A stretch of DNA of 64,000 bases from an uncultured Methylobacter sp. Its GTDB lineage: Bacteria > Pseudomonadota > Gammaproteobacteria > Methylococcales > Methylomonadaceae. Each line of letters begins with the position of its first letter. Within the stretch, counting starts at the first letter, position 1. The position numbers and the translations under genes are program-made. This document shows, in pieces, positions 1-64,000 of the stretch. Location of the stretch: the NCBI GenBank assembly GCA_903832775.1, contig CAILCX010000071.1, forward strand, positions 41,056 to 105,055. Reading direction: 5' to 3'. Under the pieces are notes generated by a model. That model ran no database searches and was not told where the DNA came from. It saw only the letters and a program-made list of their open reading frames with translations.

Positions 1-1497
1 TTTATCCAAAATATCTGCTTCCCAGCCACCACCTAATGCTTTATATAAAGCGGTCAGCGAAGTCGCAGTGGCGGTTTCACTTTGAGTCAAACGCTGTTGA
101 TCTTGTAATAAGCGCAATTCGGCATCCAGTACTGTCAGAAAATCACTGACACCTTCCTGAAAGCGCAGATGAGCTAATTCAACGGCCTTTATACTGGCTT
201 GAGCTGCCGAAGCCAGTAGTTCTTGTCGACTTTTTTCACGATTGTAATTCACCAACGCATTTTCTGTTTCTTCCAAAGCGTTCAGCACCGTTTGCTCATA
301 TTGAGCCAGACTGGCTTCGGCGCGAGCGTCGGCGGCTTTTATTCGTGCATAGACCCGGCCCAGATCCAGGGCCGCCCAGCTAATTCTTGGGCCTAAGGAA
401 TATGAATCTGACCGCGCTGCGCCAACGCCTGAAAAAGTAGTGGCCTCAAGCGCAATAGTGCCGACAAAAGTGACTTTTGGAAACAGATCAGCGGTCGCTA
501 CGCCAATACGGGCGGTAGCCGCTGCCAACGAGCGTTCGGCAATGCGAATGTCAGGACGTCGACGCAGAAGTTCTGCGGGCTGACCGATTTGAATGGTCTT
601 GGGAATTGAAGGAAACGGCGCGGGTTGCGACAATTTGCCTGTCAGAGCGCCCGGCAGTTGTCCGGTAAGTACGCTGAGCCGGTGCATGGCTTGAATAATA
701 GCGCTTTCCAAAGGTGGAACTAGAGCGAGAGTGGTATCGAGTTGAGCGGTCGCCCTGGCTGTATCGAGTTCCGTCCCACGGCCGCCCTCAAGTCTGAGGC
801 GAGTGATTTCCAATGTTTGGTTTTGGTTTCTGGCGTTCTTTTTTGCCACTGCCAACTGGTTTTGTGCGCCCCGTAATTCGAAATAATTTCTGGCCACTTC
901 CGCGACCAAGCTTACACTAAGATCACGAAGACTGGCTTCCTGGGCATCCACTTCATCACTGCTTGCTTCTACGTTACGGCGCACCCGACCAAATAAATCG
1001 ACTTCCCAAAAAGCGTCAAAACCGGTGTTGTAAAGTTTAAGTTCACGCGGTGCGTAATTCAGGTTGTTCAAGGCACCGATACTGCGTTTTTGCTCGGTAT
1101 AATTGGCATGCGAAGTGATGGTAGGCGCTAAATTCAGTCCGGCGTCCATGTACAAAGCTCGCGCTTCATGGAGATTGGCGTGGGCAACCTTAAGATCTCG
1201 GTTATGCTGTAACGTTTGTTCGACAAGTTCAGTCAGCTCACGATCTTGAAATAACTTCCACCAGGTAGTTTCTATTCCTTGCCCGGAGAATTCGGCTAGC
1301 CCCGCGTTTGAGTAAGTAGCACCGATCTCATTAGCCGGCGTTTTATAGTCAGGTCCGACTGCACAACTACTAAGTGTTACTATACAAACCAAGGGCAGGC
1401 CCAAGATTTTTACTTTTTTTAAAACTACGGTTTTTAAACTAAGGCGTGGCTTTCCCCAAGCCCCTTGTGAAATTTTTTTGAATAATAAATATTTCAT
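1..1497 (-). CDS. RND efflux outer membrane lipoprotein (NodT/OprM family), 3' end truncated by window
   Basis: Reverse-strand translation from ATG at 1497 (MKYLLFKKISQ...LSSCAVGPDYKTP...) with lipobox and OprM-like repeats, open to window edge; overlaps the RND permease stop by TGA/ATGA. Confidence 0.9.
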   Translation of the reverse strand, partial: MKYLLFKKISQGAWGKPRLSLKTVVLKKVKILGLPLVCIVTLSSCAVGPDYKTPANEIGATYSNAGLAEFSGQGIETTWWKLFQDRELTELVEQTLQHNRDLKVAHANLHEARALYMDAGLNLAPTITSHANYTEQKRSIGALNNLNYAPRELKLYNTGFDAFWEVDLFGRVRRNVEASSDEVDAQEASLRDLSVSLVAEVARNYFELRGAQNQLAVAKKNARNQNQTLEITRLRLEGGRGTELDTARATAQLDTTLALVPPLESAIIQAMHRLSVLTGQLPGALTGKLSQPAPFPSIPKTIQIGQPAELLRRRPDIRIAERSLAAATARIGVATADLFPKVTFVGTIALEATTFSGVGAARSDSYSLGPRISWAALDLGRVYARIKAADARAEASLAQYEQTVLNALEETENALVNYNREKSRQELLASAAQASIKAVELAHLRFQEGVSDFLTVLDAELRLLQDQQRLTQSETATATSLTALYKALGGGWEADILDK

Positions 1498-4400
1498 AAG
1501 TCGTGCCCCGAAGAAATTTTATGGGGTGATTTGGCTCTCGAAGCTTGCCAACGTTGAGCCAGTCCCTGCGCGATGACATAGAACACCGGCGTTAACACCA
1601 AGCCAAACAAGGTCACGCCCAACATACCGCTAAATACCGCAGTGCCCAACAGTTGGCGTGATTCTGCTCCAGCGCCCTGGGCGATGACCAAGGGAAACAC
1701 GCCCATAATAAAAGCAAATGAGGTCATCAATATAGGTCGCAAGCGGATACGTGATGCTTCGATCGCCGCGTCGAAGCGATTAAGACCGGCTTCTTGTCGC
1801 CGTTTTGCAAACTCAACGATCAAAATGGCGTTCTTGCTGGCCAATCCCACCAGTACAATAAAGCCGACCTGGGTAAAGATATTGTTATCCATATCGCGTA
1901 ACCAAACTCCGGCCAAAGAGGACAGAATGCACATGGGTACAATCAAGATCACGGCAAAAGGTAAAGACCAGCTTTCATATTGTGCGGCCAATGCCAGGAA
2001 CACAAATATCACGCTTAACGGAAAAACCAGCAGGGCGACGTTTCCGGCCAGAACTTGTTGCAGACTGAGTTCTGTCCATTCAAAATCGAAGCCAGGTGGC
2101 AGTTCTGCATTGAGAAGTTTATTCATCACCGTAATCGCCTGACTGGAGCTGACACCGGGTAAAGTACTGCCGTTAATTTCCGCAGCCGGATACATGTTGT
2201 AGCGCGTTATCTTGTCAGGTCCAGAGATTTCTTTGACCGATAACAGTGAACCCAACGGCACCATTCCGCCTTGTAGATTTTTGGTTTTTAGCTCGCTTAT
2301 GTCCGACGGTTTCATCCGAAACTCAGAATCAGCTTGCGCGACCACCTGATAGTTCCGTCCAAAGCTACTAAAGTCATTTATGTAAAGTGAACCCAGATAA
2401 ATCTGTAAAGTATCAAAAACATCTTTCAAAGCTACATCCATAGCCTTGGTTCGGGTACGATCAACATCCAGAAAAAGTTGTGGCACGCCGGCACGAAAGG
2501 TCGTGAACAAACCGACCAGACCTGGTTGTTGACTGCCCTTGGCGATGAACTCGTTGGTAGTAATCTGCAAAGCCTCAATACCGGCATTTGACCGATCCTG
2601 AATTTGTAGTTTGAAACCGCCCACCGAACTCATGCCGCGAATTGGCGGTGGGGCAAACACGGCTATATTGGCGCCCTCGACCTGGGCGAGACGCTGCCCC
2701 AGATTTTTAATCACCGCATTGGCATGAAGTTCGGGGTGACTGGCGCGTTCATCAAAGCCATCAAGTCTCGCGAACAAGGTGGCAACATTCGATTGGCTGG
2801 AACCGCTCAAAATGGAAAAACCGGCGTAGGCATTAACATGCTTAACACCCTCTGTTTCCATAATAATTCGGGTCGCTTGTTGCACCACTTCTTGTGTCCG
2901 CGCCAGTGACGCTGCATCTGGTAATTGGGCATACATAATCAGATAGCCCTGATCCTGTTGCGGAATGAAACCGTTAGGCACTTTTTCAAAGGCCAGAAAA
3001 TTGAGCCCATTAAGTCCGGCATAAAGAATCAGCACAACTGCCGTCATGCGTATCAGTTTACCAACCAGTTTTGCATAACCCTCGCTAAACGCATCGAAAA
3101 AGCGATTAAAGCGGAAAAAAAACCAACCAAACAAACGATCAAACAAGCGCGTGAAACTGTCTTTATCGCCATGCGCTCTATCCAGCAACAGTGCGCACAG
3201 GGCAGGGCTCAGGGTCAGCGAGTTGAATGCCGAAATGACCGTGGAAACCGCGATGGTGAGCGCAAACTGTTTATAGAATGCCCCTGAAACACCAGTAATA
3301 AAGGCAGTAGGTACAAACACGGCGACCAACACTAACGCTGTGGCAATGATGGGACCAACCACTTCTTCCATAGCTTTACGTGTGGCATCTCTGGCCGACA
3401 ATCCCAAAGTGATGTGTCGCTCGACATTCTCAACTACCACGATGGCATCATCGACAACAATACCGATAGCCAACACCAGACCAAACAAGGATAAGGTGTT
3501 TAGCGACAGACCCAAGGCTGCCATGACAGCAAAAGTCCCAATTAATGAAACCGGAACCGCCAGCAAAGGAATAATTGTGGCACGCCAGTTTTGCAAAAAT
3601 ATCACCACCACCAGCACCACTAACAGAAGCGCCTCGAACAGGGTTTTAATAACTGCGTCGATGGACTGCTGAACAAACACAACTGTATCGTAAACTAGCA
3701 GATAATCAAGGCCTTGCGGAAAGTGTGGCTTAAGTTTTTCCATGGCGTCAACCACAGCTTTTTTGGTTTCAAGCGCATTGGAACCCGGCAACTGAAAGAT
3801 AGCGAGACCAACAGTTTGTTCACCATCCAGAAACAATCCGGAATTGTAGTCTCTAGCGCCCAGTTCAATTCGGGCTACGTCCTTAAGGCGGGTAACCTGT
3901 CCCTCTTTGCCTTTTTTAATCACAATTTCAGCAAATTGCTCAACTTCGGAAAGTCTGCCCGTCGTGCTGACCGTGTACTGGAAATCCGTATTTTTCTGGG
4001 TTGGTTGTTGCCCCACCACGCCAGCCGCGACCTGCACATTTTGTTCTCGAATGGCATTGATCACATCATTGGCGGTCAAATTGCGGGCGGCGATTTTGTC
4101 CGGATTTAACCACAAGCGCATACTGTAATCACGGGCACCAAAAACAATAATATCACCGACTCCCGGCAATCGGGCCAGCGTGTCTTTAAGTTGCAGAACC
4201 GCGTAATTGCTTAAATAAACGCTATCATAGCGCTTATCGGGTGAGATCAGATTGACGACCAGGCTCAGATCAGGACTGCGTTTTTTTACGCTGATACCTT
4301 GCCGACTGACTTCCTGAGGCAGTCTGGGTTCGGCCAAAGCCACCCGATTTTGTACCAACACCTGTGCCTTATCCAGATTTGTGCCTGGCCTAAAGGTAAT

Positions 4401-4682
4401 TGTGAGGGCCATGTAACCGCTATTGGTCGATTGTGAAGACATGTACAACATGTCCTCGACGCCATTAACTTCCTGTTCGATTGGCGTTGCAACAGTTTCA
4501 GCCACTACCTGCGCATTGGCACCTGGATAAGTGGTACTCACTACCACGGTAGGCGGTGCAATTTCCGGATATTGGGCGATAGGAAGTCCAATCAGTGCAA
4601 GAGCCCCGACAATAACGATAACTATCGATAAAACCGAGGCAAAAATTGGCCGATCAATGAAAAAATGGGTAAAACGGTTCAT
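1494..4682 (-). CDS. RND efflux permease, HAE1 (AcrB/MexB-like)
   Basis: 1062 aa ORF, MNRFTHFFIDRPIFASVLSIVIVIVGALALIGLPIAQYPEIAPPTV typical of HAE1 RND pumps. Confidence 0.95.
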   Translation of the reverse strand: MNRFTHFFIDRPIFASVLSIVIVIVGALALIGLPIAQYPEIAPPTVVVSTTYPGANAQVVAETVATPIEQEVNGVEDMLYMSSQSTNSGYMALTITFRPGTNLDKAQVLVQNRVALAEPRLPQEVSRQGISVKKRSPDLSLVVNLISPDKRYDSVYLSNYAVLQLKDTLARLPGVGDIIVFGARDYSMRLWLNPDKIAARNLTANDVINAIREQNVQVAAGVVGQQPTQKNTDFQYTVSTTGRLSEVEQFAEIVIKKGKEGQVTRLKDVARIELGARDYNSGLFLDGEQTVGLAIFQLPGSNALETKKAVVDAMEKLKPHFPQGLDYLLVYDTVVFVQQSIDAVIKTLFEALLLVVLVVVIFLQNWRATIIPLLAVPVSLIGTFAVMAALGLSLNTLSLFGLVLAIGIVVDDAIVVVENVERHITLGLSARDATRKAMEEVVGPIIATALVLVAVFVPTAFITGVSGAFYKQFALTIAVSTVISAFNSLTLSPALCALLLDRAHGDKDSFTRLFDRLFGWFFFRFNRFFDAFSEGYAKLVGKLIRMTAVVLILYAGLNGLNFLAFEKVPNGFIPQQDQGYLIMYAQLPDAASLARTQEVVQQATRIIMETEGVKHVNAYAGFSILSGSSQSNVATLFARLDGFDERASHPELHANAVIKNLGQRLAQVEGANIAVFAPPPIRGMSSVGGFKLQIQDRSNAGIEALQITTNEFIAKGSQQPGLVGLFTTFRAGVPQLFLDVDRTRTKAMDVALKDVFDTLQIYLGSLYINDFSSFGRNYQVVAQADSEFRMKPSDISELKTKNLQGGMVPLGSLLSVKEISGPDKITRYNMYPAAEINGSTLPGVSSSQAITVMNKLLNAELPPGFDFEWTELSLQQVLAGNVALLVFPLSVIFVFLALAAQYESWSLPFAVILIVPMCILSSLAGVWLRDMDNNIFTQVGFIVLVGLASKNAILIVEFAKRRQEAGLNRFDAAIEASRIRLRPILMTSFAFIMGVFPLVIAQGAGAESRQLLGTAVFSGMLGVTLFGLVLTPVFYVIAQGLAQRWQASRAKSPHKISSGHDL

Positions 4683-5860
4683 GGTCTTAACTCTTTGGCA
4701 CTGTCTACCAGAGTAATGTGTTCAGGAACCACCTGGATTCCTGGTCTGAGCTTATTGATGCCTTCGACGACAATCCATTCTTCAGATTTTAAACCCTGTG
4801 TAATTACCCGAGATTCACCAATATGAGCGCCTAGCTCCACTTTGCGATATTCCACTTGATTATCCTGAATGACCATCCATACAAAACGTTGCGCCTGATC
4901 AGTTCCGATAGCTCGATCCGGAATCAGGATGGCTTGATAAGGCGCGCTAGCTCGAACCCGCATCCTGGCAAAAAAACCGGGACTTAATAATTCATCCGGA
5001 TTGGCAAATACGCCACGCAAACTGAACGTTCCAGTGGTTGAGTCTTCACGCGGAGCAATGTAATCTAGATGGCCCTGATGCGGAAAATCAAGCTCATCTG
5101 CTATTGCCAATTCAGCTGGCGTTTTTTCATCACCCAGATTTCCGTGGCCGCCTTTTTTTGCCTGACGTCGGTATTTCAGTACTGAGCGTTCATCAGCATC
5201 AACGTAAACATAAACAGGATTGATTGAAACGATGGTGGTAAGTAAGGTGGCATCTGTTCCAGTACTGTTCACCACGTTACCAGCGGTGATCAATTCACGA
5301 GCAATTCGCCCGTCAATCGGAGAGCGGACCTTGGTAAACTCGAGATTTAATTTTGCAGCATAAACGTTGGCTTCGCCAGATTGAACTGCTGCCAAGGTTT
5401 CTCTTAATCCTTTGTTTCGGGAATCGTGTTCTTCCTCGGAAATAGCTTTGGCTTTAAACAATCGCTCCGCACGTGATAGATCATTTTTAGCTAATTCGTA
5501 CTTCGATTTGGCACGTTCCAGTTCCGCTTCGGCATAGTTAAGTTGGGCAGTAAAGGGTTTGGGATCAATCAAAAAAAGGAGATCGCCTTTTGTAACTTTG
5601 TCACCTGCCTTAAAGTTCACCTTTTCAAGATAGCCGCTAACCCGTGCTCGAACATCGACTGTATTGACCGCTTCAACTCGACCGGTATATTCGTCCCATT
5701 CGGTAACCGTTTGCGAAAGGGGCTGGGCAATTTTGACATTAGGCGCTTTAGGCGAAGCCGGTTTGGAGCCAGAGTCGGCATGATTTCCACACCCGCTCAA
5801 CGCCATTAGGGTGAAAGCGATCAATAAAGACATTGGTATTTGATGCATTAATGTTCTCAT
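4679..5860 (-). CDS. RND efflux periplasmic adaptor (membrane fusion protein)
   Basis: Lipoprotein signal (LSGCGNH), VRARVSGYLEKVNFKAGDKVTKGDLLFLIDP biotinyl-lipoyl motif; upstream of RND permease. Confidence 0.93.
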   Translation of the reverse strand: MRTLMHQIPMSLLIAFTLMALSGCGNHADSGSKPASPKAPNVKIAQPLSQTVTEWDEYTGRVEAVNTVDVRARVSGYLEKVNFKAGDKVTKGDLLFLIDPKPFTAQLNYAEAELERAKSKYELAKNDLSRAERLFKAKAISEEEHDSRNKGLRETLAAVQSGEANVYAAKLNLEFTKVRSPIDGRIARELITAGNVVNSTGTDATLLTTIVSINPVYVYVDADERSVLKYRRQAKKGGHGNLGDEKTPAELAIADELDFPHQGHLDYIAPREDSTTGTFSLRGVFANPDELLSPGFFARMRVRASAPYQAILIPDRAIGTDQAQRFVWMVIQDNQVEYRKVELGAHIGESRVITQGLKSEEWIVVEGINKLRPGIQVVPEHITLVDSAKELRP

Positions 5861-5908
5861 CCTTTTAATACTCTGTTTTTGGATTGGGTGACTTGCATTT
5901 TGCCTAAG

Positions 5909-6517
5909 TTAGCGACGAAGCATAGCTGGCATGAAGAAAGTGATAACTTTTGATACCAGACGTTTTTTGTCTTCAACGGAAGGTCGTAAGGTTTTGCTTA
6001 ACAGGCAGCGCAAATGCAGATCGCCTTTTAACATGCTGAAAAAAGTATCTGCTGCAAAAGCCGGATCAGTAATAGTAAATTTTCCACTTGCATTTAAGCG
6101 CCGAAAATAATCTTCCATTTGTGTCAAGGTCGCTTGCGGTCCGCTTTGGTAAAACAATTGTCCCAATTCCGGAAAATCGGGACTTTCTGCTATCACCAAC
6201 CGGTAAATGGCAAGCGCATCTTCAGTAAAAATCAAATCCACTGCCGAGTTTGCGATCTGGGTCAGGTTGCTTTCCACATCGTCAGGTTCAATACTGATTT
6301 GGGTCATGGTTTGAAGTAAAGAGTCACAAAGTTCTGAAATAACCGCTGCCAGCAAGGCATTTTTACTGTCAAAATATTTGTAAAGTGTAGCCTTCGATAC
6401 CGGCGCAGCCTGGGCAATTTTCTCCATACTCACATTTCGATAACCGAGTGCAAGAAACATGCGGCTAGCACCATTAAGAATGGCCAGTCGTTTAGAATCG
6501 GCGGGTTCTGGAGTCAT
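5909..6517 (-). CDS. TetR/AcrR family transcriptional regulator
   Basis: N-terminal HTH (ILNGASRMFLALGYRNVSMEKIAQAAPVSKATLYKYFDSKNALLAAV), first gene of the efflux operon. Confidence 0.93.
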   Translation of the reverse strand: MTPEPADSKRLAILNGASRMFLALGYRNVSMEKIAQAAPVSKATLYKYFDSKNALLAAVISELCDSLLQTMTQISIEPDDVESNLTQIANSAVDLIFTEDALAIYRLVIAESPDFPELGQLFYQSGPQATLTQMEDYFRRLNASGKFTITDPAFAADTFFSMLKGDLHLRCLLSKTLRPSVEDKKRLVSKVITFFMPAMLRR

Positions 6518-6581
6518 TTGAATATAATGCTAAGAAGTGATTTCATAACTTGTTGCGGGATGATCAAGGATAAGCAAGACT

Positions 6582-6600
6582 AAACTAAACCGTTTAGTTT
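6582..6600. promoter_or_regulatory. Candidate TetR-type operator: perfect 9+1+9 palindrome AAACTAAAC-C-GTTTAGTTT
   Basis: Read directly; 65 bp upstream of the tetR start codon. Confidence 0.65.
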
Positions 6601-6700
6601 TTCAAGATCAATTTATTTCCAGCTTCCGTAACGTATTAATGATTTTATTACTTGCGGTTTTGCTTTTTACAGGAAATGGTTATTTTAAACGTAAGCTAAA

Positions 6701-6847
6701 TTGATTGGATTTGATGAGGGACAGGCTGAAGCAGTTGATGATGTTCCCCTCGATATGAGAGAAATAGAAGAGCGACTAGTAATAAAAATGGGTATTTTTA
6801 TTTTCGTTGCTATTGGCGTTGTAGCGGTTTTGGTTAAATTGCTATGA
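6701..6847 (+). CDS. Possible small single-TM protein (48 aa, TTG start)
   Basis: Open frame MIGFDEGQAEAVDDVPLDMREIEERLVIKMGIFIFVAIGVVAVLVKLL*; acidic N-terminus then hydrophobic segment; weak start. Confidence 0.35.
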   Translation: MIGFDEGQAEAVDDVPLDMREIEERLVIKMGIFIFVAIGVVAVLVKLL

Positions 6848-6939
6848 GCGATTTTAATAGAGCTAAAAATTTTGGCAAACTACAGGCATAATTCATATTT
6901 ATGTCTGCTTTTTTATAAGGCATGATTTTTAGATACAAA

Positions 6940-6964
6940 AAAAGGGGGCATAATGCCCCCTTTT
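6940..6964 (-). terminator. Rho-independent terminator downstream of pilQ
   Basis: AAAAGGGGGCA-TAA-TGCCCCCTTTT hairpin; reads as GC stem then T-run on minus strand. Confidence 0.85.
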
Positions 6965-6982
6965 CGCTTCAAGTAGACGTAA

Positions 6983-9397
6983 TCAATCGCTGGTTAGATT
7001 ATCCTTCATTATTTTTGGGGTGACAAAAATCAATAATTCTTTCTTGATTTTATTAACCGCGGAATTGGTAAACAAAAACCCGATACCTGGCAAATCCGCG
7101 AAAAACGGAATTTTATTCTTGTTAATAGATTCAGTACCTTCATAAACCCCTCCTAAAACAATCGTTTCTCCATCTTCAACAAGAACCGAAGTTTTAATCT
7201 GCCGTTTATCAATCGCAGGACTGAGTAATTTAAGTGATGTGTTCTCATTGTCTTTTTTAACGAGCAAATTCATGATAACTGATCCATTTGGAGTGATCTG
7301 CGGCGTCACGTTTAATTCAAGGGTTGCATCTACATAAGTAGTTGTATTTACAGCCCCACCACCTGCTGACTGGGGAGTTACCACCGGAATCTGGATACCT
7401 TGCGTCATCACTGCCGTACAACGATCCATAGTCATTACTCTTGGATTAGATACTATTTCGCCTTTACCCTCAATTTGTAATGCCTGAAGTTCAAGATTCA
7501 ACACGTAATCTGCTCCTCTGGCCAGCGTCATTGCTAATGCTCCCGGGGGTGTTGTTGATAAGGCAGATACGCCCAAATCAACCAGCATATCAGTTGGTTT
7601 TCTTGTGTTTATAGTTGGGTCTCCCCCAGTTGATGGAGTCGCAGTTCCGCCCACACCAAATTTTTGATTGCTTCCAAAAGCGGCCTCTTTTGCCGCACCA
7701 AACTTGACACCTAGGTTTTCGGTGAAATTATCATCGGCAATAACCACCCGCGCCTCAATCATTACCTGACGGACAGGTACATCAAGCTTTCGGATCAATT
7801 TTCGGATATCATCCAAACGATTGCCAGTCTCACGGACAATTAAGGTGTTGGTTCTGGCATCAACCACCACCGAACCACGAGGAGATAGTAAGCCAAATTT
7901 TTCTCCACCAGCACCCTGAGTTTGTCCAGTTTGCTGGCCACCCATCGCAGCGCCGCCGGCAGCGGAAGGCGAACCTGCTGAGGAACCACTGGTTGAACCT
8001 GCGCCCGTTGTCGCTGTAACGCCGCAAGTTCCAAAAATACCGCTAGACATACCATTTAACAAATTACTAAAATCCTGCGCCTTGGCGTAATTGATTTTAA
8101 TGTATTCAGTGACCAGTGGGTCGAGCTGCTCAACGACTTTGGCCGTTTCTTCCTGTTTCTTTTTGTAGTCTTTTATTTTATCCAAAGGCGAAATCAAGGT
8201 GACATTGCCGGTTTCATACTTGCCCAATTCCTTGGTCATCATGATAAAGTCCAGCGCTTCGTCCCAAGGCACATCGTCCAGTTTTAAGGTAATAGTACCG
8301 GTAACATCATCGCCGGCGACCACATTTTGGCCGGTAAATTCGGCCAAAATCGCGATTACACTGCGTACTTCGATGCCCTGAAAATTGAGCGATAAGCGGT
8401 CGCCAGTGTATTTGGTACGCGATCTGTCCAGCGCGTCTTTTTCTTCATTGCTTAACGGTCTAAACTCGATAGTCAATAAACCATCGGCCTGAAATACCGA
8501 ATAATCGTAAAGATCGTTTTGTGTTGCAACAGTAATGGTGGTTTCCTGACGGGTCGAAACCGTATCGATAAACTTAACCGGCGTCGCAAACTCGGACACG
8601 TCCAGACGTTTAGCCAGGCTTTCCGGCAAACGGGTATTTAAAAAGCTGACCACCACTTTGCCGCCGACTTTTTTGGAATTAACCATGGTGTTGGGTTTGG
8701 CCAAAGAAACCAGAATGCGGCCTTCACCTTTATCGCCACGCTTAAAATCAAAACCGCTGATGTCTTGTGCGGGCACTAAGGCTGCCAGCTTTGCTGTCGT
8801 TGTGGGAACGGAAGGGGCGACAGGCATGAACGGTTTTACAGCAACCGGTTTCAGATCCGCTGGCATGGCAGTTTTGGCGCGCGTCAAGGTAAGCAGGACT
8901 TTATTGCCCACAATCTTGGTTTCAAATGGCGTTGCTTCAATCAGGTTGACCACTATCCGAAGCCGGTCGGAGGTTTCAACAACAAACACACTGCTGGCAG
9001 CGCCTTGATTGATCGAGTACATTTTTTTAGGCAAAGTGCTTTTTACGCCAGCAAAATCCAAAGCGATACGCGCCGGGTTATCGGTTTTAAATATTTTGGG
9101 CGCGACCGCTGCACCGGTCATTTGCATTTCAATTTGCAATTTATCGCCTGACTGTGAGGCAAAGTCGATACCTGATATTGCCAAATCTTCTGCTAGTACC
9201 GGGGCAGTTTGGAACAGGAATAAGCTTAAGCCCAAGGCACAGTGTTTAAAGAGTGATGATGCGTTTATAGATTGCAGTTTTTCGCATTTTCTCTCGCCAA
9301 TCCGCACCAGCAGGAGCTGCGACCAGGTTAATGTGTGTATTAGCTTTATTCTAAGGCTGTGAGTGTTTACCATAACGGCACCTTGATTATTGTTCAT
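6983..9397 (-). CDS. pilQ: Type IV pilus secretin PilQ
   Basis: AMIN domains, secretin N domains and C-terminal secretin core; last gene of pilMNOPQ. Confidence 0.95.
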   Translation of the reverse strand: MNNNQGAVMVNTHSLRIKLIHTLTWSQLLLVRIGERKCEKLQSINASSLFKHCALGLSLFLFQTAPVLAEDLAISGIDFASQSGDKLQIEMQMTGAAVAPKIFKTDNPARIALDFAGVKSTLPKKMYSINQGAASSVFVVETSDRLRIVVNLIEATPFETKIVGNKVLLTLTRAKTAMPADLKPVAVKPFMPVAPSVPTTTAKLAALVPAQDISGFDFKRGDKGEGRILVSLAKPNTMVNSKKVGGKVVVSFLNTRLPESLAKRLDVSEFATPVKFIDTVSTRQETTITVATQNDLYDYSVFQADGLLTIEFRPLSNEEKDALDRSRTKYTGDRLSLNFQGIEVRSVIAILAEFTGQNVVAGDDVTGTITLKLDDVPWDEALDFIMMTKELGKYETGNVTLISPLDKIKDYKKKQEETAKVVEQLDPLVTEYIKINYAKAQDFSNLLNGMSSGIFGTCGVTATTGAGSTSGSSAGSPSAAGGAAMGGQQTGQTQGAGGEKFGLLSPRGSVVVDARTNTLIVRETGNRLDDIRKLIRKLDVPVRQVMIEARVVIADDNFTENLGVKFGAAKEAAFGSNQKFGVGGTATPSTGGDPTINTRKPTDMLVDLGVSALSTTPPGALAMTLARGADYVLNLELQALQIEGKGEIVSNPRVMTMDRCTAVMTQGIQIPVVTPQSAGGGAVNTTTYVDATLELNVTPQITPNGSVIMNLLVKKDNENTSLKLLSPAIDKRQIKTSVLVEDGETIVLGGVYEGTESINKNKIPFFADLPGIGFLFTNSAVNKIKKELLIFVTPKIMKDNLTSD

Positions 9398-9412
9398 GTT
9401 CTATCCTCGAAA

Positions 9413-10021
9413 TTACTCTGCCAACATTATGGAAGTCGGTTGTTCACGCCACGTCCCCGGCTTATCGGAGACTATTTCCATTAATTCAATTTTGTCGCTG
9501 ACTATCCGTATAATTTTTCCGTAATTTTTACCCATATAATTTCCAACCTTAACGCGATAAACGGTGCCGTCACTCGCTTTTATCAATCCCCACAATCCCG
9601 ACTTCATATTTACCGTTCCTACCATTCTGAGTCCATCCAAAGGAAAACTCTCTAATTCTTCTTTACGCCGGTTAAAATCTGGCTTGATGCCGCTACCGGT
9701 TGAGGTATCTATGCCTTGTGTCTGCTCAGGTTGCTCTAGTGCTTTAAACGGATCGCGGAGATTTTCCGGTTTAAATATAAACGGTTCAACCAATTTCATT
9801 TCAGGCAAGGGCTTAATCGGTTCTTTAGGTTTTCGTTTAACTTCGGCGAGATAGCGGTTCAAGTCGGAAAAATCATCATTACCGCAGCCGGCCAGTAATG
9901 CCATAAGCACAACACAGCCCAGTTGCAGACTTACGCGTGCATTAAAATGCAGCGGAGATTCAAGTCGCATGGAGCGACTAAAATTATTCCTGTATGAGGA
10001 CAAAATTTTAGAGTAGTCCAT
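9413..10021 (-). CDS. pilP: Type IV pilus lipoprotein PilP
   Basis: Lipobox LLAGCGND and PilP C-terminal domain; operon position. Confidence 0.93.
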   Translation of the reverse strand: MDYSKILSSYRNNFSRSMRLESPLHFNARVSLQLGCVVLMALLAGCGNDDFSDLNRYLAEVKRKPKEPIKPLPEMKLVEPFIFKPENLRDPFKALEQPEQTQGIDTSTGSGIKPDFNRRKEELESFPLDGLRMVGTVNMKSGLWGLIKASDGTVYRVKVGNYMGKNYGKIIRIVSDKIELMEIVSDKPGTWREQPTSIMLAE

Positions 10022-10647
10022 TATTTTTGCCCCCGTCTCTTTTTAGCGACGGCCGTGGTTGCTTCATCGCCGCCTTCATTATAGGTTTTTACCAAAGCCG
10101 TCATTTTCATTTTTCCGGACTTATCTTCTTTGCCTTGGGGAGTTATATTGACATCATGGACTGTAACAATTCGTGGCAGGGAGGCTAAGCCGCTGACAAA
10201 TAGTGCCAATTCATCGTATCTGCCCAACACTTCAATATTGATAGGTAGCTCCGAGTAAAAGTCCTTACGAACCGGCGCTCCCGGCTTGAACAATCTGAAT
10301 TCCAGGCCGCTGGCCAGACCGGTTTGGGAAATATCAATCAACAGACTTGCTACCTCTTCTTGGGTAGGCATTTGTCGAATCATGTCTTCCAGTTGAGTTT
10401 CAATTTGGGTCAGTTGATTCTCGTAGTCAGGGAGGTTGATTGATTTTTTTTGTTTTACTTCAAAGGTTTGCTTCAATTCTGTTTCTTTGGCTTTGGATAA
10501 ATCAAGCTCTGCCAGTTGGCCAAGCGTATCAAAATACACGCCGGCTCCAAATACCAAAGCGCATATTACAGAGATAGTTGCAGCTTGAATGGGTAAGGGC
10601 CACGCGCCGGCCTGATTAGGATCCCAATTGATTTCTGATAAATTCAT
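10021..10647 (-). CDS. pilO: Type IV pilus inner membrane protein PilO
   Basis: PilO-like sequence; operon position. Confidence 0.94.
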   Translation of the reverse strand: MNLSEINWDPNQAGAWPLPIQAATISVICALVFGAGVYFDTLGQLAELDLSKAKETELKQTFEVKQKKSINLPDYENQLTQIETQLEDMIRQMPTQEEVASLLIDISQTGLASGLEFRLFKPGAPVRKDFYSELPINIEVLGRYDELALFVSGLASLPRIVTVHDVNITPQGKEDKSGKMKMTALVKTYNEGGDEATTAVAKKRRGQK

Positions 10648-11216
10648 TATTTACCCCCGGCTGCTTGTTTGGTTTTATTACCCTGTTTTGTGCGCATCGT
10701 AAAATCGCTAAGTTGCTCGGGATTTACTTTGTTAGTCGATTGAATAACATCAAGGGTTGGCACTTTAAACCAGACTGAAGCTTCAATGGCTCTCATGAAC
10801 GCCGAAATACGCGCATTCGATTGCGATTTGCCCTCAAAGGTAAGGTCACTTCCTATTTGGGTGAATTTGGTCAGAAACACGCCGTCTGGCGTAACCCTGG
10901 GCAACTCGTCAAACAAATGTACAATTTCCGGGCGACTTTCCTGTAGATTGTGAATCAGATCAATTTTGGTTAACAATTTCGCCTTCTGTTCCTCAATGGT
11001 TTTTATTTGGGCGATTTTTATATCCAGTAAGGCTATTTCATCCTGAATTATTTTGTTTCTTTGTTCCTGATATGCTTTGAGGCCTTCAATATATAAATGA
11101 ACACCGCCAAAAATAAGGGCGGTAAATAATAAAGCCACACCTATGGCATTGACAAAATCTTGTTGTTTTTGTGCCCGAAGTTCTTCACGCCAGGGGAGTA
11201 AATTTATTCTTGCCAT
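10647..11216 (-). CDS. pilN: Type IV pilus assembly protein PilN
   Basis: MARINLLPWREELRAQKQQDF signature of PilN. Confidence 0.96.
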   Translation of the reverse strand: MARINLLPWREELRAQKQQDFVNAIGVALLFTALIFGGVHLYIEGLKAYQEQRNKIIQDEIALLDIKIAQIKTIEEQKAKLLTKIDLIHNLQESRPEIVHLFDELPRVTPDGVFLTKFTQIGSDLTFEGKSQSNARISAFMRAIEASVWFKVPTLDVIQSTNKVNPEQLSDFTMRTKQGNKTKQAAGGK

Positions 11217-12277
11217 TAGTCAAAACTCCTCATGGCCAAGCCACAGGCAATCATCATTGAGGATGCGTCATTACTCAAAGCCTGCGGTCTTACTTTATTG
11301 GACAAGGACATGTTAATGAAGGGGTTGGCTATCACAACAGGTACATTCACTGCGTTTTGCGTCAGTTTGTCTATTCCAGCGATGGAGGCACAGCCACCAG
11401 CCAAAATAAGGCTATCGATACGTCTATTGGCGGCGGAGGAAATAAAAAACTGAATTGACCTTTGAACCTGCTGAACCATTGATCTCTTAAAAGGCTCAAG
11501 TACATCACTGGCATAATTGTCCGGCAAACCACCCAGTTTTTTTGCCATGCCGGCCTCTTCATAGGTCAAACCATAGCGCCGTTGAATTTCCTCGGTCAAC
11601 TGTTTACCACCAAAGCTCTGTTCTCTTGTATAGATGGCGCGAGAATTATACAGAACATTTAAGGTGGTCATGGTTGCCCCGACATCCACTATGGCAACGG
11701 TCTGACCTTCCAACGCTTCGGGTAATTGATCGATCAGCAGGGAAAAAGCATTTTCCATTGCAAAAGCTTCAACATCGACGATTTTGGTTTTTATACCTGC
11801 TTTAGTAAGGGCTTCAACACGATCGAGGATAATTTCTTTTCTTGATGCCGCGAGTAGGACGTCGACCATTTCTGGATTGTTTTCATTTTCACCGATGACT
11901 TCAAAGTCAAAATTCACCTCATCCAGTGAATAAGGAACGTACTGATCAGCTTCGATCATGATTTGTTCTTCCATTTCATCATCAGGCATCCCTGCAGGCA
12001 TAGGTATAACCTTGGTCATGACTGACGACCCAGCAACAGCTACTGAAGCTTGCTTCAATTTTGAACCGGAATGTTTTAAAGCGATTTTTAATGAATCCGC
12101 TATAACATCAATATTTGCAATATTTTTATCAATGACTGCGTCTTGCGGCAAAGGTGTTACCGCATAACTTTCAACCCGATAACGCGCGCCAACTTTACTC
12201 AATTCGAGTATTTTAATCGCTGCCGTACTGATATCGATACCAAGAACAGCACTTTGCTTTTTCCTAAACCAACTCAT
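11216..12277 (-). CDS. pilM: Type IV pilus assembly ATPase-fold protein PilM
   Basis: MSWFRKKQSAVLGIDISTAAIKILELS, actin-like fold motifs. Confidence 0.96.
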   Translation of the reverse strand: MSWFRKKQSAVLGIDISTAAIKILELSKVGARYRVESYAVTPLPQDAVIDKNIANIDVIADSLKIALKHSGSKLKQASVAVAGSSVMTKVIPMPAGMPDDEMEEQIMIEADQYVPYSLDEVNFDFEVIGENENNPEMVDVLLAASRKEIILDRVEALTKAGIKTKIVDVEAFAMENAFSLLIDQLPEALEGQTVAIVDVGATMTTLNVLYNSRAIYTREQSFGGKQLTEEIQRRYGLTYEEAGMAKKLGGLPDNYASDVLEPFKRSMVQQVQRSIQFFISSAANRRIDSLILAGGCASIAGIDKLTQNAVNVPVVIANPFINMSLSNKVRPQALSNDASSMMIACGLAMRSFD

Positions 12278-12703
12278 GAATTAATCCTTGAGAAACTTGA
12301 TGAACATTGTTAAATGTACCGACTGATTTGCCTGAGTGCCTGATTTTCGATAGCTTTCCAAGGCATTAATTCAACTTTTATTTTCTGCATAATGGATATT
12401 AATAATGGTTAATAACCCAGGAAAAAGGATTTTAAGTAAGAGGTTCTTAAAGCAACGAATAGATTTTCGGCTAAAGTCATTCCTGCAAAAAATGTAAATG
12501 CCCAAGGTTGAATGCAGTAAATTGCATTGAAAAAATTCCCCATGCAGTCGCTGGTAACAATCAATCGTCATAAAAACGTATTTACAGGCGAAAGTATAGT
12601 AGCCTTTTTTATTTTGATGCTTAAAATGTTTGTTTTATTTGTCTGAACTGTTGTTTTTTATCTACAGTGCTTCTTATCATTACATTGTTATCTTGGATCA
12701 CTT

Positions 12704-15067
12704 GTGGCTGGAATTTTAAAATGGTTGGCAATTTGTTTTATGACCTTCAATTTGGGCATAGCCATTTCAGGTTATTTTTTATATAACAAGCTTGCTGCTG
12801 ACCTGCCTGATGTTAAGACGTTACATAATGTTCAATATCAGACTCCTTTAAGTATTTATACCAAAGATAATCGGTTGATTGCCCAATTTGGGGAGAAAAA
12901 ACGTACCCCGGTCAATATAGAGCAAGTCCCTCAGCAACTTATTTATGCGTTTATTGCCGCAGAAGATGACAGTTTTTACGAACATTCCGGTGTTGATTTC
13001 AAGGGTTTGCTTCGAGCCGCCATACAGCTGGTCTTGACAGGCAAGAAAAAGCAGGGCGGCAGTACGATTACCATGCAGGTTACCCGTAGCTTTTTATTAA
13101 GTAGTGAAAAGACCTACACCCGCAAGTTAAAAGAAATCATGCTGGCGTTAAAAATAGAGCATGAGTATCCGAAAAACAAAATTCTTGAACTGTATTTAAA
13201 TCAGATTTTTATGGGGCACCGTGCTTATGGCATTGCCGCTGCCGCTCAGGTTTATTATGGTAAAAATCTGGATGAGCTTAGTCTTGCCGAACACGCCATG
13301 ATTGCTGGCTTGCCTAAAGCTCCGTCACTCTACAATCCGATCACTAATGAAGCGCGAGCCATTGAAAGGCGTAATTATGTGTTGCACCGGATGTTTGAGC
13401 TTAACTATATCACACAGCAAGATTATGAGCTTGCCTCTAGTCAAGCCTCCAGCGCAAAACTTCAAACGATAACTCCTGAAATTTCAGCGCTTTATCTGGC
13501 CGAAATGGTTAGACAAAAGATTCTGGAGTTATATGGCGAGCAAGCTTACACCTCTGGTTTTAAGGTCTATACAACTTTGGACGGCACGCTGCAAACAACT
13601 GCAAATCAAGCGCTAGTCAATACTTTGCATGCCTATGATGAACGTCATGGTTATCGTCATTGCAAGAATGATACTAAGCGCTCAGGATGTCAAAAAGATA
13701 ATAAAATCATTGGCGATACCTTTCCGGCCACGGTTATGAGTGTCAAAAATGGTGTTGTTACGGCTCGTCTTGCTTCTTTTCAAGCGCCAGATGCGTCAGA
13801 TTTTCTCAAGACAAATCTTCAGGACAATATCAGCATTGAATTGCCTTGGGAAAATATTAAATGGGCCGGTGGGAGTATTTCCAGCATACTTAAAATCGGC
13901 GAGACTATTCGGGTGCGGGAACTGGCTAATCATAGTTGGGCTTTAACGCAAGTGCCTGAAGCGGAAGGCGCTTTTGTTTCTTTAAACCCAAAAGATGGCG
14001 CCATTCTCGCGCTAACCGGTGGCTTTGATTTTTTTCGCAATAAATATAATCGGGCGACTCAATCAAAAAGACAGCCCGGTTCAGGCTTTAAGCCGATTAT
14101 TTATACTACAGCGCTGGAGCAGGGTTATACCCCCGCCAGTATGATTAATGATGCGCCTATTGTCATTGATAATCCCGGTCAGGAAAACGAGTGGCGTCCT
14201 GAAAATTATAATAAGAAATTTTACGGCCCGACCAGTATCCGCTCAGCTATAACTCATTCAAGAAACATTATTTCTATTCGGCTGTTAAAAGAAATGGGTG
14301 TTGAAAAGGCGGTCGAAACAGCGTTGCGTTTTGGTTTTACCGAAGAACAAATTCCTAAAACGTTGTCTTTAGCCTTAGGCAGCGGTTATGCAACTCCTCT
14401 TCAAATGGCCAGGGTTTATGCGACTTTTGCCAATGGCGGGTTCTTGATCAAACCCTATTTTATTGAGCGTATTGAATCTAACGAAGGTGAGGTTATTTAT
14501 CAGGCCAAACCCAAACTAGCCTGTCCAACCTGTAATAGTGAGGAGGTAACTAAACGGGTTTATGCACCCAGGATTATCTCGCCGCAAATCTGTTTTCTTA
14601 TGAATTCCTTGTTAAGAGATGTTGTTCAAAATGGTACAGCTACCGGTGCTAAAGTTTTGGGCAGGCAAGACCTTGCTGGAAAAACAGGTACGACCAATGA
14701 ACAGCGTGACGCTTGGTTCAATGGCTTTACAGTGTCAAATGTAGCCACTGCCTGGATTGGCTTTGATGATTTTTCGCCATTAGGAAACCTTGAAACCGGC
14801 GGTGTAGCGGCTTTACCAATGTGGATTGACTTTATGCGGGTTGCTTTAAAAGACATACCCGAAACACCACTTGAAATACCTGAGGGGATAGTAAAAGCGT
14901 ATATCAGTCCTTGGACTGGATTATTAGCTGAAGCCACTAATAAGGGTGGAATATGGGAGTATTTTCAGACAGCAAATGCACCGACCCAATATACACTTAA
15001 ATCTGGAGGAGGGGCGGCAAGCCATGTCGATCAAGCAGAGGAAAAAGCTACGGAAGAACTATTTTGA
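12704..15067 (+). CDS. mrcA: Penicillin-binding protein 1A (bifunctional transglycosylase/transpeptidase)
   Basis: GT51 motifs (EDDSFYEHSGVDFKGLLRA, GGSTITMQVTR) and transpeptidase SRN/KTGTT motifs; GTG start; divergent from pilM. Confidence 0.94.
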   Translation: MAGILKWLAICFMTFNLGIAISGYFLYNKLAADLPDVKTLHNVQYQTPLSIYTKDNRLIAQFGEKKRTPVNIEQVPQQLIYAFIAAEDDSFYEHSGVDFKGLLRAAIQLVLTGKKKQGGSTITMQVTRSFLLSSEKTYTRKLKEIMLALKIEHEYPKNKILELYLNQIFMGHRAYGIAAAAQVYYGKNLDELSLAEHAMIAGLPKAPSLYNPITNEARAIERRNYVLHRMFELNYITQQDYELASSQASSAKLQTITPEISALYLAEMVRQKILELYGEQAYTSGFKVYTTLDGTLQTTANQALVNTLHAYDERHGYRHCKNDTKRSGCQKDNKIIGDTFPATVMSVKNGVVTARLASFQAPDASDFLKTNLQDNISIELPWENIKWAGGSISSILKIGETIRVRELANHSWALTQVPEAEGAFVSLNPKDGAILALTGGFDFFRNKYNRATQSKRQPGSGFKPIIYTTALEQGYTPASMINDAPIVIDNPGQENEWRPENYNKKFYGPTSIRSAITHSRNIISIRLLKEMGVEKAVETALRFGFTEEQIPKTLSLALGSGYATPLQMARVYATFANGGFLIKPYFIERIESNEGEVIYQAKPKLACPTCNSEEVTKRVYAPRIISPQICFLMNSLLRDVVQNGTATGAKVLGRQDLAGKTGTTNEQRDAWFNGFTVSNVATAWIGFDDFSPLGNLETGGVAALPMWIDFMRVALKDIPETPLEIPEGIVKAYISPWTGLLAEATNKGGIWEYFQTANAPTQYTLKSGGGAASHVDQAEEKATEELF

Positions 15068-15085
15068 GTGGTTTGTGAACCTATT

Positions 15086-15127
15086 TTAGCCACAGATAAA
15101 ACACTAATCAGTTTTATCTGTGGCTAA
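15086..15127. terminator. Bidirectional terminator-like hairpin between convergent mrcA and secA
   Basis: 17-bp perfect stem TTAGCCACAGATAAAAC / GTTTTATCTGTGGCTAA with 8-nt loop. Confidence 0.7.
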
Positions 15128-15150
15128 ACGAGTTTTCCAGACTTATGAAA

Positions 15151-17877
15151 TCAGCTTAATTTGCCGTGACATTGCTTGAATTTCTTGCCTGAACCGCAAG
15201 GGCATGGGTCATTGCGACCGACTTTATTGCCTTCTCTGGTAAAGGGTTGAACTGCTGAAATTCCTTGTTCCTGCTGATCCTGGTCAACTAAAGATTGCTC
15301 GTAAGCATCCAGGGTTGGAGCTTGTGCATGTTCAAAATGCATTTCTCTGGGCGCTTGTCTTTGTTCATCAATCGCCCGGACATCTTCTTCTTGTCTGACC
15401 TGAACTTTAAACAGGATTCCGATTACTTCATATTTGATATGCTCAAGCAGACTGGTGAACATTTCAAACGCTTCACGCTTGTATTCCTGCTTGGGATCTT
15501 TTTGCGCATAGCCTCTGAAATGAATGCCCTGACGTAAATAATCCATCGCTGCCAAATGCTCTTTCCAGCTGTTATCAAGCACTTGCAACATGACTGATTT
15601 CTCGAAATGCTGTAGCACTTCTTTGGACATTTGTTGTTCTTTGTCTTTATGATTTTGTTCCAGGATGGCAATAATACGCTTGCGCAAAGATTCTTCCTGC
15701 AAGGAATGATCTTCATCCAACAGTTTGCGAACCGGAACTTCAACGTTAAATTCCTGATGCAAATGCTCTTCGAGGCCTTTGGTATCCCATTGTTCGACCA
15801 TGGTTTTGGCCGGGATATATTGGGTTATCACATTATTGACAACGTCTTCACGTATCGCAGAGATGATTTCGGATATTTCCTCGGCAGCCATTAGTTCATT
15901 ACGCTGCGAGTAAACAACCTTACGTTGGTCATTGGCAACATCATCATAGGCCAGGATTTCTTTACGCACATCAAAATTGCGACCTTCAACTTTGCGTTGA
16001 GCACTTTCAATAGAGCGGGTGACCCAAGGATGCTCGATAGCTTCGCCGTTGCCCATGCCTAATTTCTGCATTAAGCCCGCGACGCGATCTGATGCAAAAA
16101 TACGCATTAAGTCATCTTGAAGCGATAGATAAAAACGGGTTGAACCAGGATCGCCCTGACGACCTGAGCGACCACGTAGCTGGTTGTCTATCCGGCGTGA
16201 TTCATGTCGTTCAGAACCTATGACATGCAAACCGCCTGTTGCAATAACCTGTTCATGTCTTTCCAGCCAAGCACCACGAACTTTGGCCTTGTCTGCATCA
16301 CTGGCTTCCTCACCCAACGCTGACAATTCGGCTTCCAAATTACCACCAAGCACAATATCGGTTCCCCGGCCGGCCATATTGGTCGCGATGGTGACAGCTC
16401 CCGGCATACCGGCTTGTTCGATGATATGCGCTTCGCGTTCATGTTGCTTGGCGTTAAGGACTTCGTGTTTAATGCCCTGTTTATTCAATAATTCTGACAA
16501 TCTTTCGGAGTTTTCAATTGAGGTGGTTCCGACCAACACCGGTTGTCCGCGACTGACACATTCTTTAATATCATCGGCAACAGCGATATATTTCTCGTCA
16601 GTAGTCAGGAAAACTACGTCACCTAAATCTCTACGTATCATGTTGCGATGCGTAGGAATGACGACTACTTCAAGACCATAAATTTTGTTTAACTCGAAGG
16701 CTTCAGTATCGGCAGTTCCGGTCATGCCCGAGAGTTTTTCGTACAAACGGAAATAGTTTTGGAAGGTTATCGAGGCTAGCGTCTGGTTTTCATTTTGAAT
16801 GGCGACATGTTCTTTCGCTTCAATTGCTTGATGCAAACCTTCAGACCAGCGACGTCCCGGCATAATGCGACCGGTAAATTCGTCGACGATAACTACTTCA
16901 TTGTTGGCGACGATATAATCAACGTCTTTTTTGAACAAAACATGACCACGCAAAGAAGCCGTCAGATAATGCATCAGGCGAATATTGGTCGCATCATACA
17001 AACTGCTTCCTTCCGTCATCAAGCCATGATCAACCATTAAACGCTCTACACGTTCGTGGCCTGCTTCGGTCAGATATAACTGACGTATTTTTTCATCGAC
17101 CGAGTAATCACCAGGTTCGTCTTCTTTTTCCTGTTTGGTCAGGAAGGGGATGATTTTGTTGACCTTAGTATAAATTTCGGTACTTTCTTCGGTAGGTCCG
17201 GAAATGATTAGCGGTGTTCTGGCTTCATCGATAAGGATTGAATCAACCTCATCTACAACAGCAAAACATAAATCGCGCTGGACTTTTTGTTCCAGGCTAA
17301 AGGCCATGTTGTCGCGCAGGTAATCGAAACCGAATTCGTTGTTGGTGCCGTAAGTAATATCGGAGGCATATGCCTGACGCCTTTCGTCGCTTTCCATCTG
17401 ACTGATAATGACGCCGGTAGTCAAACCCAGAAAGCCATAAAGCCTGCCCATCCATTCGGAATCGCGTTTTGCCAGATAGTCATTGACTGTGACGACATGA
17501 ACGCCACGTCCTGGTAAGGCATTTAAATACGCAGACAAGGTTGCCATCAAGGTTTTACCCTCTCCGGTTTTCATTTCGGCAATCTTGCCGTCATGAAGTA
17601 TCATCCCGCCGATCAATTGCACATCAAAATGACGCATACCAAAGACTCTGGTCGACGCTTCCCTGACGGTTGCAAATGCTTCTGGAAGCAGATTGTCCAG
17701 CTTTTCACCCTGTGCCAGACGATCACGAAACTCCTGAGTTTTTGCCTTTAATGCATCATCAGATAATTTTTCGTATTCAGAAGATAGTACATTGATCTTT
17801 TTGACCAATGATCTTTTCTTCTTGATCAGCCTGTCATTACGGCTCCCTATAACAACTCTAACCAACTTACCCAGCAT
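15151..17877 (-). CDS. secA: Preprotein translocase ATPase SecA
   Basis: 908 aa, Walker motif [25 protein letters not shown]-terminal zinc-binding [17 protein letters not shown]. Confidence 0.98.
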
Positions 17878-18124
17878 GATTTATTCCGGTTTGAATTTAG
17901 TAAATGATTGAATAAAAGCCTAGGATTATATACTGTCTACTATTTTAGGGACAGTTAAAAACACTCTTTAAGCCCTAAAGGTAAAAAGCATTAACTTTCA
18001 GCAAAGTGTATATTTTCGATTTTTTATGCGGTTCTTTGCGTATTCGTTTTTTTGGTATTTGAAGTAAATCTGTAACAAAGCTATAACATAGCCGGATTAC
18101 CTTGTTGATGTATAATTTCGCGCC

Positions 18125-19588
18125 ATGAGTATTATTAAAAAACTTGCATCGCAAACTGCGGTCTATGGCTTAAGCAGTATTTTTGGCCGCTTCCTCAACT
18201 ATCTGTTGGTGCCGCTTTATACTTATTACTTCACTGCATCGGAGTACGGCGTGGTGTCGGAGTTTTATGCTTATGCCGGGTTCTTTTCGGTAGTGCTGTT
18301 GTTTGGCTTTGAAACAGGTTATTTCCGGTTCCGCGATAAAGACATGCCGGGACGTGATGTCGCCTACTCGACGGCCCTGTTGTTTGTGGTTTTGATCAAT
18401 GTTGTTTTCTTTGCCTTGATAGTACTGGTCAATTCGCAGCTTTCTGCCGCCTTAAATTACGCAAACCACCCCGAATATGTATTGTGCTTTAGCCTGATTT
18501 TAATTTTGGATGCTGTTGCTGCAATTCCGTTTGCACGACTGCGAGCTGAAAATAAGGCGTTCCATTTCGCTGGAATTAAGGTGATTGAGATAGGCATTAC
18601 GATCCTGCTAAGTCTGTTCTTTATTATTTATTGTCCAAAAGTTTATGAAAAAACCCCCGAAGCTTGGGTGGCTCTGGTTTACAATCCTGCTATAGGCGTA
18701 GGCTATATTTTTATAGCGAATTTAATGGCCAGCGTTGTTAAATTTGTATTGCTTGCGCCTGAGTTATCAGGACTTGCCTGGGGTTTTGACCTGGCATTAT
18801 TCGGCCGTATGTTACGTTATTCCTTGCCGATGGTAGTGATTGGTTTCGCCGGAATTATCAACGAAATGCTCGATCGGGCTTTGTTAAAGCACCTTTTGCC
18901 CTATGATCTGAACACCAACATGAAAATGCTGGGGATTTATAGTGCTTGCTACAAGTTGTCGATTTTAATGTCATTATTTATTCAGGCCTTCCGTTTCGCT
19001 GCCGAACCTTTTTTCTTTGCTTATGCCGGGAACAGCGACGCACGAAAAATCTATGCGCTGGTTTTGAAGTTCTTTGTCATTTTTTGCGTATTCATTTTCT
19101 TGCTGGTTACTTTATTTATCGATGTCTTTAAATATTTTGTTGGCGAGGAGTTCCGTGCTGGCCTTGAAGTCGTGCCTATTCTGTTGCTGGCTAACCTGTT
19201 TCTGGGTATTTATGTTAACTTGTCCATCTGGTATAAATTAACCGACCGAACTTTTCTGGGTGCCGGGGTGTCTTTAGCCGGCGCCTTACTGACCGTGGTT
19301 CTTAATATCTGGTGGATACCAACGCTCGGTTATATAGGCTCGGCTTGGGCAACTTTAGCCTGTTATTCGGGCATGGCTGTTGTTTCGTATTTCCTGGGGC
19401 AAAAATATTATCCGGTAGATTACGATGTAAAACGCGTTATCGGTTATATTGGGCTTGGACTGGGCTTGTATTTTGCGCACGAATACTTGGTGACAACGCT
19501 AAGCTGGCAGTCGTGGCTGTTGTCCAGCGCCCTAATGTTGCTGTATATGCTGATTGCCGGACTGTGCGAATGGCGTCATCACTATTAA
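18125..19588 (+). CDS. Polysaccharide biosynthesis flippase (MATE/Wzx-like)
   Basis: Multi-TM protein with MSIIKKLASQTAVYGLSSIFGRFLNYLLVPLYT N-terminus typical of the family. Confidence 0.85.
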   Translation: MSIIKKLASQTAVYGLSSIFGRFLNYLLVPLYTYYFTASEYGVVSEFYAYAGFFSVVLLFGFETGYFRFRDKDMPGRDVAYSTALLFVVLINVVFFALIVLVNSQLSAALNYANHPEYVLCFSLILILDAVAAIPFARLRAENKAFHFAGIKVIEIGITILLSLFFIIYCPKVYEKTPEAWVALVYNPAIGVGYIFIANLMASVVKFVLLAPELSGLAWGFDLALFGRMLRYSLPMVVIGFAGIINEMLDRALLKHLLPYDLNTNMKMLGIYSACYKLSILMSLFIQAFRFAAEPFFFAYAGNSDARKIYALVLKFFVIFCVFIFLLVTLFIDVFKYFVGEEFRAGLEVVPILLLANLFLGIYVNLSIWYKLTDRTFLGAGVSLAGALLTVVLNIWWIPTLGYIGSAWATLACYSGMAVVSYFLGQKYYPVDYDVKRVIGYIGLGLGLYFAHEYLVTTLSWQSWLLSSALMLLYMLIAGLCEWRHHY

Positions 19589-19610
19589 ATCTAAATATTA
19601 AATAATTCTT

Positions 19611-20750
19611 ATGCCAAACAACATGGAAATCAAAGCCCGCCTTATCGGCGGACTCATTTTGGTCTTGCTGGGTGGCTGGGTTCTCCATAGCTATATTCCC
19701 TTGCTGGCTTGGGCTGTCGTTCTTGCTATCACCACCTGGCCTGTTTATATGCGCTTGCTTGTTAGCAAGGAATTGCATGGCAAAGTGACCTGGGGTGCCG
19801 TCGGACTCACTTTACTGATCGGTACAATTATCCTCGCACCAATTGGTTACGGTCTTCATCGCTTGATTAATGAAGCGCAAATGATGGGGCAATTTCTCAA
19901 TGACGCGCAAAATTTAGGTATTCCTGCACCAGCCTGGTTGGACACCATTCCAATGATCGGTCAGGCCGCCAAAGATTTCTGGATTGATAATTTGGGCAGC
20001 GCTGAAGCAGCCAAAGAATCTCTGCATTGGCTGGGTACTGGCAGCGCGGTCACTTACACAAAAGATTTTGCCGGCCAGTTGGTGCATAGTTTTTTTAGTT
20101 TTCTGATGATACTGCTGGTACTTTTTTTTATATATCAGCACGGTCAGGGTTTGAGCCGCCAGGTTTTGGCCAGTAGTCGAAAATTGTTCGGCGATACTGG
20201 CGTTCGCTATGTTTTGCATGCCACAACCGCAGTGCGTGGTACGGTTAACGGTATGGTGTTGATTGGTTTAAGTAAAGGCCTGTTGCTGGGTATTGGTTAT
20301 GCCTTTGCCGGCTTAAGTCATCCTGCCATGCTGGGTGCTTTAACCGGTATTTTTGCAATGATCCCCTTCGCTGCTAAAATTATCTTTGGTGCCTGTTCTC
20401 TGGTATTGGTTGCCCAGGGGCATGCTGGTCCTGCGGCTGGACTTTTTATTTACGGCATGGTTCTTACCATGATAACTGACAACTATGTGCGACCGGCTTT
20501 AATCGGTGGTGCAGTTAAATTACCGTTTCTCTGGACCTTGCTGGGAATTTTTGCGGGGATGGAATCCTTGGGTTTTCTGGGTTTGTTTCTCGGGCCAACG
20601 CTCATGGCGGTTTTGATGTCAATCTGGCGCGACTGGATTATTGATATTGATAATCCATCTGTCAAAATTATCAGTCCCAAGCCAGAAATACAAATTGACG
20701 ATGAGCCTTTAGCTACTCCATCAGCAACTGAATTCGATGACGGACAATGA
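19611..20750 (+). CDS. AI-2E family transporter (YdiK-like)
   Basis: Multi-TM protein with AI-2E exporter family features; ATGA overlap with the next gene. Confidence 0.87.
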   Translation: MPNNMEIKARLIGGLILVLLGGWVLHSYIPLLAWAVVLAITTWPVYMRLLVSKELHGKVTWGAVGLTLLIGTIILAPIGYGLHRLINEAQMMGQFLNDAQNLGIPAPAWLDTIPMIGQAAKDFWIDNLGSAEAAKESLHWLGTGSAVTYTKDFAGQLVHSFFSFLMILLVLFFIYQHGQGLSRQVLASSRKLFGDTGVRYVLHATTAVRGTVNGMVLIGLSKGLLLGIGYAFAGLSHPAMLGALTGIFAMIPFAAKIIFGACSLVLVAQGHAGPAAGLFIYGMVLTMITDNYVRPALIGGAVKLPFLWTLLGIFAGMESLGFLGLFLGPTLMAVLMSIWRDWIIDIDNPSVKIISPKPEIQIDDEPLATPSATEFDDGQ

Positions 20751-23074
20751 ATAATAAAAGTGCTCTTTATTTATTTGCTATCGTTTTTTGTAGCTTTTAC
20801 GATTCCACGTTACTGGCGGCAGAGGCGATTTCATATGTCAAAGATGTTAAACCGATTCTGGATTCGCGCTGTGTTACTTGTCACTCCTGTTACGATTCTC
20901 CTTGCCAGCTCAAATTAAACTCTTTTGAAGGCTTAAGCCGAGGCGCTAGCAAGAATCCTGTCTATGATCATCAACGTATTAAAGCCGTGGAACCCAGTCG
21001 TCTTTTTATTGATGAAACCACGACAGCAGATTGGCGAAAAAAAGATTTCTTTCCCGTTATCAATGAACAAACCCCATCGCCTGAGGCTAATGTCGATAAT
21101 TCACTGATTGCAAAACTGCTTAGTTTAAAGAGCGAGCAACCTTTGCCTGTCTCGGGGAAATTACCCAAAGCGATTGACTTGGCACTGGAGCGGACGTTGC
21201 AATGTCCATCGCCAGACGAATTTACTGAACATAAAAAAAACCACCCGCTTTGGGGAATGCCTTATGGCTTACCACCGTTAACTAAGGCTGAGGAAGACAC
21301 GCTGGTCAATTGGCTAAAAGCTGGCGCTAAGAATGACGCTTTTCAATCGTCATTATCACCTGAGGCAAGTGCTGAAATCAGAAAATGGGAGCAGTTTTTT
21401 AACGGTGAATCGTTAAAACAGCAGTTGAGCGCCCGCTATATGTACGAACATTTATATATCGGCGACCTGCACTTCAAAGGCCATCCCAATAATGAGTTTT
21501 ATAAAATTACTCGTTCTGCAACACCTCCAGGTCAGCCAATTGAAGAACTTAAAAGTGTGCGGCCATTTGATAATCCTGGCATACCCAAGTTTTATTATCG
21601 ATTACGTCCGATAACGTCCACCATAGTCGATAAGGATCATTTTGTTTACGAATTAAGCGATAGCAGAATGCAACGTTATGAGGCATTGTTCTTAAATCCG
21701 AAATACAGTATCAGTCATTTGCCGGGATATGACTTGCATGCAGCAGCGAACCCTTTTAAAACTTTCAGCCAATTACCGGCAGCGTCCCGATATCAATTTC
21801 TTCTGGATGATGCACAATATTTTTTTTCGGGCTTTATCAAAGGGCCAGTTTGTCGGGGGCAGGCTTCACTGAATGTAATCAGAGACCAGTTTTGGGTTGC
21901 TTTTATAAAACCTCAGTTTGAATTTAATCAGCAAAACACCGAGTTTCTGGCTGAAAACAGTCAATACTTGCAAATGCCCGCCTCTGATGGTGAAAATATC
22001 GGCTTTCTGGAATGGCGGCAATATAACCAGTTGCAAAGCCATTATTTACAACATAAAGAATTTTTAATCAATAGTTTACAGCCGCAACACCCGATTGATT
22101 TGAACTTGATTTGGGATGGCGAGGGCTATAACGAGAATGCCTTGTTAACGGTATTTCGCCATTTTGACAGCGCCACGGTTGTTAAGGGCTTGTTGGGTAA
22201 GCCGCCATTAACGGCTTGGGTGGTTGATTATCCGTTGTTTGAAAGAATACATTATTTGCTTGCCGCCGGTTTCAATGTGTCCGGTAGCATAGAACATCAA
22301 CTCACCACACGTCTGTATATGGACTTCTTACGTATGGAAGCTGAAAACAATTTTCTTAAGTTTATTCCGGTTAATCAAAGAAAAGCCATGCATGACAGTT
22401 GGTATGAAGGCATTGATCTGAAGATTTTCAGTTTTTTTGAAACTCCGGCTTTTAATACAGATACGAATCTGGGAATCCGCTATCAAACTTTTGATTATAA
22501 AAATGAGTTTTTCTTAAGCCTCCAGCAACAACTCGGGCGGGCCGGTGGTAAAGCGGATTTAATCAATCATTGTCTGCAAGCGCAATGCAATAATGCTGAT
22601 ACTCCGCAGGAACAACAACAAATTGATACTATGATGCGCAGTCTTGCTGATTTAAAGGGCGAAGAAATTGCAGTCTTGCCTGAAGTGTCATTTTTAAGGG
22701 TAAAAACAGTTAATCCTGAAAAAGATAGAGTTTACTCATTGATTCGTAATCAAAAATTATTGAATGTGTCGTTTATTTTTGGCGAAAATTTAAGACGTGA
22801 GCCCGATAAAGATACGCTGACCGTTGTGCCGGGCTTTATTGGCAGTTATCCCAATATCTTTTTTGGCGTGACCCAGCAGCAATTATCGGGATTTATTGAG
22901 CATTTAAAACGCAGTTCAAGTAGTGCTGATGCTGATTTATTTTATAGTGTCTATGGAATTCGCAGAACCAATCCTGAGATATGGTCATATTACGATTGGT
23001 TTAATAAAAAATATCACGAGGATCATCCTGAAAGTTCGGGTGTTTTTGATCTGAATAGGTATGAAAACCTATAG
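20747..23074 (+). CDS. cti: Fatty acid cis/trans isomerase, heme-binding
   Basis: Signal peptide, SYVKDVKPILDSRCVTCHSCYDSPCQLKLNSFEGLSRGASK with CxxCH motif typical of Cti. Confidence 0.93.
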   Translation: MNNKSALYLFAIVFCSFYDSTLLAAEAISYVKDVKPILDSRCVTCHSCYDSPCQLKLNSFEGLSRGASKNPVYDHQRIKAVEPSRLFIDETTTADWRKKDFFPVINEQTPSPEANVDNSLIAKLLSLKSEQPLPVSGKLPKAIDLALERTLQCPSPDEFTEHKKNHPLWGMPYGLPPLTKAEEDTLVNWLKAGAKNDAFQSSLSPEASAEIRKWEQFFNGESLKQQLSARYMYEHLYIGDLHFKGHPNNEFYKITRSATPPGQPIEELKSVRPFDNPGIPKFYYRLRPITSTIVDKDHFVYELSDSRMQRYEALFLNPKYSISHLPGYDLHAAANPFKTFSQLPAASRYQFLLDDAQYFFSGFIKGPVCRGQASLNVIRDQFWVAFIKPQFEFNQQNTEFLAENSQYLQMPASDGENIGFLEWRQYNQLQSHYLQHKEFLINSLQPQHPIDLNLIWDGEGYNENALLTVFRHFDSATVVKGLLGKPPLTAWVVDYPLFERIHYLLAAGFNVSGSIEHQLTTRLYMDFLRMEAENNFLKFIPVNQRKAMHDSWYEGIDLKIFSFFETPAFNTDTNLGIRYQTFDYKNEFFLSLQQQLGRAGGKADLINHCLQAQCNNADTPQEQQQIDTMMRSLADLKGEEIAVLPEVSFLRVKTVNPEKDRVYSLIRNQKLLNVSFIFGENLRREPDKDTLTVVPGFIGSYPNIFFGVTQQQLSGFIEHLKRSSSSADADLFYSVYGIRRTNPEIWSYYDWFNKKYHEDHPESSGVFDLNRYENL

Positions 23075-23167
23075 ACTTAAACCCTGCGAAGTCGAATAAT
23101 ACCCCTGTTGTATTCTGATTTTTCAATCAAAATAATCCAAACATCATATTGGGGGGAGGGTAAGGAA

Positions 23168-23476
23168 GTGAGTATTTATGATTTTCGGCGCAATCCACGT
23201 CGCTCGACAGCGAGTCGAAGGATAGATGACCGGAGAAAAATCCCTTATCCTTTCGGTTCGCTGGAATGGCAAAAAAATATTGAAAATTATTATCTCGCTT
23301 GGCCAAAATCTAATCGTCGTAATATGGACAGGCGCAATGATGAGCGACGAGCACCGGATCGTCGGCATCAGCAACTTTCTGAGCAACTTCGCTCGGCAAA
23401 AAAATTTTCTCCGATTTTACTTACGCAAGAAGAAAAGAAATTGATTGAGGAATTGTATTTTAGTGAACTGGATTAG
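23168..23476 (+). CDS. Uncharacterised Arg-rich protein with repeated DRR/ERR units
   Basis: ORF 23108..23476; GTG 23168 preceded by purine-rich ribosome-binding sequence; RRIDDRRK...NRRNMDRRNDERRAPDRRHQQ. Confidence 0.65.
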   Translation: MSIYDFRRNPRRSTASRRIDDRRKIPYPFGSLEWQKNIENYYLAWPKSNRRNMDRRNDERRAPDRRHQQLSEQLRSAKKFSPILLTQEEKKLIEELYFSELD

Positions 23477-23531
23477 AATGGCTTTAAATCAATTTGCTTA
23501 AATTGATTTTGTTTTTAAATATTTATAAGCT

Positions 23532-24188
23532 TTAGCCATCGCCATTCATCAGCATTGCGCCATATTGTTCTGGTGTAATTGAGCCTCCCATCTTTTCTGC
23601 TAGTCCCTGGTCGCAAGCAGGGAGAGCGTCTTGTATCGCGTCAATCCGCTTCCATTGAGGTGCCGGGGTTTCTGTATCTGCTTGGGGCACGTATTTTGAA
23701 GACTCTATACGTTGCATGCGGTGAATATATCGAGGGCAGTTCATAAAAATCTCAGTTATCTTTATCCTGACGATCATGTCTGCACCCTGATATTCAGGTA
23801 GCAATGGATCATCCTTGTCAATAATAGCGTCTCCGTGAACTCGAACGCGATGCGGAGTTTCAAAATCTATAAATAGCATGCCTATTTTAGTGTTGCCTTG
23901 AATGTTGCCCATAGACAGAAACATCCCATTGCCATCGTAACTGGGGAAGGCCAGTGTCTCTGGATCTATGACGCGAACCAAGCCGATGTTGCCGCCTTTG
24001 TAAGAGCAAGTGGGATAGCCGCGATGATCTAGCGTGGTCAGAAAGAAAAAATCCCTGCTTTCAATGAAGGCTTGATGTTGCTCATTTACCTGATTTTCAA
24101 CGATGATTTCGGTGACCCTGTTAGCCAGGTTCCGAGTGTCATGCTGGTCTTGTAATTGTCGATGCTGGGTACTGAATAGATTACTCAT
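23532..24188 (-). CDS. Pyridoxamine 5'-phosphate oxidase family protein
   Basis: FNM-split-barrel-like sequence (FFLTTLDHRGYPTCSYKGG...). Confidence 0.85.
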   Translation of the reverse strand: MSNLFSTQHRQLQDQHDTRNLANRVTEIIVENQVNEQHQAFIESRDFFFLTTLDHRGYPTCSYKGGNIGLVRVIDPETLAFPSYDGNGMFLSMGNIQGNTKIGMLFIDFETPHRVRVHGDAIIDKDDPLLPEYQGADMIVRIKITEIFMNCPRYIHRMQRIESSKYVPQADTETPAPQWKRIDAIQDALPACDQGLAEKMGGSITPEQYGAMLMNGDG

Positions 24189-24350
24189 GAAATAGTCCTT
24201 TTAATGTTCTTGAAAATACAAAACGTAAAAATCCACTGTGGACGATATTAGCATAGACTTCGCCCATAAAATGATAGATCAATTAGCTTGTTGGTCAGAG
24301 ATTTGAAAAAAATATCTGGTTTCGTTTATGTTTTATTGCCATCAGAAAAA

Positions 24351-24647
24351 TTACTGTACTAAAATCCAGGGCTTGACTACCACCGCCCAAACGTCGGCAT
24401 CCGAATCAAGCCAGTTAAGTGCTTGTTGATCCGTCACTAGGGTAACTTGGTTATTTTGCATCCATAGCGAAACCTGATCTTTGTTATCAAGGTAAAACTG
24501 GTAAGCCACATCGACCAAATCCAGATCAGGGGCAACAAATACTGCAGTGCCGCTGGCAAAAAACCGTTGTAATTCTTTCCAGGGGATTTGTGAGGTTTCC
24601 AGATTTACTTTTTCTTTGGCAATATCGTAACGGTTTGATTCGGGCAT
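24351..24647 (-). CDS. DUF2288-like protein
   Basis: MPESNRYDIAKEKVNLETSQIPWKELQRFFASGTAVFVAPDLDLVDVA; start approximated to the MPESN methionine. Confidence 0.78.
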   Translation of the reverse strand: MPESNRYDIAKEKVNLETSQIPWKELQRFFASGTAVFVAPDLDLVDVAYQFYLDNKDQVSLWMQNNQVTLVTDQQALNWLDSDADVWAVVVKPWILVQ

Positions 24648-24768
24648 GTTTTCTCTCTTGAGCGGTTGCCTGTGAGTGGCGATCAGCACATTTGCATGGC
24701 ATCGTTAGCAAGTCAGCTGGTATTCTATAGCGTGAGATTATAAATTACTAAATTAAGAGAGTTAAATT

Positions 24769-25560
24769 ATGTCGTTTTTCGAGTCAATAACCAAAAAATC
24801 CAAGTTGAAAGCCGCCATCAAGCAAACAACCGAGGCAAGGAGCAGTGAAGGCGTAATTGCCGATCAATTATTCACCAAGGTTTATCATGATTACGCAGAG
24901 GTTGTTTCCAATGAACTGTTGATTGCCGAGGCTTTATACAACTGGGGATTTGCTTTGTTGCATCAGGCTAAAACCAAGTCAGGTGAGCCGGCGGTAAAGC
25001 TTTATGAGGAAGCGATTTCAAAGTTTTCTTTTTGCCTGACGCTAGAGCCGGCTTATCTTGGCGCAGCAATAGACGGGGGCGTTGCTTTTATGGAATTGGC
25101 CAGAATTAAGGCAGTATCTCCTGGCGATGCGCTTTATGGAAGTGCGAAAAGTTATTTTGAACAGGCCAATGCTATTCAGGCAGGATCTGCATCTTATAAT
25201 CTGGCTTGTATTTATGGTTTACGGGGCGACAAAGAGGCTTGTTTAACAGCATTGGAAATTTCTAAAGGAAAGGGCAGTTTGCCGGATTCTGAAGATATTC
25301 TTAATGATCCCGATCTGGGTGGCGTTAAGGATCAGGTTTGGTTTTTGGATTTTATGGAGTCTTTAAAACAGAAACCTGAAGTTGCTGCCATTGCTGCTCC
25401 CACAAAAGCAAAAGCCGAGGCGGTTGTTAAAGAAGATGAGCCTGAAGTTGTTACTGAATCAGACGTCATTATCGAACCTGAAACAAAAATAATTAAAAAC
25501 CTCGCAGAATCCGAAAAAACCAGTGACGAAGCCTGTTTGGCTGTCGAGGATTTTAAGTAG
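24769..25560 (+). CDS. Tetratricopeptide-repeat-like protein, function unknown
   Basis: 263 aa with TPR-like helices (SYNLACIYGLRGDKEACLTALE), acidic tail. Confidence 0.75.
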   Translation: MSFFESITKKSKLKAAIKQTTEARSSEGVIADQLFTKVYHDYAEVVSNELLIAEALYNWGFALLHQAKTKSGEPAVKLYEEAISKFSFCLTLEPAYLGAAIDGGVAFMELARIKAVSPGDALYGSAKSYFEQANAIQAGSASYNLACIYGLRGDKEACLTALEISKGKGSLPDSEDILNDPDLGGVKDQVWFLDFMESLKQKPEVAAIAAPTKAKAEAVVKEDEPEVVTESDVIIEPETKIIKNLAESEKTSDEACLAVEDFK

Positions 25561-25582
25561 TTTTTTTGTTGGTTCTGAAAAA

Positions 25583-26149
25583 TTAGCGGTTGGGGTGATG
25601 GCACGCCGCTAATAAAGTCTGCATTTTGACCAGTCCTAGTTTTCGGGTAAGTTCAATATTATGTTGCGGAATGTTTTCCGGATTCGGGTGGCTTTCTAAG
25701 GCCTTATCTATACTGGTTTCGCGAAGTAGATGTACCATGGGGTAGGGGGAACGGTTGGTGTAATTTGCAGCATCATCTTTTTTTGCGTCTTGAAAGCAAT
25801 AGTCGGGATGGAAGCTGGCCAACTGGTAAATGCCTTCATAGCCCTGCTCAATTAACAAGGTTTCGGCGATTTCAATAAAATCCAGATAGTCTTCGAAGTC
25901 TGTAAATGCCTTGGCAAAGATAAGGAGAGTGGTTTCAATGTCCGAGTCTGAATCCAGTCGATCACATTCAAGTATCAGCTTTAATAAGCATTGATCGATT
26001 TGAGTGTCGTGATTGACATTGAAAAAAATACTGCCTCGTTCCAGTTCGCGTTTTGCGAACGGACAAATACTGTACTCGACGATTATTGTTTTCAGCCAGG
26101 TGCGTGTAACTGCTTCAATGTCTTGGTCTGATAGTGGAGTTTCTGTCAT
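25583..26149 (-). CDS. DUF1415 family protein
   Basis: MTETPLSDQDIEAVTRTWLKTIIVEYSICPFAKRE; start moved to ATG at 26149 because the listed start lies in a terminator. Confidence 0.82.
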   Translation of the reverse strand: MTETPLSDQDIEAVTRTWLKTIIVEYSICPFAKRELERGSIFFNVNHDTQIDQCLLKLILECDRLDSDSDIETTLLIFAKAFTDFEDYLDFIEIAETLLIEQGYEGIYQLASFHPDYCFQDAKKDDAANYTNRSPYPMVHLLRETSIDKALESHPNPENIPQHNIELTRKLGLVKMQTLLAACHHPNR

Positions 26150-26170
26150 GATAGCTAGCCGGGGAAAACA

Positions 26171-26200
26171 AAAAAGCCCCAAATACTGAGGCTTTTTGAA
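26171..26200 (-). terminator. Rho-independent terminator downstream of the CBS-domain gene
   Basis: AAAAAGCCCCAAATACTGAGGCTTTTT stem-loop. Confidence 0.65.
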
Positions 26201-26217
26201 GCAAAAAAGAGGTAGCG

Positions 26218-26694
26218 TTATTTATGTCCAGAGCCGGCAGCGATTCTTTTTTCCCTGTCTTCACTGGCCTTTTCAATTTTCGAAAAGACCCGAAGAATGT
26301 CAGTGGCCGAAATGATGCCAACCAGTTTGTTGTCTTTATCAACGACAGGTAAAGCGCCAATTTTATTTTCTGCCATCTTTGAAGCTGCTTCTGAAGCGAA
26401 AGTTTCCGGGTTTACGGTGATAACGCCACGGTGCATGATATGTTGTACTTTTTTGGGAACAACATGCAGTTCAGTAGTGCCTGTTCCGGTCGCAGCTTCA
26501 ATGGCATTCGAGTTGCTTTTGGGGCCCAGTGCTTTGTAAAGGTCACGATCGGATACGATTCCGATGACCTTACCTTTTTCAACGACAGGTAAGTGACGAA
26601 TTCTTTCGTAATGAATCAAGAAAAAAACACGATCAATTAAATCATGTTGCTCGACTGTAAATACTTTTGAAGTCATTAAATCTTCAACTCGCAT
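26218..26694 (-). CDS. CBS domain-containing protein
   Basis: Two CBS repeats (GIVSDRDLYKAL, GIISATDILRVF). Confidence 0.92.
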   Translation of the reverse strand: MRVEDLMTSKVFTVEQHDLIDRVFFLIHYERIRHLPVVEKGKVIGIVSDRDLYKALGPKSNSNAIEAATGTGTTELHVVPKKVQHIMHRGVITVNPETFASEAASKMAENKIGALPVVDKDNKLVGIISATDILRVFSKIEKASEDREKRIAAGSGHK

Positions 26695-26856
26695 TTTTAT
26701 TCTCCTTAAGGTAAAAACTGACTAAGAATAGGGAATTAAATGTATTTTTACAAGAGATAAAATTTGATGTGTTATAAAATACCCAGTTATGGTTTTGTTT
26801 GGCTTTGTAGTTGGGGTTAAGCTAACTCAAGCTACACGAGTGTTATGTAAGTTTAA

Positions 26857-27525
<669 letters not shown>

Positions 27526-27614
27526 TCTCCCAAGAGTCGGTACTCTTAATTTAAGTAAAAAGGTTTAAAAGTTAATGATAAAGAAAGTTTTAATGGTTCA
27601 AGGGAGAGGCAAAG

Positions 27615-28637
27615 ATGACCAAGTTATTTAACATTGCCGTAGTCGGCGCCACAGGTGCGGTTGGCGAAGCCATGCTGTCCATTCTCGAAGAACGTAATTT
27701 CCCTTGTGGTGAGGTTTATGCTTTAGCTAGCAGCAATTCAGTCGGCAAAAGAATTCCTTTCAAAGGCGGGTCTTTAGTCGTAAAAGATTTGGCTACTTTT
27801 GATTTTTCAACAGTGCAAATCGGTTTGTTTTCGCCAGGCGCTTCGGTTTCTGCAGAATATGCACCAAAAGCAGCGGCTGCTGGCTGCGTAGTGATTGATA
27901 ATACCTCGCAATTTCGCTATGACGAAGATATTCCGTTGGTAGTGCCAGAAGTCAATCCTGAAAGAATTGCCGATTATAAAAATCGCGGCATTATCGCCAA
28001 CCCTAATTGTTCAACCATTCAGATGTTGGTGGCTTTAAAGCCTATCTACGATGCAGTAGGGATTACGCGTATCAATGTCTGCACTTATCAGGCGGTTTCC
28101 GGTACAGGAAAAGAAGCCATTGAAGAGTTGGTTAAGCAAACGTCCAGTCTGCTTAGTATGCAACCTATCAAGACTAGTGTTTATCCAAAACAGATTGCTT
28201 TTAATGTTTTGCCGCAGATTGACGTATTCATGGAGAACGGTTACACCAAGGAAGAAATGAAAATGGTCTGGGAAACGCAAAAAATTCTGGGTGATGATAG
28301 TGTTATGGTGAATGCAACCGCGGTGCGGGTTCCTGTATTTTATGGGCACTCCGAGGCCGTGCACATCGAAACGCGTGAAAAAATTGACGTAGCCACAGTA
28401 AGAGCATTACTTGAGAAGGCGCCCGGTGTGACCGTTATGGATGAACGTAAAGATGGCGGCTATCCAACGGCGGTCACTGAGTCTTCAGGTAATGATGATG
28501 TGTTTGTAGGTCGGATTCGTGAGGATATTTCGCATCCTCTGGGACTCGATTTGTGGGTAGTTGGCGATAATGTTCGTAAAGGCGCTGCTTTAAACAGTGT
28601 GCAAATAGCAGAAGTGCTGGTAAAAAATTACATGTAG
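27615..28637 (+). CDS. asd: Aspartate-semialdehyde dehydrogenase
   Basis: FNIAVVGATGAVGEAMLSILEERNFP, catalytic NPNCSTIQM. Confidence 0.95.
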   Translation: MTKLFNIAVVGATGAVGEAMLSILEERNFPCGEVYALASSNSVGKRIPFKGGSLVVKDLATFDFSTVQIGLFSPGASVSAEYAPKAAAAGCVVIDNTSQFRYDEDIPLVVPEVNPERIADYKNRGIIANPNCSTIQMLVALKPIYDAVGITRINVCTYQAVSGTGKEAIEELVKQTSSLLSMQPIKTSVYPKQIAFNVLPQIDVFMENGYTKEEMKMVWETQKILGDDSVMVNATAVRVPVFYGHSEAVHIETREKIDVATVRALLEKAPGVTVMDERKDGGYPTAVTESSGNDDVFVGRIREDISHPLGLDLWVVGDNVRKGAALNSVQIAEVLVKNYM

Positions 28638-28691
28638 TCTAAGCTTGTCTACATATTTGACTGGACGCGGTAAGAGACTGTGGTAACTATT

Positions 28692-31412
28692 GTGAAGAAA
28701 AGCAACGTGCGTTTGTTAACTAAAACTTTAGCGGTTGTGTCGTTACTTGCTCCGACAAGTGGACATTCCTTAGGTATAGGCGAGATTAGGTTACATTCCG
28801 CGCTTAATCAAAATCTGGACGCTGAAATTTCGTTGACGTTGTCAGGAGAAAGTGTCTCTGACATTAGAGTGAGTTTAGCGCCGCCAGAAAAATTTGATAA
28901 GGCGGGTGTGGCCTGGAGTTATTTTCTTTCGAAAATTAAATTTGAAACGATCACTCTTTCAAATGGATCTACGGTTATCAGGCTGACTTCAAAGGAAGCT
29001 TTAAAAGAACCTTTTTTGGATTTTTTGCTGGAAGTTAGTTGGCCTAAAGGTAGCTTATACCGTGAATTCACTGTTTTGGTTGACCCGCCATCTGTTTATA
29101 ACCCGACAGCACTTTCTTCTGTCAATCAAAGTTATTCACAGTCTTCAGTTGCCCCGAATCAACGTCAAACTTATGCAAGTGGGCAAATAAGCAACGATGA
29201 ATATGGTCCGATATTGGCGAATGATACGCTTTGGAGTGTTGCTGAGCGTATAATAGGTAAAGATGATGTTTCTGTAGAGCAAATGATTCTTGCGATTTAT
29301 GAAGCGAATCCAGATGCTTTCTATAAAGGAAATGTTTACGCCTTAACCACTGGAAAAATCTTAAAGATTCCTTCAAGAGACTTGGTGCTAAAGTTATCAA
29401 AAAATCAGGCTTTGGTAGAATTTAACCGGCATACCAAAGCTTGGAAAGTTCGAGCTGCGCCTTCTGCACATGTGGATACGGCAAAACAAAAGTCTGTTCT
29501 AAATAAAATTGAAGAGGTTGTTCCAGGCAAAGTTGAAAGACCTGTTGAAAATCAATTAAAACTGACCGCCCCGGCATCTAAAGCCGAAGTCGAAGGTCAA
29601 GCTGTTAAAGGTTCAGGTAAAGATCAGGTTAATGGTAAGCAAAGTTCAGTTAAATCGGAAGTTGTCAAAGGCAAATCTGCTCCAGGTTTGGTTGAGACTC
29701 TAGAGCCGGCACTAGGAGATGCATTGCCAGAAGGTTCTATACAAAATCGTTTAGCGGAGCTGGAAAAACAGCTCGCGCTTATGCAGCAGTTGATTAATCT
29801 CAAAGATCAACAGCTTGCTGATTTGCAGTCTCAGCTTAAAGCAAGTACTGTTGTTCTTGTGCCGGCAGCGACAACTAATCCAACTCCAGTTGCTAGTCCC
29901 GTTGTTGAAGCCCCCTCTGTTGTGAAGCCGCCAGTTATTGAGCAGCCTATACAGACGTCTCAACCACGGATAGCGCAGATTCAATCTTCTCCCCAAGTCG
30001 AACCTGAAACTTTTGATTCTTACTATTTAAAAGTGGGCGTGGCAGGGACGGCAATTTTGTCGTTATTAGGATGGCTATGGTGGAGAAAACGTAAGGTCGA
30101 CGAACAAACTAATACTGAAAGTATGTTTGCTTCATCAACAATGATTAAAGTGTCTGATGATTTTACGCTGGTAGAACCTAAGAGCGAAACGAGTCCGGCC
30201 GCTGTTGAGACAGGAATGACCCATGATTTGGGGACTGTTGGTGAAAGTTCATTTTTAAGTGAGTTTACGCCTAGTGATTTCGATTCGTTCGATACTGATC
30301 AGGGGGAAATCGATCCGATTTCTGAAGCTGACGTATATCTTGCGTACGGTCGGTATCAGCAGGCTGAAGAGCTAATACGGCAGGCTATTAAAGATCAGCC
30401 GGACCGTGATGAGTGTAAATTGAAGTTGTTGGAAATCTTTTACGCTAATGAAGATAAAGCGGCTTTTGAAAGTTACGCTAATGAGTTGCAAAGGGCAGGG
30501 AAGTCTGCAGACTTAGGTTTTTGGGGGAAAGCTGCCGAAATGGGCCAGGAAATATGTCATGATTCACCATTATTTTCAGCCAAGGTCCACGACTCCTTTG
30601 GGGGTGAACAGCAAAATAATCAAGATATTGATTTTGATTTGACTGGGATGGCTATTGGATCAAATAAAATCGGGCAAGAAATAATTTCGTCCGATTTTGA
30701 AACCAGTAAGTCCGAAAAAATATCGCCAGCTAATCTTGATTTTGATTTAAATTCATTCTCTATTGATTTGAATGAAGCAGAACCAGTAGATTTGGCTTCC
30801 AGTCCTGAGGTGATTGACCCGTTAGAATCAGAAAAGAATGATCTTGATGTTGTGTTTAGCATGAGTTCAGATGGCGAAGAATCAGATGATATTTCATCTG
30901 CTATTCAGGAAGATGTTATCGATTTTGACCTGAGTTCATTTTCAATCGTTGAAGAAAATACGGGGGAAATTAGTGAAGACTCCAGTTATTCTAACGCTCC
31001 GTTGGACTTGGCGAAAAAAGTAACTGCGGGTAAGGAAGAGCAGGAGTTTGAATCTTATGAATTTGATTTTAGTTCCAGTAATGCTGAAACAATAGACATT
31101 GACAGTCTCGATTTTAGCGATTTGGAAAATGTCGACAAGACTGCAGAAGCGGTTGATTTTTCGGGGGATAAGTCACTCGATATGGGTGATGATTTTAACT
31201 TCGATTTTGATATGTCCAAGATATCAAGTAATGCTTTTGGTGTTTCTGATCTTACTGATATGGACGAACTGGAAACGAAACTTGATTTAGCGAAAGCGTA
31301 TGTTGATATGGGAGATTCTGTTGCGGCCATAGATCTTGCCAGAGAAGTTCTTGAGCAAGGCACAGATGATCAAAAAAAGGCAGCGCAAGCGTTACTTGAT
31401 GAGTTGGGGTAG
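28692..31412 (+). CDS. fimV: FimV-like motility/pilus-associated protein
   Basis: HSLGIGEIRLHSALNQNLDAEISL N-terminal FimV domain, LysM, TM, acidic region, C-terminal FimV/TPR motif. Confidence 0.92.
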   Translation: MKKSNVRLLTKTLAVVSLLAPTSGHSLGIGEIRLHSALNQNLDAEISLTLSGESVSDIRVSLAPPEKFDKAGVAWSYFLSKIKFETITLSNGSTVIRLTSKEALKEPFLDFLLEVSWPKGSLYREFTVLVDPPSVYNPTALSSVNQSYSQSSVAPNQRQTYASGQISNDEYGPILANDTLWSVAERIIGKDDVSVEQMILAIYEANPDAFYKGNVYALTTGKILKIPSRDLVLKLSKNQALVEFNRHTKAWKVRAAPSAHVDTAKQKSVLNKIEEVVPGKVERPVENQLKLTAPASKAEVEGQAVKGSGKDQVNGKQSSVKSEVVKGKSAPGLVETLEPALGDALPEGSIQNRLAELEKQLALMQQLINLKDQQLADLQSQLKASTVVLVPAATTNPTPVASPVVEAPSVVKPPVIEQPIQTSQPRIAQIQSSPQVEPETFDSYYLKVGVAGTAILSLLGWLWWRKRKVDEQTNTESMFASSTMIKVSDDFTLVEPKSETSPAAVETGMTHDLGTVGESSFLSEFTPSDFDSFDTDQGEIDPISEADVYLAYGRYQQAEELIRQAIKDQPDRDECKLKLLEIFYANEDKAAFESYANELQRAGKSADLGFWGKAAEMGQEICHDSPLFSAKVHDSFGGEQQNNQDIDFDLTGMAIGSNKIGQEIISSDFETSKSEKISPANLDFDLNSFSIDLNEAEPVDLASSPEVIDPLESEKNDLDVVFSMSSDGEESDDISSAIQEDVIDFDLSSFSIVEENTGEISEDSSYSNAPLDLAKKVTAGKEEQEFESYEFDFSSSNAETIDIDSLDFSDLENVDKTAEAVDFSGDKSLDMGDDFNFDFDMSKISSNAFGVSDLTDMDELETKLDLAKAYVDMGDSVAAIDLAREVLEQGTDDQKKAAQALLDELG

Positions 31413-31421
31413 TCGATTTTG

Positions 31422-31459
31422 AGCATAAAAAAAGCCCTTTAAGGGCTTTTTTTTATGCT
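31422..31459. terminator. Bidirectional terminator between fimV and receiver/Hpt gene
   Basis: AGCATAAAAAAAGCCCTTTAAGGGCTTTTTTTTATGCT, near-perfect palindrome. Confidence 0.9.
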
Positions 31460-32187
31460 GAATACATTTTATCAAGATGAGTCATGATGGCTGTATGATA
31501 GCTTGTGAAGCTAACAGTACGCTGTTGCAGCAATAGAAACTGTTGATTTACGTCTGCATAATTCTTGTTTAGCAGACAGTTTTCTAATGTCTTTGCTGGG
31601 TGCTGAATATCAATCAAGCCACAGAAACTTACAGAGCCATTAAGTTTGTGTGTGGTGTCCTGGGCAATGTCGTATTGGCCATTTTCGATTGCCTCTTTAA
31701 TTTGAAGAATTTGTAAGGGTAATTCTTCAAAGAGTTTTTCGAAAATGGTTTTGGCAAGTTGTTGGTTGTTTTTTGTTTTGCTTAAAAGTATTTGAATATA
31801 ATCTAGTGCCAAATATTTTTTTTGGCAACAGGCTATGATCGTATCAAGTTTTTGTTTTGTTATCGGTTTATTGAGTCTGTCATCGCATTCCAAAAAAGAA
31901 TCAGCATCACTGTGTTGGATTTCATTATCATTAAAAAGAGCGATGATTGGAGTTTTGTTGTTATTGCCCTTGGAGTTTTTGATCTGGGTGATGAAATCCA
32001 AGCTCAAACGATTAAAATCCATTAGTATCAAGTCGAATTGAATTGTCGACAAGAGTTTCAAAATATCATTAAGATTGATAGCTGTAATAATATTTGGATA
32101 GCTCTTGGTTAATATTGTAGAGACAGAGTCGCTGGCATCAATTATTAATATCATGCGGTGTTCGGGTCTTACGGATTCGGTGTACAT
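31453..32187 (-). CDS. Receiver domain fused to Hpt phosphotransfer domain
   Basis: LILMDFN (phospho-Asp), NKPI (Lys) and DTTHKLNGSVSFCG (Hpt His) motifs. Confidence 0.8.
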   Translation of the reverse strand: MYTESVRPEHRMILIIDASDSVSTILTKSYPNIITAINLNDILKLLSTIQFDLILMDFNRLSLDFITQIKNSKGNNNKTPIIALFNDNEIQHSDADSFLECDDRLNKPITKQKLDTIIACCQKKYLALDYIQILLSKTKNNQQLAKTIFEKLFEELPLQILQIKEAIENGQYDIAQDTTHKLNGSVSFCGLIDIQHPAKTLENCLLNKNYADVNQQFLLLQQRTVSFTSYHTAIMTHLDKMYSA

Positions 32188-32531
32188 ATTACTTCCGTGG
32201 CAGTTTTTTTGCAGTTCATTTTACATGAGTCTTCATTTGATCCATTGTTTCTGGCCAGTATTTAAAAAATTCATAGACTTTAATCGCGTCAGTTTTGTGA
32301 CGGCTATAATAAACGCATACTTGCTTATTCGATGCGGTAACAATATACGATGCAGTTAATTATTAGCATTTACTAGTATTCCTATCTTATTCTTTTAAAA
32401 GGATCTTTTTTCTTGTATGATTTGCTGCTTGATGTGGATCGAAGATGGTGTTTTGAAGTTTGTTAGTTTTATTAAAACTTACTCTAAAATTGTTTAATTT
32501 AACTCATTGCTACTTAAATATTTTTTCATTG

Positions 32532-32546
32532 TGGCCTTTAAATTGC
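32532..32546 (+). promoter_or_regulatory. Candidate sigma-54 promoter of the fliL operon
   Basis: TGGCCTTTAAATTGC, GG-N10-GC spacing, 30 nt before the fliL ATG. Confidence 0.65.
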
Positions 32547-32575
32547 TAGTTTATTAAAAACAAAAGGATTGCGAT

Positions 32576-33076
32576 ATGGCTGAGATTGAGCAAGAAGGGG
32601 TGAAAAAGTCCCCTAAAAAACTTATCATTATTATTGTCGCTGTGTTAGTTTTATTGGCCGGTGCGGGTGGTGGTGCTTTCTTTTTTATGAAGGGAGGCGA
32701 TGCTGCTAAAGAAGAAAAAGTCGAACAGGCTACTGAAGATGAGTCTGCAGCGCATGCGGAAAAGATTTATTTTGAAATGAGCAAGCCTCTCGTTGTTGAT
32801 TTCCCTAAAGGCTCGGCCGTCAAACACGGGCGAATTACGATATCAATGTTGGTTGAAGGCGCGGAGACAACTGAAATTTTGAAAAAAAATGAACCCATGA
32901 TACGAAACAACCTTTTAATGCTTATTGGCGCCCAAGATAGTAATGTTTTAAATACCTGTGAAGGAAAAGAGGCGTTGCAAAAAGCCATGTTGGATGATGT
33001 GATGGTTGTCATCAAGAAAATGGCTGGTAAAGGCCAAGTTGAAGAGGTTTTTTTTACGTCATTTGTAATGCAATAA
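32576..33076 (+). CDS. fliL: Flagellar basal body-associated protein FliL
   Basis: N-terminal TM, FliL domain; position before fliM. Confidence 0.93.
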   Translation: MAEIEQEGVKKSPKKLIIIIVAVLVLLAGAGGGAFFFMKGGDAAKEEKVEQATEDESAAHAEKIYFEMSKPLVVDFPKGSAVKHGRITISMLVEGAETTEILKKNEPMIRNNLLMLIGAQDSNVLNTCEGKEALQKAMLDDVMVVIKKMAGKGQVEEVFFTSFVMQ

Positions 33077-33077
33077 C

Positions 33078-34073
33078 ATGAGTGATTTACTCTCCCAGGC
33101 AGAAATTGATGCGCTTTTAAATGGTGTCAGCGATGGAGATATTGAGACAGAGGACGAATCTGATTTCTATACGGAAGCTGATGATCAGGAGTTTCATGAT
33201 AAAGGTGCTGTTAGGGAGTATGACTTCGCGAGTCAGGAAAGGATCGTTCGTGGGCGTATGCCGACGCTGGAAATGGTCAATGAAAGGTTTGCCCGCTTTA
33301 TCCGCATTTCGTTATTCAATTTTTTACGTCGCTCCGCAGAAATCTTTATCTCAGGTATTCAGGTCCAAAAATTTTCCGAATATATTCAGGGATTACTTGT
33401 TCCCAATAATTTAACAATTATTCGATTTAATCCCTTGCGCGGCAAAGCTTTGATCGTGATTGATCCAAGATTAGTCTTTACTGTGGTTGATAATTTTTTT
33501 GGGGGGGCCGGACAGTTTTATAATCAGACTGAAGGCAGGGAGTTTACGCCAACCGAAATGCGGGTGGTAAGAATCATCATTGATATGATTTTTAAGGACT
33601 TGAAGGAAGCCTGGAAGCCGGTTATGGAGATTGATTTTGAATATGTCAGTTCCGAAATTAATCCGCGCTTCGCAAATATTATTGGTCCCGGTGAAATTGT
33701 TGTCATTTCCACAATCCATATTGAATTGGAAGGTGGGGGAGGTGATGTGAATATTGTTATGCCCTATGCGATGCTTGAACCGATCAGGGAGTTATTGGAT
33801 GCTATCAGTAGTGACAGTGGTGAAGTAGACGGTGGCTGGCAAATGGCCTTGCGTGGCGAAGTGCTCAGGGCAAAAGTTACAGTAAACAGTCTGTTGGTAG
33901 AAAAAAACATGACTATCAGAGACGTTATGCGGTTAAAAAAAGGTGACGTAATTCCGATTGATATGCCTGAGACAGTAATTCTTAAAGCGGAGGGAATTCC
34001 AGTGTTTGAAGGTAAAGTCGGTATATCAGATGGCAATTATGCAATACAAATTATTGATAAGGTAAGCTCTTGA
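33078..34073 (+). CDS. fliM: Flagellar motor switch protein FliM
   Basis: MSDLLSQAEIDALLNGVSDG. Confidence 0.98.
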   Translation: MSDLLSQAEIDALLNGVSDGDIETEDESDFYTEADDQEFHDKGAVREYDFASQERIVRGRMPTLEMVNERFARFIRISLFNFLRRSAEIFISGIQVQKFSEYIQGLLVPNNLTIIRFNPLRGKALIVIDPRLVFTVVDNFFGGAGQFYNQTEGREFTPTEMRVVRIIIDMIFKDLKEAWKPVMEIDFEYVSSEINPRFANIIGPGEIVVISTIHIELEGGGGDVNIVMPYAMLEPIRELLDAISSDSGEVDGGWQMALRGEVLRAKVTVNSLLVEKNMTIRDVMRLKKGDVIPIDMPETVILKAEGIPVFEGKVGISDGNYAIQIIDKVSS

Positions 34074-34127
34074 ACCAATCTGCTGGGGCATCGGGTTTGA
34101 CTATGATAACTAAGGTTGGTAAATAAG

Positions 34128-34508
34128 ATGAGTGAATATTCAGACACACATGACGGGCCAGAAACGATTGATGATTTTGAAGCGGCCGCATTTCAGGAAT
34201 TTAATGAGCAAGTCGAAGATAAGAAATCGTCATCAGCATTAGGTGATGAAGTTAATCTTGATGTGATTTTGGATGTCCCCGTGACGATTTCAATGGAAAT
34301 TGGTCGGACACAAATTAATATCAGGAATCTTTTGCAGTTGAATCAGGGGTCTGTTGTTGAATTGGAGCGATTTGCCGGTGAGCCGCTTGATGTCATGGTG
34401 AATGGTACTTTGATTGCGCATGGTGAAGTGGTAGTGATCAACGATAAATTCGGGATTCGCTTGACTGATGTTATCAGTCCCTCCGAGCGGGTTAAAAGAT
34501 TAGCCTGA
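34128..34508 (+). CDS. fliN: Flagellar motor switch protein FliN
   Basis: NLDVILDVPVTISMEIGRTQINIRNLLQLNQGSVVELERFAGEPLDV; start set to ATG of MSEYSD. Confidence 0.97.
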   Translation: MSEYSDTHDGPETIDDFEAAAFQEFNEQVEDKKSSSALGDEVNLDVILDVPVTISMEIGRTQINIRNLLQLNQGSVVELERFAGEPLDVMVNGTLIAHGEVVVINDKFGIRLTDVISPSERVKRLA

Positions 34509-34954
34509 TGTTAGAAAGAATGTTAGCCGCATTATTTTTTATCGGCTGGTTTCCAAGTTGTTTCGCCGTGCAGGATTCGGACTCGCCCAAACAGGCAGCA
34601 AGAGTAGTTTCCTCGGGAGATATGCTGCATTGGACTGTCGGGTTGCTGATAGTTTTGGCGATTTTTTTCTTTTGTGTTTGGGGCATGCGAAAGTTAAATG
34701 GTGTCGCGGTCAGTAGTGCAGAAAAAATGCGCGTTGTGGGCGGTTTGTCGTTAGGCATACGGGAAAAAGTTATCTTGCTTCAGGTTGGAAAAAAGCAGTT
34801 GGTTTTGGGTGTGACACCGGGGCGTATTGACACCTTACATGTTCTCGAAGGAGATGATTGTTTAAATCAGGGTGAACTGTCCACATCCAAAAACCTAGAT
34901 AACGGCTTTGCGTATCACTTAATGCAAGTGATGAAAGGGCGGGTTGATGGTTAA
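34508..34954 (+). CDS. fliO: Flagellar biosynthetic protein FliO
   Basis: Single TM then FliO domain; between fliN and fliP. Confidence 0.9.
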
Positions 34955-35702
34955 AATGATAGTGTGCAGGATGCTTTTTATAGGTCTGGTATTTTTGTTG
35001 GTGGATACCCCGGCCTTTGCAGCCGGAATTGAAGCAGTGACTGTTACCACGGGCAAGCAAGGCGCCCAGACTTATACGGTAACGATTCAGATCCTGGCGC
35101 TGATGACTTTGCTAACGGTGTTGCCTGCATTGTTACTGACCATGACTTCCTTTACCAGAATCATGATTGTGCTCAGTTTGTTGCGGACGGCATTAGGCAC
35201 GGGGCAGGCTCCCAGTAATCAGGTATTATTAGGATTGTCTTTGTTTTTGACTATTTTTATTATGATGCCGGTTTTTGAGAAGGTGAATACAGACGCTATT
35301 CAACCTTACATGGAAGAAAAAATTGATGTTAAGGTCGCCATTGAAAAAGCCTCAGAGCCTTTCAGGCAATTCATGCTAAAACAAACCAGAGAGGCCGATC
35401 TTGAGTTATTTGTCCGTATCTCCGGTAATGCAGAGATTCAATCAATGGACAACGTGCCGTTTTCTTTATTGTTGCCAGCTTTTGTAACCAGTGAACTGAA
35501 AACAGCTTTCCAAATTGGATTTCTGATTTTTCTGCCTTTTTTGATTATCGATTTAGTGGTTGCGAGTGTACTGATGTCTATGGGGATGATGATGTTGTCA
35601 CCGATGATTATTTCGCTTCCTTTTAAAATAATGTTGTTTGTTCTTGCAGATGGCTGGTCTTTAATTATGGAAATGTTGGCTGCAAGCTTTTATGTTAGTT
35701 AG
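34944..35702 (+). CDS. fliP: Flagellar biosynthetic protein FliP
   Basis: [34 protein letters not shown]. Confidence 0.98.
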
Positions 35703-35737
35703 CACGATATTGTTTTATGGTGTCTATGAGGTGAATA

Positions 35738-36007
35738 ATGTTACCTGAAACGGTTTACATGGTTGGACAGGAGGCCATGATTGTTGCAATCAAACTAACT
35801 GCGCCAGTGTTGTTACCGTCTTTAGCCGTTGGTTTGATAATCGCGATGTTTCAAGCGGCTACCCAGATTAACGAAGCTACCTTGACCTTTGTGCCCAAGG
35901 TGATTGTCATAGGAATTGTTATGATGATTATGGGGCCGGCAATGTTGCAAATGTTCCTTGATTATTTTCAGGGATTGATTAGGGATATTCCACATTTAAT
36001 TGGTTAA
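35738..36007 (+). CDS. fliQ: Flagellar biosynthetic protein FliQ
   Basis: 89 aa, AMFQAATQINEATLTFVPKV. Confidence 0.97.
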   Translation: MLPETVYMVGQEAMIVAIKLTAPVLLPSLAVGLIIAMFQAATQINEATLTFVPKVIVIGIVMMIMGPAMLQMFLDYFQGLIRDIPHLIG

Positions 36008-36784
36008 ATGTTGAACTTTACCGAAGAGCAAATTCTCAGTCAGGTGGCTTTGTTTATCTGGCCCTTAATGCGAATAAGCGCCATGTTTGTGTCCATACCA
36101 CTCTTTAGCATTCGGGCTGTACCGGCCAGAGTCAGGCTGATTCTTTCCGTAGCGATTACGCTGGTTATCATGCCTTTGCTCCCTCCCTTGCCATCTGTCG
36201 AAATGTTCAGTTATACCGGCTTTATGATGGCTCTGACGCAATTAATGATTGGTCTGACCAGTGGATTTATTCTTCAATTGGTTTTTGCTGCAGTTGTTTT
36301 TGCGGGTCAAGGTGTTGCCTTGAGTATGGGGTTGGGTTTTTCAATGATGGTCGATCCACAAAACGGGCAACAGGTTCCTGTGATTGCGCAACTGTATACG
36401 GTGACTACTACCTTGATTTTTATCAGTTTAGATGGGCACCTCATGTTGATTCAAATGCTGTTGGATAGTTTTAAATCGTTGCCGATTGGTATTGAGGGAA
36501 TTGATAAGGCAGGTATCTGGTCTATTCTTGAATGGAGCAGCAGGATGTTTGCAGGTGGTTTATTACTGGCGATGCCGGTCATTGCCAGTTTGTTGTTGGT
36601 TAATATTATTTTTGGGGTGGCAGCCCGAGCCGCCCCGCAATTACAGGTCTTTTCGGTCGGTTTTCCGGTAACCTTGATGTTGGGGTTAATGCTGGTTTGG
36701 AAAACATTACCCGATGCGCTGGATCAATTTTCAGGCATGATGAGTGATGGCTATGATTTTATTGGACAGTTGTTGCGACTGTAA
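36008..36784 (+). CDS. fliR: Flagellar biosynthetic protein FliR
   Basis: Family sequence and order. Confidence 0.96.
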   Translation: MLNFTEEQILSQVALFIWPLMRISAMFVSIPLFSIRAVPARVRLILSVAITLVIMPLLPPLPSVEMFSYTGFMMALTQLMIGLTSGFILQLVFAAVVFAGQGVALSMGLGFSMMVDPQNGQQVPVIAQLYTVTTTLIFISLDGHLMLIQMLLDSFKSLPIGIEGIDKAGIWSILEWSSRMFAGGLLLAMPVIASLLLVNIIFGVAARAAPQLQVFSVGFPVTLMLGLMLVWKTLPDALDQFSGMMSDGYDFIGQLLRL

Positions 36785-36787
36785 CTT

Positions 36788-37918
36788 ATGGCAGAAGATT
36801 CCGATCAAGAAAAAACCGAAGAACCTACCAGTAAGCGTTTAGAAGACGCCCGTAAAAAAGGTCAGATTGCCCGTTCCAGAGAGCTTAATACTTTCGCAAT
36901 GCTGATGGTGAGTGCTGCCTTGTTTTTGATGCAGGGTGGAGCAATTGGCAAGGGTTTGTTAAATATGATGCGGGCAGAGTTTCAGATGAGCCGGGCCACC
37001 ATCTTTGATCCGCACAGTATTATATTGCATTTTAAGCAAGCCATGATTGATGGCTTGATGATGATTAGTCCATTTCTGGCATTAACGGTGTTAGTTGCCA
37101 TAGTGGCTCCGATATCCTTGGGTGGCTGGATATTTAGTTGGGACGCAATTACGCCTAAGCTTGAAAAAATGGATCCCATTAAAGGCATCCCTCGCTTGTT
37201 TGCAATGCGGGGCTGGATCGAGATGCTTAAAGCGTTATTGAAGATTTTATTGATTTTCGCGGTATCGGTTGCTTTGTATCGGTCAAATATTAATGAATTA
37301 TTGAGCTTGGGTGCCGAACCCATGGAGCAGTCGATTGCTCATTCCTTAAAAATCATTGGGATGTGTTTTTTGTTGTTAAGCGCTTCACTGGTAGTGATTG
37401 CGATGATAGATGTGCCTTATCAATTGTGGGATCACAGCAAGAAATTGAAAATGACCTTGCAGGAAATCAAGGATGAACATAAAGAGTCGGAGGGTAGCCC
37501 TGAAGTTAAAGGGCGGCAACGCAGAATGCAGATGGATATGGCGCAGAATCGAATGATGGCGGAAGTGCCTAAGGCTGATGTTATTGTCACCAATCCCAGT
37601 CATTATGCGGTGGCTTTACGCTATGACCAGAATTCAAATAGTGCGCCACGACTAATTGCGAAGGGTGTCGATTTGATTGCTGCTCAAATTCGTAATGTTG
37701 CAATAGGCGCCGAGGTGCCGCTTGTTGCTTCGCCACCGTTAGCCAGAGCTCTTTATTATTCGACCGAGATCGATAAAGAAATTCCACAAGGACTCTATCT
37801 GGCAGTGGCCCAAATACTTGCTTATGTTTATCAGTTAAAAGCTGCCCAGGCAAATGATTGGCGGGTACCTTCCCTACCTGCGGATATTAATGTACCAGAT
37901 GAATTTAAACAGGGTTAA
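36788..37918 (+). CDS. flhB: Flagellar biosynthetic protein FlhB
   Basis: EKTEEPTSKRLEDARKKGQIARSREL and NPSHYAVALRY autocleavage NPTH-like site (NPSH). Confidence 0.97.
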   Translation: MAEDSDQEKTEEPTSKRLEDARKKGQIARSRELNTFAMLMVSAALFLMQGGAIGKGLLNMMRAEFQMSRATIFDPHSIILHFKQAMIDGLMMISPFLALTVLVAIVAPISLGGWIFSWDAITPKLEKMDPIKGIPRLFAMRGWIEMLKALLKILLIFAVSVALYRSNINELLSLGAEPMEQSIAHSLKIIGMCFLLLSASLVVIAMIDVPYQLWDHSKKLKMTLQEIKDEHKESEGSPEVKGRQRRMQMDMAQNRMMAEVPKADVIVTNPSHYAVALRYDQNSNSAPRLIAKGVDLIAAQIRNVAIGAEVPLVASPPLARALYYSTEIDKEIPQGLYLAVAQILAYVYQLKAAQANDWRVPSLPADINVPDEFKQG

Positions 37919-37924
37919 TCGGAT

Positions 37925-40024
37925 ATGGATTTTACTAAATTAAAAGCGGCGTTAGGAGTGCTTGGCAAAGCAGAGTTGGGGGCGCCCTTAGTTATCGTCA
38001 TGGTATTGTCCATGCTGATATTGCCCTTGCCAGCCTTTGTACTTGATCTGCTGTTTACCTTTAATATCGCCTTTTCGTTAATCATATTGCTGGTGGTTGT
38101 TTACACCGTAAAGCCTTTAGAGTTCGCTTCATTTCCGACGGTAATTTTACTTGCAACGATATTGCGTTTGGCGCTTAACGTTGCTTCGACACGTATCGTA
38201 CTGATTGAAGGGCATAAGGGCGGTGATGCAGCCGGCAAGGTGATTGAAGCATTTGGCGCTTTCGTTATTGGTGGTAATTTTGCCGTGGGTCTGGTGGTCT
38301 TTGCGATTTTGATCATCATCAATTTTATGGTTGTTACCAAAGGAGCCGGGCGTATTGCCGAGGTAGGAGCAAGGTTTACGCTGGACGCGATGCCGGGTAA
38401 ACAAATGGCGATAGATGCGGATCTAAATGCCGGATTACTGACACAGGATGAGGCGCGCATACGGCGTGCCGAAGTGGCTACCGAGGCCGATTTCTATGGC
38501 TCTATGGATGGTGCGAGCAAATTCGTCAGGGGTGATGCCGTTGCCGGGATTATTATTTTATTTGTCAATATGATTGGCGGTTTGGCTATTGGTGTTCTTC
38601 AACATGACTTAAGTTTTGCCGAGGCGGGAAAAATTTATGTTTTGCTGTCAATCGGTGATGGCCTGGTTGCCCAAATACCTTCTTTACTGTTATCAACGGC
38701 ATCAGCTTTGGTTGTTACAAAGGTCGGCAGCAGTGGTGAAAATATTGGTCAACAGGTTACTTCCCAGTTATTTGCCAATCCAAAAGCATTGACGGTAACC
38801 GCGGTCGTGGTAGGTGCTTTGGGGATTATTCCAGGCATGCCAAATCTGGTTTTTATTTTATTGGCTCTGGTTTTAGCGGGTTCTGCTTATTTAATTGAGA
38901 AGAAGCATAAAGAAATTGAATCTATGACAGTCGATTATCCCCAAGAGTTGGCGCTTAATGCGCCGCCTATGGAAACTAAAGAATTGGGCTGGGATGATGT
39001 GATGCCGGTTGATGTTGTTGGCTTGGAAGTCGGTTATCGACTCATTCCTTTGGTGGATAAGAACCAAGGTGGACAATTGATGGTTCGTATCAAAGGCGTG
39101 CGGAAAAAACTGTCGCAAGAGCTGGGTTTTTTAATTCCTTCGGTTCATATCCGGGATAATCTAGATTTAAGTCCGACAGCTTACCGAATTTCCTTAATGG
39201 GCGTCACTATCGGTGAATCTGAGATTATGCCTGATATGGAAATGGCTATTAATCCGGGGCGTGTATTTGGTACGTTGAAAGGGAATGTCTGCAAGGATCC
39301 GGCTTTTGGTCTGGATGCCGTATGGATAGAGTCCAATCAAAAAGATCATGCGCAAACACTGGGTTATACTGTCGTTGATCCTGGAACCGTGGTGGCGACG
39401 CATCTTAGTCATTTGTTACAGTCACATGCTCACGAATTATTTGGTTATGATGAGGCTCATAAAATCCTTGATAATCTGGCTAAGTCGGCGCCTAAGTTGG
39501 TTGAAGATCTGGTGCCCAAGACCTTGCCGTTGGGTGTGGTCGTTAAAGTCTTGCAGAATCTGCTGCAAGAGCATGTGCCTATTCGAGATATGCGCAGTAT
39601 AGTCGAAACTTTGGCGGAGTACGGGCTAAGAAGTCAAGATCCCGACATCTTGACTTCGGCAGTAAGAGCCTCGTTAGGCCGGTTAATTATCCATGAAATC
39701 AGTGGTATGCAAGATGAATTGCCGGTTATTACACTGGACCATGAATTGGAACAGTTATTGCATAAATCATTGCAGACGGCTGGTGAAAGTGGTGTTGGAA
39801 TTGAGCCGGGTTTAGCAGAACAGATGCATACGTCCTTACAGGAAAGTATGCAGAAAATGGAAATTGAGGGACAAACAGCGGTATTGTTGGTTTCTTCTTA
39901 TATTCGTCCCTGGCTATCCCGATTCGTTCGCCATTCAATTCCCGGCTTACATGTCTTGGCATACAATGAAATACCGGCTGATCGTCAGATTAAGGTAGTT
40001 TCAACGGTCGGACGACGGACTTAG
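37925..40024 (+). CDS. flhA: Flagellar biosynthetic protein FlhA
   Basis: 699 aa, FHIPEP family sequence. Confidence 0.98.
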   Translation: MDFTKLKAALGVLGKAELGAPLVIVMVLSMLILPLPAFVLDLLFTFNIAFSLIILLVVVYTVKPLEFASFPTVILLATILRLALNVASTRIVLIEGHKGGDAAGKVIEAFGAFVIGGNFAVGLVVFAILIIINFMVVTKGAGRIAEVGARFTLDAMPGKQMAIDADLNAGLLTQDEARIRRAEVATEADFYGSMDGASKFVRGDAVAGIIILFVNMIGGLAIGVLQHDLSFAEAGKIYVLLSIGDGLVAQIPSLLLSTASALVVTKVGSSGENIGQQVTSQLFANPKALTVTAVVVGALGIIPGMPNLVFILLALVLAGSAYLIEKKHKEIESMTVDYPQELALNAPPMETKELGWDDVMPVDVVGLEVGYRLIPLVDKNQGGQLMVRIKGVRKKLSQELGFLIPSVHIRDNLDLSPTAYRISLMGVTIGESEIMPDMEMAINPGRVFGTLKGNVCKDPAFGLDAVWIESNQKDHAQTLGYTVVDPGTVVATHLSHLLQSHAHELFGYDEAHKILDNLAKSAPKLVEDLVPKTLPLGVVVKVLQNLLQEHVPIRDMRSIVETLAEYGLRSQDPDILTSAVRASLGRLIIHEISGMQDELPVITLDHELEQLLHKSLQTAGESGVGIEPGLAEQMHTSLQESMQKMEIEGQTAVLLVSSYIRPWLSRFVRHSIPGLHVLAYNEIPADRQIKVVSTVGRRT

Positions 40025-40040
40025 CACATGAGGCTTAATT

Positions 40041-41567
40041 ATGAAGATTAAACGATTTTTTGCACCAGATATACGGCAGGCCATGCGCATGGTTAAAGAA
40101 GAATTGGGCGCAGATGCAGTTATTATGTCAAACAAGTCTGTTGATGGCGGTGTCGAGATTGTTGCTGCGCGCGATTTTGATGAGCAGTTGATTCAGAGCA
40201 AGTTGCAAAAACAGGCTTTAGATCAACAAGCTGCTGCCAAGTCTCAGCAATTTTCTGGCGAAGATAAGCATGAGACTAAAAAAATTGATTTGCCTGATTT
40301 TGAAGCAGATAAAAATCGTTTACATGTATTAAGTAGCGAAAGGAAAAGAAGTGCAGAAGGATTTGTTTCTGAGAGAACTTCAGTACAGTCACAACGATTC
40401 TCTGGCGATACCAGTACTTCCACCATACTTGGCCGCCGGAATATTGACGAATATGTAGGTTATGCAGAAAAAATTAATTTGCGGGGTAATCCCGAAACGG
40501 TAATTGCAAAATCTGCTAATGGTTCCGAAAAGATTTCCATGGCAGGATCAGAAAGGTCGAGGACAAACAGTTCAACAAGTCCTTATTCCAGTGTACCTCC
40601 TGTCACAAAAAGACCGATGTCCACTGAAAAGCAGGGAAATCTTTCCGATAATCTATTAATGGAAATGAGCAGGGAACTTAAATCTTTAAGGTCTGAGATG
40701 GATTCCAAATTGGCGAGCATCAGTTGGGGCGGAATCTCTAAAGCCAACCCAGTCAGGACAGAGTTACTACATCGTTTGGGCGGGATGAGTATTTCAAGAA
40801 AACTAAGCGTGAAAATCGCCGATCGTTTTACCAATCAAACTGATGTGGAACTTGCTTTTAATCAGGCTCAAGAGTTGCTCACTAAAGTACTTCCTGTCGC
40901 TGATGATGATTTACTGCAGTATGGTGGCATTGTCGCTTTGGTAGGACCTACCGGCGTGGGAAAAACCACGACGATTGCAAAACTGGCTGCCAAATTTATT
41001 TTAAAGCATGGTCCCAGACAGGTTGCATTGATTACTACAGATAATTACCGTATTGGTGCTCATGAGCAACTCAATACCTATGGGCGTATATTGGATGTCC
41101 CTGTTCGTGTTGCTTCCAGTGCAACGGAGTTGCATAATCTGATTAATGGTTTTTCAGATAAACGGCTCATATTGATTGATACCGCAGGGATGAGTCAGCG
41201 TGATATGAAATTGGTTGAGCAAATTAATACTTTACAGCAGAGCGGACAAACTATTAAATCGTATCTGGTGATGTCCGCAGCAACTGAATATAAGGCGATG
41301 AATGAAATAATCAAAGCGTTTCAAGTATTTGAGCCTCAAGCAAGTATTTTGACTAAACTGGATGAGGCGGCGACTATCGGATCGGCTATCTCCTCAATTA
41401 TTGAACATAACTTACCTATCGCTTTCATTGCCGACGGACAACAAGTCCCTGAAGATATGCATAGTCCTTGTTCCAGAACCTTAATCGCGCAATGTGTGGC
41501 GGAGTTGGAACAGGAAACAGATTATGATGTGAATAATGAAGTTTGGGCGGCGCAAGGCTATGCATAA
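40041..41567 (+). CDS. flhF: Flagellar SRP-like GTPase FlhF
   Basis: GPTGVGKTTTIAKLAAKF, DTAGMSQRD. Confidence 0.96.
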   Translation: MKIKRFFAPDIRQAMRMVKEELGADAVIMSNKSVDGGVEIVAARDFDEQLIQSKLQKQALDQQAAAKSQQFSGEDKHETKKIDLPDFEADKNRLHVLSSERKRSAEGFVSERTSVQSQRFSGDTSTSTILGRRNIDEYVGYAEKINLRGNPETVIAKSANGSEKISMAGSERSRTNSSTSPYSSVPPVTKRPMSTEKQGNLSDNLLMEMSRELKSLRSEMDSKLASISWGGISKANPVRTELLHRLGGMSISRKLSVKIADRFTNQTDVELAFNQAQELLTKVLPVADDDLLQYGGIVALVGPTGVGKTTTIAKLAAKFILKHGPRQVALITTDNYRIGAHEQLNTYGRILDVPVRVASSATELHNLINGFSDKRLILIDTAGMSQRDMKLVEQINTLQQSGQTIKSYLVMSAATEYKAMNEIIKAFQVFEPQASILTKLDEAATIGSAISSIIEHNLPIAFIADGQQVPEDMHSPCSRTLIAQCVAELEQETDYDVNNEVWAAQGYA

Positions 41568-42432
41568 TCAACTTGATCAGGCAGCTGGGATAAGGAATAT
41601 GAACAAAGTCAAACCTGTTCGGGTTATTGCTGTCACCAGTGGAAAAGGTGGAGTCGGTAAAACCAATTTGTCGGTTAATATAGGGATAGCATTATCACAG
41701 ATGGGGCAGCGAGTAGTATTGATGGATGCGGACATGGGGTTGGCAAACGTTGATATTTTGTTGGGCGTATATCCCAAGTTTAATCTATCTCATGTTTTGT
41801 CGGGAGAAAAAACCTTAGATGAAATTATGATTGATGGTCCCTCAGGTTTAAGAGTTATTCCAGGTGCATCGGGTATTCAAAAGATGTCCGAGCTTAGCAC
41901 TATTGAGCAGGCCTCAGTAATTCATGCCTTTAGTGAGATTGATCAGAATATTGACGTATTGATTGTCGATACAGCTGCCGGTATTTCTGCAAGTGTGGTC
42001 AATTTTGCTCGCGCCTGCCAGGAAATTATTGTTGTCGTCTGTGATGAGCCAACATCATTAACCGATGCATACGCCTTTATTAAGTTACTTAACAGAGACT
42101 ATGGCTTATCAAGCTTTCATGTCGTAACCAATATGGTTCAAACCGTTCAGCAAGGTCATGCTTTGTTTGAAAAATTAAGTAAAGTGACCGATCGTTATCT
42201 TGATGTTACCTTAAAGTTTGCCGGTGCAGTGCCTTATGACGAATATTTGCGTAAATCAGTTCAAAAGCAAACGCCTGTCGTTGTTGGTTTTCCGCGAAGT
42301 AAGGCGGCGCTTGCTTTAAAAACCGTAGCGGCAAGAATTGATAGCTGGCCAATTAAATCTCAGGCTGGCGGTTATATTGAGTTTTTTATTGAAAGAATGA
42401 TTCAGTACGGTTCCCAAAAGGATGTCGCATGA
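41560..42432 (+). CDS. flhG: MinD/ParA-like flagellar number regulator FlhG/FleN
   Basis: VIAVTSGKGGVGKTNLSVNIG; start set to ATG MHNQLDQAAG. Confidence 0.95.
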   Translation: MHNQLDQAAGIRNMNKVKPVRVIAVTSGKGGVGKTNLSVNIGIALSQMGQRVVLMDADMGLANVDILLGVYPKFNLSHVLSGEKTLDEIMIDGPSGLRVIPGASGIQKMSELSTIEQASVIHAFSEIDQNIDVLIVDTAAGISASVVNFARACQEIIVVVCDEPTSLTDAYAFIKLLNRDYGLSSFHVVTNMVQTVQQGHALFEKLSKVTDRYLDVTLKFAGAVPYDEYLRKSVQKQTPVVVGFPRSKAALALKTVAARIDSWPIKSQAGGYIEFFIERMIQYGSQKDVA

Positions 42433-43157
42433 ACGGCGTGGCAATGTATGCTTCGGTTCAGACTGGAGGCACAGATCAACGTGTCATGCAGCATGCACCT
42501 TTAGTTAAGCGCATTGCCTACCATTTAATGAGCAGGCTACCGGATTCTGTTCAGGTCGATGATTTGATTCAGGCTGGTATGCTCGGTTTATTGGAAGCCA
42601 TAAAGAATTATGATGCCTCTCAGGGAGCCAGTTTTGATACCTACGCCGGAATTCGTATTCGGGGTTCAATGTTGGATGAAGTCAGGCGCAGTGATTGGAC
42701 GCCGCGCTCGGTCCATAAAAAATCACGTATGGTTTCCGAGGCGATTCGTACGATCGAAAACAAAAGCGGTCGCGAAGCCAGAGACATAGATGTGGCAGCC
42801 TATTTAGGAATACCGATTGATGAATACAATCATATTCTTCAGGATTCAAGTAGCTGCCATGTTTTCAGTGTCGAAGAATTGTCACAAACCGGTGATAGTT
42901 ACCTTGAGCAAGCATTGAACGAGGAAGAAGACCTGACTGACGGCTTAAGCCGGGAAGGTTTTGAACAAGCCTTGGCAAATGCAATTATGGCCTTGCCTGA
43001 GCGAGAACGGTTGGTTATTTCGCTTTATTATGATGAAGAGCTGAATTTACGAGAAATTGGCGAAGTATTAAACGTCAGCGAATCCAGAGTCAGCCAAATC
43101 AGTACTCAGGCGATATTAAGATTACGTTCAAGACTGTCTGAATGGACAAGTAATTAA
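42429..43157 (+). CDS. fliA: Flagellar sigma factor FliA (sigma-28)
   Basis: Sigma-28 regions 2-4 (VDDLIQAGMLGLLEAIKNYD; LNLREIGEVLNVSESRVSQI). Confidence 0.97.
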   Translation: MNGVAMYASVQTGGTDQRVMQHAPLVKRIAYHLMSRLPDSVQVDDLIQAGMLGLLEAIKNYDASQGASFDTYAGIRIRGSMLDEVRRSDWTPRSVHKKSRMVSEAIRTIENKSGREARDIDVAAYLGIPIDEYNHILQDSSSCHVFSVEELSQTGDSYLEQALNEEEDLTDGLSREGFEQALANAIMALPERERLVISLYYDEELNLREIGEVLNVSESRVSQISTQAILRLRSRLSEWTSN

Positions 43158-43214
43158 CGGTTGTTTGATCTTTAATAAATATTAATTATAAAAAATCTTT
43201 TAGTGATTTCACTA

Positions 43215-43230
43215 TTGGAAATCATTTTGC
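43215..43230 (+). promoter_or_regulatory. Candidate sigma-54 promoter upstream of the motor genes
   Basis: TTGGAAATCATTTTGC, GG-N10-GC, 23 nt before the motC ATG. Confidence 0.5.
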
Positions 43231-43252
43231 TGGTCAATTCAATAAGTTAAAA

Positions 43253-43999
43253 ATGGATATTCTAAGCATCATTGGTATTTTAGTCGGCATCTCCGCAATT
43301 CTGACAGGAATTGTGCTGGATGGTGGTCATATTAGCTCTTTGGTAAACTTGCCTGCACTGATTATTGTGTTTGGAGGAACTATCGGAGCAACTTTATTAC
43401 AATTCCCAAAGGTGATATTTGTCCGGAGCATGAAAATGCTTTTATGGGTGGTAAGGCCCAAAGAAATAAATCTTTCGGGGCAAATTGATAAGGTTGTTTA
43501 TTGGAGTCTTTTGGCAAGAAAAGAAGGTTTGTTAGGTCTTGAAAATGCCTTGCCCAAGGAAAAAGATCCGTTTATAAAAAAAGGCCTGCAGCTGTTGGTC
43601 GATGGAAATGATCCTGATGCCATTCGTGAAATATTGGAACTTGACATGTATTCTAAGGAAAATATGGGGTTTCAGGCAGCAGGGCTCTACGAGGCAATGG
43701 GTGGTTATGCACCGACCGTAGGCATTCTCGGCGCAGTGATGGGCTTGATTCATGTTATGCAGAATCTGACTAATCCAGAGCTATTAGGCCAGGGCATTGC
43801 TACGGCTTTTGTAGCGACAATTTATGGTGTAGGTTCTGCTAATCTGATTTTTTTACCGGTTGCCAATAAATTAAAGAGTCATGTTATGGCACTAACTGAA
43901 GCACGTGAAATGCTGGTTGAGGGTATTATTGCGATTGCCGATGGCGAAAATCCCAGGAATATTAAGTTGAGATTAAGCGGTTATTTGCATGACAGTTAA
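43253..43999 (+). CDS. motC: Flagellar motor protein MotA/MotC
   Basis: MotA/ExbB-like four-TM stator; PTVGILGAVMGLIHVMQNL. Confidence 0.9.
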   Translation: MDILSIIGILVGISAILTGIVLDGGHISSLVNLPALIIVFGGTIGATLLQFPKVIFVRSMKMLLWVVRPKEINLSGQIDKVVYWSLLARKEGLLGLENALPKEKDPFIKKGLQLLVDGNDPDAIREILELDMYSKENMGFQAAGLYEAMGGYAPTVGILGAVMGLIHVMQNLTNPELLGQGIATAFVATIYGVGSANLIFLPVANKLKSHVMALTEAREMLVEGIIAIADGENPRNIKLRLSGYLHDS

Positions 44000-44012
44000 T
44001 AAAGTCTAAGTT

Positions 44013-44879
44013 ATGGCAAGACGAAAAAAAGGCGTTTTAAGGATGGCTGGTAGGCCGCCGAATACCAGTCATGAGCGTTGGATGGTCTCTTACGCTGATT
44101 TTATAACTTTGTTATTTGCATTTTTCGTAGTGATGTATTCAATTTCTTCAGTTAATGAAGGTAAATACAAAACACTTTCTGATTCAATAGGCGAAGCATT
44201 TTCAAATAAAGCACAACAGGGTAATGAGTCGGATACCCTTCAAGAAGGTAATTTACCTACGACTATCCAACCAATAGCATTGGAAAATCTCGCAACCGAA
44301 GATCTTGAAAAAAGACGTGAATTAAGTGATGAGATTTTGAAAGAAAGAAAGCAGTTAATTCAGGTGTCTGAGCAGTTTGAACAGGTATTATCTCCTTTTA
44401 TTGATGAAAAATTGGTTTCGGTTAAGAAAAATGATTATTGGATAGAGCTGGAAATGAATAGCGAAATGTTATTCTTGAGTGGTGAGGCAGAATTATCTAA
44501 AAAAGCCATACCCGTGTTAAAGAAAATTGCAGAAGTTATTAAGCCATTGCCGAATATGATTAATATCGAAGGCCATACCGATGACATTCCCATCGAAAAT
44601 TTAAAATTCAGATCGAATTGGGATTTGTCTTCAGCAAGGGCTACCAGCGTTGTTCATGAGTTCGTAAAAGAGGGGATTAACCCGCCTCGGTTGGCGGCAA
44701 TTGGTTATGGAGAGTTTCACCCGATTGGTGATAACAAAATAGCTGAAGAGCGCTTTAAGAACAGGCGAGTTGTTCTGGTTTTAATGTCACAAGCTTTTGC
44801 GCGATACGGTGCCAATGATGAAGAGCGGGCTAAATTATTAAATTTGGCTCCGACAGTGCCTTCTCTTGATCGGCATTGA
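44013..44879 (+). CDS. motD: Flagellar motor protein MotB/MotD (OmpA-like)
   Basis: SHERWMVSYADFITLLFAFFVVMYSISSVNEGKY plus OmpA peptidoglycan-binding domain. Confidence 0.93.
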   Translation: MARRKKGVLRMAGRPPNTSHERWMVSYADFITLLFAFFVVMYSISSVNEGKYKTLSDSIGEAFSNKAQQGNESDTLQEGNLPTTIQPIALENLATEDLEKRRELSDEILKERKQLIQVSEQFEQVLSPFIDEKLVSVKKNDYWIELEMNSEMLFLSGEAELSKKAIPVLKKIAEVIKPLPNMINIEGHTDDIPIENLKFRSNWDLSSARATSVVHEFVKEGINPPRLAAIGYGEFHPIGDNKIAEERFKNRRVVLVLMSQAFARYGANDEERAKLLNLAPTVPSLDRH

Positions 44880-44951
44880 TGTCGTCAATTAACGGGTTGG
44901 CATAGGCTATGCCTACCTAAATCTCAAAAGTTATACTTAGGGTAGAGCCGA

Positions 44952-45110
44952 ATGATAGAAATTGAACCTATAAAAAATTCTTTTCCAGTCGTAAAACCAA
45001 AAAAAATTAAAACGGAAGACAATCGACAGGAAAAACAGTCGCCTGGAAAAAGACAACAAGATCAACAGACGAAAGCTGAACCCTTAAACCATATTGATGA
45101 AATTGTTTGA
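44952..45110 (+). CDS. Small charged protein (52 aa), translationally coupled to downstream DUF2802 gene
   Basis: MIEIEPIKNSFPVVKPKKIKTEDNRQEKQSPGKRQQDQQTKAEPLNHIDEIV*, TGATG overlap with the next ORF. Confidence 0.6.
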   Translation: MIEIEPIKNSFPVVKPKKIKTEDNRQEKQSPGKRQQDQQTKAEPLNHIDEIV

Positions 45111-45529
45111 TGAATAATCCTTTGATGGTTGCTCTTGTCATTGAGAGTGCAGTAATTGTTTTTATGCTTGTACTGCTATTTTGGTTGGTGCGCTCGCAGT
45201 TGAAATTAAAACATGATTACCGGAATCTGAATGATATTGTTCAGGGACATGGCAATGATATTGCCGGTTTGTGTTCTGCTGCCTTGACGGTTGATACTCG
45301 AATAGCTTCAGTTGACAGGCAATTGGCCGTCACTGAAGATTATGTTAATGAGCTGGCAGTAAAGTTGGTCGAGGCAGAGCAAAACGAACAGTCGTCGCAT
45401 CCTTATAGTGGAGATATTCGCAAAGTAAGAAGTGGCGCCAGCGTAAATGAGTTAATGCAAAACTCGGGTTTGAGTCATGACGAGGCGGCTTTATTGATTC
45501 GATTGCACGGCTATAAAGAACAGTCCTGA
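45110..45529 (+). CDS. DUF2802 family protein of flagellar/chemotaxis clusters
   Basis: N-terminal TM, C-terminal SVNELMQNSGLSHDEAALLIRLHG. Confidence 0.82.
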   Translation: MNNPLMVALVIESAVIVFMLVLLFWLVRSQLKLKHDYRNLNDIVQGHGNDIAGLCSAALTVDTRIASVDRQLAVTEDYVNELAVKLVEAEQNEQSSHPYSGDIRKVRSGASVNELMQNSGLSHDEAALLIRLHGYKEQS

Positions 45530-45540
45530 AAAGAGCAATA

Positions 45541-45577
45541 AAAAAAGCCCGGCTAACAATTAGCCGGGCTTTTTTTA
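45541..45577 (+). terminator. Rho-independent terminator at the end of the flagellar cluster
   Basis: AAAAAAGCCCGGCTAA-CAA-TTAGCCGGGCTTTTTTT. Confidence 0.92.
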
Positions 45578-45598
45578 TTGTAGTATTTGAAAAGTTAT

Positions 45599-46267
45599 TT
45601 AGTCATCTCCGCTGAATACACCGAGTAATTGTAACAAGCTTAAGAATAAGTTGTAGATCGTGACATATAAGGAAACAGTTGCCAAAATATAGTTAGTTTC
45701 ACCGCCATGAATGATTTGACTGGTTTGGAATAAAATCATTCCTGACATCAATAAAATAAACATGGCTGAAACAGCTAAAGATAAAGCAGGGATTGTGAAT
45801 ATCATTGCGCCAAGACCCGCCAGAAACGCAACAAGTACGCCAACCATTAAAAAGCCGCCCATAAAGCTGAAATCTTTTTTGGTTGTTAATGCATAGCCTG
45901 AAAGTCCTAGGAAAATAACGCCTGTGCCGCCCAATGCCATCATGATTAATTCATGACCATTACTGAACGCTTTAATGTACATGGTTAAAATTGGTCCGAG
46001 AGTCAGTCCCATAAAACCGGTCAAGGCAAAAACAAAAACAATACCCATGGCGCTGTTGCTGAATTTCGTAGTTAAGAAAAGCAGACCGAAATAGCCGATT
46101 AAGGTAACGATTGGGTTAAAATGCGGGAGATTCAGCATCATGGCAGCGCCCGCTGTTATTGCACTGAAAATCAGGGTCATTGATAATAATAAATAAGTGT
46201 TTTTCAGTACTTTATTGGTTGCCAGAATATTGGCTTCCGAATTGGAAATGGCGGTATTTAAGCTCAT
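45599..46267 (-). CDS. Bax inhibitor-1/YccA family membrane protein
   Basis: Seven-TM family sequence. Confidence 0.9.
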   Translation of the reverse strand: MSLNTAISNSEANILATNKVLKNTYLLLSMTLIFSAITAGAAMMLNLPHFNPIVTLIGYFGLLFLTTKFSNSAMGIVFVFALTGFMGLTLGPILTMYIKAFSNGHELIMMALGGTGVIFLGLSGYALTTKKDFSFMGGFLMVGVLVAFLAGLGAMIFTIPALSLAVSAMFILLMSGMILFQTSQIIHGGETNYILATVSLYVTIYNLFLSLLQLLGVFSGDD

Positions 46268-46492
46268 TTTATTTTGAATCCTAAAAAAATGGTTAACAGA
46301 AGATTTAACGGTTTAATATTACAAGAGTTTGACTGACTTGGTAAGTCTATTTAGTTAAGTTTGAAGTTATAAAGAATTAATTTTTACAAAAGGAAAGTTT
46401 GCCAAAGTTAAAGTGATTGTCAATCGCGGATTAATTAGCAAATTACACGATGAGCCTTAAACATTAAAACATCATTTTCACACAATTAGATT

Positions 46493-46888
46493 ATGACAGA
46501 AAATATTTTAAAAACACCTTATGAATTGATGGGTGGAGAAGCAGTATTGCATGAGCTGGTAGACCGGTTTTATTTTTTTATGGACACCTCGCCTGATACA
46601 TGGACAATTCGAGCTATGCATGCAGAAGATTTATCGGTAGCCAATGCTAAATTATTCAAATTTTTGTCAGGTTGGTTGGGCGGGCCGGATTTATTTATTC
46701 AGGAATACGGTCATCCAAGGTTGCGTCAACGACATTTCCCGTTCGCGATAGATATAGAAGCAAAAGATGAGTGGATGTTATGTATGAATAAAGCTTTAAA
46801 TGAAATAATCACTGATTTAGGTTTTCGTGAATACTTATGTCAGGCTTTGCAACAACTGGCAACTCATATGATTAATCAGGATTCCTAA
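46493..46888 (+). CDS. Group II truncated hemoglobin
   Basis: MGGEAVLHELVDRFYFFMD...FLSGWLGGPDLFIQEYGHPRLRQRHFPF. Confidence 0.92.
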   Translation: MTENILKTPYELMGGEAVLHELVDRFYFFMDTSPDTWTIRAMHAEDLSVANAKLFKFLSGWLGGPDLFIQEYGHPRLRQRHFPFAIDIEAKDEWMLCMNKALNEIITDLGFREYLCQALQQLATHMINQDS

Positions 46889-46968
46889 AGGTTGATGGTC
46901 GATTAAATTTATAAAACACATAAGCTTAATTAAATTCTGTATCCAAAAGTCAGCTGAAGAGAAATCTC

Positions 46969-47688
46969 ATTTCTAATTTAACATTTTCCTACCAAATTCG
47001 CCGTAGCGCTAAAGCCAGGCAAACACGAATTGTCGTGACTCCCGGTAAAGTTGAAGTTGTTGCTCCGGTTAAGGTTTCCGAGCATAAAATCGAGCTTTTT
47101 GTTCGAGCCAAGCAGCAATGGGTTATTGATGCTTTAGCTAGAATTCATACTAAAAGTCAACAACATAAATCGTTGGCCCCGGCTGTTTATGAACACGGCG
47201 CTGAAATTCCTTATCAGGGAACAACTTATAAATTAGCTATTAAGCCAACAAAATTAAAAAGGATAAAAATTGAGTTTGTTCTCGAGTTTATTGTTCATGT
47301 TCCTGAAATATTAATTAATAAAGATCAAAGTGCAGTAATAAAAGACGCCTTAATTCGCTGGATGAAAAAAGAGTCAATGACTCAAGTAGAAAAGCTGGTA
47401 AACCAGCATGCGGAAAAAAAACAATTGTTTCCTCAGTCAATTAAAATTAAAACTCAAAGAAGCCGCTGGGGCAGTTGCGGCATTAATAATGACATTAATA
47501 TCAATTGGCTTTTATTGATAGCGCCACTTGAAGTTCTTGAATATGTAGTAGTGCATGAGTTATGTCATATACAAATTAGAAATCATTCGGCTCAATTTTG
47601 GGCTTTGGTCGCTGAACATTTGCCAGATTATCAAAGGCGAAGGCAATGGCTGAAAAAGTATGGCAGCAGCTTGATGTTGGGTTTGTAA
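46969..47688 (+). CDS. YgjP-like M48-type metallopeptidase domain protein; probable non-canonical start
   Basis: Zinc site VVHELCHIQIRNHS; frame is open upstream of the listed GTG (47035) and encodes conserved-looking SNLTFSYQIRRSAKARQTRIVV; only CTG 46954 or ATT 46969 are available as near-cognate starts. Confidence 0.75.
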   Translation: MSNLTFSYQIRRSAKARQTRIVVTPGKVEVVAPVKVSEHKIELFVRAKQQWVIDALARIHTKSQQHKSLAPAVYEHGAEIPYQGTTYKLAIKPTKLKRIKIEFVLEFIVHVPEILINKDQSAVIKDALIRWMKKESMTQVEKLVNQHAEKKQLFPQSIKIKTQRSRWGSCGINNDININWLLLIAPLEVLEYVVVHELCHIQIRNHSAQFWALVAEHLPDYQRRRQWLKKYGSSLMLGL

Positions 47689-47710
47689 TTTCAAAACCAC
47701 TTGCAATTTT

Positions 47711-48535
47711 TTACAGTGGAGGTTGATTGGGGCCGGTTAATTTAACAGTTATCCTGTCACCTACAGTCAAGTGACCGGTTTGATCATGTAAAGCATTTTG
47801 ACCAAAATAAACTTTATTTTGCCATTTTCGAGTGCGATTAAGCGTGGTGAGCGGTTCTTTGCCGGTTCTGGCGGTTTCGGGGTCGATAGTAGGAACGGAG
47901 CATCGTGAGCAAGGCTTGGGTAGTCTGAAATCTATAGTGCCAATGCTGATTATTCTCCAGCTATCTTCTGCATATTCAGGGCACCCAGAAATGACCAGAT
48001 TCGGTCTGAAGCGGGTCATAGGTAAATTTAACTGCATTTGATTGTTTAATGTAGATAAGGAGTTTTCCGAAACAATCAGGAAAGGAAAACCGTCAGAAAA
48101 AGCAACTTTGTCGCCTGGTTTTGCATAATCGGGATCAACCGGACGTACCAAATCATCAGGCTGGTATACCAGTCGGCAATCTTGTTTTAAAAATTGGCTC
48201 AGCCATTGGTCTGCCTCTTTTGATACGCCAAGGGCATTGCATTGATCATGCCAGATGGTGCTTGAAATAACTTCTCCCTCAAAAGGATCAAGGTCTAAAT
48301 ATAGGTTTTCCATTTCGGGTGCTGAAAGGATAAGGTATTTATCGGTCAGAGCTGTATTAATTAAAGCCATGTCTGCCAAAACCCGTTGGCTAAGGAATTG
48401 CCGGTTGTGGTCTATAAGCATCCATTTTCTGTCATACTTCAGACCTTTTTCGGTCACTGGCCAACTGTTTAAGTTGATGCCCGCTAATGACTTTACTGGG
48501 TAGATGTTTATTTGGCTTAATATAAAATCTGTCAT
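47711..48535 (-). CDS. MOSC domain protein with N-terminal MOSC beta-barrel
   Basis: ILSQINIYPVKSLAGINLNSWPVTEKGLKYDRKWMLID; PCSRCSVPTIDPETA. Confidence 0.92.
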   Translation of the reverse strand: MTDFILSQINIYPVKSLAGINLNSWPVTEKGLKYDRKWMLIDHNRQFLSQRVLADMALINTALTDKYLILSAPEMENLYLDLDPFEGEVISSTIWHDQCNALGVSKEADQWLSQFLKQDCRLVYQPDDLVRPVDPDYAKPGDKVAFSDGFPFLIVSENSLSTLNNQMQLNLPMTRFRPNLVISGCPEYAEDSWRIISIGTIDFRLPKPCSRCSVPTIDPETARTGKEPLTTLNRTRKWQNKVYFGQNALHDQTGHLTVGDRITVKLTGPNQPPL

Positions 48536-48553
48536 TCGTGCTGGACTAAAGGT

Positions 48554-48889
48554 TTAACCTAATAAGGATTTAACAGAATCAGAAAATATATTGCTGTGTG
48601 CGCCTTGAGCAAGAGACGGATTATTTTGAAAATCAGCGATAAGTTTATTTAGCAACTGTTGGGCTTGGGAACTATTCTCTATGGGGGCAGCAATGTCACT
48701 ACTTTGTACAGGTGTTGATGATGAAAGTTTTATGCCGGAAGAGGATAGGTTTACCGGTTCATTAGCCACTGGTGTAGAGTTTTTTTGTTCATTATTTGAT
48801 TGAGTTTCCAAAGCCGGCTCATTCTTATCTAGAGGTTTTGTTAACTGGGGTGCTGTTAAATTTGACAGTGAACTTTTAATGGCGTCCAT
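48554..48889 (-). CDS. Small Ser/Asn-rich hypothetical protein
   Basis: 111 aa low-complexity ORF, no overlapping alternative. Confidence 0.5.
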   Translation of the reverse strand: MDAIKSSLSNLTAPQLTKPLDKNEPALETQSNNEQKNSTPVANEPVNLSSSGIKLSSSTPVQSSDIAAPIENSSQAQQLLNKLIADFQNNPSLAQGAHSNIFSDSVKSLLG

Positions 48890-49220
48890 TTTGATGTCCT
48901 TTGAGTTTGGTTGAGGGCCGTAAAAACGGCATCTTTTGTTTACGACTGTTAAAATCGTAATTAATATTTATGGTTCCAATCGTGTGCTTTTTGTTGTTTG
49001 AAGTCAATATTCTAATTTGATTAATTATTCAGGAGAGCGCAAACCCGAATTTCTAATACATGTAAGTGTAAAAACTATTAGTTTAAACCAAAAAAAAATC
49101 ATATTTAGCTCTTATTATTTAATGATATCACTTCAGAATTTGACAAGTTTTGTCGAAAAAAAAACAAAGTTGCCGAATCCCGCTAAAATTAACACTAATG
49201 TACTTTATTTTGTTTAGGAA

Positions 49221-50417
49221 ATGATGCGGACAATTAATTTCTCTCTCCATGCGATGTTTAATTTATTATTTATTATTCATGTGCTTGGCTTTAATTTTGT
49301 GTATGCCGATGTTAAGCAGAGGATAGAGGTTGCTTATTTATCACAAGAACAAAAAGTCCCGCAGGCGCTCTCAAATCTTGATGTTTTTATTAAAGACAAG
49401 GGTGTTCCAGGTGCTGAGTTGGCGATTGATGATAACAATACCACCGGTCAGTTTACCGGTCAGCAGTTTGCGTTGAAAAAGTTTATTGTTCCGTTGGACG
49501 GTAATGTTTCTGAAACCTTTAATAAAGATATAGTTGATCATTATTCTTATATTATTGTTAATTTGCCAGCCGGTCAGATCAATAATCTTGCTGATATGGC
49601 GGCGGCAAAACAGAAACTGTTTTTTGATGTGAGCACAGTGGATGATGTCTTGCGCAATGAGCAATGTCGAAGTAATGTTTTACATGTTTTGCCTAGCAGA
49701 TCAATGCGCGCAGACGCATTAGCGCAATATATGATGAAAAAACGATGGACCAAATGGTTTTTGGTCATCGGTGCTAACGAGGAGGATCGTTTATTTGCGG
49801 AGGCAATCAGACGCTCAGCCAAACGCTTTGGGATGAAAATAGTTCAGGAAAAAACCTGGGAGCATACTTATGATGCCAGGCGCACTGAGCAGTCTGAGGT
49901 GGCCGTATTTACCCAGGTAGATGATTATGATGTGTTGGTCGTTGCCGATGAGCAAGGTCATTTTGGCGAGTATCTTGAATACAGAAGCTGGAATGCCAGA
50001 CTGGTTATGGGGACACAAGGGTTGATTACTTCGGCATGGCATCCAACTCATGAGCAATGGGGTGCCGTTCAGCTACAAAATCGGTTTAAAGATAAAACCG
50101 GCCGCTGGATGGAGGAACAGGATTATGCTGGCTATTTGGCAGTGAGAGCGATCGGTGAAGCAGCCACCCGAACTCAATCTAATGAAGTAACCCGACTCAA
50201 AGACTATATGTTGAGCCCTGCCTTTGCCTTGCAAGGATATAAGGGCAATCCCTTGTCGTTTCGTTCCTGGGACGGTCAGTTACGTCAGCCAGTTTTGCTG
50301 GCAGCACCTAGGTCATTAGTTGCAGTCGCGCCGATTGAAGGTTTTTTGCATCCCAAAACCGAACTTGATACCTTGGGATATGATCAACCTGAATCTGCAT
50401 GTAAATGGAGCCAATAA
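49221..50417 (+). CDS. ABC transporter substrate-binding-like protein of PQQ-dependent alcohol dehydrogenase-associated systems
   Basis: Signal peptide, periplasmic-binding fold (SRSMRADALAQYMMKKRWTKWFLVIGANEEDRLFAEAIRRSAKRFG); linked with propeller, ATPase and permease. Confidence 0.82.
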   Translation: MMRTINFSLHAMFNLLFIIHVLGFNFVYADVKQRIEVAYLSQEQKVPQALSNLDVFIKDKGVPGAELAIDDNNTTGQFTGQQFALKKFIVPLDGNVSETFNKDIVDHYSYIIVNLPAGQINNLADMAAAKQKLFFDVSTVDDVLRNEQCRSNVLHVLPSRSMRADALAQYMMKKRWTKWFLVIGANEEDRLFAEAIRRSAKRFGMKIVQEKTWEHTYDARRTEQSEVAVFTQVDDYDVLVVADEQGHFGEYLEYRSWNARLVMGTQGLITSAWHPTHEQWGAVQLQNRFKDKTGRWMEEQDYAGYLAVRAIGEAATRTQSNEVTRLKDYMLSPAFALQGYKGNPLSFRSWDGQLRQPVLLAAPRSLVAVAPIEGFLHPKTELDTLGYDQPESACKWSQ

Positions 50418-50421
50418 AATA

Positions 50422-51396
50422 ATGAATAAAACAGTATTAAGCAGGACTGTATTTGCGCTTTTATCTTTAGGGCTGATTGCAGCGGTGCAGGCAGAAACTG
50501 TTTTCATAACATTGGAAAAAGATAATGCACTAGCTGTGGTTGACCCTGGTTCCGGCAAGTTAATCAAAACCGTGGACATCGGTCAGCGTCCACGAGGTAT
50601 TACTATCAGTCCTGATCATAAGTTTTTGTATGTCGCGACCAGTGATGACAATACCATTAAGATCATTGATGCCGAGACAATTAAGGAGGTAGGAAGGCTT
50701 CCCTCTGGAGACGATCCCGAGACTTTTGCGATAAATCCATCCGGCGATCGGCTTTATGTATCCAACGAAGATGATAGCTTGGTGACTGTCATTGATATAG
50801 ATCAAAAAAAAGTAGTTAAGCAGATTAAAGTCGGTGTGGAGCCAGAAGGCATCACGGTGAGTCCGGATAATCAGTGGGTGGTCAGCGCATCCGAAACAAC
50901 TAATATGGTGCATTGGATTGATACAAAAACAAATGCCATTGTTGATAACACGCTGGTTGATCCACGTCCCCGTGCCTTAAGTTTTACAGCCGACAGTCGG
51001 CAACTGTGGGTTACCTCTGAAATGGCGGGCTCCCTGATGGTACTGGATGTTAAAAGTCGTCAGTTGGTTAAAACTGTAAAGTTTGCTGTTCAAGGGGTTT
51101 CAGCTGATAAAATTCAGCCGGTAGGTATTATCATCGATAACGATAATAAACGCGGTTATGTCGCTTTGGGGTCGGCTAACCGGGTTGCTGTGATAAATGC
51201 GCAGACTTTTGAGGTTGAAAAATATGTGCTGGTCGGACAGCGAGTCTGGAATTTGGCATTTTCACCTGATCAAAAAAGACTGTACACAACAAATGGCTCC
51301 AGCAATGACATTTCGATTATCGATCTTGAAACTCAAACTGCAACCAAATCGGTCGGTGTGGGTACATACCCTTGGGGAGTTATAGTAAAGCCATGA
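50422..51396 (+). CDS. YVTN-type beta-propeller protein, PQQ-associated
   Basis: Signal peptide then repeated YVTN-like units (LYVSNEDDSLVTVIDIDQKKVVKQIKVG); start set to ATG at 50422. Confidence 0.9.
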   Translation: MNKTVLSRTVFALLSLGLIAAVQAETVFITLEKDNALAVVDPGSGKLIKTVDIGQRPRGITISPDHKFLYVATSDDNTIKIIDAETIKEVGRLPSGDDPETFAINPSGDRLYVSNEDDSLVTVIDIDQKKVVKQIKVGVEPEGITVSPDNQWVVSASETTNMVHWIDTKTNAIVDNTLVDPRPRALSFTADSRQLWVTSEMAGSLMVLDVKSRQLVKTVKFAVQGVSADKIQPVGIIIDNDNKRGYVALGSANRVAVINAQTFEVEKYVLVGQRVWNLAFSPDQKRLYTTNGSSNDISIIDLETQTATKSVGVGTYPWGVIVKP

Positions 51397-52133
51397 AATG
51401 TTCGGTAGCGTTGTCCGTAGAGGATTTAAGTTTTTCCTATGGTGGAAAGAAAGCACTGAGCGATGTGAATTTTAAGATCCATTCGGGAGAATGCACGATT
51501 TTGTTGGGACCTAATGGCGCTGGTAAAAGCACTTTATTTTCTCTGATTACTCGGTTGTACGACACGCACAATGGGCAGATTGAGCTCTGCGGTTTTGATG
51601 TCAAGCGACAAACGCGGCTGGCGCTTGAAAAGCTGGGTGTGGTTTTTCAGCAGTCTACCCTGGATATGGATTTGACTGTGCTGCAAAATTTACGTTATCA
51701 CACCGCACTGCATGGTATGGGGCGAAAGCTGGCAGAGCAAAGAATTCAGTTAGAGTTGGAGCGATTATCTATGTTCGACAGGCGCTTTGAGAAAATTCGC
51801 CAGTTAAATGGCGGGCACAGGCGGCGAGTGGAGATTGCTCGGGCATTGCTCCATAAGCCTGCGGTGCTTTTGCTGGATGAGCCTACCGTGGGTCTTGACG
51901 TTCCCAGTCGACTGGCAATTGTCGATTATGTCCACTGCCTGGCTGAGGAAGAGAAATTGGCAGTGTTATGGGCTAGTCATTTGATTGATGAGATATATCC
52001 TGAAGATCATTTAATCGTATTGCATCAGGGGTGTGTTAAAGCGAATGGTCTGGTTGATGAAGTTCTTAAGATAACAGAGGCAACAGCAATTAAAGATGCT
52101 TTTTGCCAGCTAACACAAGGAGAGCAAGCTTGA
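51393..52133 (+). CDS. ABC transporter ATP-binding protein, PQQ-associated
   Basis: Walker A LLGPNGAGKSTLF, Walker B VLLLDEPTVGLD, divergent signature LNGGHRRRVEIARAL. Confidence 0.92.
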   Translation: MKCSVALSVEDLSFSYGGKKALSDVNFKIHSGECTILLGPNGAGKSTLFSLITRLYDTHNGQIELCGFDVKRQTRLALEKLGVVFQQSTLDMDLTVLQNLRYHTALHGMGRKLAEQRIQLELERLSMFDRRFEKIRQLNGGHRRRVEIARALLHKPAVLLLDEPTVGLDVPSRLAIVDYVHCLAEEEKLAVLWASHLIDEIYPEDHLIVLHQGCVKANGLVDEVLKITEATAIKDAFCQLTQGEQA

Positions 52134-52933
52134 AGATAACGCATTATTGGCGGGCCATGTGGGGCATTATCTGGCGCGAATTATGGCGTTTTGTAACCCA
52201 GCGTGAGCGGTTTATTTCTGCGTTGGTAAGACCTCTGGTTTGGTTGTTTGTTTTTGCGGCCGGCTTTAGGGCGGCCTTGGGACTCGCCATTACACCGCCT
52301 TATGAAACTTATATTTTGTACGAGGTTTATATTACGCCCGGTTTGATTGGCATGATTCAGCTGTTTAATGGCATGCAGAGTTCTTTATCTATGGTCTATG
52401 ATCGGGAAATGGGCAGTATGCGCATACTGATGGTGTGCCCTTTACCGCGCTGGTTTTTGCTGCTCAGTAAATTATTGGCTGGTACTGGCGTATCCATTTT
52501 GCAAGCTTATGTTTTTCTGATGATTGCATGGTTTTATGATATTCAGGCACCGTGGCAGGGCTATTTGTGGGTGATGCCCTCTTTGTTGTTGGCAGGTTTG
52601 ATGTTGGGGGCGCTGGGTTTGTTATTGTCGTCATTTATAAAGCAACTGGAAAATTTTGCCGGTGTGATGAATTTTGTCATTTTTCCAATGTTCTTTATGT
52701 CGACCGCATTGTATCCATTATGGAAGATCAAAGAATCTAGTGCGTTACTTTATCAACTGGCTCAATATAATCCTTTTTCCCAGGCTGTAGAGTTGATTCG
52801 ATTTTCTTTTTATGGCCAGTTTAACAGTCAGGCATTTATTTATACATTGATTGCATTTGTCGTATTTATGGCTGCGGCTATTGTTGGTTATAATCCCTCT
52901 AAAGGGATGATGATGCGAAAAGGCGGGGCTTAA
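52130..52933 (+). CDS. ABC-2 type permease, PQQ-associated
   Basis: Multi-TM ABC-2 family; likely TTG start at 52130 overlapping the ATPase stop. Confidence 0.88.
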   Translation: MKITHYWRAMWGIIWRELWRFVTQRERFISALVRPLVWLFVFAAGFRAALGLAITPPYETYILYEVYITPGLIGMIQLFNGMQSSLSMVYDREMGSMRILMVCPLPRWFLLLSKLLAGTGVSILQAYVFLMIAWFYDIQAPWQGYLWVMPSLLLAGLMLGALGLLLSSFIKQLENFAGVMNFVIFPMFFMSTALYPLWKIKESSALLYQLAQYNPFSQAVELIRFSFYGQFNSQAFIYTLIAFVVFMAAAIVGYNPSKGMMMRKGGA

Positions 52934-53030
52934 TGGGGCAAATAATGGATAGTGATGCTAATAACACAGGCTTTCGCTATTTCTCTGTGTTTATCGAAGA
53001 GTAAATCACAACAATAAATTCGGTGGATAT

Positions 53031-54617
53031 GTGAAAAACTCTTTTTTTTTGGTAATTCCAGCACAGCAGGATAATCCCCAGCGCCTAAAGGAATTTGAAA
53101 TCAAGGCTCTGGAACAGTGGGTGCATGAGTTACCAACAGCTAATCCTGCGTTAGCCACCCGTTTACTTTATGATTTTCTAATAGATTTTAATGTCATTAA
53201 AATGACGGCCCAGTTAAGGTTGGATGGGCTGGAATTGTTAAGTTCGAGTGTTCATGTTATTGAAGACTATCTTCGATCCAGGCTAATTAGAACGGGTTTT
53301 CCAAAAGAGGAGAATGACAAGAAAATTTTGACCGTATTAGTGTCGATTGAAAAGGAGTTCACAATCGGCTATTGGATGGTTCTTAAAGAGTTAACCCGGC
53401 GAGAAGTTGGCTGGTTTCAGGGGAAAAATGCAGCATTAGCCGTTCATCGGTGCATCAAAGGCTTGGGAAGTATTGTTGTAAGTCATTTTATTATGGGAAT
53501 GCCGATACCCGATTGGGTATGGATAGATTTGCATTCCCTGTATAACCTAAGCGGGACCATAAAAAACAGCACTGCCAAGGTAAGTAATTATTTGGGCTCA
53601 ATCAACAAAACCAGTAGTCCTGAAGAGTGTTATCAACAGATTCTTTTGCTTAGTCTTGCGGACCCCACGGGTCTAATGCAAAAAGAAATTTTGTTGGTTT
53701 ATGATTTCATAGAAACAGTGAGTTCTTTGGTTAAGCTAAGAAAAGAGCCTGTGCCTGACCAAAATATCCAATGTATTGTTCTAACTGACGAGGATAAAGC
53801 CCCGTCCTTCCAACGTGAATCGAGTCTAAAAAATGATTCAGCCATGCTTTATCTGGAGCTTACTAAATTATTCAAGTTCTTTAAGCAGAAAGAAAGATCT
53901 AATAATGCTTTGGGGGCAAGGTTTAGCTCGATGCTTGTGTTGAATAAAAGTTTAGAAAAGCCCAGCGCAGAATTATATGATTACCTTGAACAAAGATGGC
54001 AGGGGGTTGATCTGCATGGCATACCTTTTTTTAGCGATAGGGCTGATAGATATATTGCTGTAGGTTTGGAATCTACTTATGAGTTGCAAAATGCCGTTGG
54101 ATCAATAGGTGATAAAAATCTTGAATTTCTTGTTCAATCTGTCTCTGACAGATTATTGTCGGGTATCTTTAAGCAGACAGGGGTTTTATCGGTAGGTAGT
54201 CTGGTTAGCTTTAGAAAAACAGATAGTCCCGAATTTAAGCGTTCATTAGGTATTGTTAACAAAGTGGTTGTTGATAAACAAAGTGGCAGAATAAATTTCG
54301 GATTGCTTCTGCTGGCTCATCAATCTATGGTCGTTACGTATCTTCAATCAGAAGATGCAGGAAAAGATTCTTTGCAAAAGGGCTTATTCTATAGCGTAAA
54401 AGAATCTGATTACGAAAGAAGCTACATTATTACAAACAGCTTTATGTTGAAAGATGATGATATTATTAGAATGTTTTTGAATAACGAAGATTTTACTGTT
54501 GTTTTGGGGAACAGAAAAAATGTTGGGTTGGGTTACTGGCAGTTTGAATGCCGAAGAGCGGTTGATAGAAATAAGTCGGCTGGACTTCATTCAAAGAAAG
54601 GTTTTGACTTTATTTAA
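53031..54617 (+). CDS. Large hypothetical protein, possible C-terminal PilZ-like domain
   Basis: 528 aa; C-terminal region SLGIVNKVVVDKQSGRINFGLLLLAHQSMVVTYL resembles PilZ-like folds; assignment tentative. Confidence 0.6.
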   Translation: MKNSFFLVIPAQQDNPQRLKEFEIKALEQWVHELPTANPALATRLLYDFLIDFNVIKMTAQLRLDGLELLSSSVHVIEDYLRSRLIRTGFPKEENDKKILTVLVSIEKEFTIGYWMVLKELTRREVGWFQGKNAALAVHRCIKGLGSIVVSHFIMGMPIPDWVWIDLHSLYNLSGTIKNSTAKVSNYLGSINKTSSPEECYQQILLLSLADPTGLMQKEILLVYDFIETVSSLVKLRKEPVPDQNIQCIVLTDEDKAPSFQRESSLKNDSAMLYLELTKLFKFFKQKERSNNALGARFSSMLVLNKSLEKPSAELYDYLEQRWQGVDLHGIPFFSDRADRYIAVGLESTYELQNAVGSIGDKNLEFLVQSVSDRLLSGIFKQTGVLSVGSLVSFRKTDSPEFKRSLGIVNKVVVDKQSGRINFGLLLLAHQSMVVTYLQSEDAGKDSLQKGLFYSVKESDYERSYIITNSFMLKDDDIIRMFLNNEDFTVVLGNRKNVGLGYWQFECRRAVDRNKSAGLHSKKGFDFI

Positions 54618-54867
54618 AGTGTGATAATAGTCGAAATGAAAGTGTCGTATAAATATTGCTCTTGAAAAGTTTTGTTATCGTGGTAATTTGGCATGCCAAG
54701 TCGATTGTCAGAGAAGAAGTTATCGGCTTTTAAAGATGTGTGTTTAAATGAATTTGAGGGGTGCTGTTTCATAGTTGGATTGTTTGTGTGTATGAGTTAC
54801 AGATTCAATCAGGTAAAATACTTTAGCAAAACCTAAAAATAAAAAATTACAATTATGAGGATAAGAG

Positions 54868-55353
54868 ATGAGTACTGAAGAAAATCTTAATAAATCAACT
54901 GATGCTGCAAAAGAAACGGCTGGCAAGTTGTTTGCTTCAATGATGGAGTTAAAAGAGTCAAATCCAAAAGTATTTTTTGGTATTGTTGGCGGGGTAGTGT
55001 TTTTGCTACTTGTACTTATGATGTCTGGTGGTGATTCTCCTATGGTTTCAGGACCTACCGCCAAGAATTTGGTTTCCGGCCAACGGTACGTCTTGAAAAA
55101 CCCTAATACTTATGAAATTGAATCTCCAATTCAATTGTTGGCAGTTCCTGGCGCTATCGCTGCATTTGATGATAGCGAAGAATTGGAAAAGGGGAAGGTT
55201 GATTCCTGTAGGCGTATTGCCCAAGGTACAGCGGTATCTATTCAGGATTTCCAGGATTTTGCAGGAAAGAAGAATGCGTTTGTTAAGGTTCAGGTTGAAG
55301 ATGGCCAGTGCAAAGACAGTTCAGGTTGGGTTTTGGCAATTGATGTACAATAA
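54868..55353 (+). CDS. Single-TM protein with possible SH3-like C-terminal domain
   Basis: TM segment VFFGIVGGVVFLLLVLMMSGG and beta-rich C-terminus. Confidence 0.7.
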   Translation: MSTEENLNKSTDAAKETAGKLFASMMELKESNPKVFFGIVGGVVFLLLVLMMSGGDSPMVSGPTAKNLVSGQRYVLKNPNTYEIESPIQLLAVPGAIAAFDDSEELEKGKVDSCRRIAQGTAVSIQDFQDFAGKKNAFVKVQVEDGQCKDSSGWVLAIDVQ

Positions 55354-55402
55354 AAGTTGACCAATCTTATTAATGGCGTATAATGACCAAATAAATTGAA
55401 GC

Positions 55403-55477
55403 GCGGGAATAGCTCAGTGGTAGAGCACAACCTTGCCAAGGTTGGGGTCGCGAGTTCGAATCTCGTTTCCCGCTCCA
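55403..55477 (+). tRNA. tRNA-Gly (anticodon GCC)
   Basis: GCGGGAA acceptor pairs with TTCCCGC; GTTCGAATC T-loop; anticodon GCC; encoded CCA. Confidence 0.96.
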
Positions 55478-55487
55478 ATTAATTTCA

Positions 55488-55517
55488 AAAAAAGCCGCGA
55501 ATAATCGCGGCTTTTTT
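55488..55517 (+). terminator. Terminator-like hairpin between tRNA-Gly and tRNA-Cys
   Basis: AAAAAAGCCGCGA-ATAA-TCGCGGCTTTTTT. Confidence 0.85.
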
Positions 55518-55524
55518 ACTTTTA

Positions 55525-55598
55525 GGCTGCGTAGCAAAATGGTTATGCAGTGGCCTGCAAAGCCATCTACGGCGGTTCGATTCCGCCCGCAGCCTCCA
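55525..55598 (+). tRNA. tRNA-Cys (anticodon GCA)
   Basis: GGCTGCG...CGCAGCC acceptor; GGTTCGATTCC T-arm; anticodon GCA; encoded CCA. Confidence 0.95.
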
Positions 55599-55632
55599 TT
55601 AGTGAATTCAGACAGATACAACGAAGTACATA

Positions 55633-55666
55633 AACCCGCAAGTCACATGGCTTAGCGGGTTTTTTA
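55633..55666 (+). terminator. Terminator downstream of tRNA-Cys
   Basis: AAACCCGC...GCGGGTTTTTTATT. Confidence 0.7.
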
Positions 55667-55680
55667 TTGTCCAATGAAAT

Positions 55681-55768
55681 GCAGTAACATACAATAGAAA
55701 TCAGCGCATTTAGCAGTAATTATGTCAGTAACAGCATTTTTTAAAGTTACCGCAACAAAAGTTACTGC
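55681..55768. repeat. Cluster of five GCAGTAAC-like octamers upstream of the integrase (3 direct, 2 inverted)
   Basis: GCAGTAAC 55681, GCAGTAAT 55713, TCAGTAAC 55725, GTTACCGC 55746, GTTACTGC 55761. Confidence 0.75.
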
Positions 55769-55807
55769 AAGTACTGTATGTTGTTTTCACTTCAAGGACT
55801 TACCACA

Positions 55808-57070
55808 ATGGCTACAAATATTCTTTTTGATGTCTCTATCCGTAATGCAAAGCCCATAGATAAAGACCAGCGTCTTAATGATGGCGGTGGACTGTATCTG
55901 CTGATTAAACCCAGCGGCGCAAAGTGGTGGCGATTTGATTACACCATGGTAGGTAGGCGCAAAACATTATCATTGGGCGTTTATCCGAAAACCTCATTAA
56001 ATGATGCTCGGAAAAAAGCAACAGCAATTGCTAATAAAGTTTCAAATGGGATTGATCCCAGTGCCGAACGTAAAGCTAAAAAAATAGAACAAGTAAAGCA
56101 AAAGGAAAATGACCGGCTTATTGACTTAGGGTTGCCCGTACTTAATAGCTTTGAATATGTAGCGCGTGAGTGGGGGATAAAAAAAGTTAACGACTGGGAT
56201 GATAAAAATAATCGTTCAAAACGGATGCTTGAACGAAACATATTTCCTTGGCTGGGTAGTAAGCCCATAACAGATATTTTACCTAAAGATATTCTGGTTT
56301 GTTTGCGACGTATTGAAGATCGCGGAACAATTGAAACGGCACACAGGACATTGCAAATATGTGGGCAAGTATTCCGGTATGCAGTCGCAACTATTGATGG
56401 CGTTGATCGGGATATAACTCCCGATTTACGCGGAGCATTGCCACCGGCAAAAGGTGAGCACTTTGCCTCAATTACCGAACCAAAACAGGTTGCTGAATTA
56501 CTAAGAGCAATCGACAGTTATCAAGGTTCATTAGCGGTTATTTGTGCGCTGAAACTTGCACCTTTGGTATTTGTGCGTCCTGGCGAATTACGCGCGGCAG
56601 AGTGGGAGCATATTAACCTTGAGTCTAAAGAATGGCGTTACTTTGTATCAAAAACCAAGACAGAACATATTGTTCCGCTTTCGAATCAAGCCGTAAAAAT
56701 ATTGGAAGAACTGTGCCCGCTTACCGGGCATGGGCGTTTTGTGTTTTCGTCGGAGCGTACCCCGCGTGGTGATAGATGTATGAGTGAGAATACTATAAAT
56801 GCAGCCTTAAAAAGAATGGGTTTTGGCAAGGATATAATGACCGGTCACGGTTTTAGAGCAATGGCTAGGACGATACTTGATGAAGAGTTGGGCGTTAGAG
56901 TTGATTTTATTGAACATCAACTTGCACATGCTGTTAAAGATCCAAACGGACGCGCCTATAATCGAACAGCTCTTTTACCGGGACGACATAAGATGATGCA
57001 GCAATGGTCAGATTATCTGGACAATCTAAAGAATGGGGCACAAGTTCTACCATTTAAAAATATCGGTTAA
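55808..57070 (+). CDS. Tyrosine-type site-specific integrase (P4-like, N-terminal DUF4102-like arm-binding domain)
   Basis: LNDGGGLYLLIKPSGAKWWRFDYTMVGRRKTLSLGVYPKTSLNDAR; catalytic RPGELRAAEW, HGFRAMARTILDEE; start set to ATG of MATNILFD. Confidence 0.95.
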   Translation: MATNILFDVSIRNAKPIDKDQRLNDGGGLYLLIKPSGAKWWRFDYTMVGRRKTLSLGVYPKTSLNDARKKATAIANKVSNGIDPSAERKAKKIEQVKQKENDRLIDLGLPVLNSFEYVAREWGIKKVNDWDDKNNRSKRMLERNIFPWLGSKPITDILPKDILVCLRRIEDRGTIETAHRTLQICGQVFRYAVATIDGVDRDITPDLRGALPPAKGEHFASITEPKQVAELLRAIDSYQGSLAVICALKLAPLVFVRPGELRAAEWEHINLESKEWRYFVSKTKTEHIVPLSNQAVKILEELCPLTGHGRFVFSSERTPRGDRCMSENTINAALKRMGFGKDIMTGHGFRAMARTILDEELGVRVDFIEHQLAHAVKDPNGRAYNRTALLPGRHKMMQQWSDYLDNLKNGAQVLPFKNIG

Positions 57071-57220
57071 CATAAAGACTCTGATAAATAACTAATATAA
57101 TAAATCACACTGCTATAATCCAATTTAACCGAATAGCCTTAGCAGGGCAGGTAAGGCAAGCAGCACTTACCCCCTTTAATTTATTTTTTCTAAACAACTT
57201 TACTTAGGCAAGGTGTTATT

Positions 57221-57841
57221 TTGGTTGATGTTTTTTTTCGCGGTTATGGGCAGTGGCGTCTTGATATAGATAAAGAATTATCTGGCCTAGACATGTCTTT
57301 TACTGAGTATCTATCTGATATATATCAAGCTGATGGCGTTTTTCGGCTAAATAAAAATGATGAAACTGCTTATAAGCATACAAAAAGTCTTGAAAACTTC
57401 GATATTAAATATTTATTAAGAAGCGAACATCCAGATTGTGAGTTTTCAAGATATATAAACAGTGGTGGACACATAGTCCAATGCTATCTAATCCCATACG
57501 ATATAGATGACCTTTACTTTTGCCTTGAGTCAAATCAGCCTAAACCAATAATTTTAACAATTGCAGAATCATACGAACCGAACACCAAAGAAGTTCTAAC
57601 TATAAAACCAAATGAGACTAATAAAGGTCGAAGGCCAGCACAAATCAATTTATTACTGTCAACTATTGATGAAATGCAATATGAGCGTCTAAATATCCCA
57701 GTTGGAGGAAAGAAAAAAACACTCGAAATATGTTTAGAAAATAAAAAAGTTTTTTCTACAGAGTCAGTCTTTAACGCAGTATGGTCAGAACTAAGCAAGG
57801 ATGGTCATATATCAATCACAGGGAAAGATAAATATCTTTAA
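57221..57841 (+). CDS. Hypothetical protein
   Basis: 206 aa ORF in accessory region; no recognised motif. Confidence 0.6.
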   Translation: MVDVFFRGYGQWRLDIDKELSGLDMSFTEYLSDIYQADGVFRLNKNDETAYKHTKSLENFDIKYLLRSEHPDCEFSRYINSGGHIVQCYLIPYDIDDLYFCLESNQPKPIILTIAESYEPNTKEVLTIKPNETNKGRRPAQINLLLSTIDEMQYERLNIPVGGKKKTLEICLENKKVFSTESVFNAVWSELSKDGHISITGKDKYL

Positions 57842-57962
57842 AATCAGCACTGTTAACCTGTTACGTTAAAAAAAGGTGAGGTTGTGAGTCTTTACATAAC
57901 ACTACCCTGAATTCGTAAGATAGCCCCAACATCATTAAATAAATGTAACGGGGACTTAACAA

Positions 57963-58229
57963 ATGCAACAAGCAACTATTACGAAAACCAGCGGCACCGA
58001 ATTAAATCAAATTAATATTAGTTCGTTACCTGAAACCGGATTTTTACGAATCTGGCATATCATAGGCAACAAAAAAACCAACATCCCTGCACTTATTCCA
58101 ATAAGTGGAACATCTTTCTTAAATGGCGTCAAATCTGGTAAATATCCGAAGCCAGTTAAGCTTGGAGAAAGAACAACAGCTTGGCGCGTTGAAGACATAA
58201 GAGAGCTAATAACTAATATAAGTTGCTGA
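57963..58229 (+). CDS. AlpA-family phage/island transcriptional regulator
   Basis: SFLNGVKSGKYPKPVKLGERTTAWRVEDIRELI is characteristic of AlpA/MerR-type HTH. Confidence 0.88.
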   Translation: MQQATITKTSGTELNQINISSLPETGFLRIWHIIGNKKTNIPALIPISGTSFLNGVKSGKYPKPVKLGERTTAWRVEDIRELITNISC

Positions 58230-58288
58230 TATGTTGAATTAAAGCGTAAATAATTTAGATAGCCAGCGTATTTACAGTTAAGAAATAT

Positions 58289-58352
58289 TTAGTATTTAGT
58301 TCTATTGAGTGAAAACAACTAAATTTATTGTAAATTTAAAACTAAATACTAA
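58289..58352. repeat. Perfect 13-bp inverted repeat TTAGTATTTAGTT / AACTAAATACTAA, 38-nt spacer
   Basis: Read directly; arms 58289-58301 and 58340-58352. Confidence 0.85.
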
Positions 58353-58478
58353 TGATTCTTGTTTATATTTAAGCATATAGAGGTATAGCTTCTATTCCAT
58401 TGTATTAATGATGGTTTTTAACTTCTATCTTTACAACTTCTTACTTGTAAAAAATAAAATTTAGCAGATGGCCGTATT

Positions 58479-58500
58479 TACTAGGTGTTTATACCTAGTA
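58479..58500. repeat. Perfect 8-bp hairpin TACTAGGT-GTTTAT-ACCTAGTA
   Basis: Read directly. Confidence 0.8.
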
Positions 58501-58602
58501 TTGCTAAAATCTGAATGAGTGGCGATGAAGCCTATAAGCTTAAGTGCTGCAGGGCAGAGGTAGCTTGTAATCTTATTAAGTTAACGGAAGTAGGTATTTT
58601 AA

Positions 58603-59049
58603 ATGAATTCTCATTTTATTGCTTTTTTTATACCAGTTGCTGGTATAGGTATTATTTGTCTTATAAAAAAATTAATAGTTGATCGTATAGAACCTATAAC
58701 ACCTGAAAAAAATATAGAAAATCCAATAGAATCAGTCTTAAATAGCAATCAACCTAAAAGCAATTTGAATATAGTTATTATTCTTGGAATTATCGGAGTA
58801 ATAGGAAGTTTTTTTATGGATACATCAATATCTTCAGGCGATATTAGAGTTAAAAATATTGGGCTAATGCAGCAACAACAGAACATGTTGATTGTTTCTG
58901 GATTAGTCGTTTTAATAGGAGTTATTATGTCAATGATAAAATCAAAAAATATCGTAGACTCATCAGAACTTAAAGCTTGTCCTTATTGCGCTGAATCTAT
59001 TAAAAAAGAGGCTATTTTATGTAGATATTGTGGTAAAGATGTCATATAA
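58603..59049 (+). CDS. Membrane protein with C-terminal zinc ribbon
   Basis: Two hydrophobic segments and [23 protein letters not shown]. Confidence 0.72.
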
Positions 59050-59184
59050 ATTAGTGCTATAAAAATATTAATAATGTGCGTGCATCTACTTGTAACAGGG
59101 CTATAAAGGAAAGAAGATAATACACAAGCACATTGTGACAATTGCAATTCAACTTGGATTTTTTAAATAATTTTTAGGATTAAT

Positions 59185-59637
59185 ATGAAATATGTTGTCA
59201 TAGTTACCAGTAGATTTTTATGTTTATTTTGGGTCGTTGCACCTACACTTATCAAAGATAAAGTTGTTGGACTAGTTACTTTTTCAAGCACTGATCGTCA
59301 ATGCTTTAACTATTACAAAAATAAGGACAACTACTTCAAAGATCCAGACTCTGCATATATGGAAAGTAGCCTTATCTGGACTAAAACAGATAACCTAGAT
59401 GAGCTAAGAGAGCATCAAAATATTATTGAGATTGATAAAGTTATTAATATTAAAGAATACGATTCTATTGTAAAGGTAAAAGTAAGAGCGCGAAATAGTA
59501 TGGGCGGGTATGCTTCTGAAGACATATATTGTCCGTTGGCTGACAACAACCTCATCAATACACTTGACTCACTAAAGTATGACACACGCTATACATTAAA
59601 AAAACTTATTGAAAGAGATGATTTAATAAGAGAGTAA
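59185..59637 (+). CDS. Hypothetical protein with N-terminal signal/TM segment
   Basis: 150 aa ORF, hydrophobic N-terminus. Confidence 0.6.
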   Translation: MKYVVIVTSRFLCLFWVVAPTLIKDKVVGLVTFSSTDRQCFNYYKNKDNYFKDPDSAYMESSLIWTKTDNLDELREHQNIIEIDKVINIKEYDSIVKVKVRARNSMGGYASEDIYCPLADNNLINTLDSLKYDTRYTLKKLIERDDLIRE

Positions 59638-59880
59638 TGCACTTCAAATGACTTTTCAAAAATAAACAAAGCATCTTTCTTACGAGTTAACCATGATCAA
59701 AGTAAATAAGTAACTATTAACATCTAGCCACATCTAATAGTAAGTATTGTTAGGTAAAAAGGTACTCCGCAGAGGTTTAACTACTGCGTGATCAATAGAT
59801 GCTATATCTATGCACATATCAAATTTTACAGACCAACTACTTTATAATAAGTAAATACTAAGTATAGGTTAAAGGAGAAG

Positions 59881-59947
59881 CAACTAAACCTAGTTGTTAA
59901 ATCTTATCATAACTAGGTTAGCTGAATAGATACTAAAGCATCTATTC
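59881..59947. repeat. Adjacent short inverted repeats (CAACTA-AACC-TAGTTG; AACCTAGTT/AACTAGGTT; GAATAGAT/ATCTATTC)
   Basis: Read directly in the long intergenic region. Confidence 0.75.
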
Positions 59948-60029
59948 TAAGTTAACTGCATATTAACATAAGCTACACTAAAATTAATCAAGTAATTGAT
60001 TTTAGCATAATAAATTAATAAATTAGAAT

Positions 60030-60099
60030 GTGTCACTTTTTTACTACAAGAAGGTATTAGTTAAATTTTTGTGTAATTCTTGTAGATAAAAAGTGACAC
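60030..60099. repeat. 23-bp inverted repeat (21/23 matching) with 24-nt spacer, followed by a T-run
   Basis: GTGTCACTTTTTTACTACAAGAA (60030-60052) vs TTCTTGTAGATAAAAAGTGACAC (60077-60099). Confidence 0.85.
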
Positions 60100-60124
60100 G
60101 TTTTTTCTCTTACTGGAAAAAATA

Positions 60125-60451
60125 ATGAACCATAAATTGGTTAATACCATAACTACTGAAAATATATATTCTGGTTTATTTGTAAAAAACTACCCTTCTT
60201 TATGTAATCTATTAAATGATAAAGTAAAGAAGGGTAAATCAAAAATTTTACAACTAGAAGAATGGAAAAGAATATTTAACTTTGATCGTGAAATAAATAA
60301 TGGTTGCATTGGTAGAGGTTATAAGATAATTGAAGTTTACCTTACAGAAAAGTCTAAGGAACGTAAGCTAGCGATTAAAACTATTATCAGAAATCTAGTG
60401 ATTTTAGAAGATTTACTGAATGAATTAGATGAAACCAAAGAAAAGAATTAA
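60125..60451 (+). CDS. Hypothetical protein, upstream half of a stop-interrupted frame
   Basis: 108 aa ORF ending in TAA; same frame as 60554..61339. Confidence 0.6.
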   Translation: MNHKLVNTITTENIYSGLFVKNYPSLCNLLNDKVKKGKSKILQLEEWKRIFNFDREINNGCIGRGYKIIEVYLTEKSKERKLAIKTIIRNLVILEDLLNELDETKEKN

Positions 60452-60553
60452 TCATATAGAACAACTAAGGAATTATATTTACTACTTGGTATTTGTAATG
60501 ATGATTTTTTTAAAAATAGACATATAAGTCAGTTAAAGCTAAAAAATAATCCT

Positions 60554-61339
60554 ATGAATTTAGCCCTTTATAATAAAAGTATTTTCTTTAGAATCCCTTT
60601 AAATGATGTCAGGTCATTTTATGAAGATATTGATAGCAAAGGAAGAAGTGTTATTTATGGATTACTGACAACCCTACAAAAACAATGCAATGTTGAAATA
60701 GACAAATCTTATAATATATGTATTGATTTAGTTAATGATATATACAGATATTGTACTGAATATGAATATTCTTTGATTAAGTCGGCTATAGGTAGAACAT
60801 TACCTAAATATTCAAAAGAAGATGAACATGGAGTAATGATAATACCAACAGAGAAAGATATATTTTTATCTAGGAAATTCGATGTATTCTACAAAGATGT
60901 TGCTAATGATAGTATATTACAGGAATCAGGGATAAAAAAATTCTATACTATTTATAAGTTCACATTTACATCTAGCATATTGAAATTTATTGAATTATAT
61001 AACAAAGATATACATGTGTCTGATAAATCAATGTTTTTGAATCAAAGAATGATTAAATCTATTGAACTTAGTACCTGCAAAAGAATAATCAAGCATAGCA
61101 AACTTCTGTGCCAATTACTTATAAAGAATCCAACTATAGATATGGATGAGCTTTGTACTAAATATCGAATTACAGGGTTAAGGGGTAAAGATAATGAATA
61201 TTGGCATGATAGGAAGCTATTGATTAATAAGTTAATTAATCAATATGAAGAGATCAAGGTAAAATCTGAAGTAAAAATAAGAACTGGTCGATGGGTGCCA
61301 CCCGTAGTAAAAATAAATCTAGATGCATGGAAAACTTAA
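60554..61339 (+). CDS. Hypothetical protein, downstream half of a stop-interrupted frame
   Basis: 261 aa ORF; frame open back to 60452. Confidence 0.6.
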   Translation: MNLALYNKSIFFRIPLNDVRSFYEDIDSKGRSVIYGLLTTLQKQCNVEIDKSYNICIDLVNDIYRYCTEYEYSLIKSAIGRTLPKYSKEDEHGVMIIPTEKDIFLSRKFDVFYKDVANDSILQESGIKKFYTIYKFTFTSSILKFIELYNKDIHVSDKSMFLNQRMIKSIELSTCKRIIKHSKLLCQLLIKNPTIDMDELCTKYRITGLRGKDNEYWHDRKLLINKLINQYEEIKVKSEVKIRTGRWVPPVVKINLDAWKT

Positions 61340-61422
61340 ATCTAGACACTTTATTAAATTACTATTTACTTCTAACGACACCAGAAAATTTTTCTAAAAA
61401 AATCCGGCCTATATTAACTAAG

Positions 61423-61441
61423 AGCGTAATCTTTTTACGCT
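61423..61441. repeat. 7-bp hairpin AGCGTAA-TCTTT-TTACGCT
   Basis: Read directly. Confidence 0.6.
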
Positions 61442-61565
61442 AACTGTTACGGGTTCAGGAAGTACCTTTCTCCAAACACCCAACAGTCAAACATATATCT
61501 TATCAAATAGCTTTGCAACTTGAATTGTTTGTAATAATTAAAATATTGTCATCTACCTTGCTGAT

Positions 61566-61862
61566 TTATAGCCAGCCTAAACGCGTCATACAATCAAGTT
61601 TAAGTCCAACAAAAATACGCCTGCTTTCTGGGTCATCCTGAACAGCTTGCTTCATACCAGCAGGGTTGACTGATTTATTATATATGGAATTCTCACAGTA
61701 AGTTTCTGCTCTAGCCCTATCGGCATACCCTGACCAAGCATGGCGGTCATAAGGTGCGTCTTGTTGACTAAGCTGGGCATATTTTTCTAGACCAGCGCAA
61801 GAAGGTAGGAGTATTAGAAATGTTGTGGCAATGATTATTTTTTTCATAAGAGAGATTTTCAT
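61566..61862 (-). CDS. Small putative lipoprotein
   Basis: MKISLMKKIIIATTFLILLPSCAGLEKYAQ lipobox-like signal. Confidence 0.72.
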   Translation of the reverse strand: MKISLMKKIIIATTFLILLPSCAGLEKYAQLSQQDAPYDRHAWSGYADRARAETYCENSIYNKSVNPAGMKQAVQDDPESRRIFVGLKLDCMTRLGWL

Positions 61863-62363
61863 GTCCTATCAAACAGTGTGTTAGAAAAATAAAGACTGCA
61901 TAATTGTTACGTTATTTAATGTACCCTAAATTCTCCAGTTAATCCGTTCTGGGTTGTATTATTAAAACTGCTAAGCTTTAACTAACACTATATATTTTGC
62001 TTCAAGTATATATCAATTCAAGTTAATGACGGCCATTGTGTCGCCTTTTTTGTTTCTGGCTTATTAGGCTACTTATTTCTTTTAGGCTATGCCAGCCAAA
62101 CTAAATGAATTTATCCAGCACGGGGCTAATTTTAGTCTAGTGGGTTAAGTTGTAAGTTTGGTGCTTGCTTGAATAAATTAATTTTATCTTGTGGCTTGCC
62201 ATTAGCTCAGAAAATAAATTTATAGAGCTGAATAATTTAATGCAACTTTAGAGTGATGACGAAAAGTTAAGGGCTGGAATGATACCAGTGCATTTTGGTT
62301 GAAATTTCGGCAATTGTTGCGGGTGATCGAAAATGAATTTATACACAGTCACGCCGACTTCAT

Positions 62364-62385
62364 GCAGTAACTTTGTCAGTAACAG
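62364..62385. repeat. 22-bp motif GCAGTAACTTTGTCAGTAACAG, near-identical to 55713-55734
   Basis: 20/22 match to GCAGTAATTATGTCAGTAACAG with the same 12-nt octamer spacing. Confidence 0.75.
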
Positions 62386-62539
62386 TTATAATTGAAAAGC
62401 AAATAATGTAGTATTTACGGTGCTTGTAGAGCCTTTTGTGATAGAGCCCGCACCAAAAATAGGGTTAAAATACCCCAAATTAATTAGTAAAAGTGGTTGA
62501 AACCACTTTGAGACGTCTTGGTAGGGGGCTACGCGAGAT

Positions 62540-63559
62540 ATGGCAACAATAAGAAAACGCGCATCGGGAAGCTGGGAAATTATTATTCAGTATAAAGGGG
62601 GTTTGCCTAAGCCGCATTATGCGAGTGCCGATACCGAAGAGGCGGCAAGAGTTTATGCATTGGGTGTAGAGCGGTTATTAGATCAAGGGATATTACCGTT
62701 GAACTACAGGAATCTACTCCAGCGCCCGTTAAATTTGTCGACACTTGGGCTCGGCAATATTTAGTTCAGGTGTCTATTTCTGAATCTGATCGGCTATTGC
62801 TAAATGCTATGCTGCCCAAATTGGCTACGTTTAAGATTTCACAATTGAATAGTGCCTGGGCGCAAGACTGGGTAACTGAAATGAAGCGCATAGATAAGCT
62901 ATCTCCCAGTTCGATTCGGCATAAGGTTGGTGCGCTCGCAAGGTTGCTGGATTGGTGTTTGCGTAATGATTGGCTTGGCTCTAATTCTTTGCGACTGTTG
63001 CCAAAGCGCTATGCAAGTTACACTGATTCAGATGGCGATAAAAAGATTGATACTGAACGGGATCGACGCTTGCATCCTGGTGAATATGAAAAGATTTTGT
63101 GGGTGTTGGCTGGAAATTTCTCTGAAGGTGTTCAGCGCGGCATTACGACAAATGATCGACTTGCGTGGGAGTTGTTATTTACCCTTGCAATTGAAACAGC
63201 TATGCGACTGCGTGAAATGTACACACTGTCAATAGGGCAGGTTGATTTGGGAAAGAAAACGATATTTCTGGATAAAACAAAGAATGGAGATAAGCGGCAA
63301 GTTCCGCTGTCATCAGTTGCCTTAGCTGCATTAACAGGCTGGAATTTCCATAATGATTTAATTTTTCCATTTTGGGATGGCAAACATGAATCGTTGCGTC
63401 ATACTACAATGAAGTTAAGCCGGAAGTGGACAGCAATTGCCAGGCTTGCTGGGTGTGAAGATTTACATTTTCATGATTTTTAGTGGCCATAAGGACTTAC
63501 AAATGCTTAAGCGGTATGTCAATATTAGAGGATCTGATTTGGCAGAAATGTTGTGGTAA
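62540..63559 (+). pseudogene. Decayed tyrosine integrase (frameshift near 62699; internal deletion near 63480)
   Basis: MATIRKRASGSWEIIIQYKG... shifts frame into ELQESTPAPVKFVDTWARQYLVQ...; ends HFHDF*, while the +1 frame continues SGHKDLQMLKRYVNIRGSDLAEMLW*. Confidence 0.85.
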
Positions 63560-63820
63560 TTATCCACTGACATTTCCCAGTTTTAGCGGGGATTATCGGT
63601 TATGAGGGTGCATATTTATGGGGTTTGCTACATGTTCGCAAAGCCTATCAATAATGGTCTCGCAATCCAGTACTTACGTCAACTTACCTTCCCAATTTCT
63701 GGGAAACTTCAGTCATCCATACGCCGTAATATTAACTAGGCGATCTTTGCGGGGTCTTCCTCTCTTTATAGGTTTCGTAGTACCAACTCCTTGCACAGCT
63801 TTCATCGCATTATAATGTTG

Positions 63821-63840
63821 GCGCCGATTGAAAATTGACC
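63821..63840. mobile_element. Possible IS21-type terminal remnant
   Basis: GCGCCGATTGAAAATTGACC resembles terminal repeats I recall from IS21-family elements; no transposase seen. Confidence 0.2.
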
Positions 63841-64000
63841 AGGATAATTGCTGTATAGCGTAATCTACAGCATTAAAATAGTCGACCAGACTAAGTTAGT
63901 TTTACCTCCCTTTTGCTATTGAACCGTCACTTTGAAATAAAGAAAGATTCATCCTATTCATCTGCATCAACCTCTGCAGTATCTGAGGTTGGAGACACAC

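Follow-up and report, generated by a model that had tools for sequence, protein, structure and literature searches.

A gene of an uncharacterised phage and island family, probably interrupted by a premature stop codon, in a small integrated island of an uncultured Methylobacter

The DNA analysed here (the window) is a stretch of 64,000 nucleotides from an uncultured Methylobacter sp. (assembly GCA_903832775.1, contig CAILCX010000071.1) and forms the end of a contig. Following a tRNA-Gly/tRNA-Cys pair, it contains an integrase/AlpA island of about 6.9 kb, in which the gene of interest is located (Table 1). The island integrase is followed by a 206-aa protein, an AlpA-like gene, a zinc-ribbon membrane protein, a 150-aa protein, the interrupted gene and, finally, a small protein on the opposite strand. 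GC content is 41.7% in the window, 34.5% in the island and 26.5% in the gene. At the right end, the similarity to the matching island end in G006, one of three Methylobacter genomes with an intact homologue of the gene (G004, G006 and G018), fades after ACCAAA. A second tyrosine integrase adjoins the island (62540-63483); it has a frameshift near 62764 and an early stop at 63483, in the middle of the catalytic domain. The segments 61356-61531 and 62010-62281 are dispersed repeats. Contig C122 of this genome has adjacent copies of both (77% and 83%) in the vicinity of tRNA-Thr and a ygiQ-like gene, and the repeat at 62010-62281 is also present in genomes G014 and G017 (84%).

Table 1. Features of the island and of the interrupted gene (positions in the window).
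Feature	Position	Strand	Remarks
tRNA-Cys	55525..55598	+	adjoins the left end of the island
Island tyrosine integrase	55778..57070	+	79% identical to the G006 integrase at the same tRNA-Gly/tRNA-Cys site
206-aa protein	57221..57841	+	G006 and G004 have proteins of ~200-300 aa in this place
AlpA-like regulator/excisionase	57963..58229	+	borderline Pfam match (21.1 bits; cut-off 21)
Membrane/zinc-ribbon protein	58603..59049	+	
150-aa protein	59185..59637	+	relatives in genome G009, 57-67% identity
Inverted repeat	60027..60102	+	arms of 26 nt around a 24-nt spacer; the ATG follows 22 nt downstream
Interrupted coding sequence of a single gene (phrog_36702; 404 positions)	60125..61339	+	single-piece family-profile match across the stop
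5' part, 108 codons and TAA	60125..60451	+	predicted winged-helix-like domain 1 (~residues 18-72) and first helix of domain 2 (81-103)
In-frame TAA with T as the next base (TAA-T)	60449..60451	+	residue 109, where the first strand of predicted domain 2 begins
3' part, 295 open codons	60452..61339	+	homologous to the rest of the family; probably untranslated
ATG first proposed as a second start	60554..60556	+	residue 144, within predicted domain 2; lacks a Shine-Dalgarno
Probable right island end, inferred	62343..62468	.	CAGTAAC sites, also beside the integrase; similarity to the matching G006 end

A preliminary description of this locus reported two open reading frames lying in one frame and separated by a single TAA, and its coordinates are borne out: the ATG at 60125, the TAA at 60449-60451, the ATG at 60554 and the TAA at 61337-61339 all share one frame. 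The 404 positions from 60125 to 61339 comprise 108 codons, the TAA and 295 codons with no further in-frame stop. The description had also argued that the 34 open codons between the TAA and the second ATG are seldom expected by chance. The single frame is a sound observation, but those 34 codons are a weak argument by themselves, since at the local stop rate (0.085 per codon) a stretch of this length stays open about 5% of the time. At the same rate the chance that all 295 codons after the TAA remain open is about 5e-12, and the other five frames contain 10-52 stops across this stretch. Genetic recoding was considered as well and rejected, because TAA terminates other genes of this genome (59637, 61339).

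The 5' part matches family phrog_36702 (PHROGs v4; 412 positions) at 3.3e-6, and tblastn with this part found relatives encoded in one piece by Geobacillus virus E3 (371 aa) and Thomasclavelia phage TR-TP2 (457 aa). Searches started from these two proteins yielded some 30 relatives from phages, prophages and genomes, and every one of the 23 members aligned matches phrog_36702. The homologues, about 330-466 aa in length, are single proteins and come mostly from phages or prophages, whose known hosts are mainly Firmicutes. The distinct homologues that entered the profile have ORFs of 332-466 aa without interruption. E3 gp200 and TR-TP2 gp125 belong to the family over their full length and, unlike the window copy with its TAA, are each encoded by an uninterrupted ORF. 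One uninterrupted ORF of about 330-470 codons is a trait of the family that the window gene, with a TAA at codon 109, does not share; hence it is a broken member of phrog_36702 and not a functional one. The N-terminal half had been likened to small proteins on Firmicutes mobile elements. This pointed in the right direction (Geobacillus, Thomasclavelia, Sporosarcina, B. velezensis), but the relatives are full-length proteins rather than small ones. Searches of Pfam, NCBIfam, PADLOC and PHROGs gave no functional assignment for the family, and a tree, its branches being too long, did not place the window sequence. A viral contig (L039:1225-2625) shows an unusual domain combination, in which the N-terminal domain of this family continues in frame into a protein that was assigned by eye as TnpB-like and has the zinc-finger motif CPHCGHRHKPNGRNYKCQCG. 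On Bacillus velezensis pDMB05-1 (L040:575-5026) the homologue lies a few genes past aimR/aimP in an apparent SPbeta-like prophage.

These relatives were reached through the N-terminal part and phrog_36702. Queries with the C-terminal part alone had given none: no match was obtained with Pfam above its cut-off, a PDB sequence search, tblastn against phages, short-peptide scans or a first search for relatives, and tblastn matches to Lactiplantibacillus plasmids (E 0.3-0.9) were rejected as chance level. We used a profile built from 28 homologues, from which the window sequence was left out, and entered the window translation with an X at the stop. Read-over positions 11-376 of this translation matched the profile in one piece, scoring 108 bits over model positions 3-342 of 371. 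The 3' part alone scored 49.1 bits, the best of 1000 shuffles scored 12.9, and the reversed sequence fell below 0. A BLASTP alignment to the M. tundripaludum homologue (L004/L012) also crosses the stop (E 1.2e-16). The 34 codons between the TAA and the second ATG are themselves homologous, reading TTKELYLLLGICNDDFF in the window compared with TDKEIKLIIGLCNQYYI and TTNRILKIISLCNDNYT in two Methylobacter homologues. This homology across the stop, including the 34-codon stretch, is the decisive evidence for one gene. Two unrelated adjacent ORFs that share a frame by chance would explain why BLASTP to distant members such as TR-TP2 is significant over the N-terminal part only. Such an arrangement is extremely improbable and already contradicted, because the 3' part alone matches the same profile (49 bits) in the correct order and spacing, and a whole-genome profile search unites both parts in one match.

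In that independent search, a 23-member alignment was compared with 201 genomes of the window's taxonomic family, and the four matches found were all in the window's genus. Those in G018, G004 and G006 are stop-free, and the window match contains exactly one TAA (model positions 3-352; E 1.9e-29). A class-wide search with phrog_36702 gave no match in 369 genomes. Identity between the window sequence and the Methylobacter homologues is 20-28% where pairwise alignment succeeds, the G004 homologue (L064) being aligned by profile only. The single-protein homologues spanning the TAA, three of them in the same genus, support one option offered by the preliminary description, a protein of about 404 codons with a recent nonsense mutation. 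They also answer its question of whether relatives span the TAA: they do so as single proteins, and the 3' part matches the family profile alone as well.

The place of the gene is similar in these relatives. G006 carries an intact 388-aa homologue (L005) directly after AlpA, next to the same tRNA pair. G004 carries an intact 342-aa homologue with no tRNA nearby, in the order integrase (of another type), 300-aa protein, 77-aa protein, homologue. In both genomes, the gene follows an integrase, a protein of 200-300 aa and a small AlpA- or excisionase-sized gene. In G018 (M. tundripaludum OWC-G53F, of the same genus as the window) an intact 367-aa homologue (L012), with an inverted repeat upstream, lies at a contig end, and a further G018 contig breaks off past a tRNA-Leu, an integrase and AlpA. 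About 4 kb past the homologue, 97 bp of the tRNA-Leu end recur with 91% identity, so that the two contigs are probably parts of one island. A protein with an Mrr-type nuclease domain is encoded beside this homologue (L012:1715-4010), which suggests that islands of this kind carry defence genes.

AlphaFold predicts the same order of helices and strands for the read-over product (mean pLDDT 75) and for E3 gp200 (86). The window model begins with a winged-helix-like unit at residues 18-72, followed by a linker, a helix at 81-103, a strand at 109-112, helices at 114-121 and 126-137, a long helix at 159-187, and strands at 191-201 and 206-209. This predicted order of elements may be read as two winged-helix-like units. 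A fold search against the PDB returned nothing for either model, and a search against viral models returned only uncharacterised phage proteins of 170-499 aa. The TAA coincides with the first strand of the predicted second unit, and the second ATG lies 35 codons past the stop, downstream of this strand and of two helices in predicted domain 2. Given this position of the stop, and a second ATG inside domain 2 without a Shine-Dalgarno sequence, neither half looks like a finished protein in the model.

This arrangement bears on the possibility of gene fission, in which separately translated proteins of 108 and 261 aa would work together. A split after the linker would be placed where the family tolerates change, TR-TP2 gp125 having a long Lys/Glu-rich coiled coil there, and in L039 domain 1 is followed by an in-frame TnpB-like partner. 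We consider fission very improbable, however, since a start at 60554 would drop the first strand and the helices of predicted domain 2, and no relative is split in that way. Furthermore, the Shine-Dalgarno duplex amounts to -0.1 kcal/mol before the ATG at 60554, effectively none, against -3.3 before the ATG at 60125, and no in-frame ATG, GTG or TTG lies between the TAA and 60554. The coupled two-protein module that had been proposed for this locus consequently finds no support, its second ATG lying inside a predicted domain and without a ribosome-binding site.

Programmed readthrough of the stop codon, yielding proteins of 108 and 404 aa, would account for the long open frame past the stop (5e-12 by chance) and for its freedom from decay. 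The TAA could then be bypassed or used deliberately, so that the island would make a short protein of domain 1 as well as a full-length one that binds DNA, with the short form competing at the inverted repeat. Both the programmed readthrough and this dual use are very improbable. No aligned relative has a stop at that site, and TAA-T is the least leaky context, UAAU having been reported as the most efficient termination signal in bacteria (PMC5289835). Other members of the family are broken too, L011 by a frameshift and L028 by an in-frame TAA. In the latter, a viral contig (L028:3935-5119), the TAA is single and occupies a different site, inside domain 1. Breaks at varying sites fit loss and not programming, and programmed readthrough, one of the options first considered, is accordingly not supported.

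We conclude that 60125-61339 is very probably a single island-borne gene of an uncharacterised phage and island family (phrog_36702) with a premature TAA at codon 109. Translation would stop at the TAA and give a 108-aa fragment, consisting of domain 1 and one helix and probably inactive, and the 295 codons beyond would stay untranslated. The gene would thus be either a recent pseudogene allele or the carrier of a sequence error. Intact stop-free homologues, as expected for a pseudogene, are present. The 3' part has suffered no extra decay, with a ratio of C- to N-terminal score of 0.8 in the window against 0.82 and 0.80 in intact Methylobacter homologues, and the lack of further stops sets an upper bound of about 5.5% on neutral divergence after the break. 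This unworn state means that the break is recent or that the TAA is a sequence error. At about 25% identity the relatives are too distant for a selection test on the window copy itself. Low-level translation of the 3' part may occur, given that it contains neither stops nor frameshifts and shows no visible decay.

A sequencing or assembly error, with the gene intact in the organism, is the likeliest of the alternatives, although still unlikely. The assembly is a draft of 215 contigs, the 3' part looks fully constrained, and there is no second copy or strain for comparison, none having been found in the same genome, the genus or the viral contigs. A lone substitution error is uncommon in a finished contig, however, broken family members occur elsewhere, and the integrase next to this island is broken too.

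The intact protein would be DNA-binding and would serve the island as a regulator or a replication-type protein. Long inverted repeats, differing in sequence, precede the gene at all four Methylobacter loci (window, L012, L005 and L064), and at each locus none of 200 dinucleotide shuffles reached them; most phage members have no notable upstream repeat. The upstream repeat at L012 extends up to 256. The repeat at 60027-60102 is a possible operator, origin element or hairpin. A DNA-binding role is suggested by the place of the gene after AlpA or an excisionase, together with the winged-helix-like units and the inverted repeat upstream in all four loci; a DNA-binding island regulator or replication-type protein is what we infer, more weakly, for the intact family protein, in part from predicted models.

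Gram-negative bacteria have phage-inducible chromosomal islands of the AlpA type (PMC6092414), which are likewise small, with an integrase followed by an AlpA-like gene and no visible virion genes. Unlike them, the window island has no recognised primase or Pri-Rep homologue, a search with Pfam having found no primase or replication protein in it, and the resemblance would be only in the way such islands work.

As a broken gene, the window copy is ordinary. It offers a clean example of an open frame past a stop that reflects a recent break and not recoding. It also shows that a phage family whose known hosts are mainly Firmicutes extends to small integrated islands of Methylobacter, a gammaproteobacterium, where its gene adjoins the integrase/AlpA module. 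Its conserved place there, the two predicted winged-helix-like units and the upstream inverted repeat lead to a testable guess, namely that the family protein may be a DNA-binding regulator or a replication-type protein.
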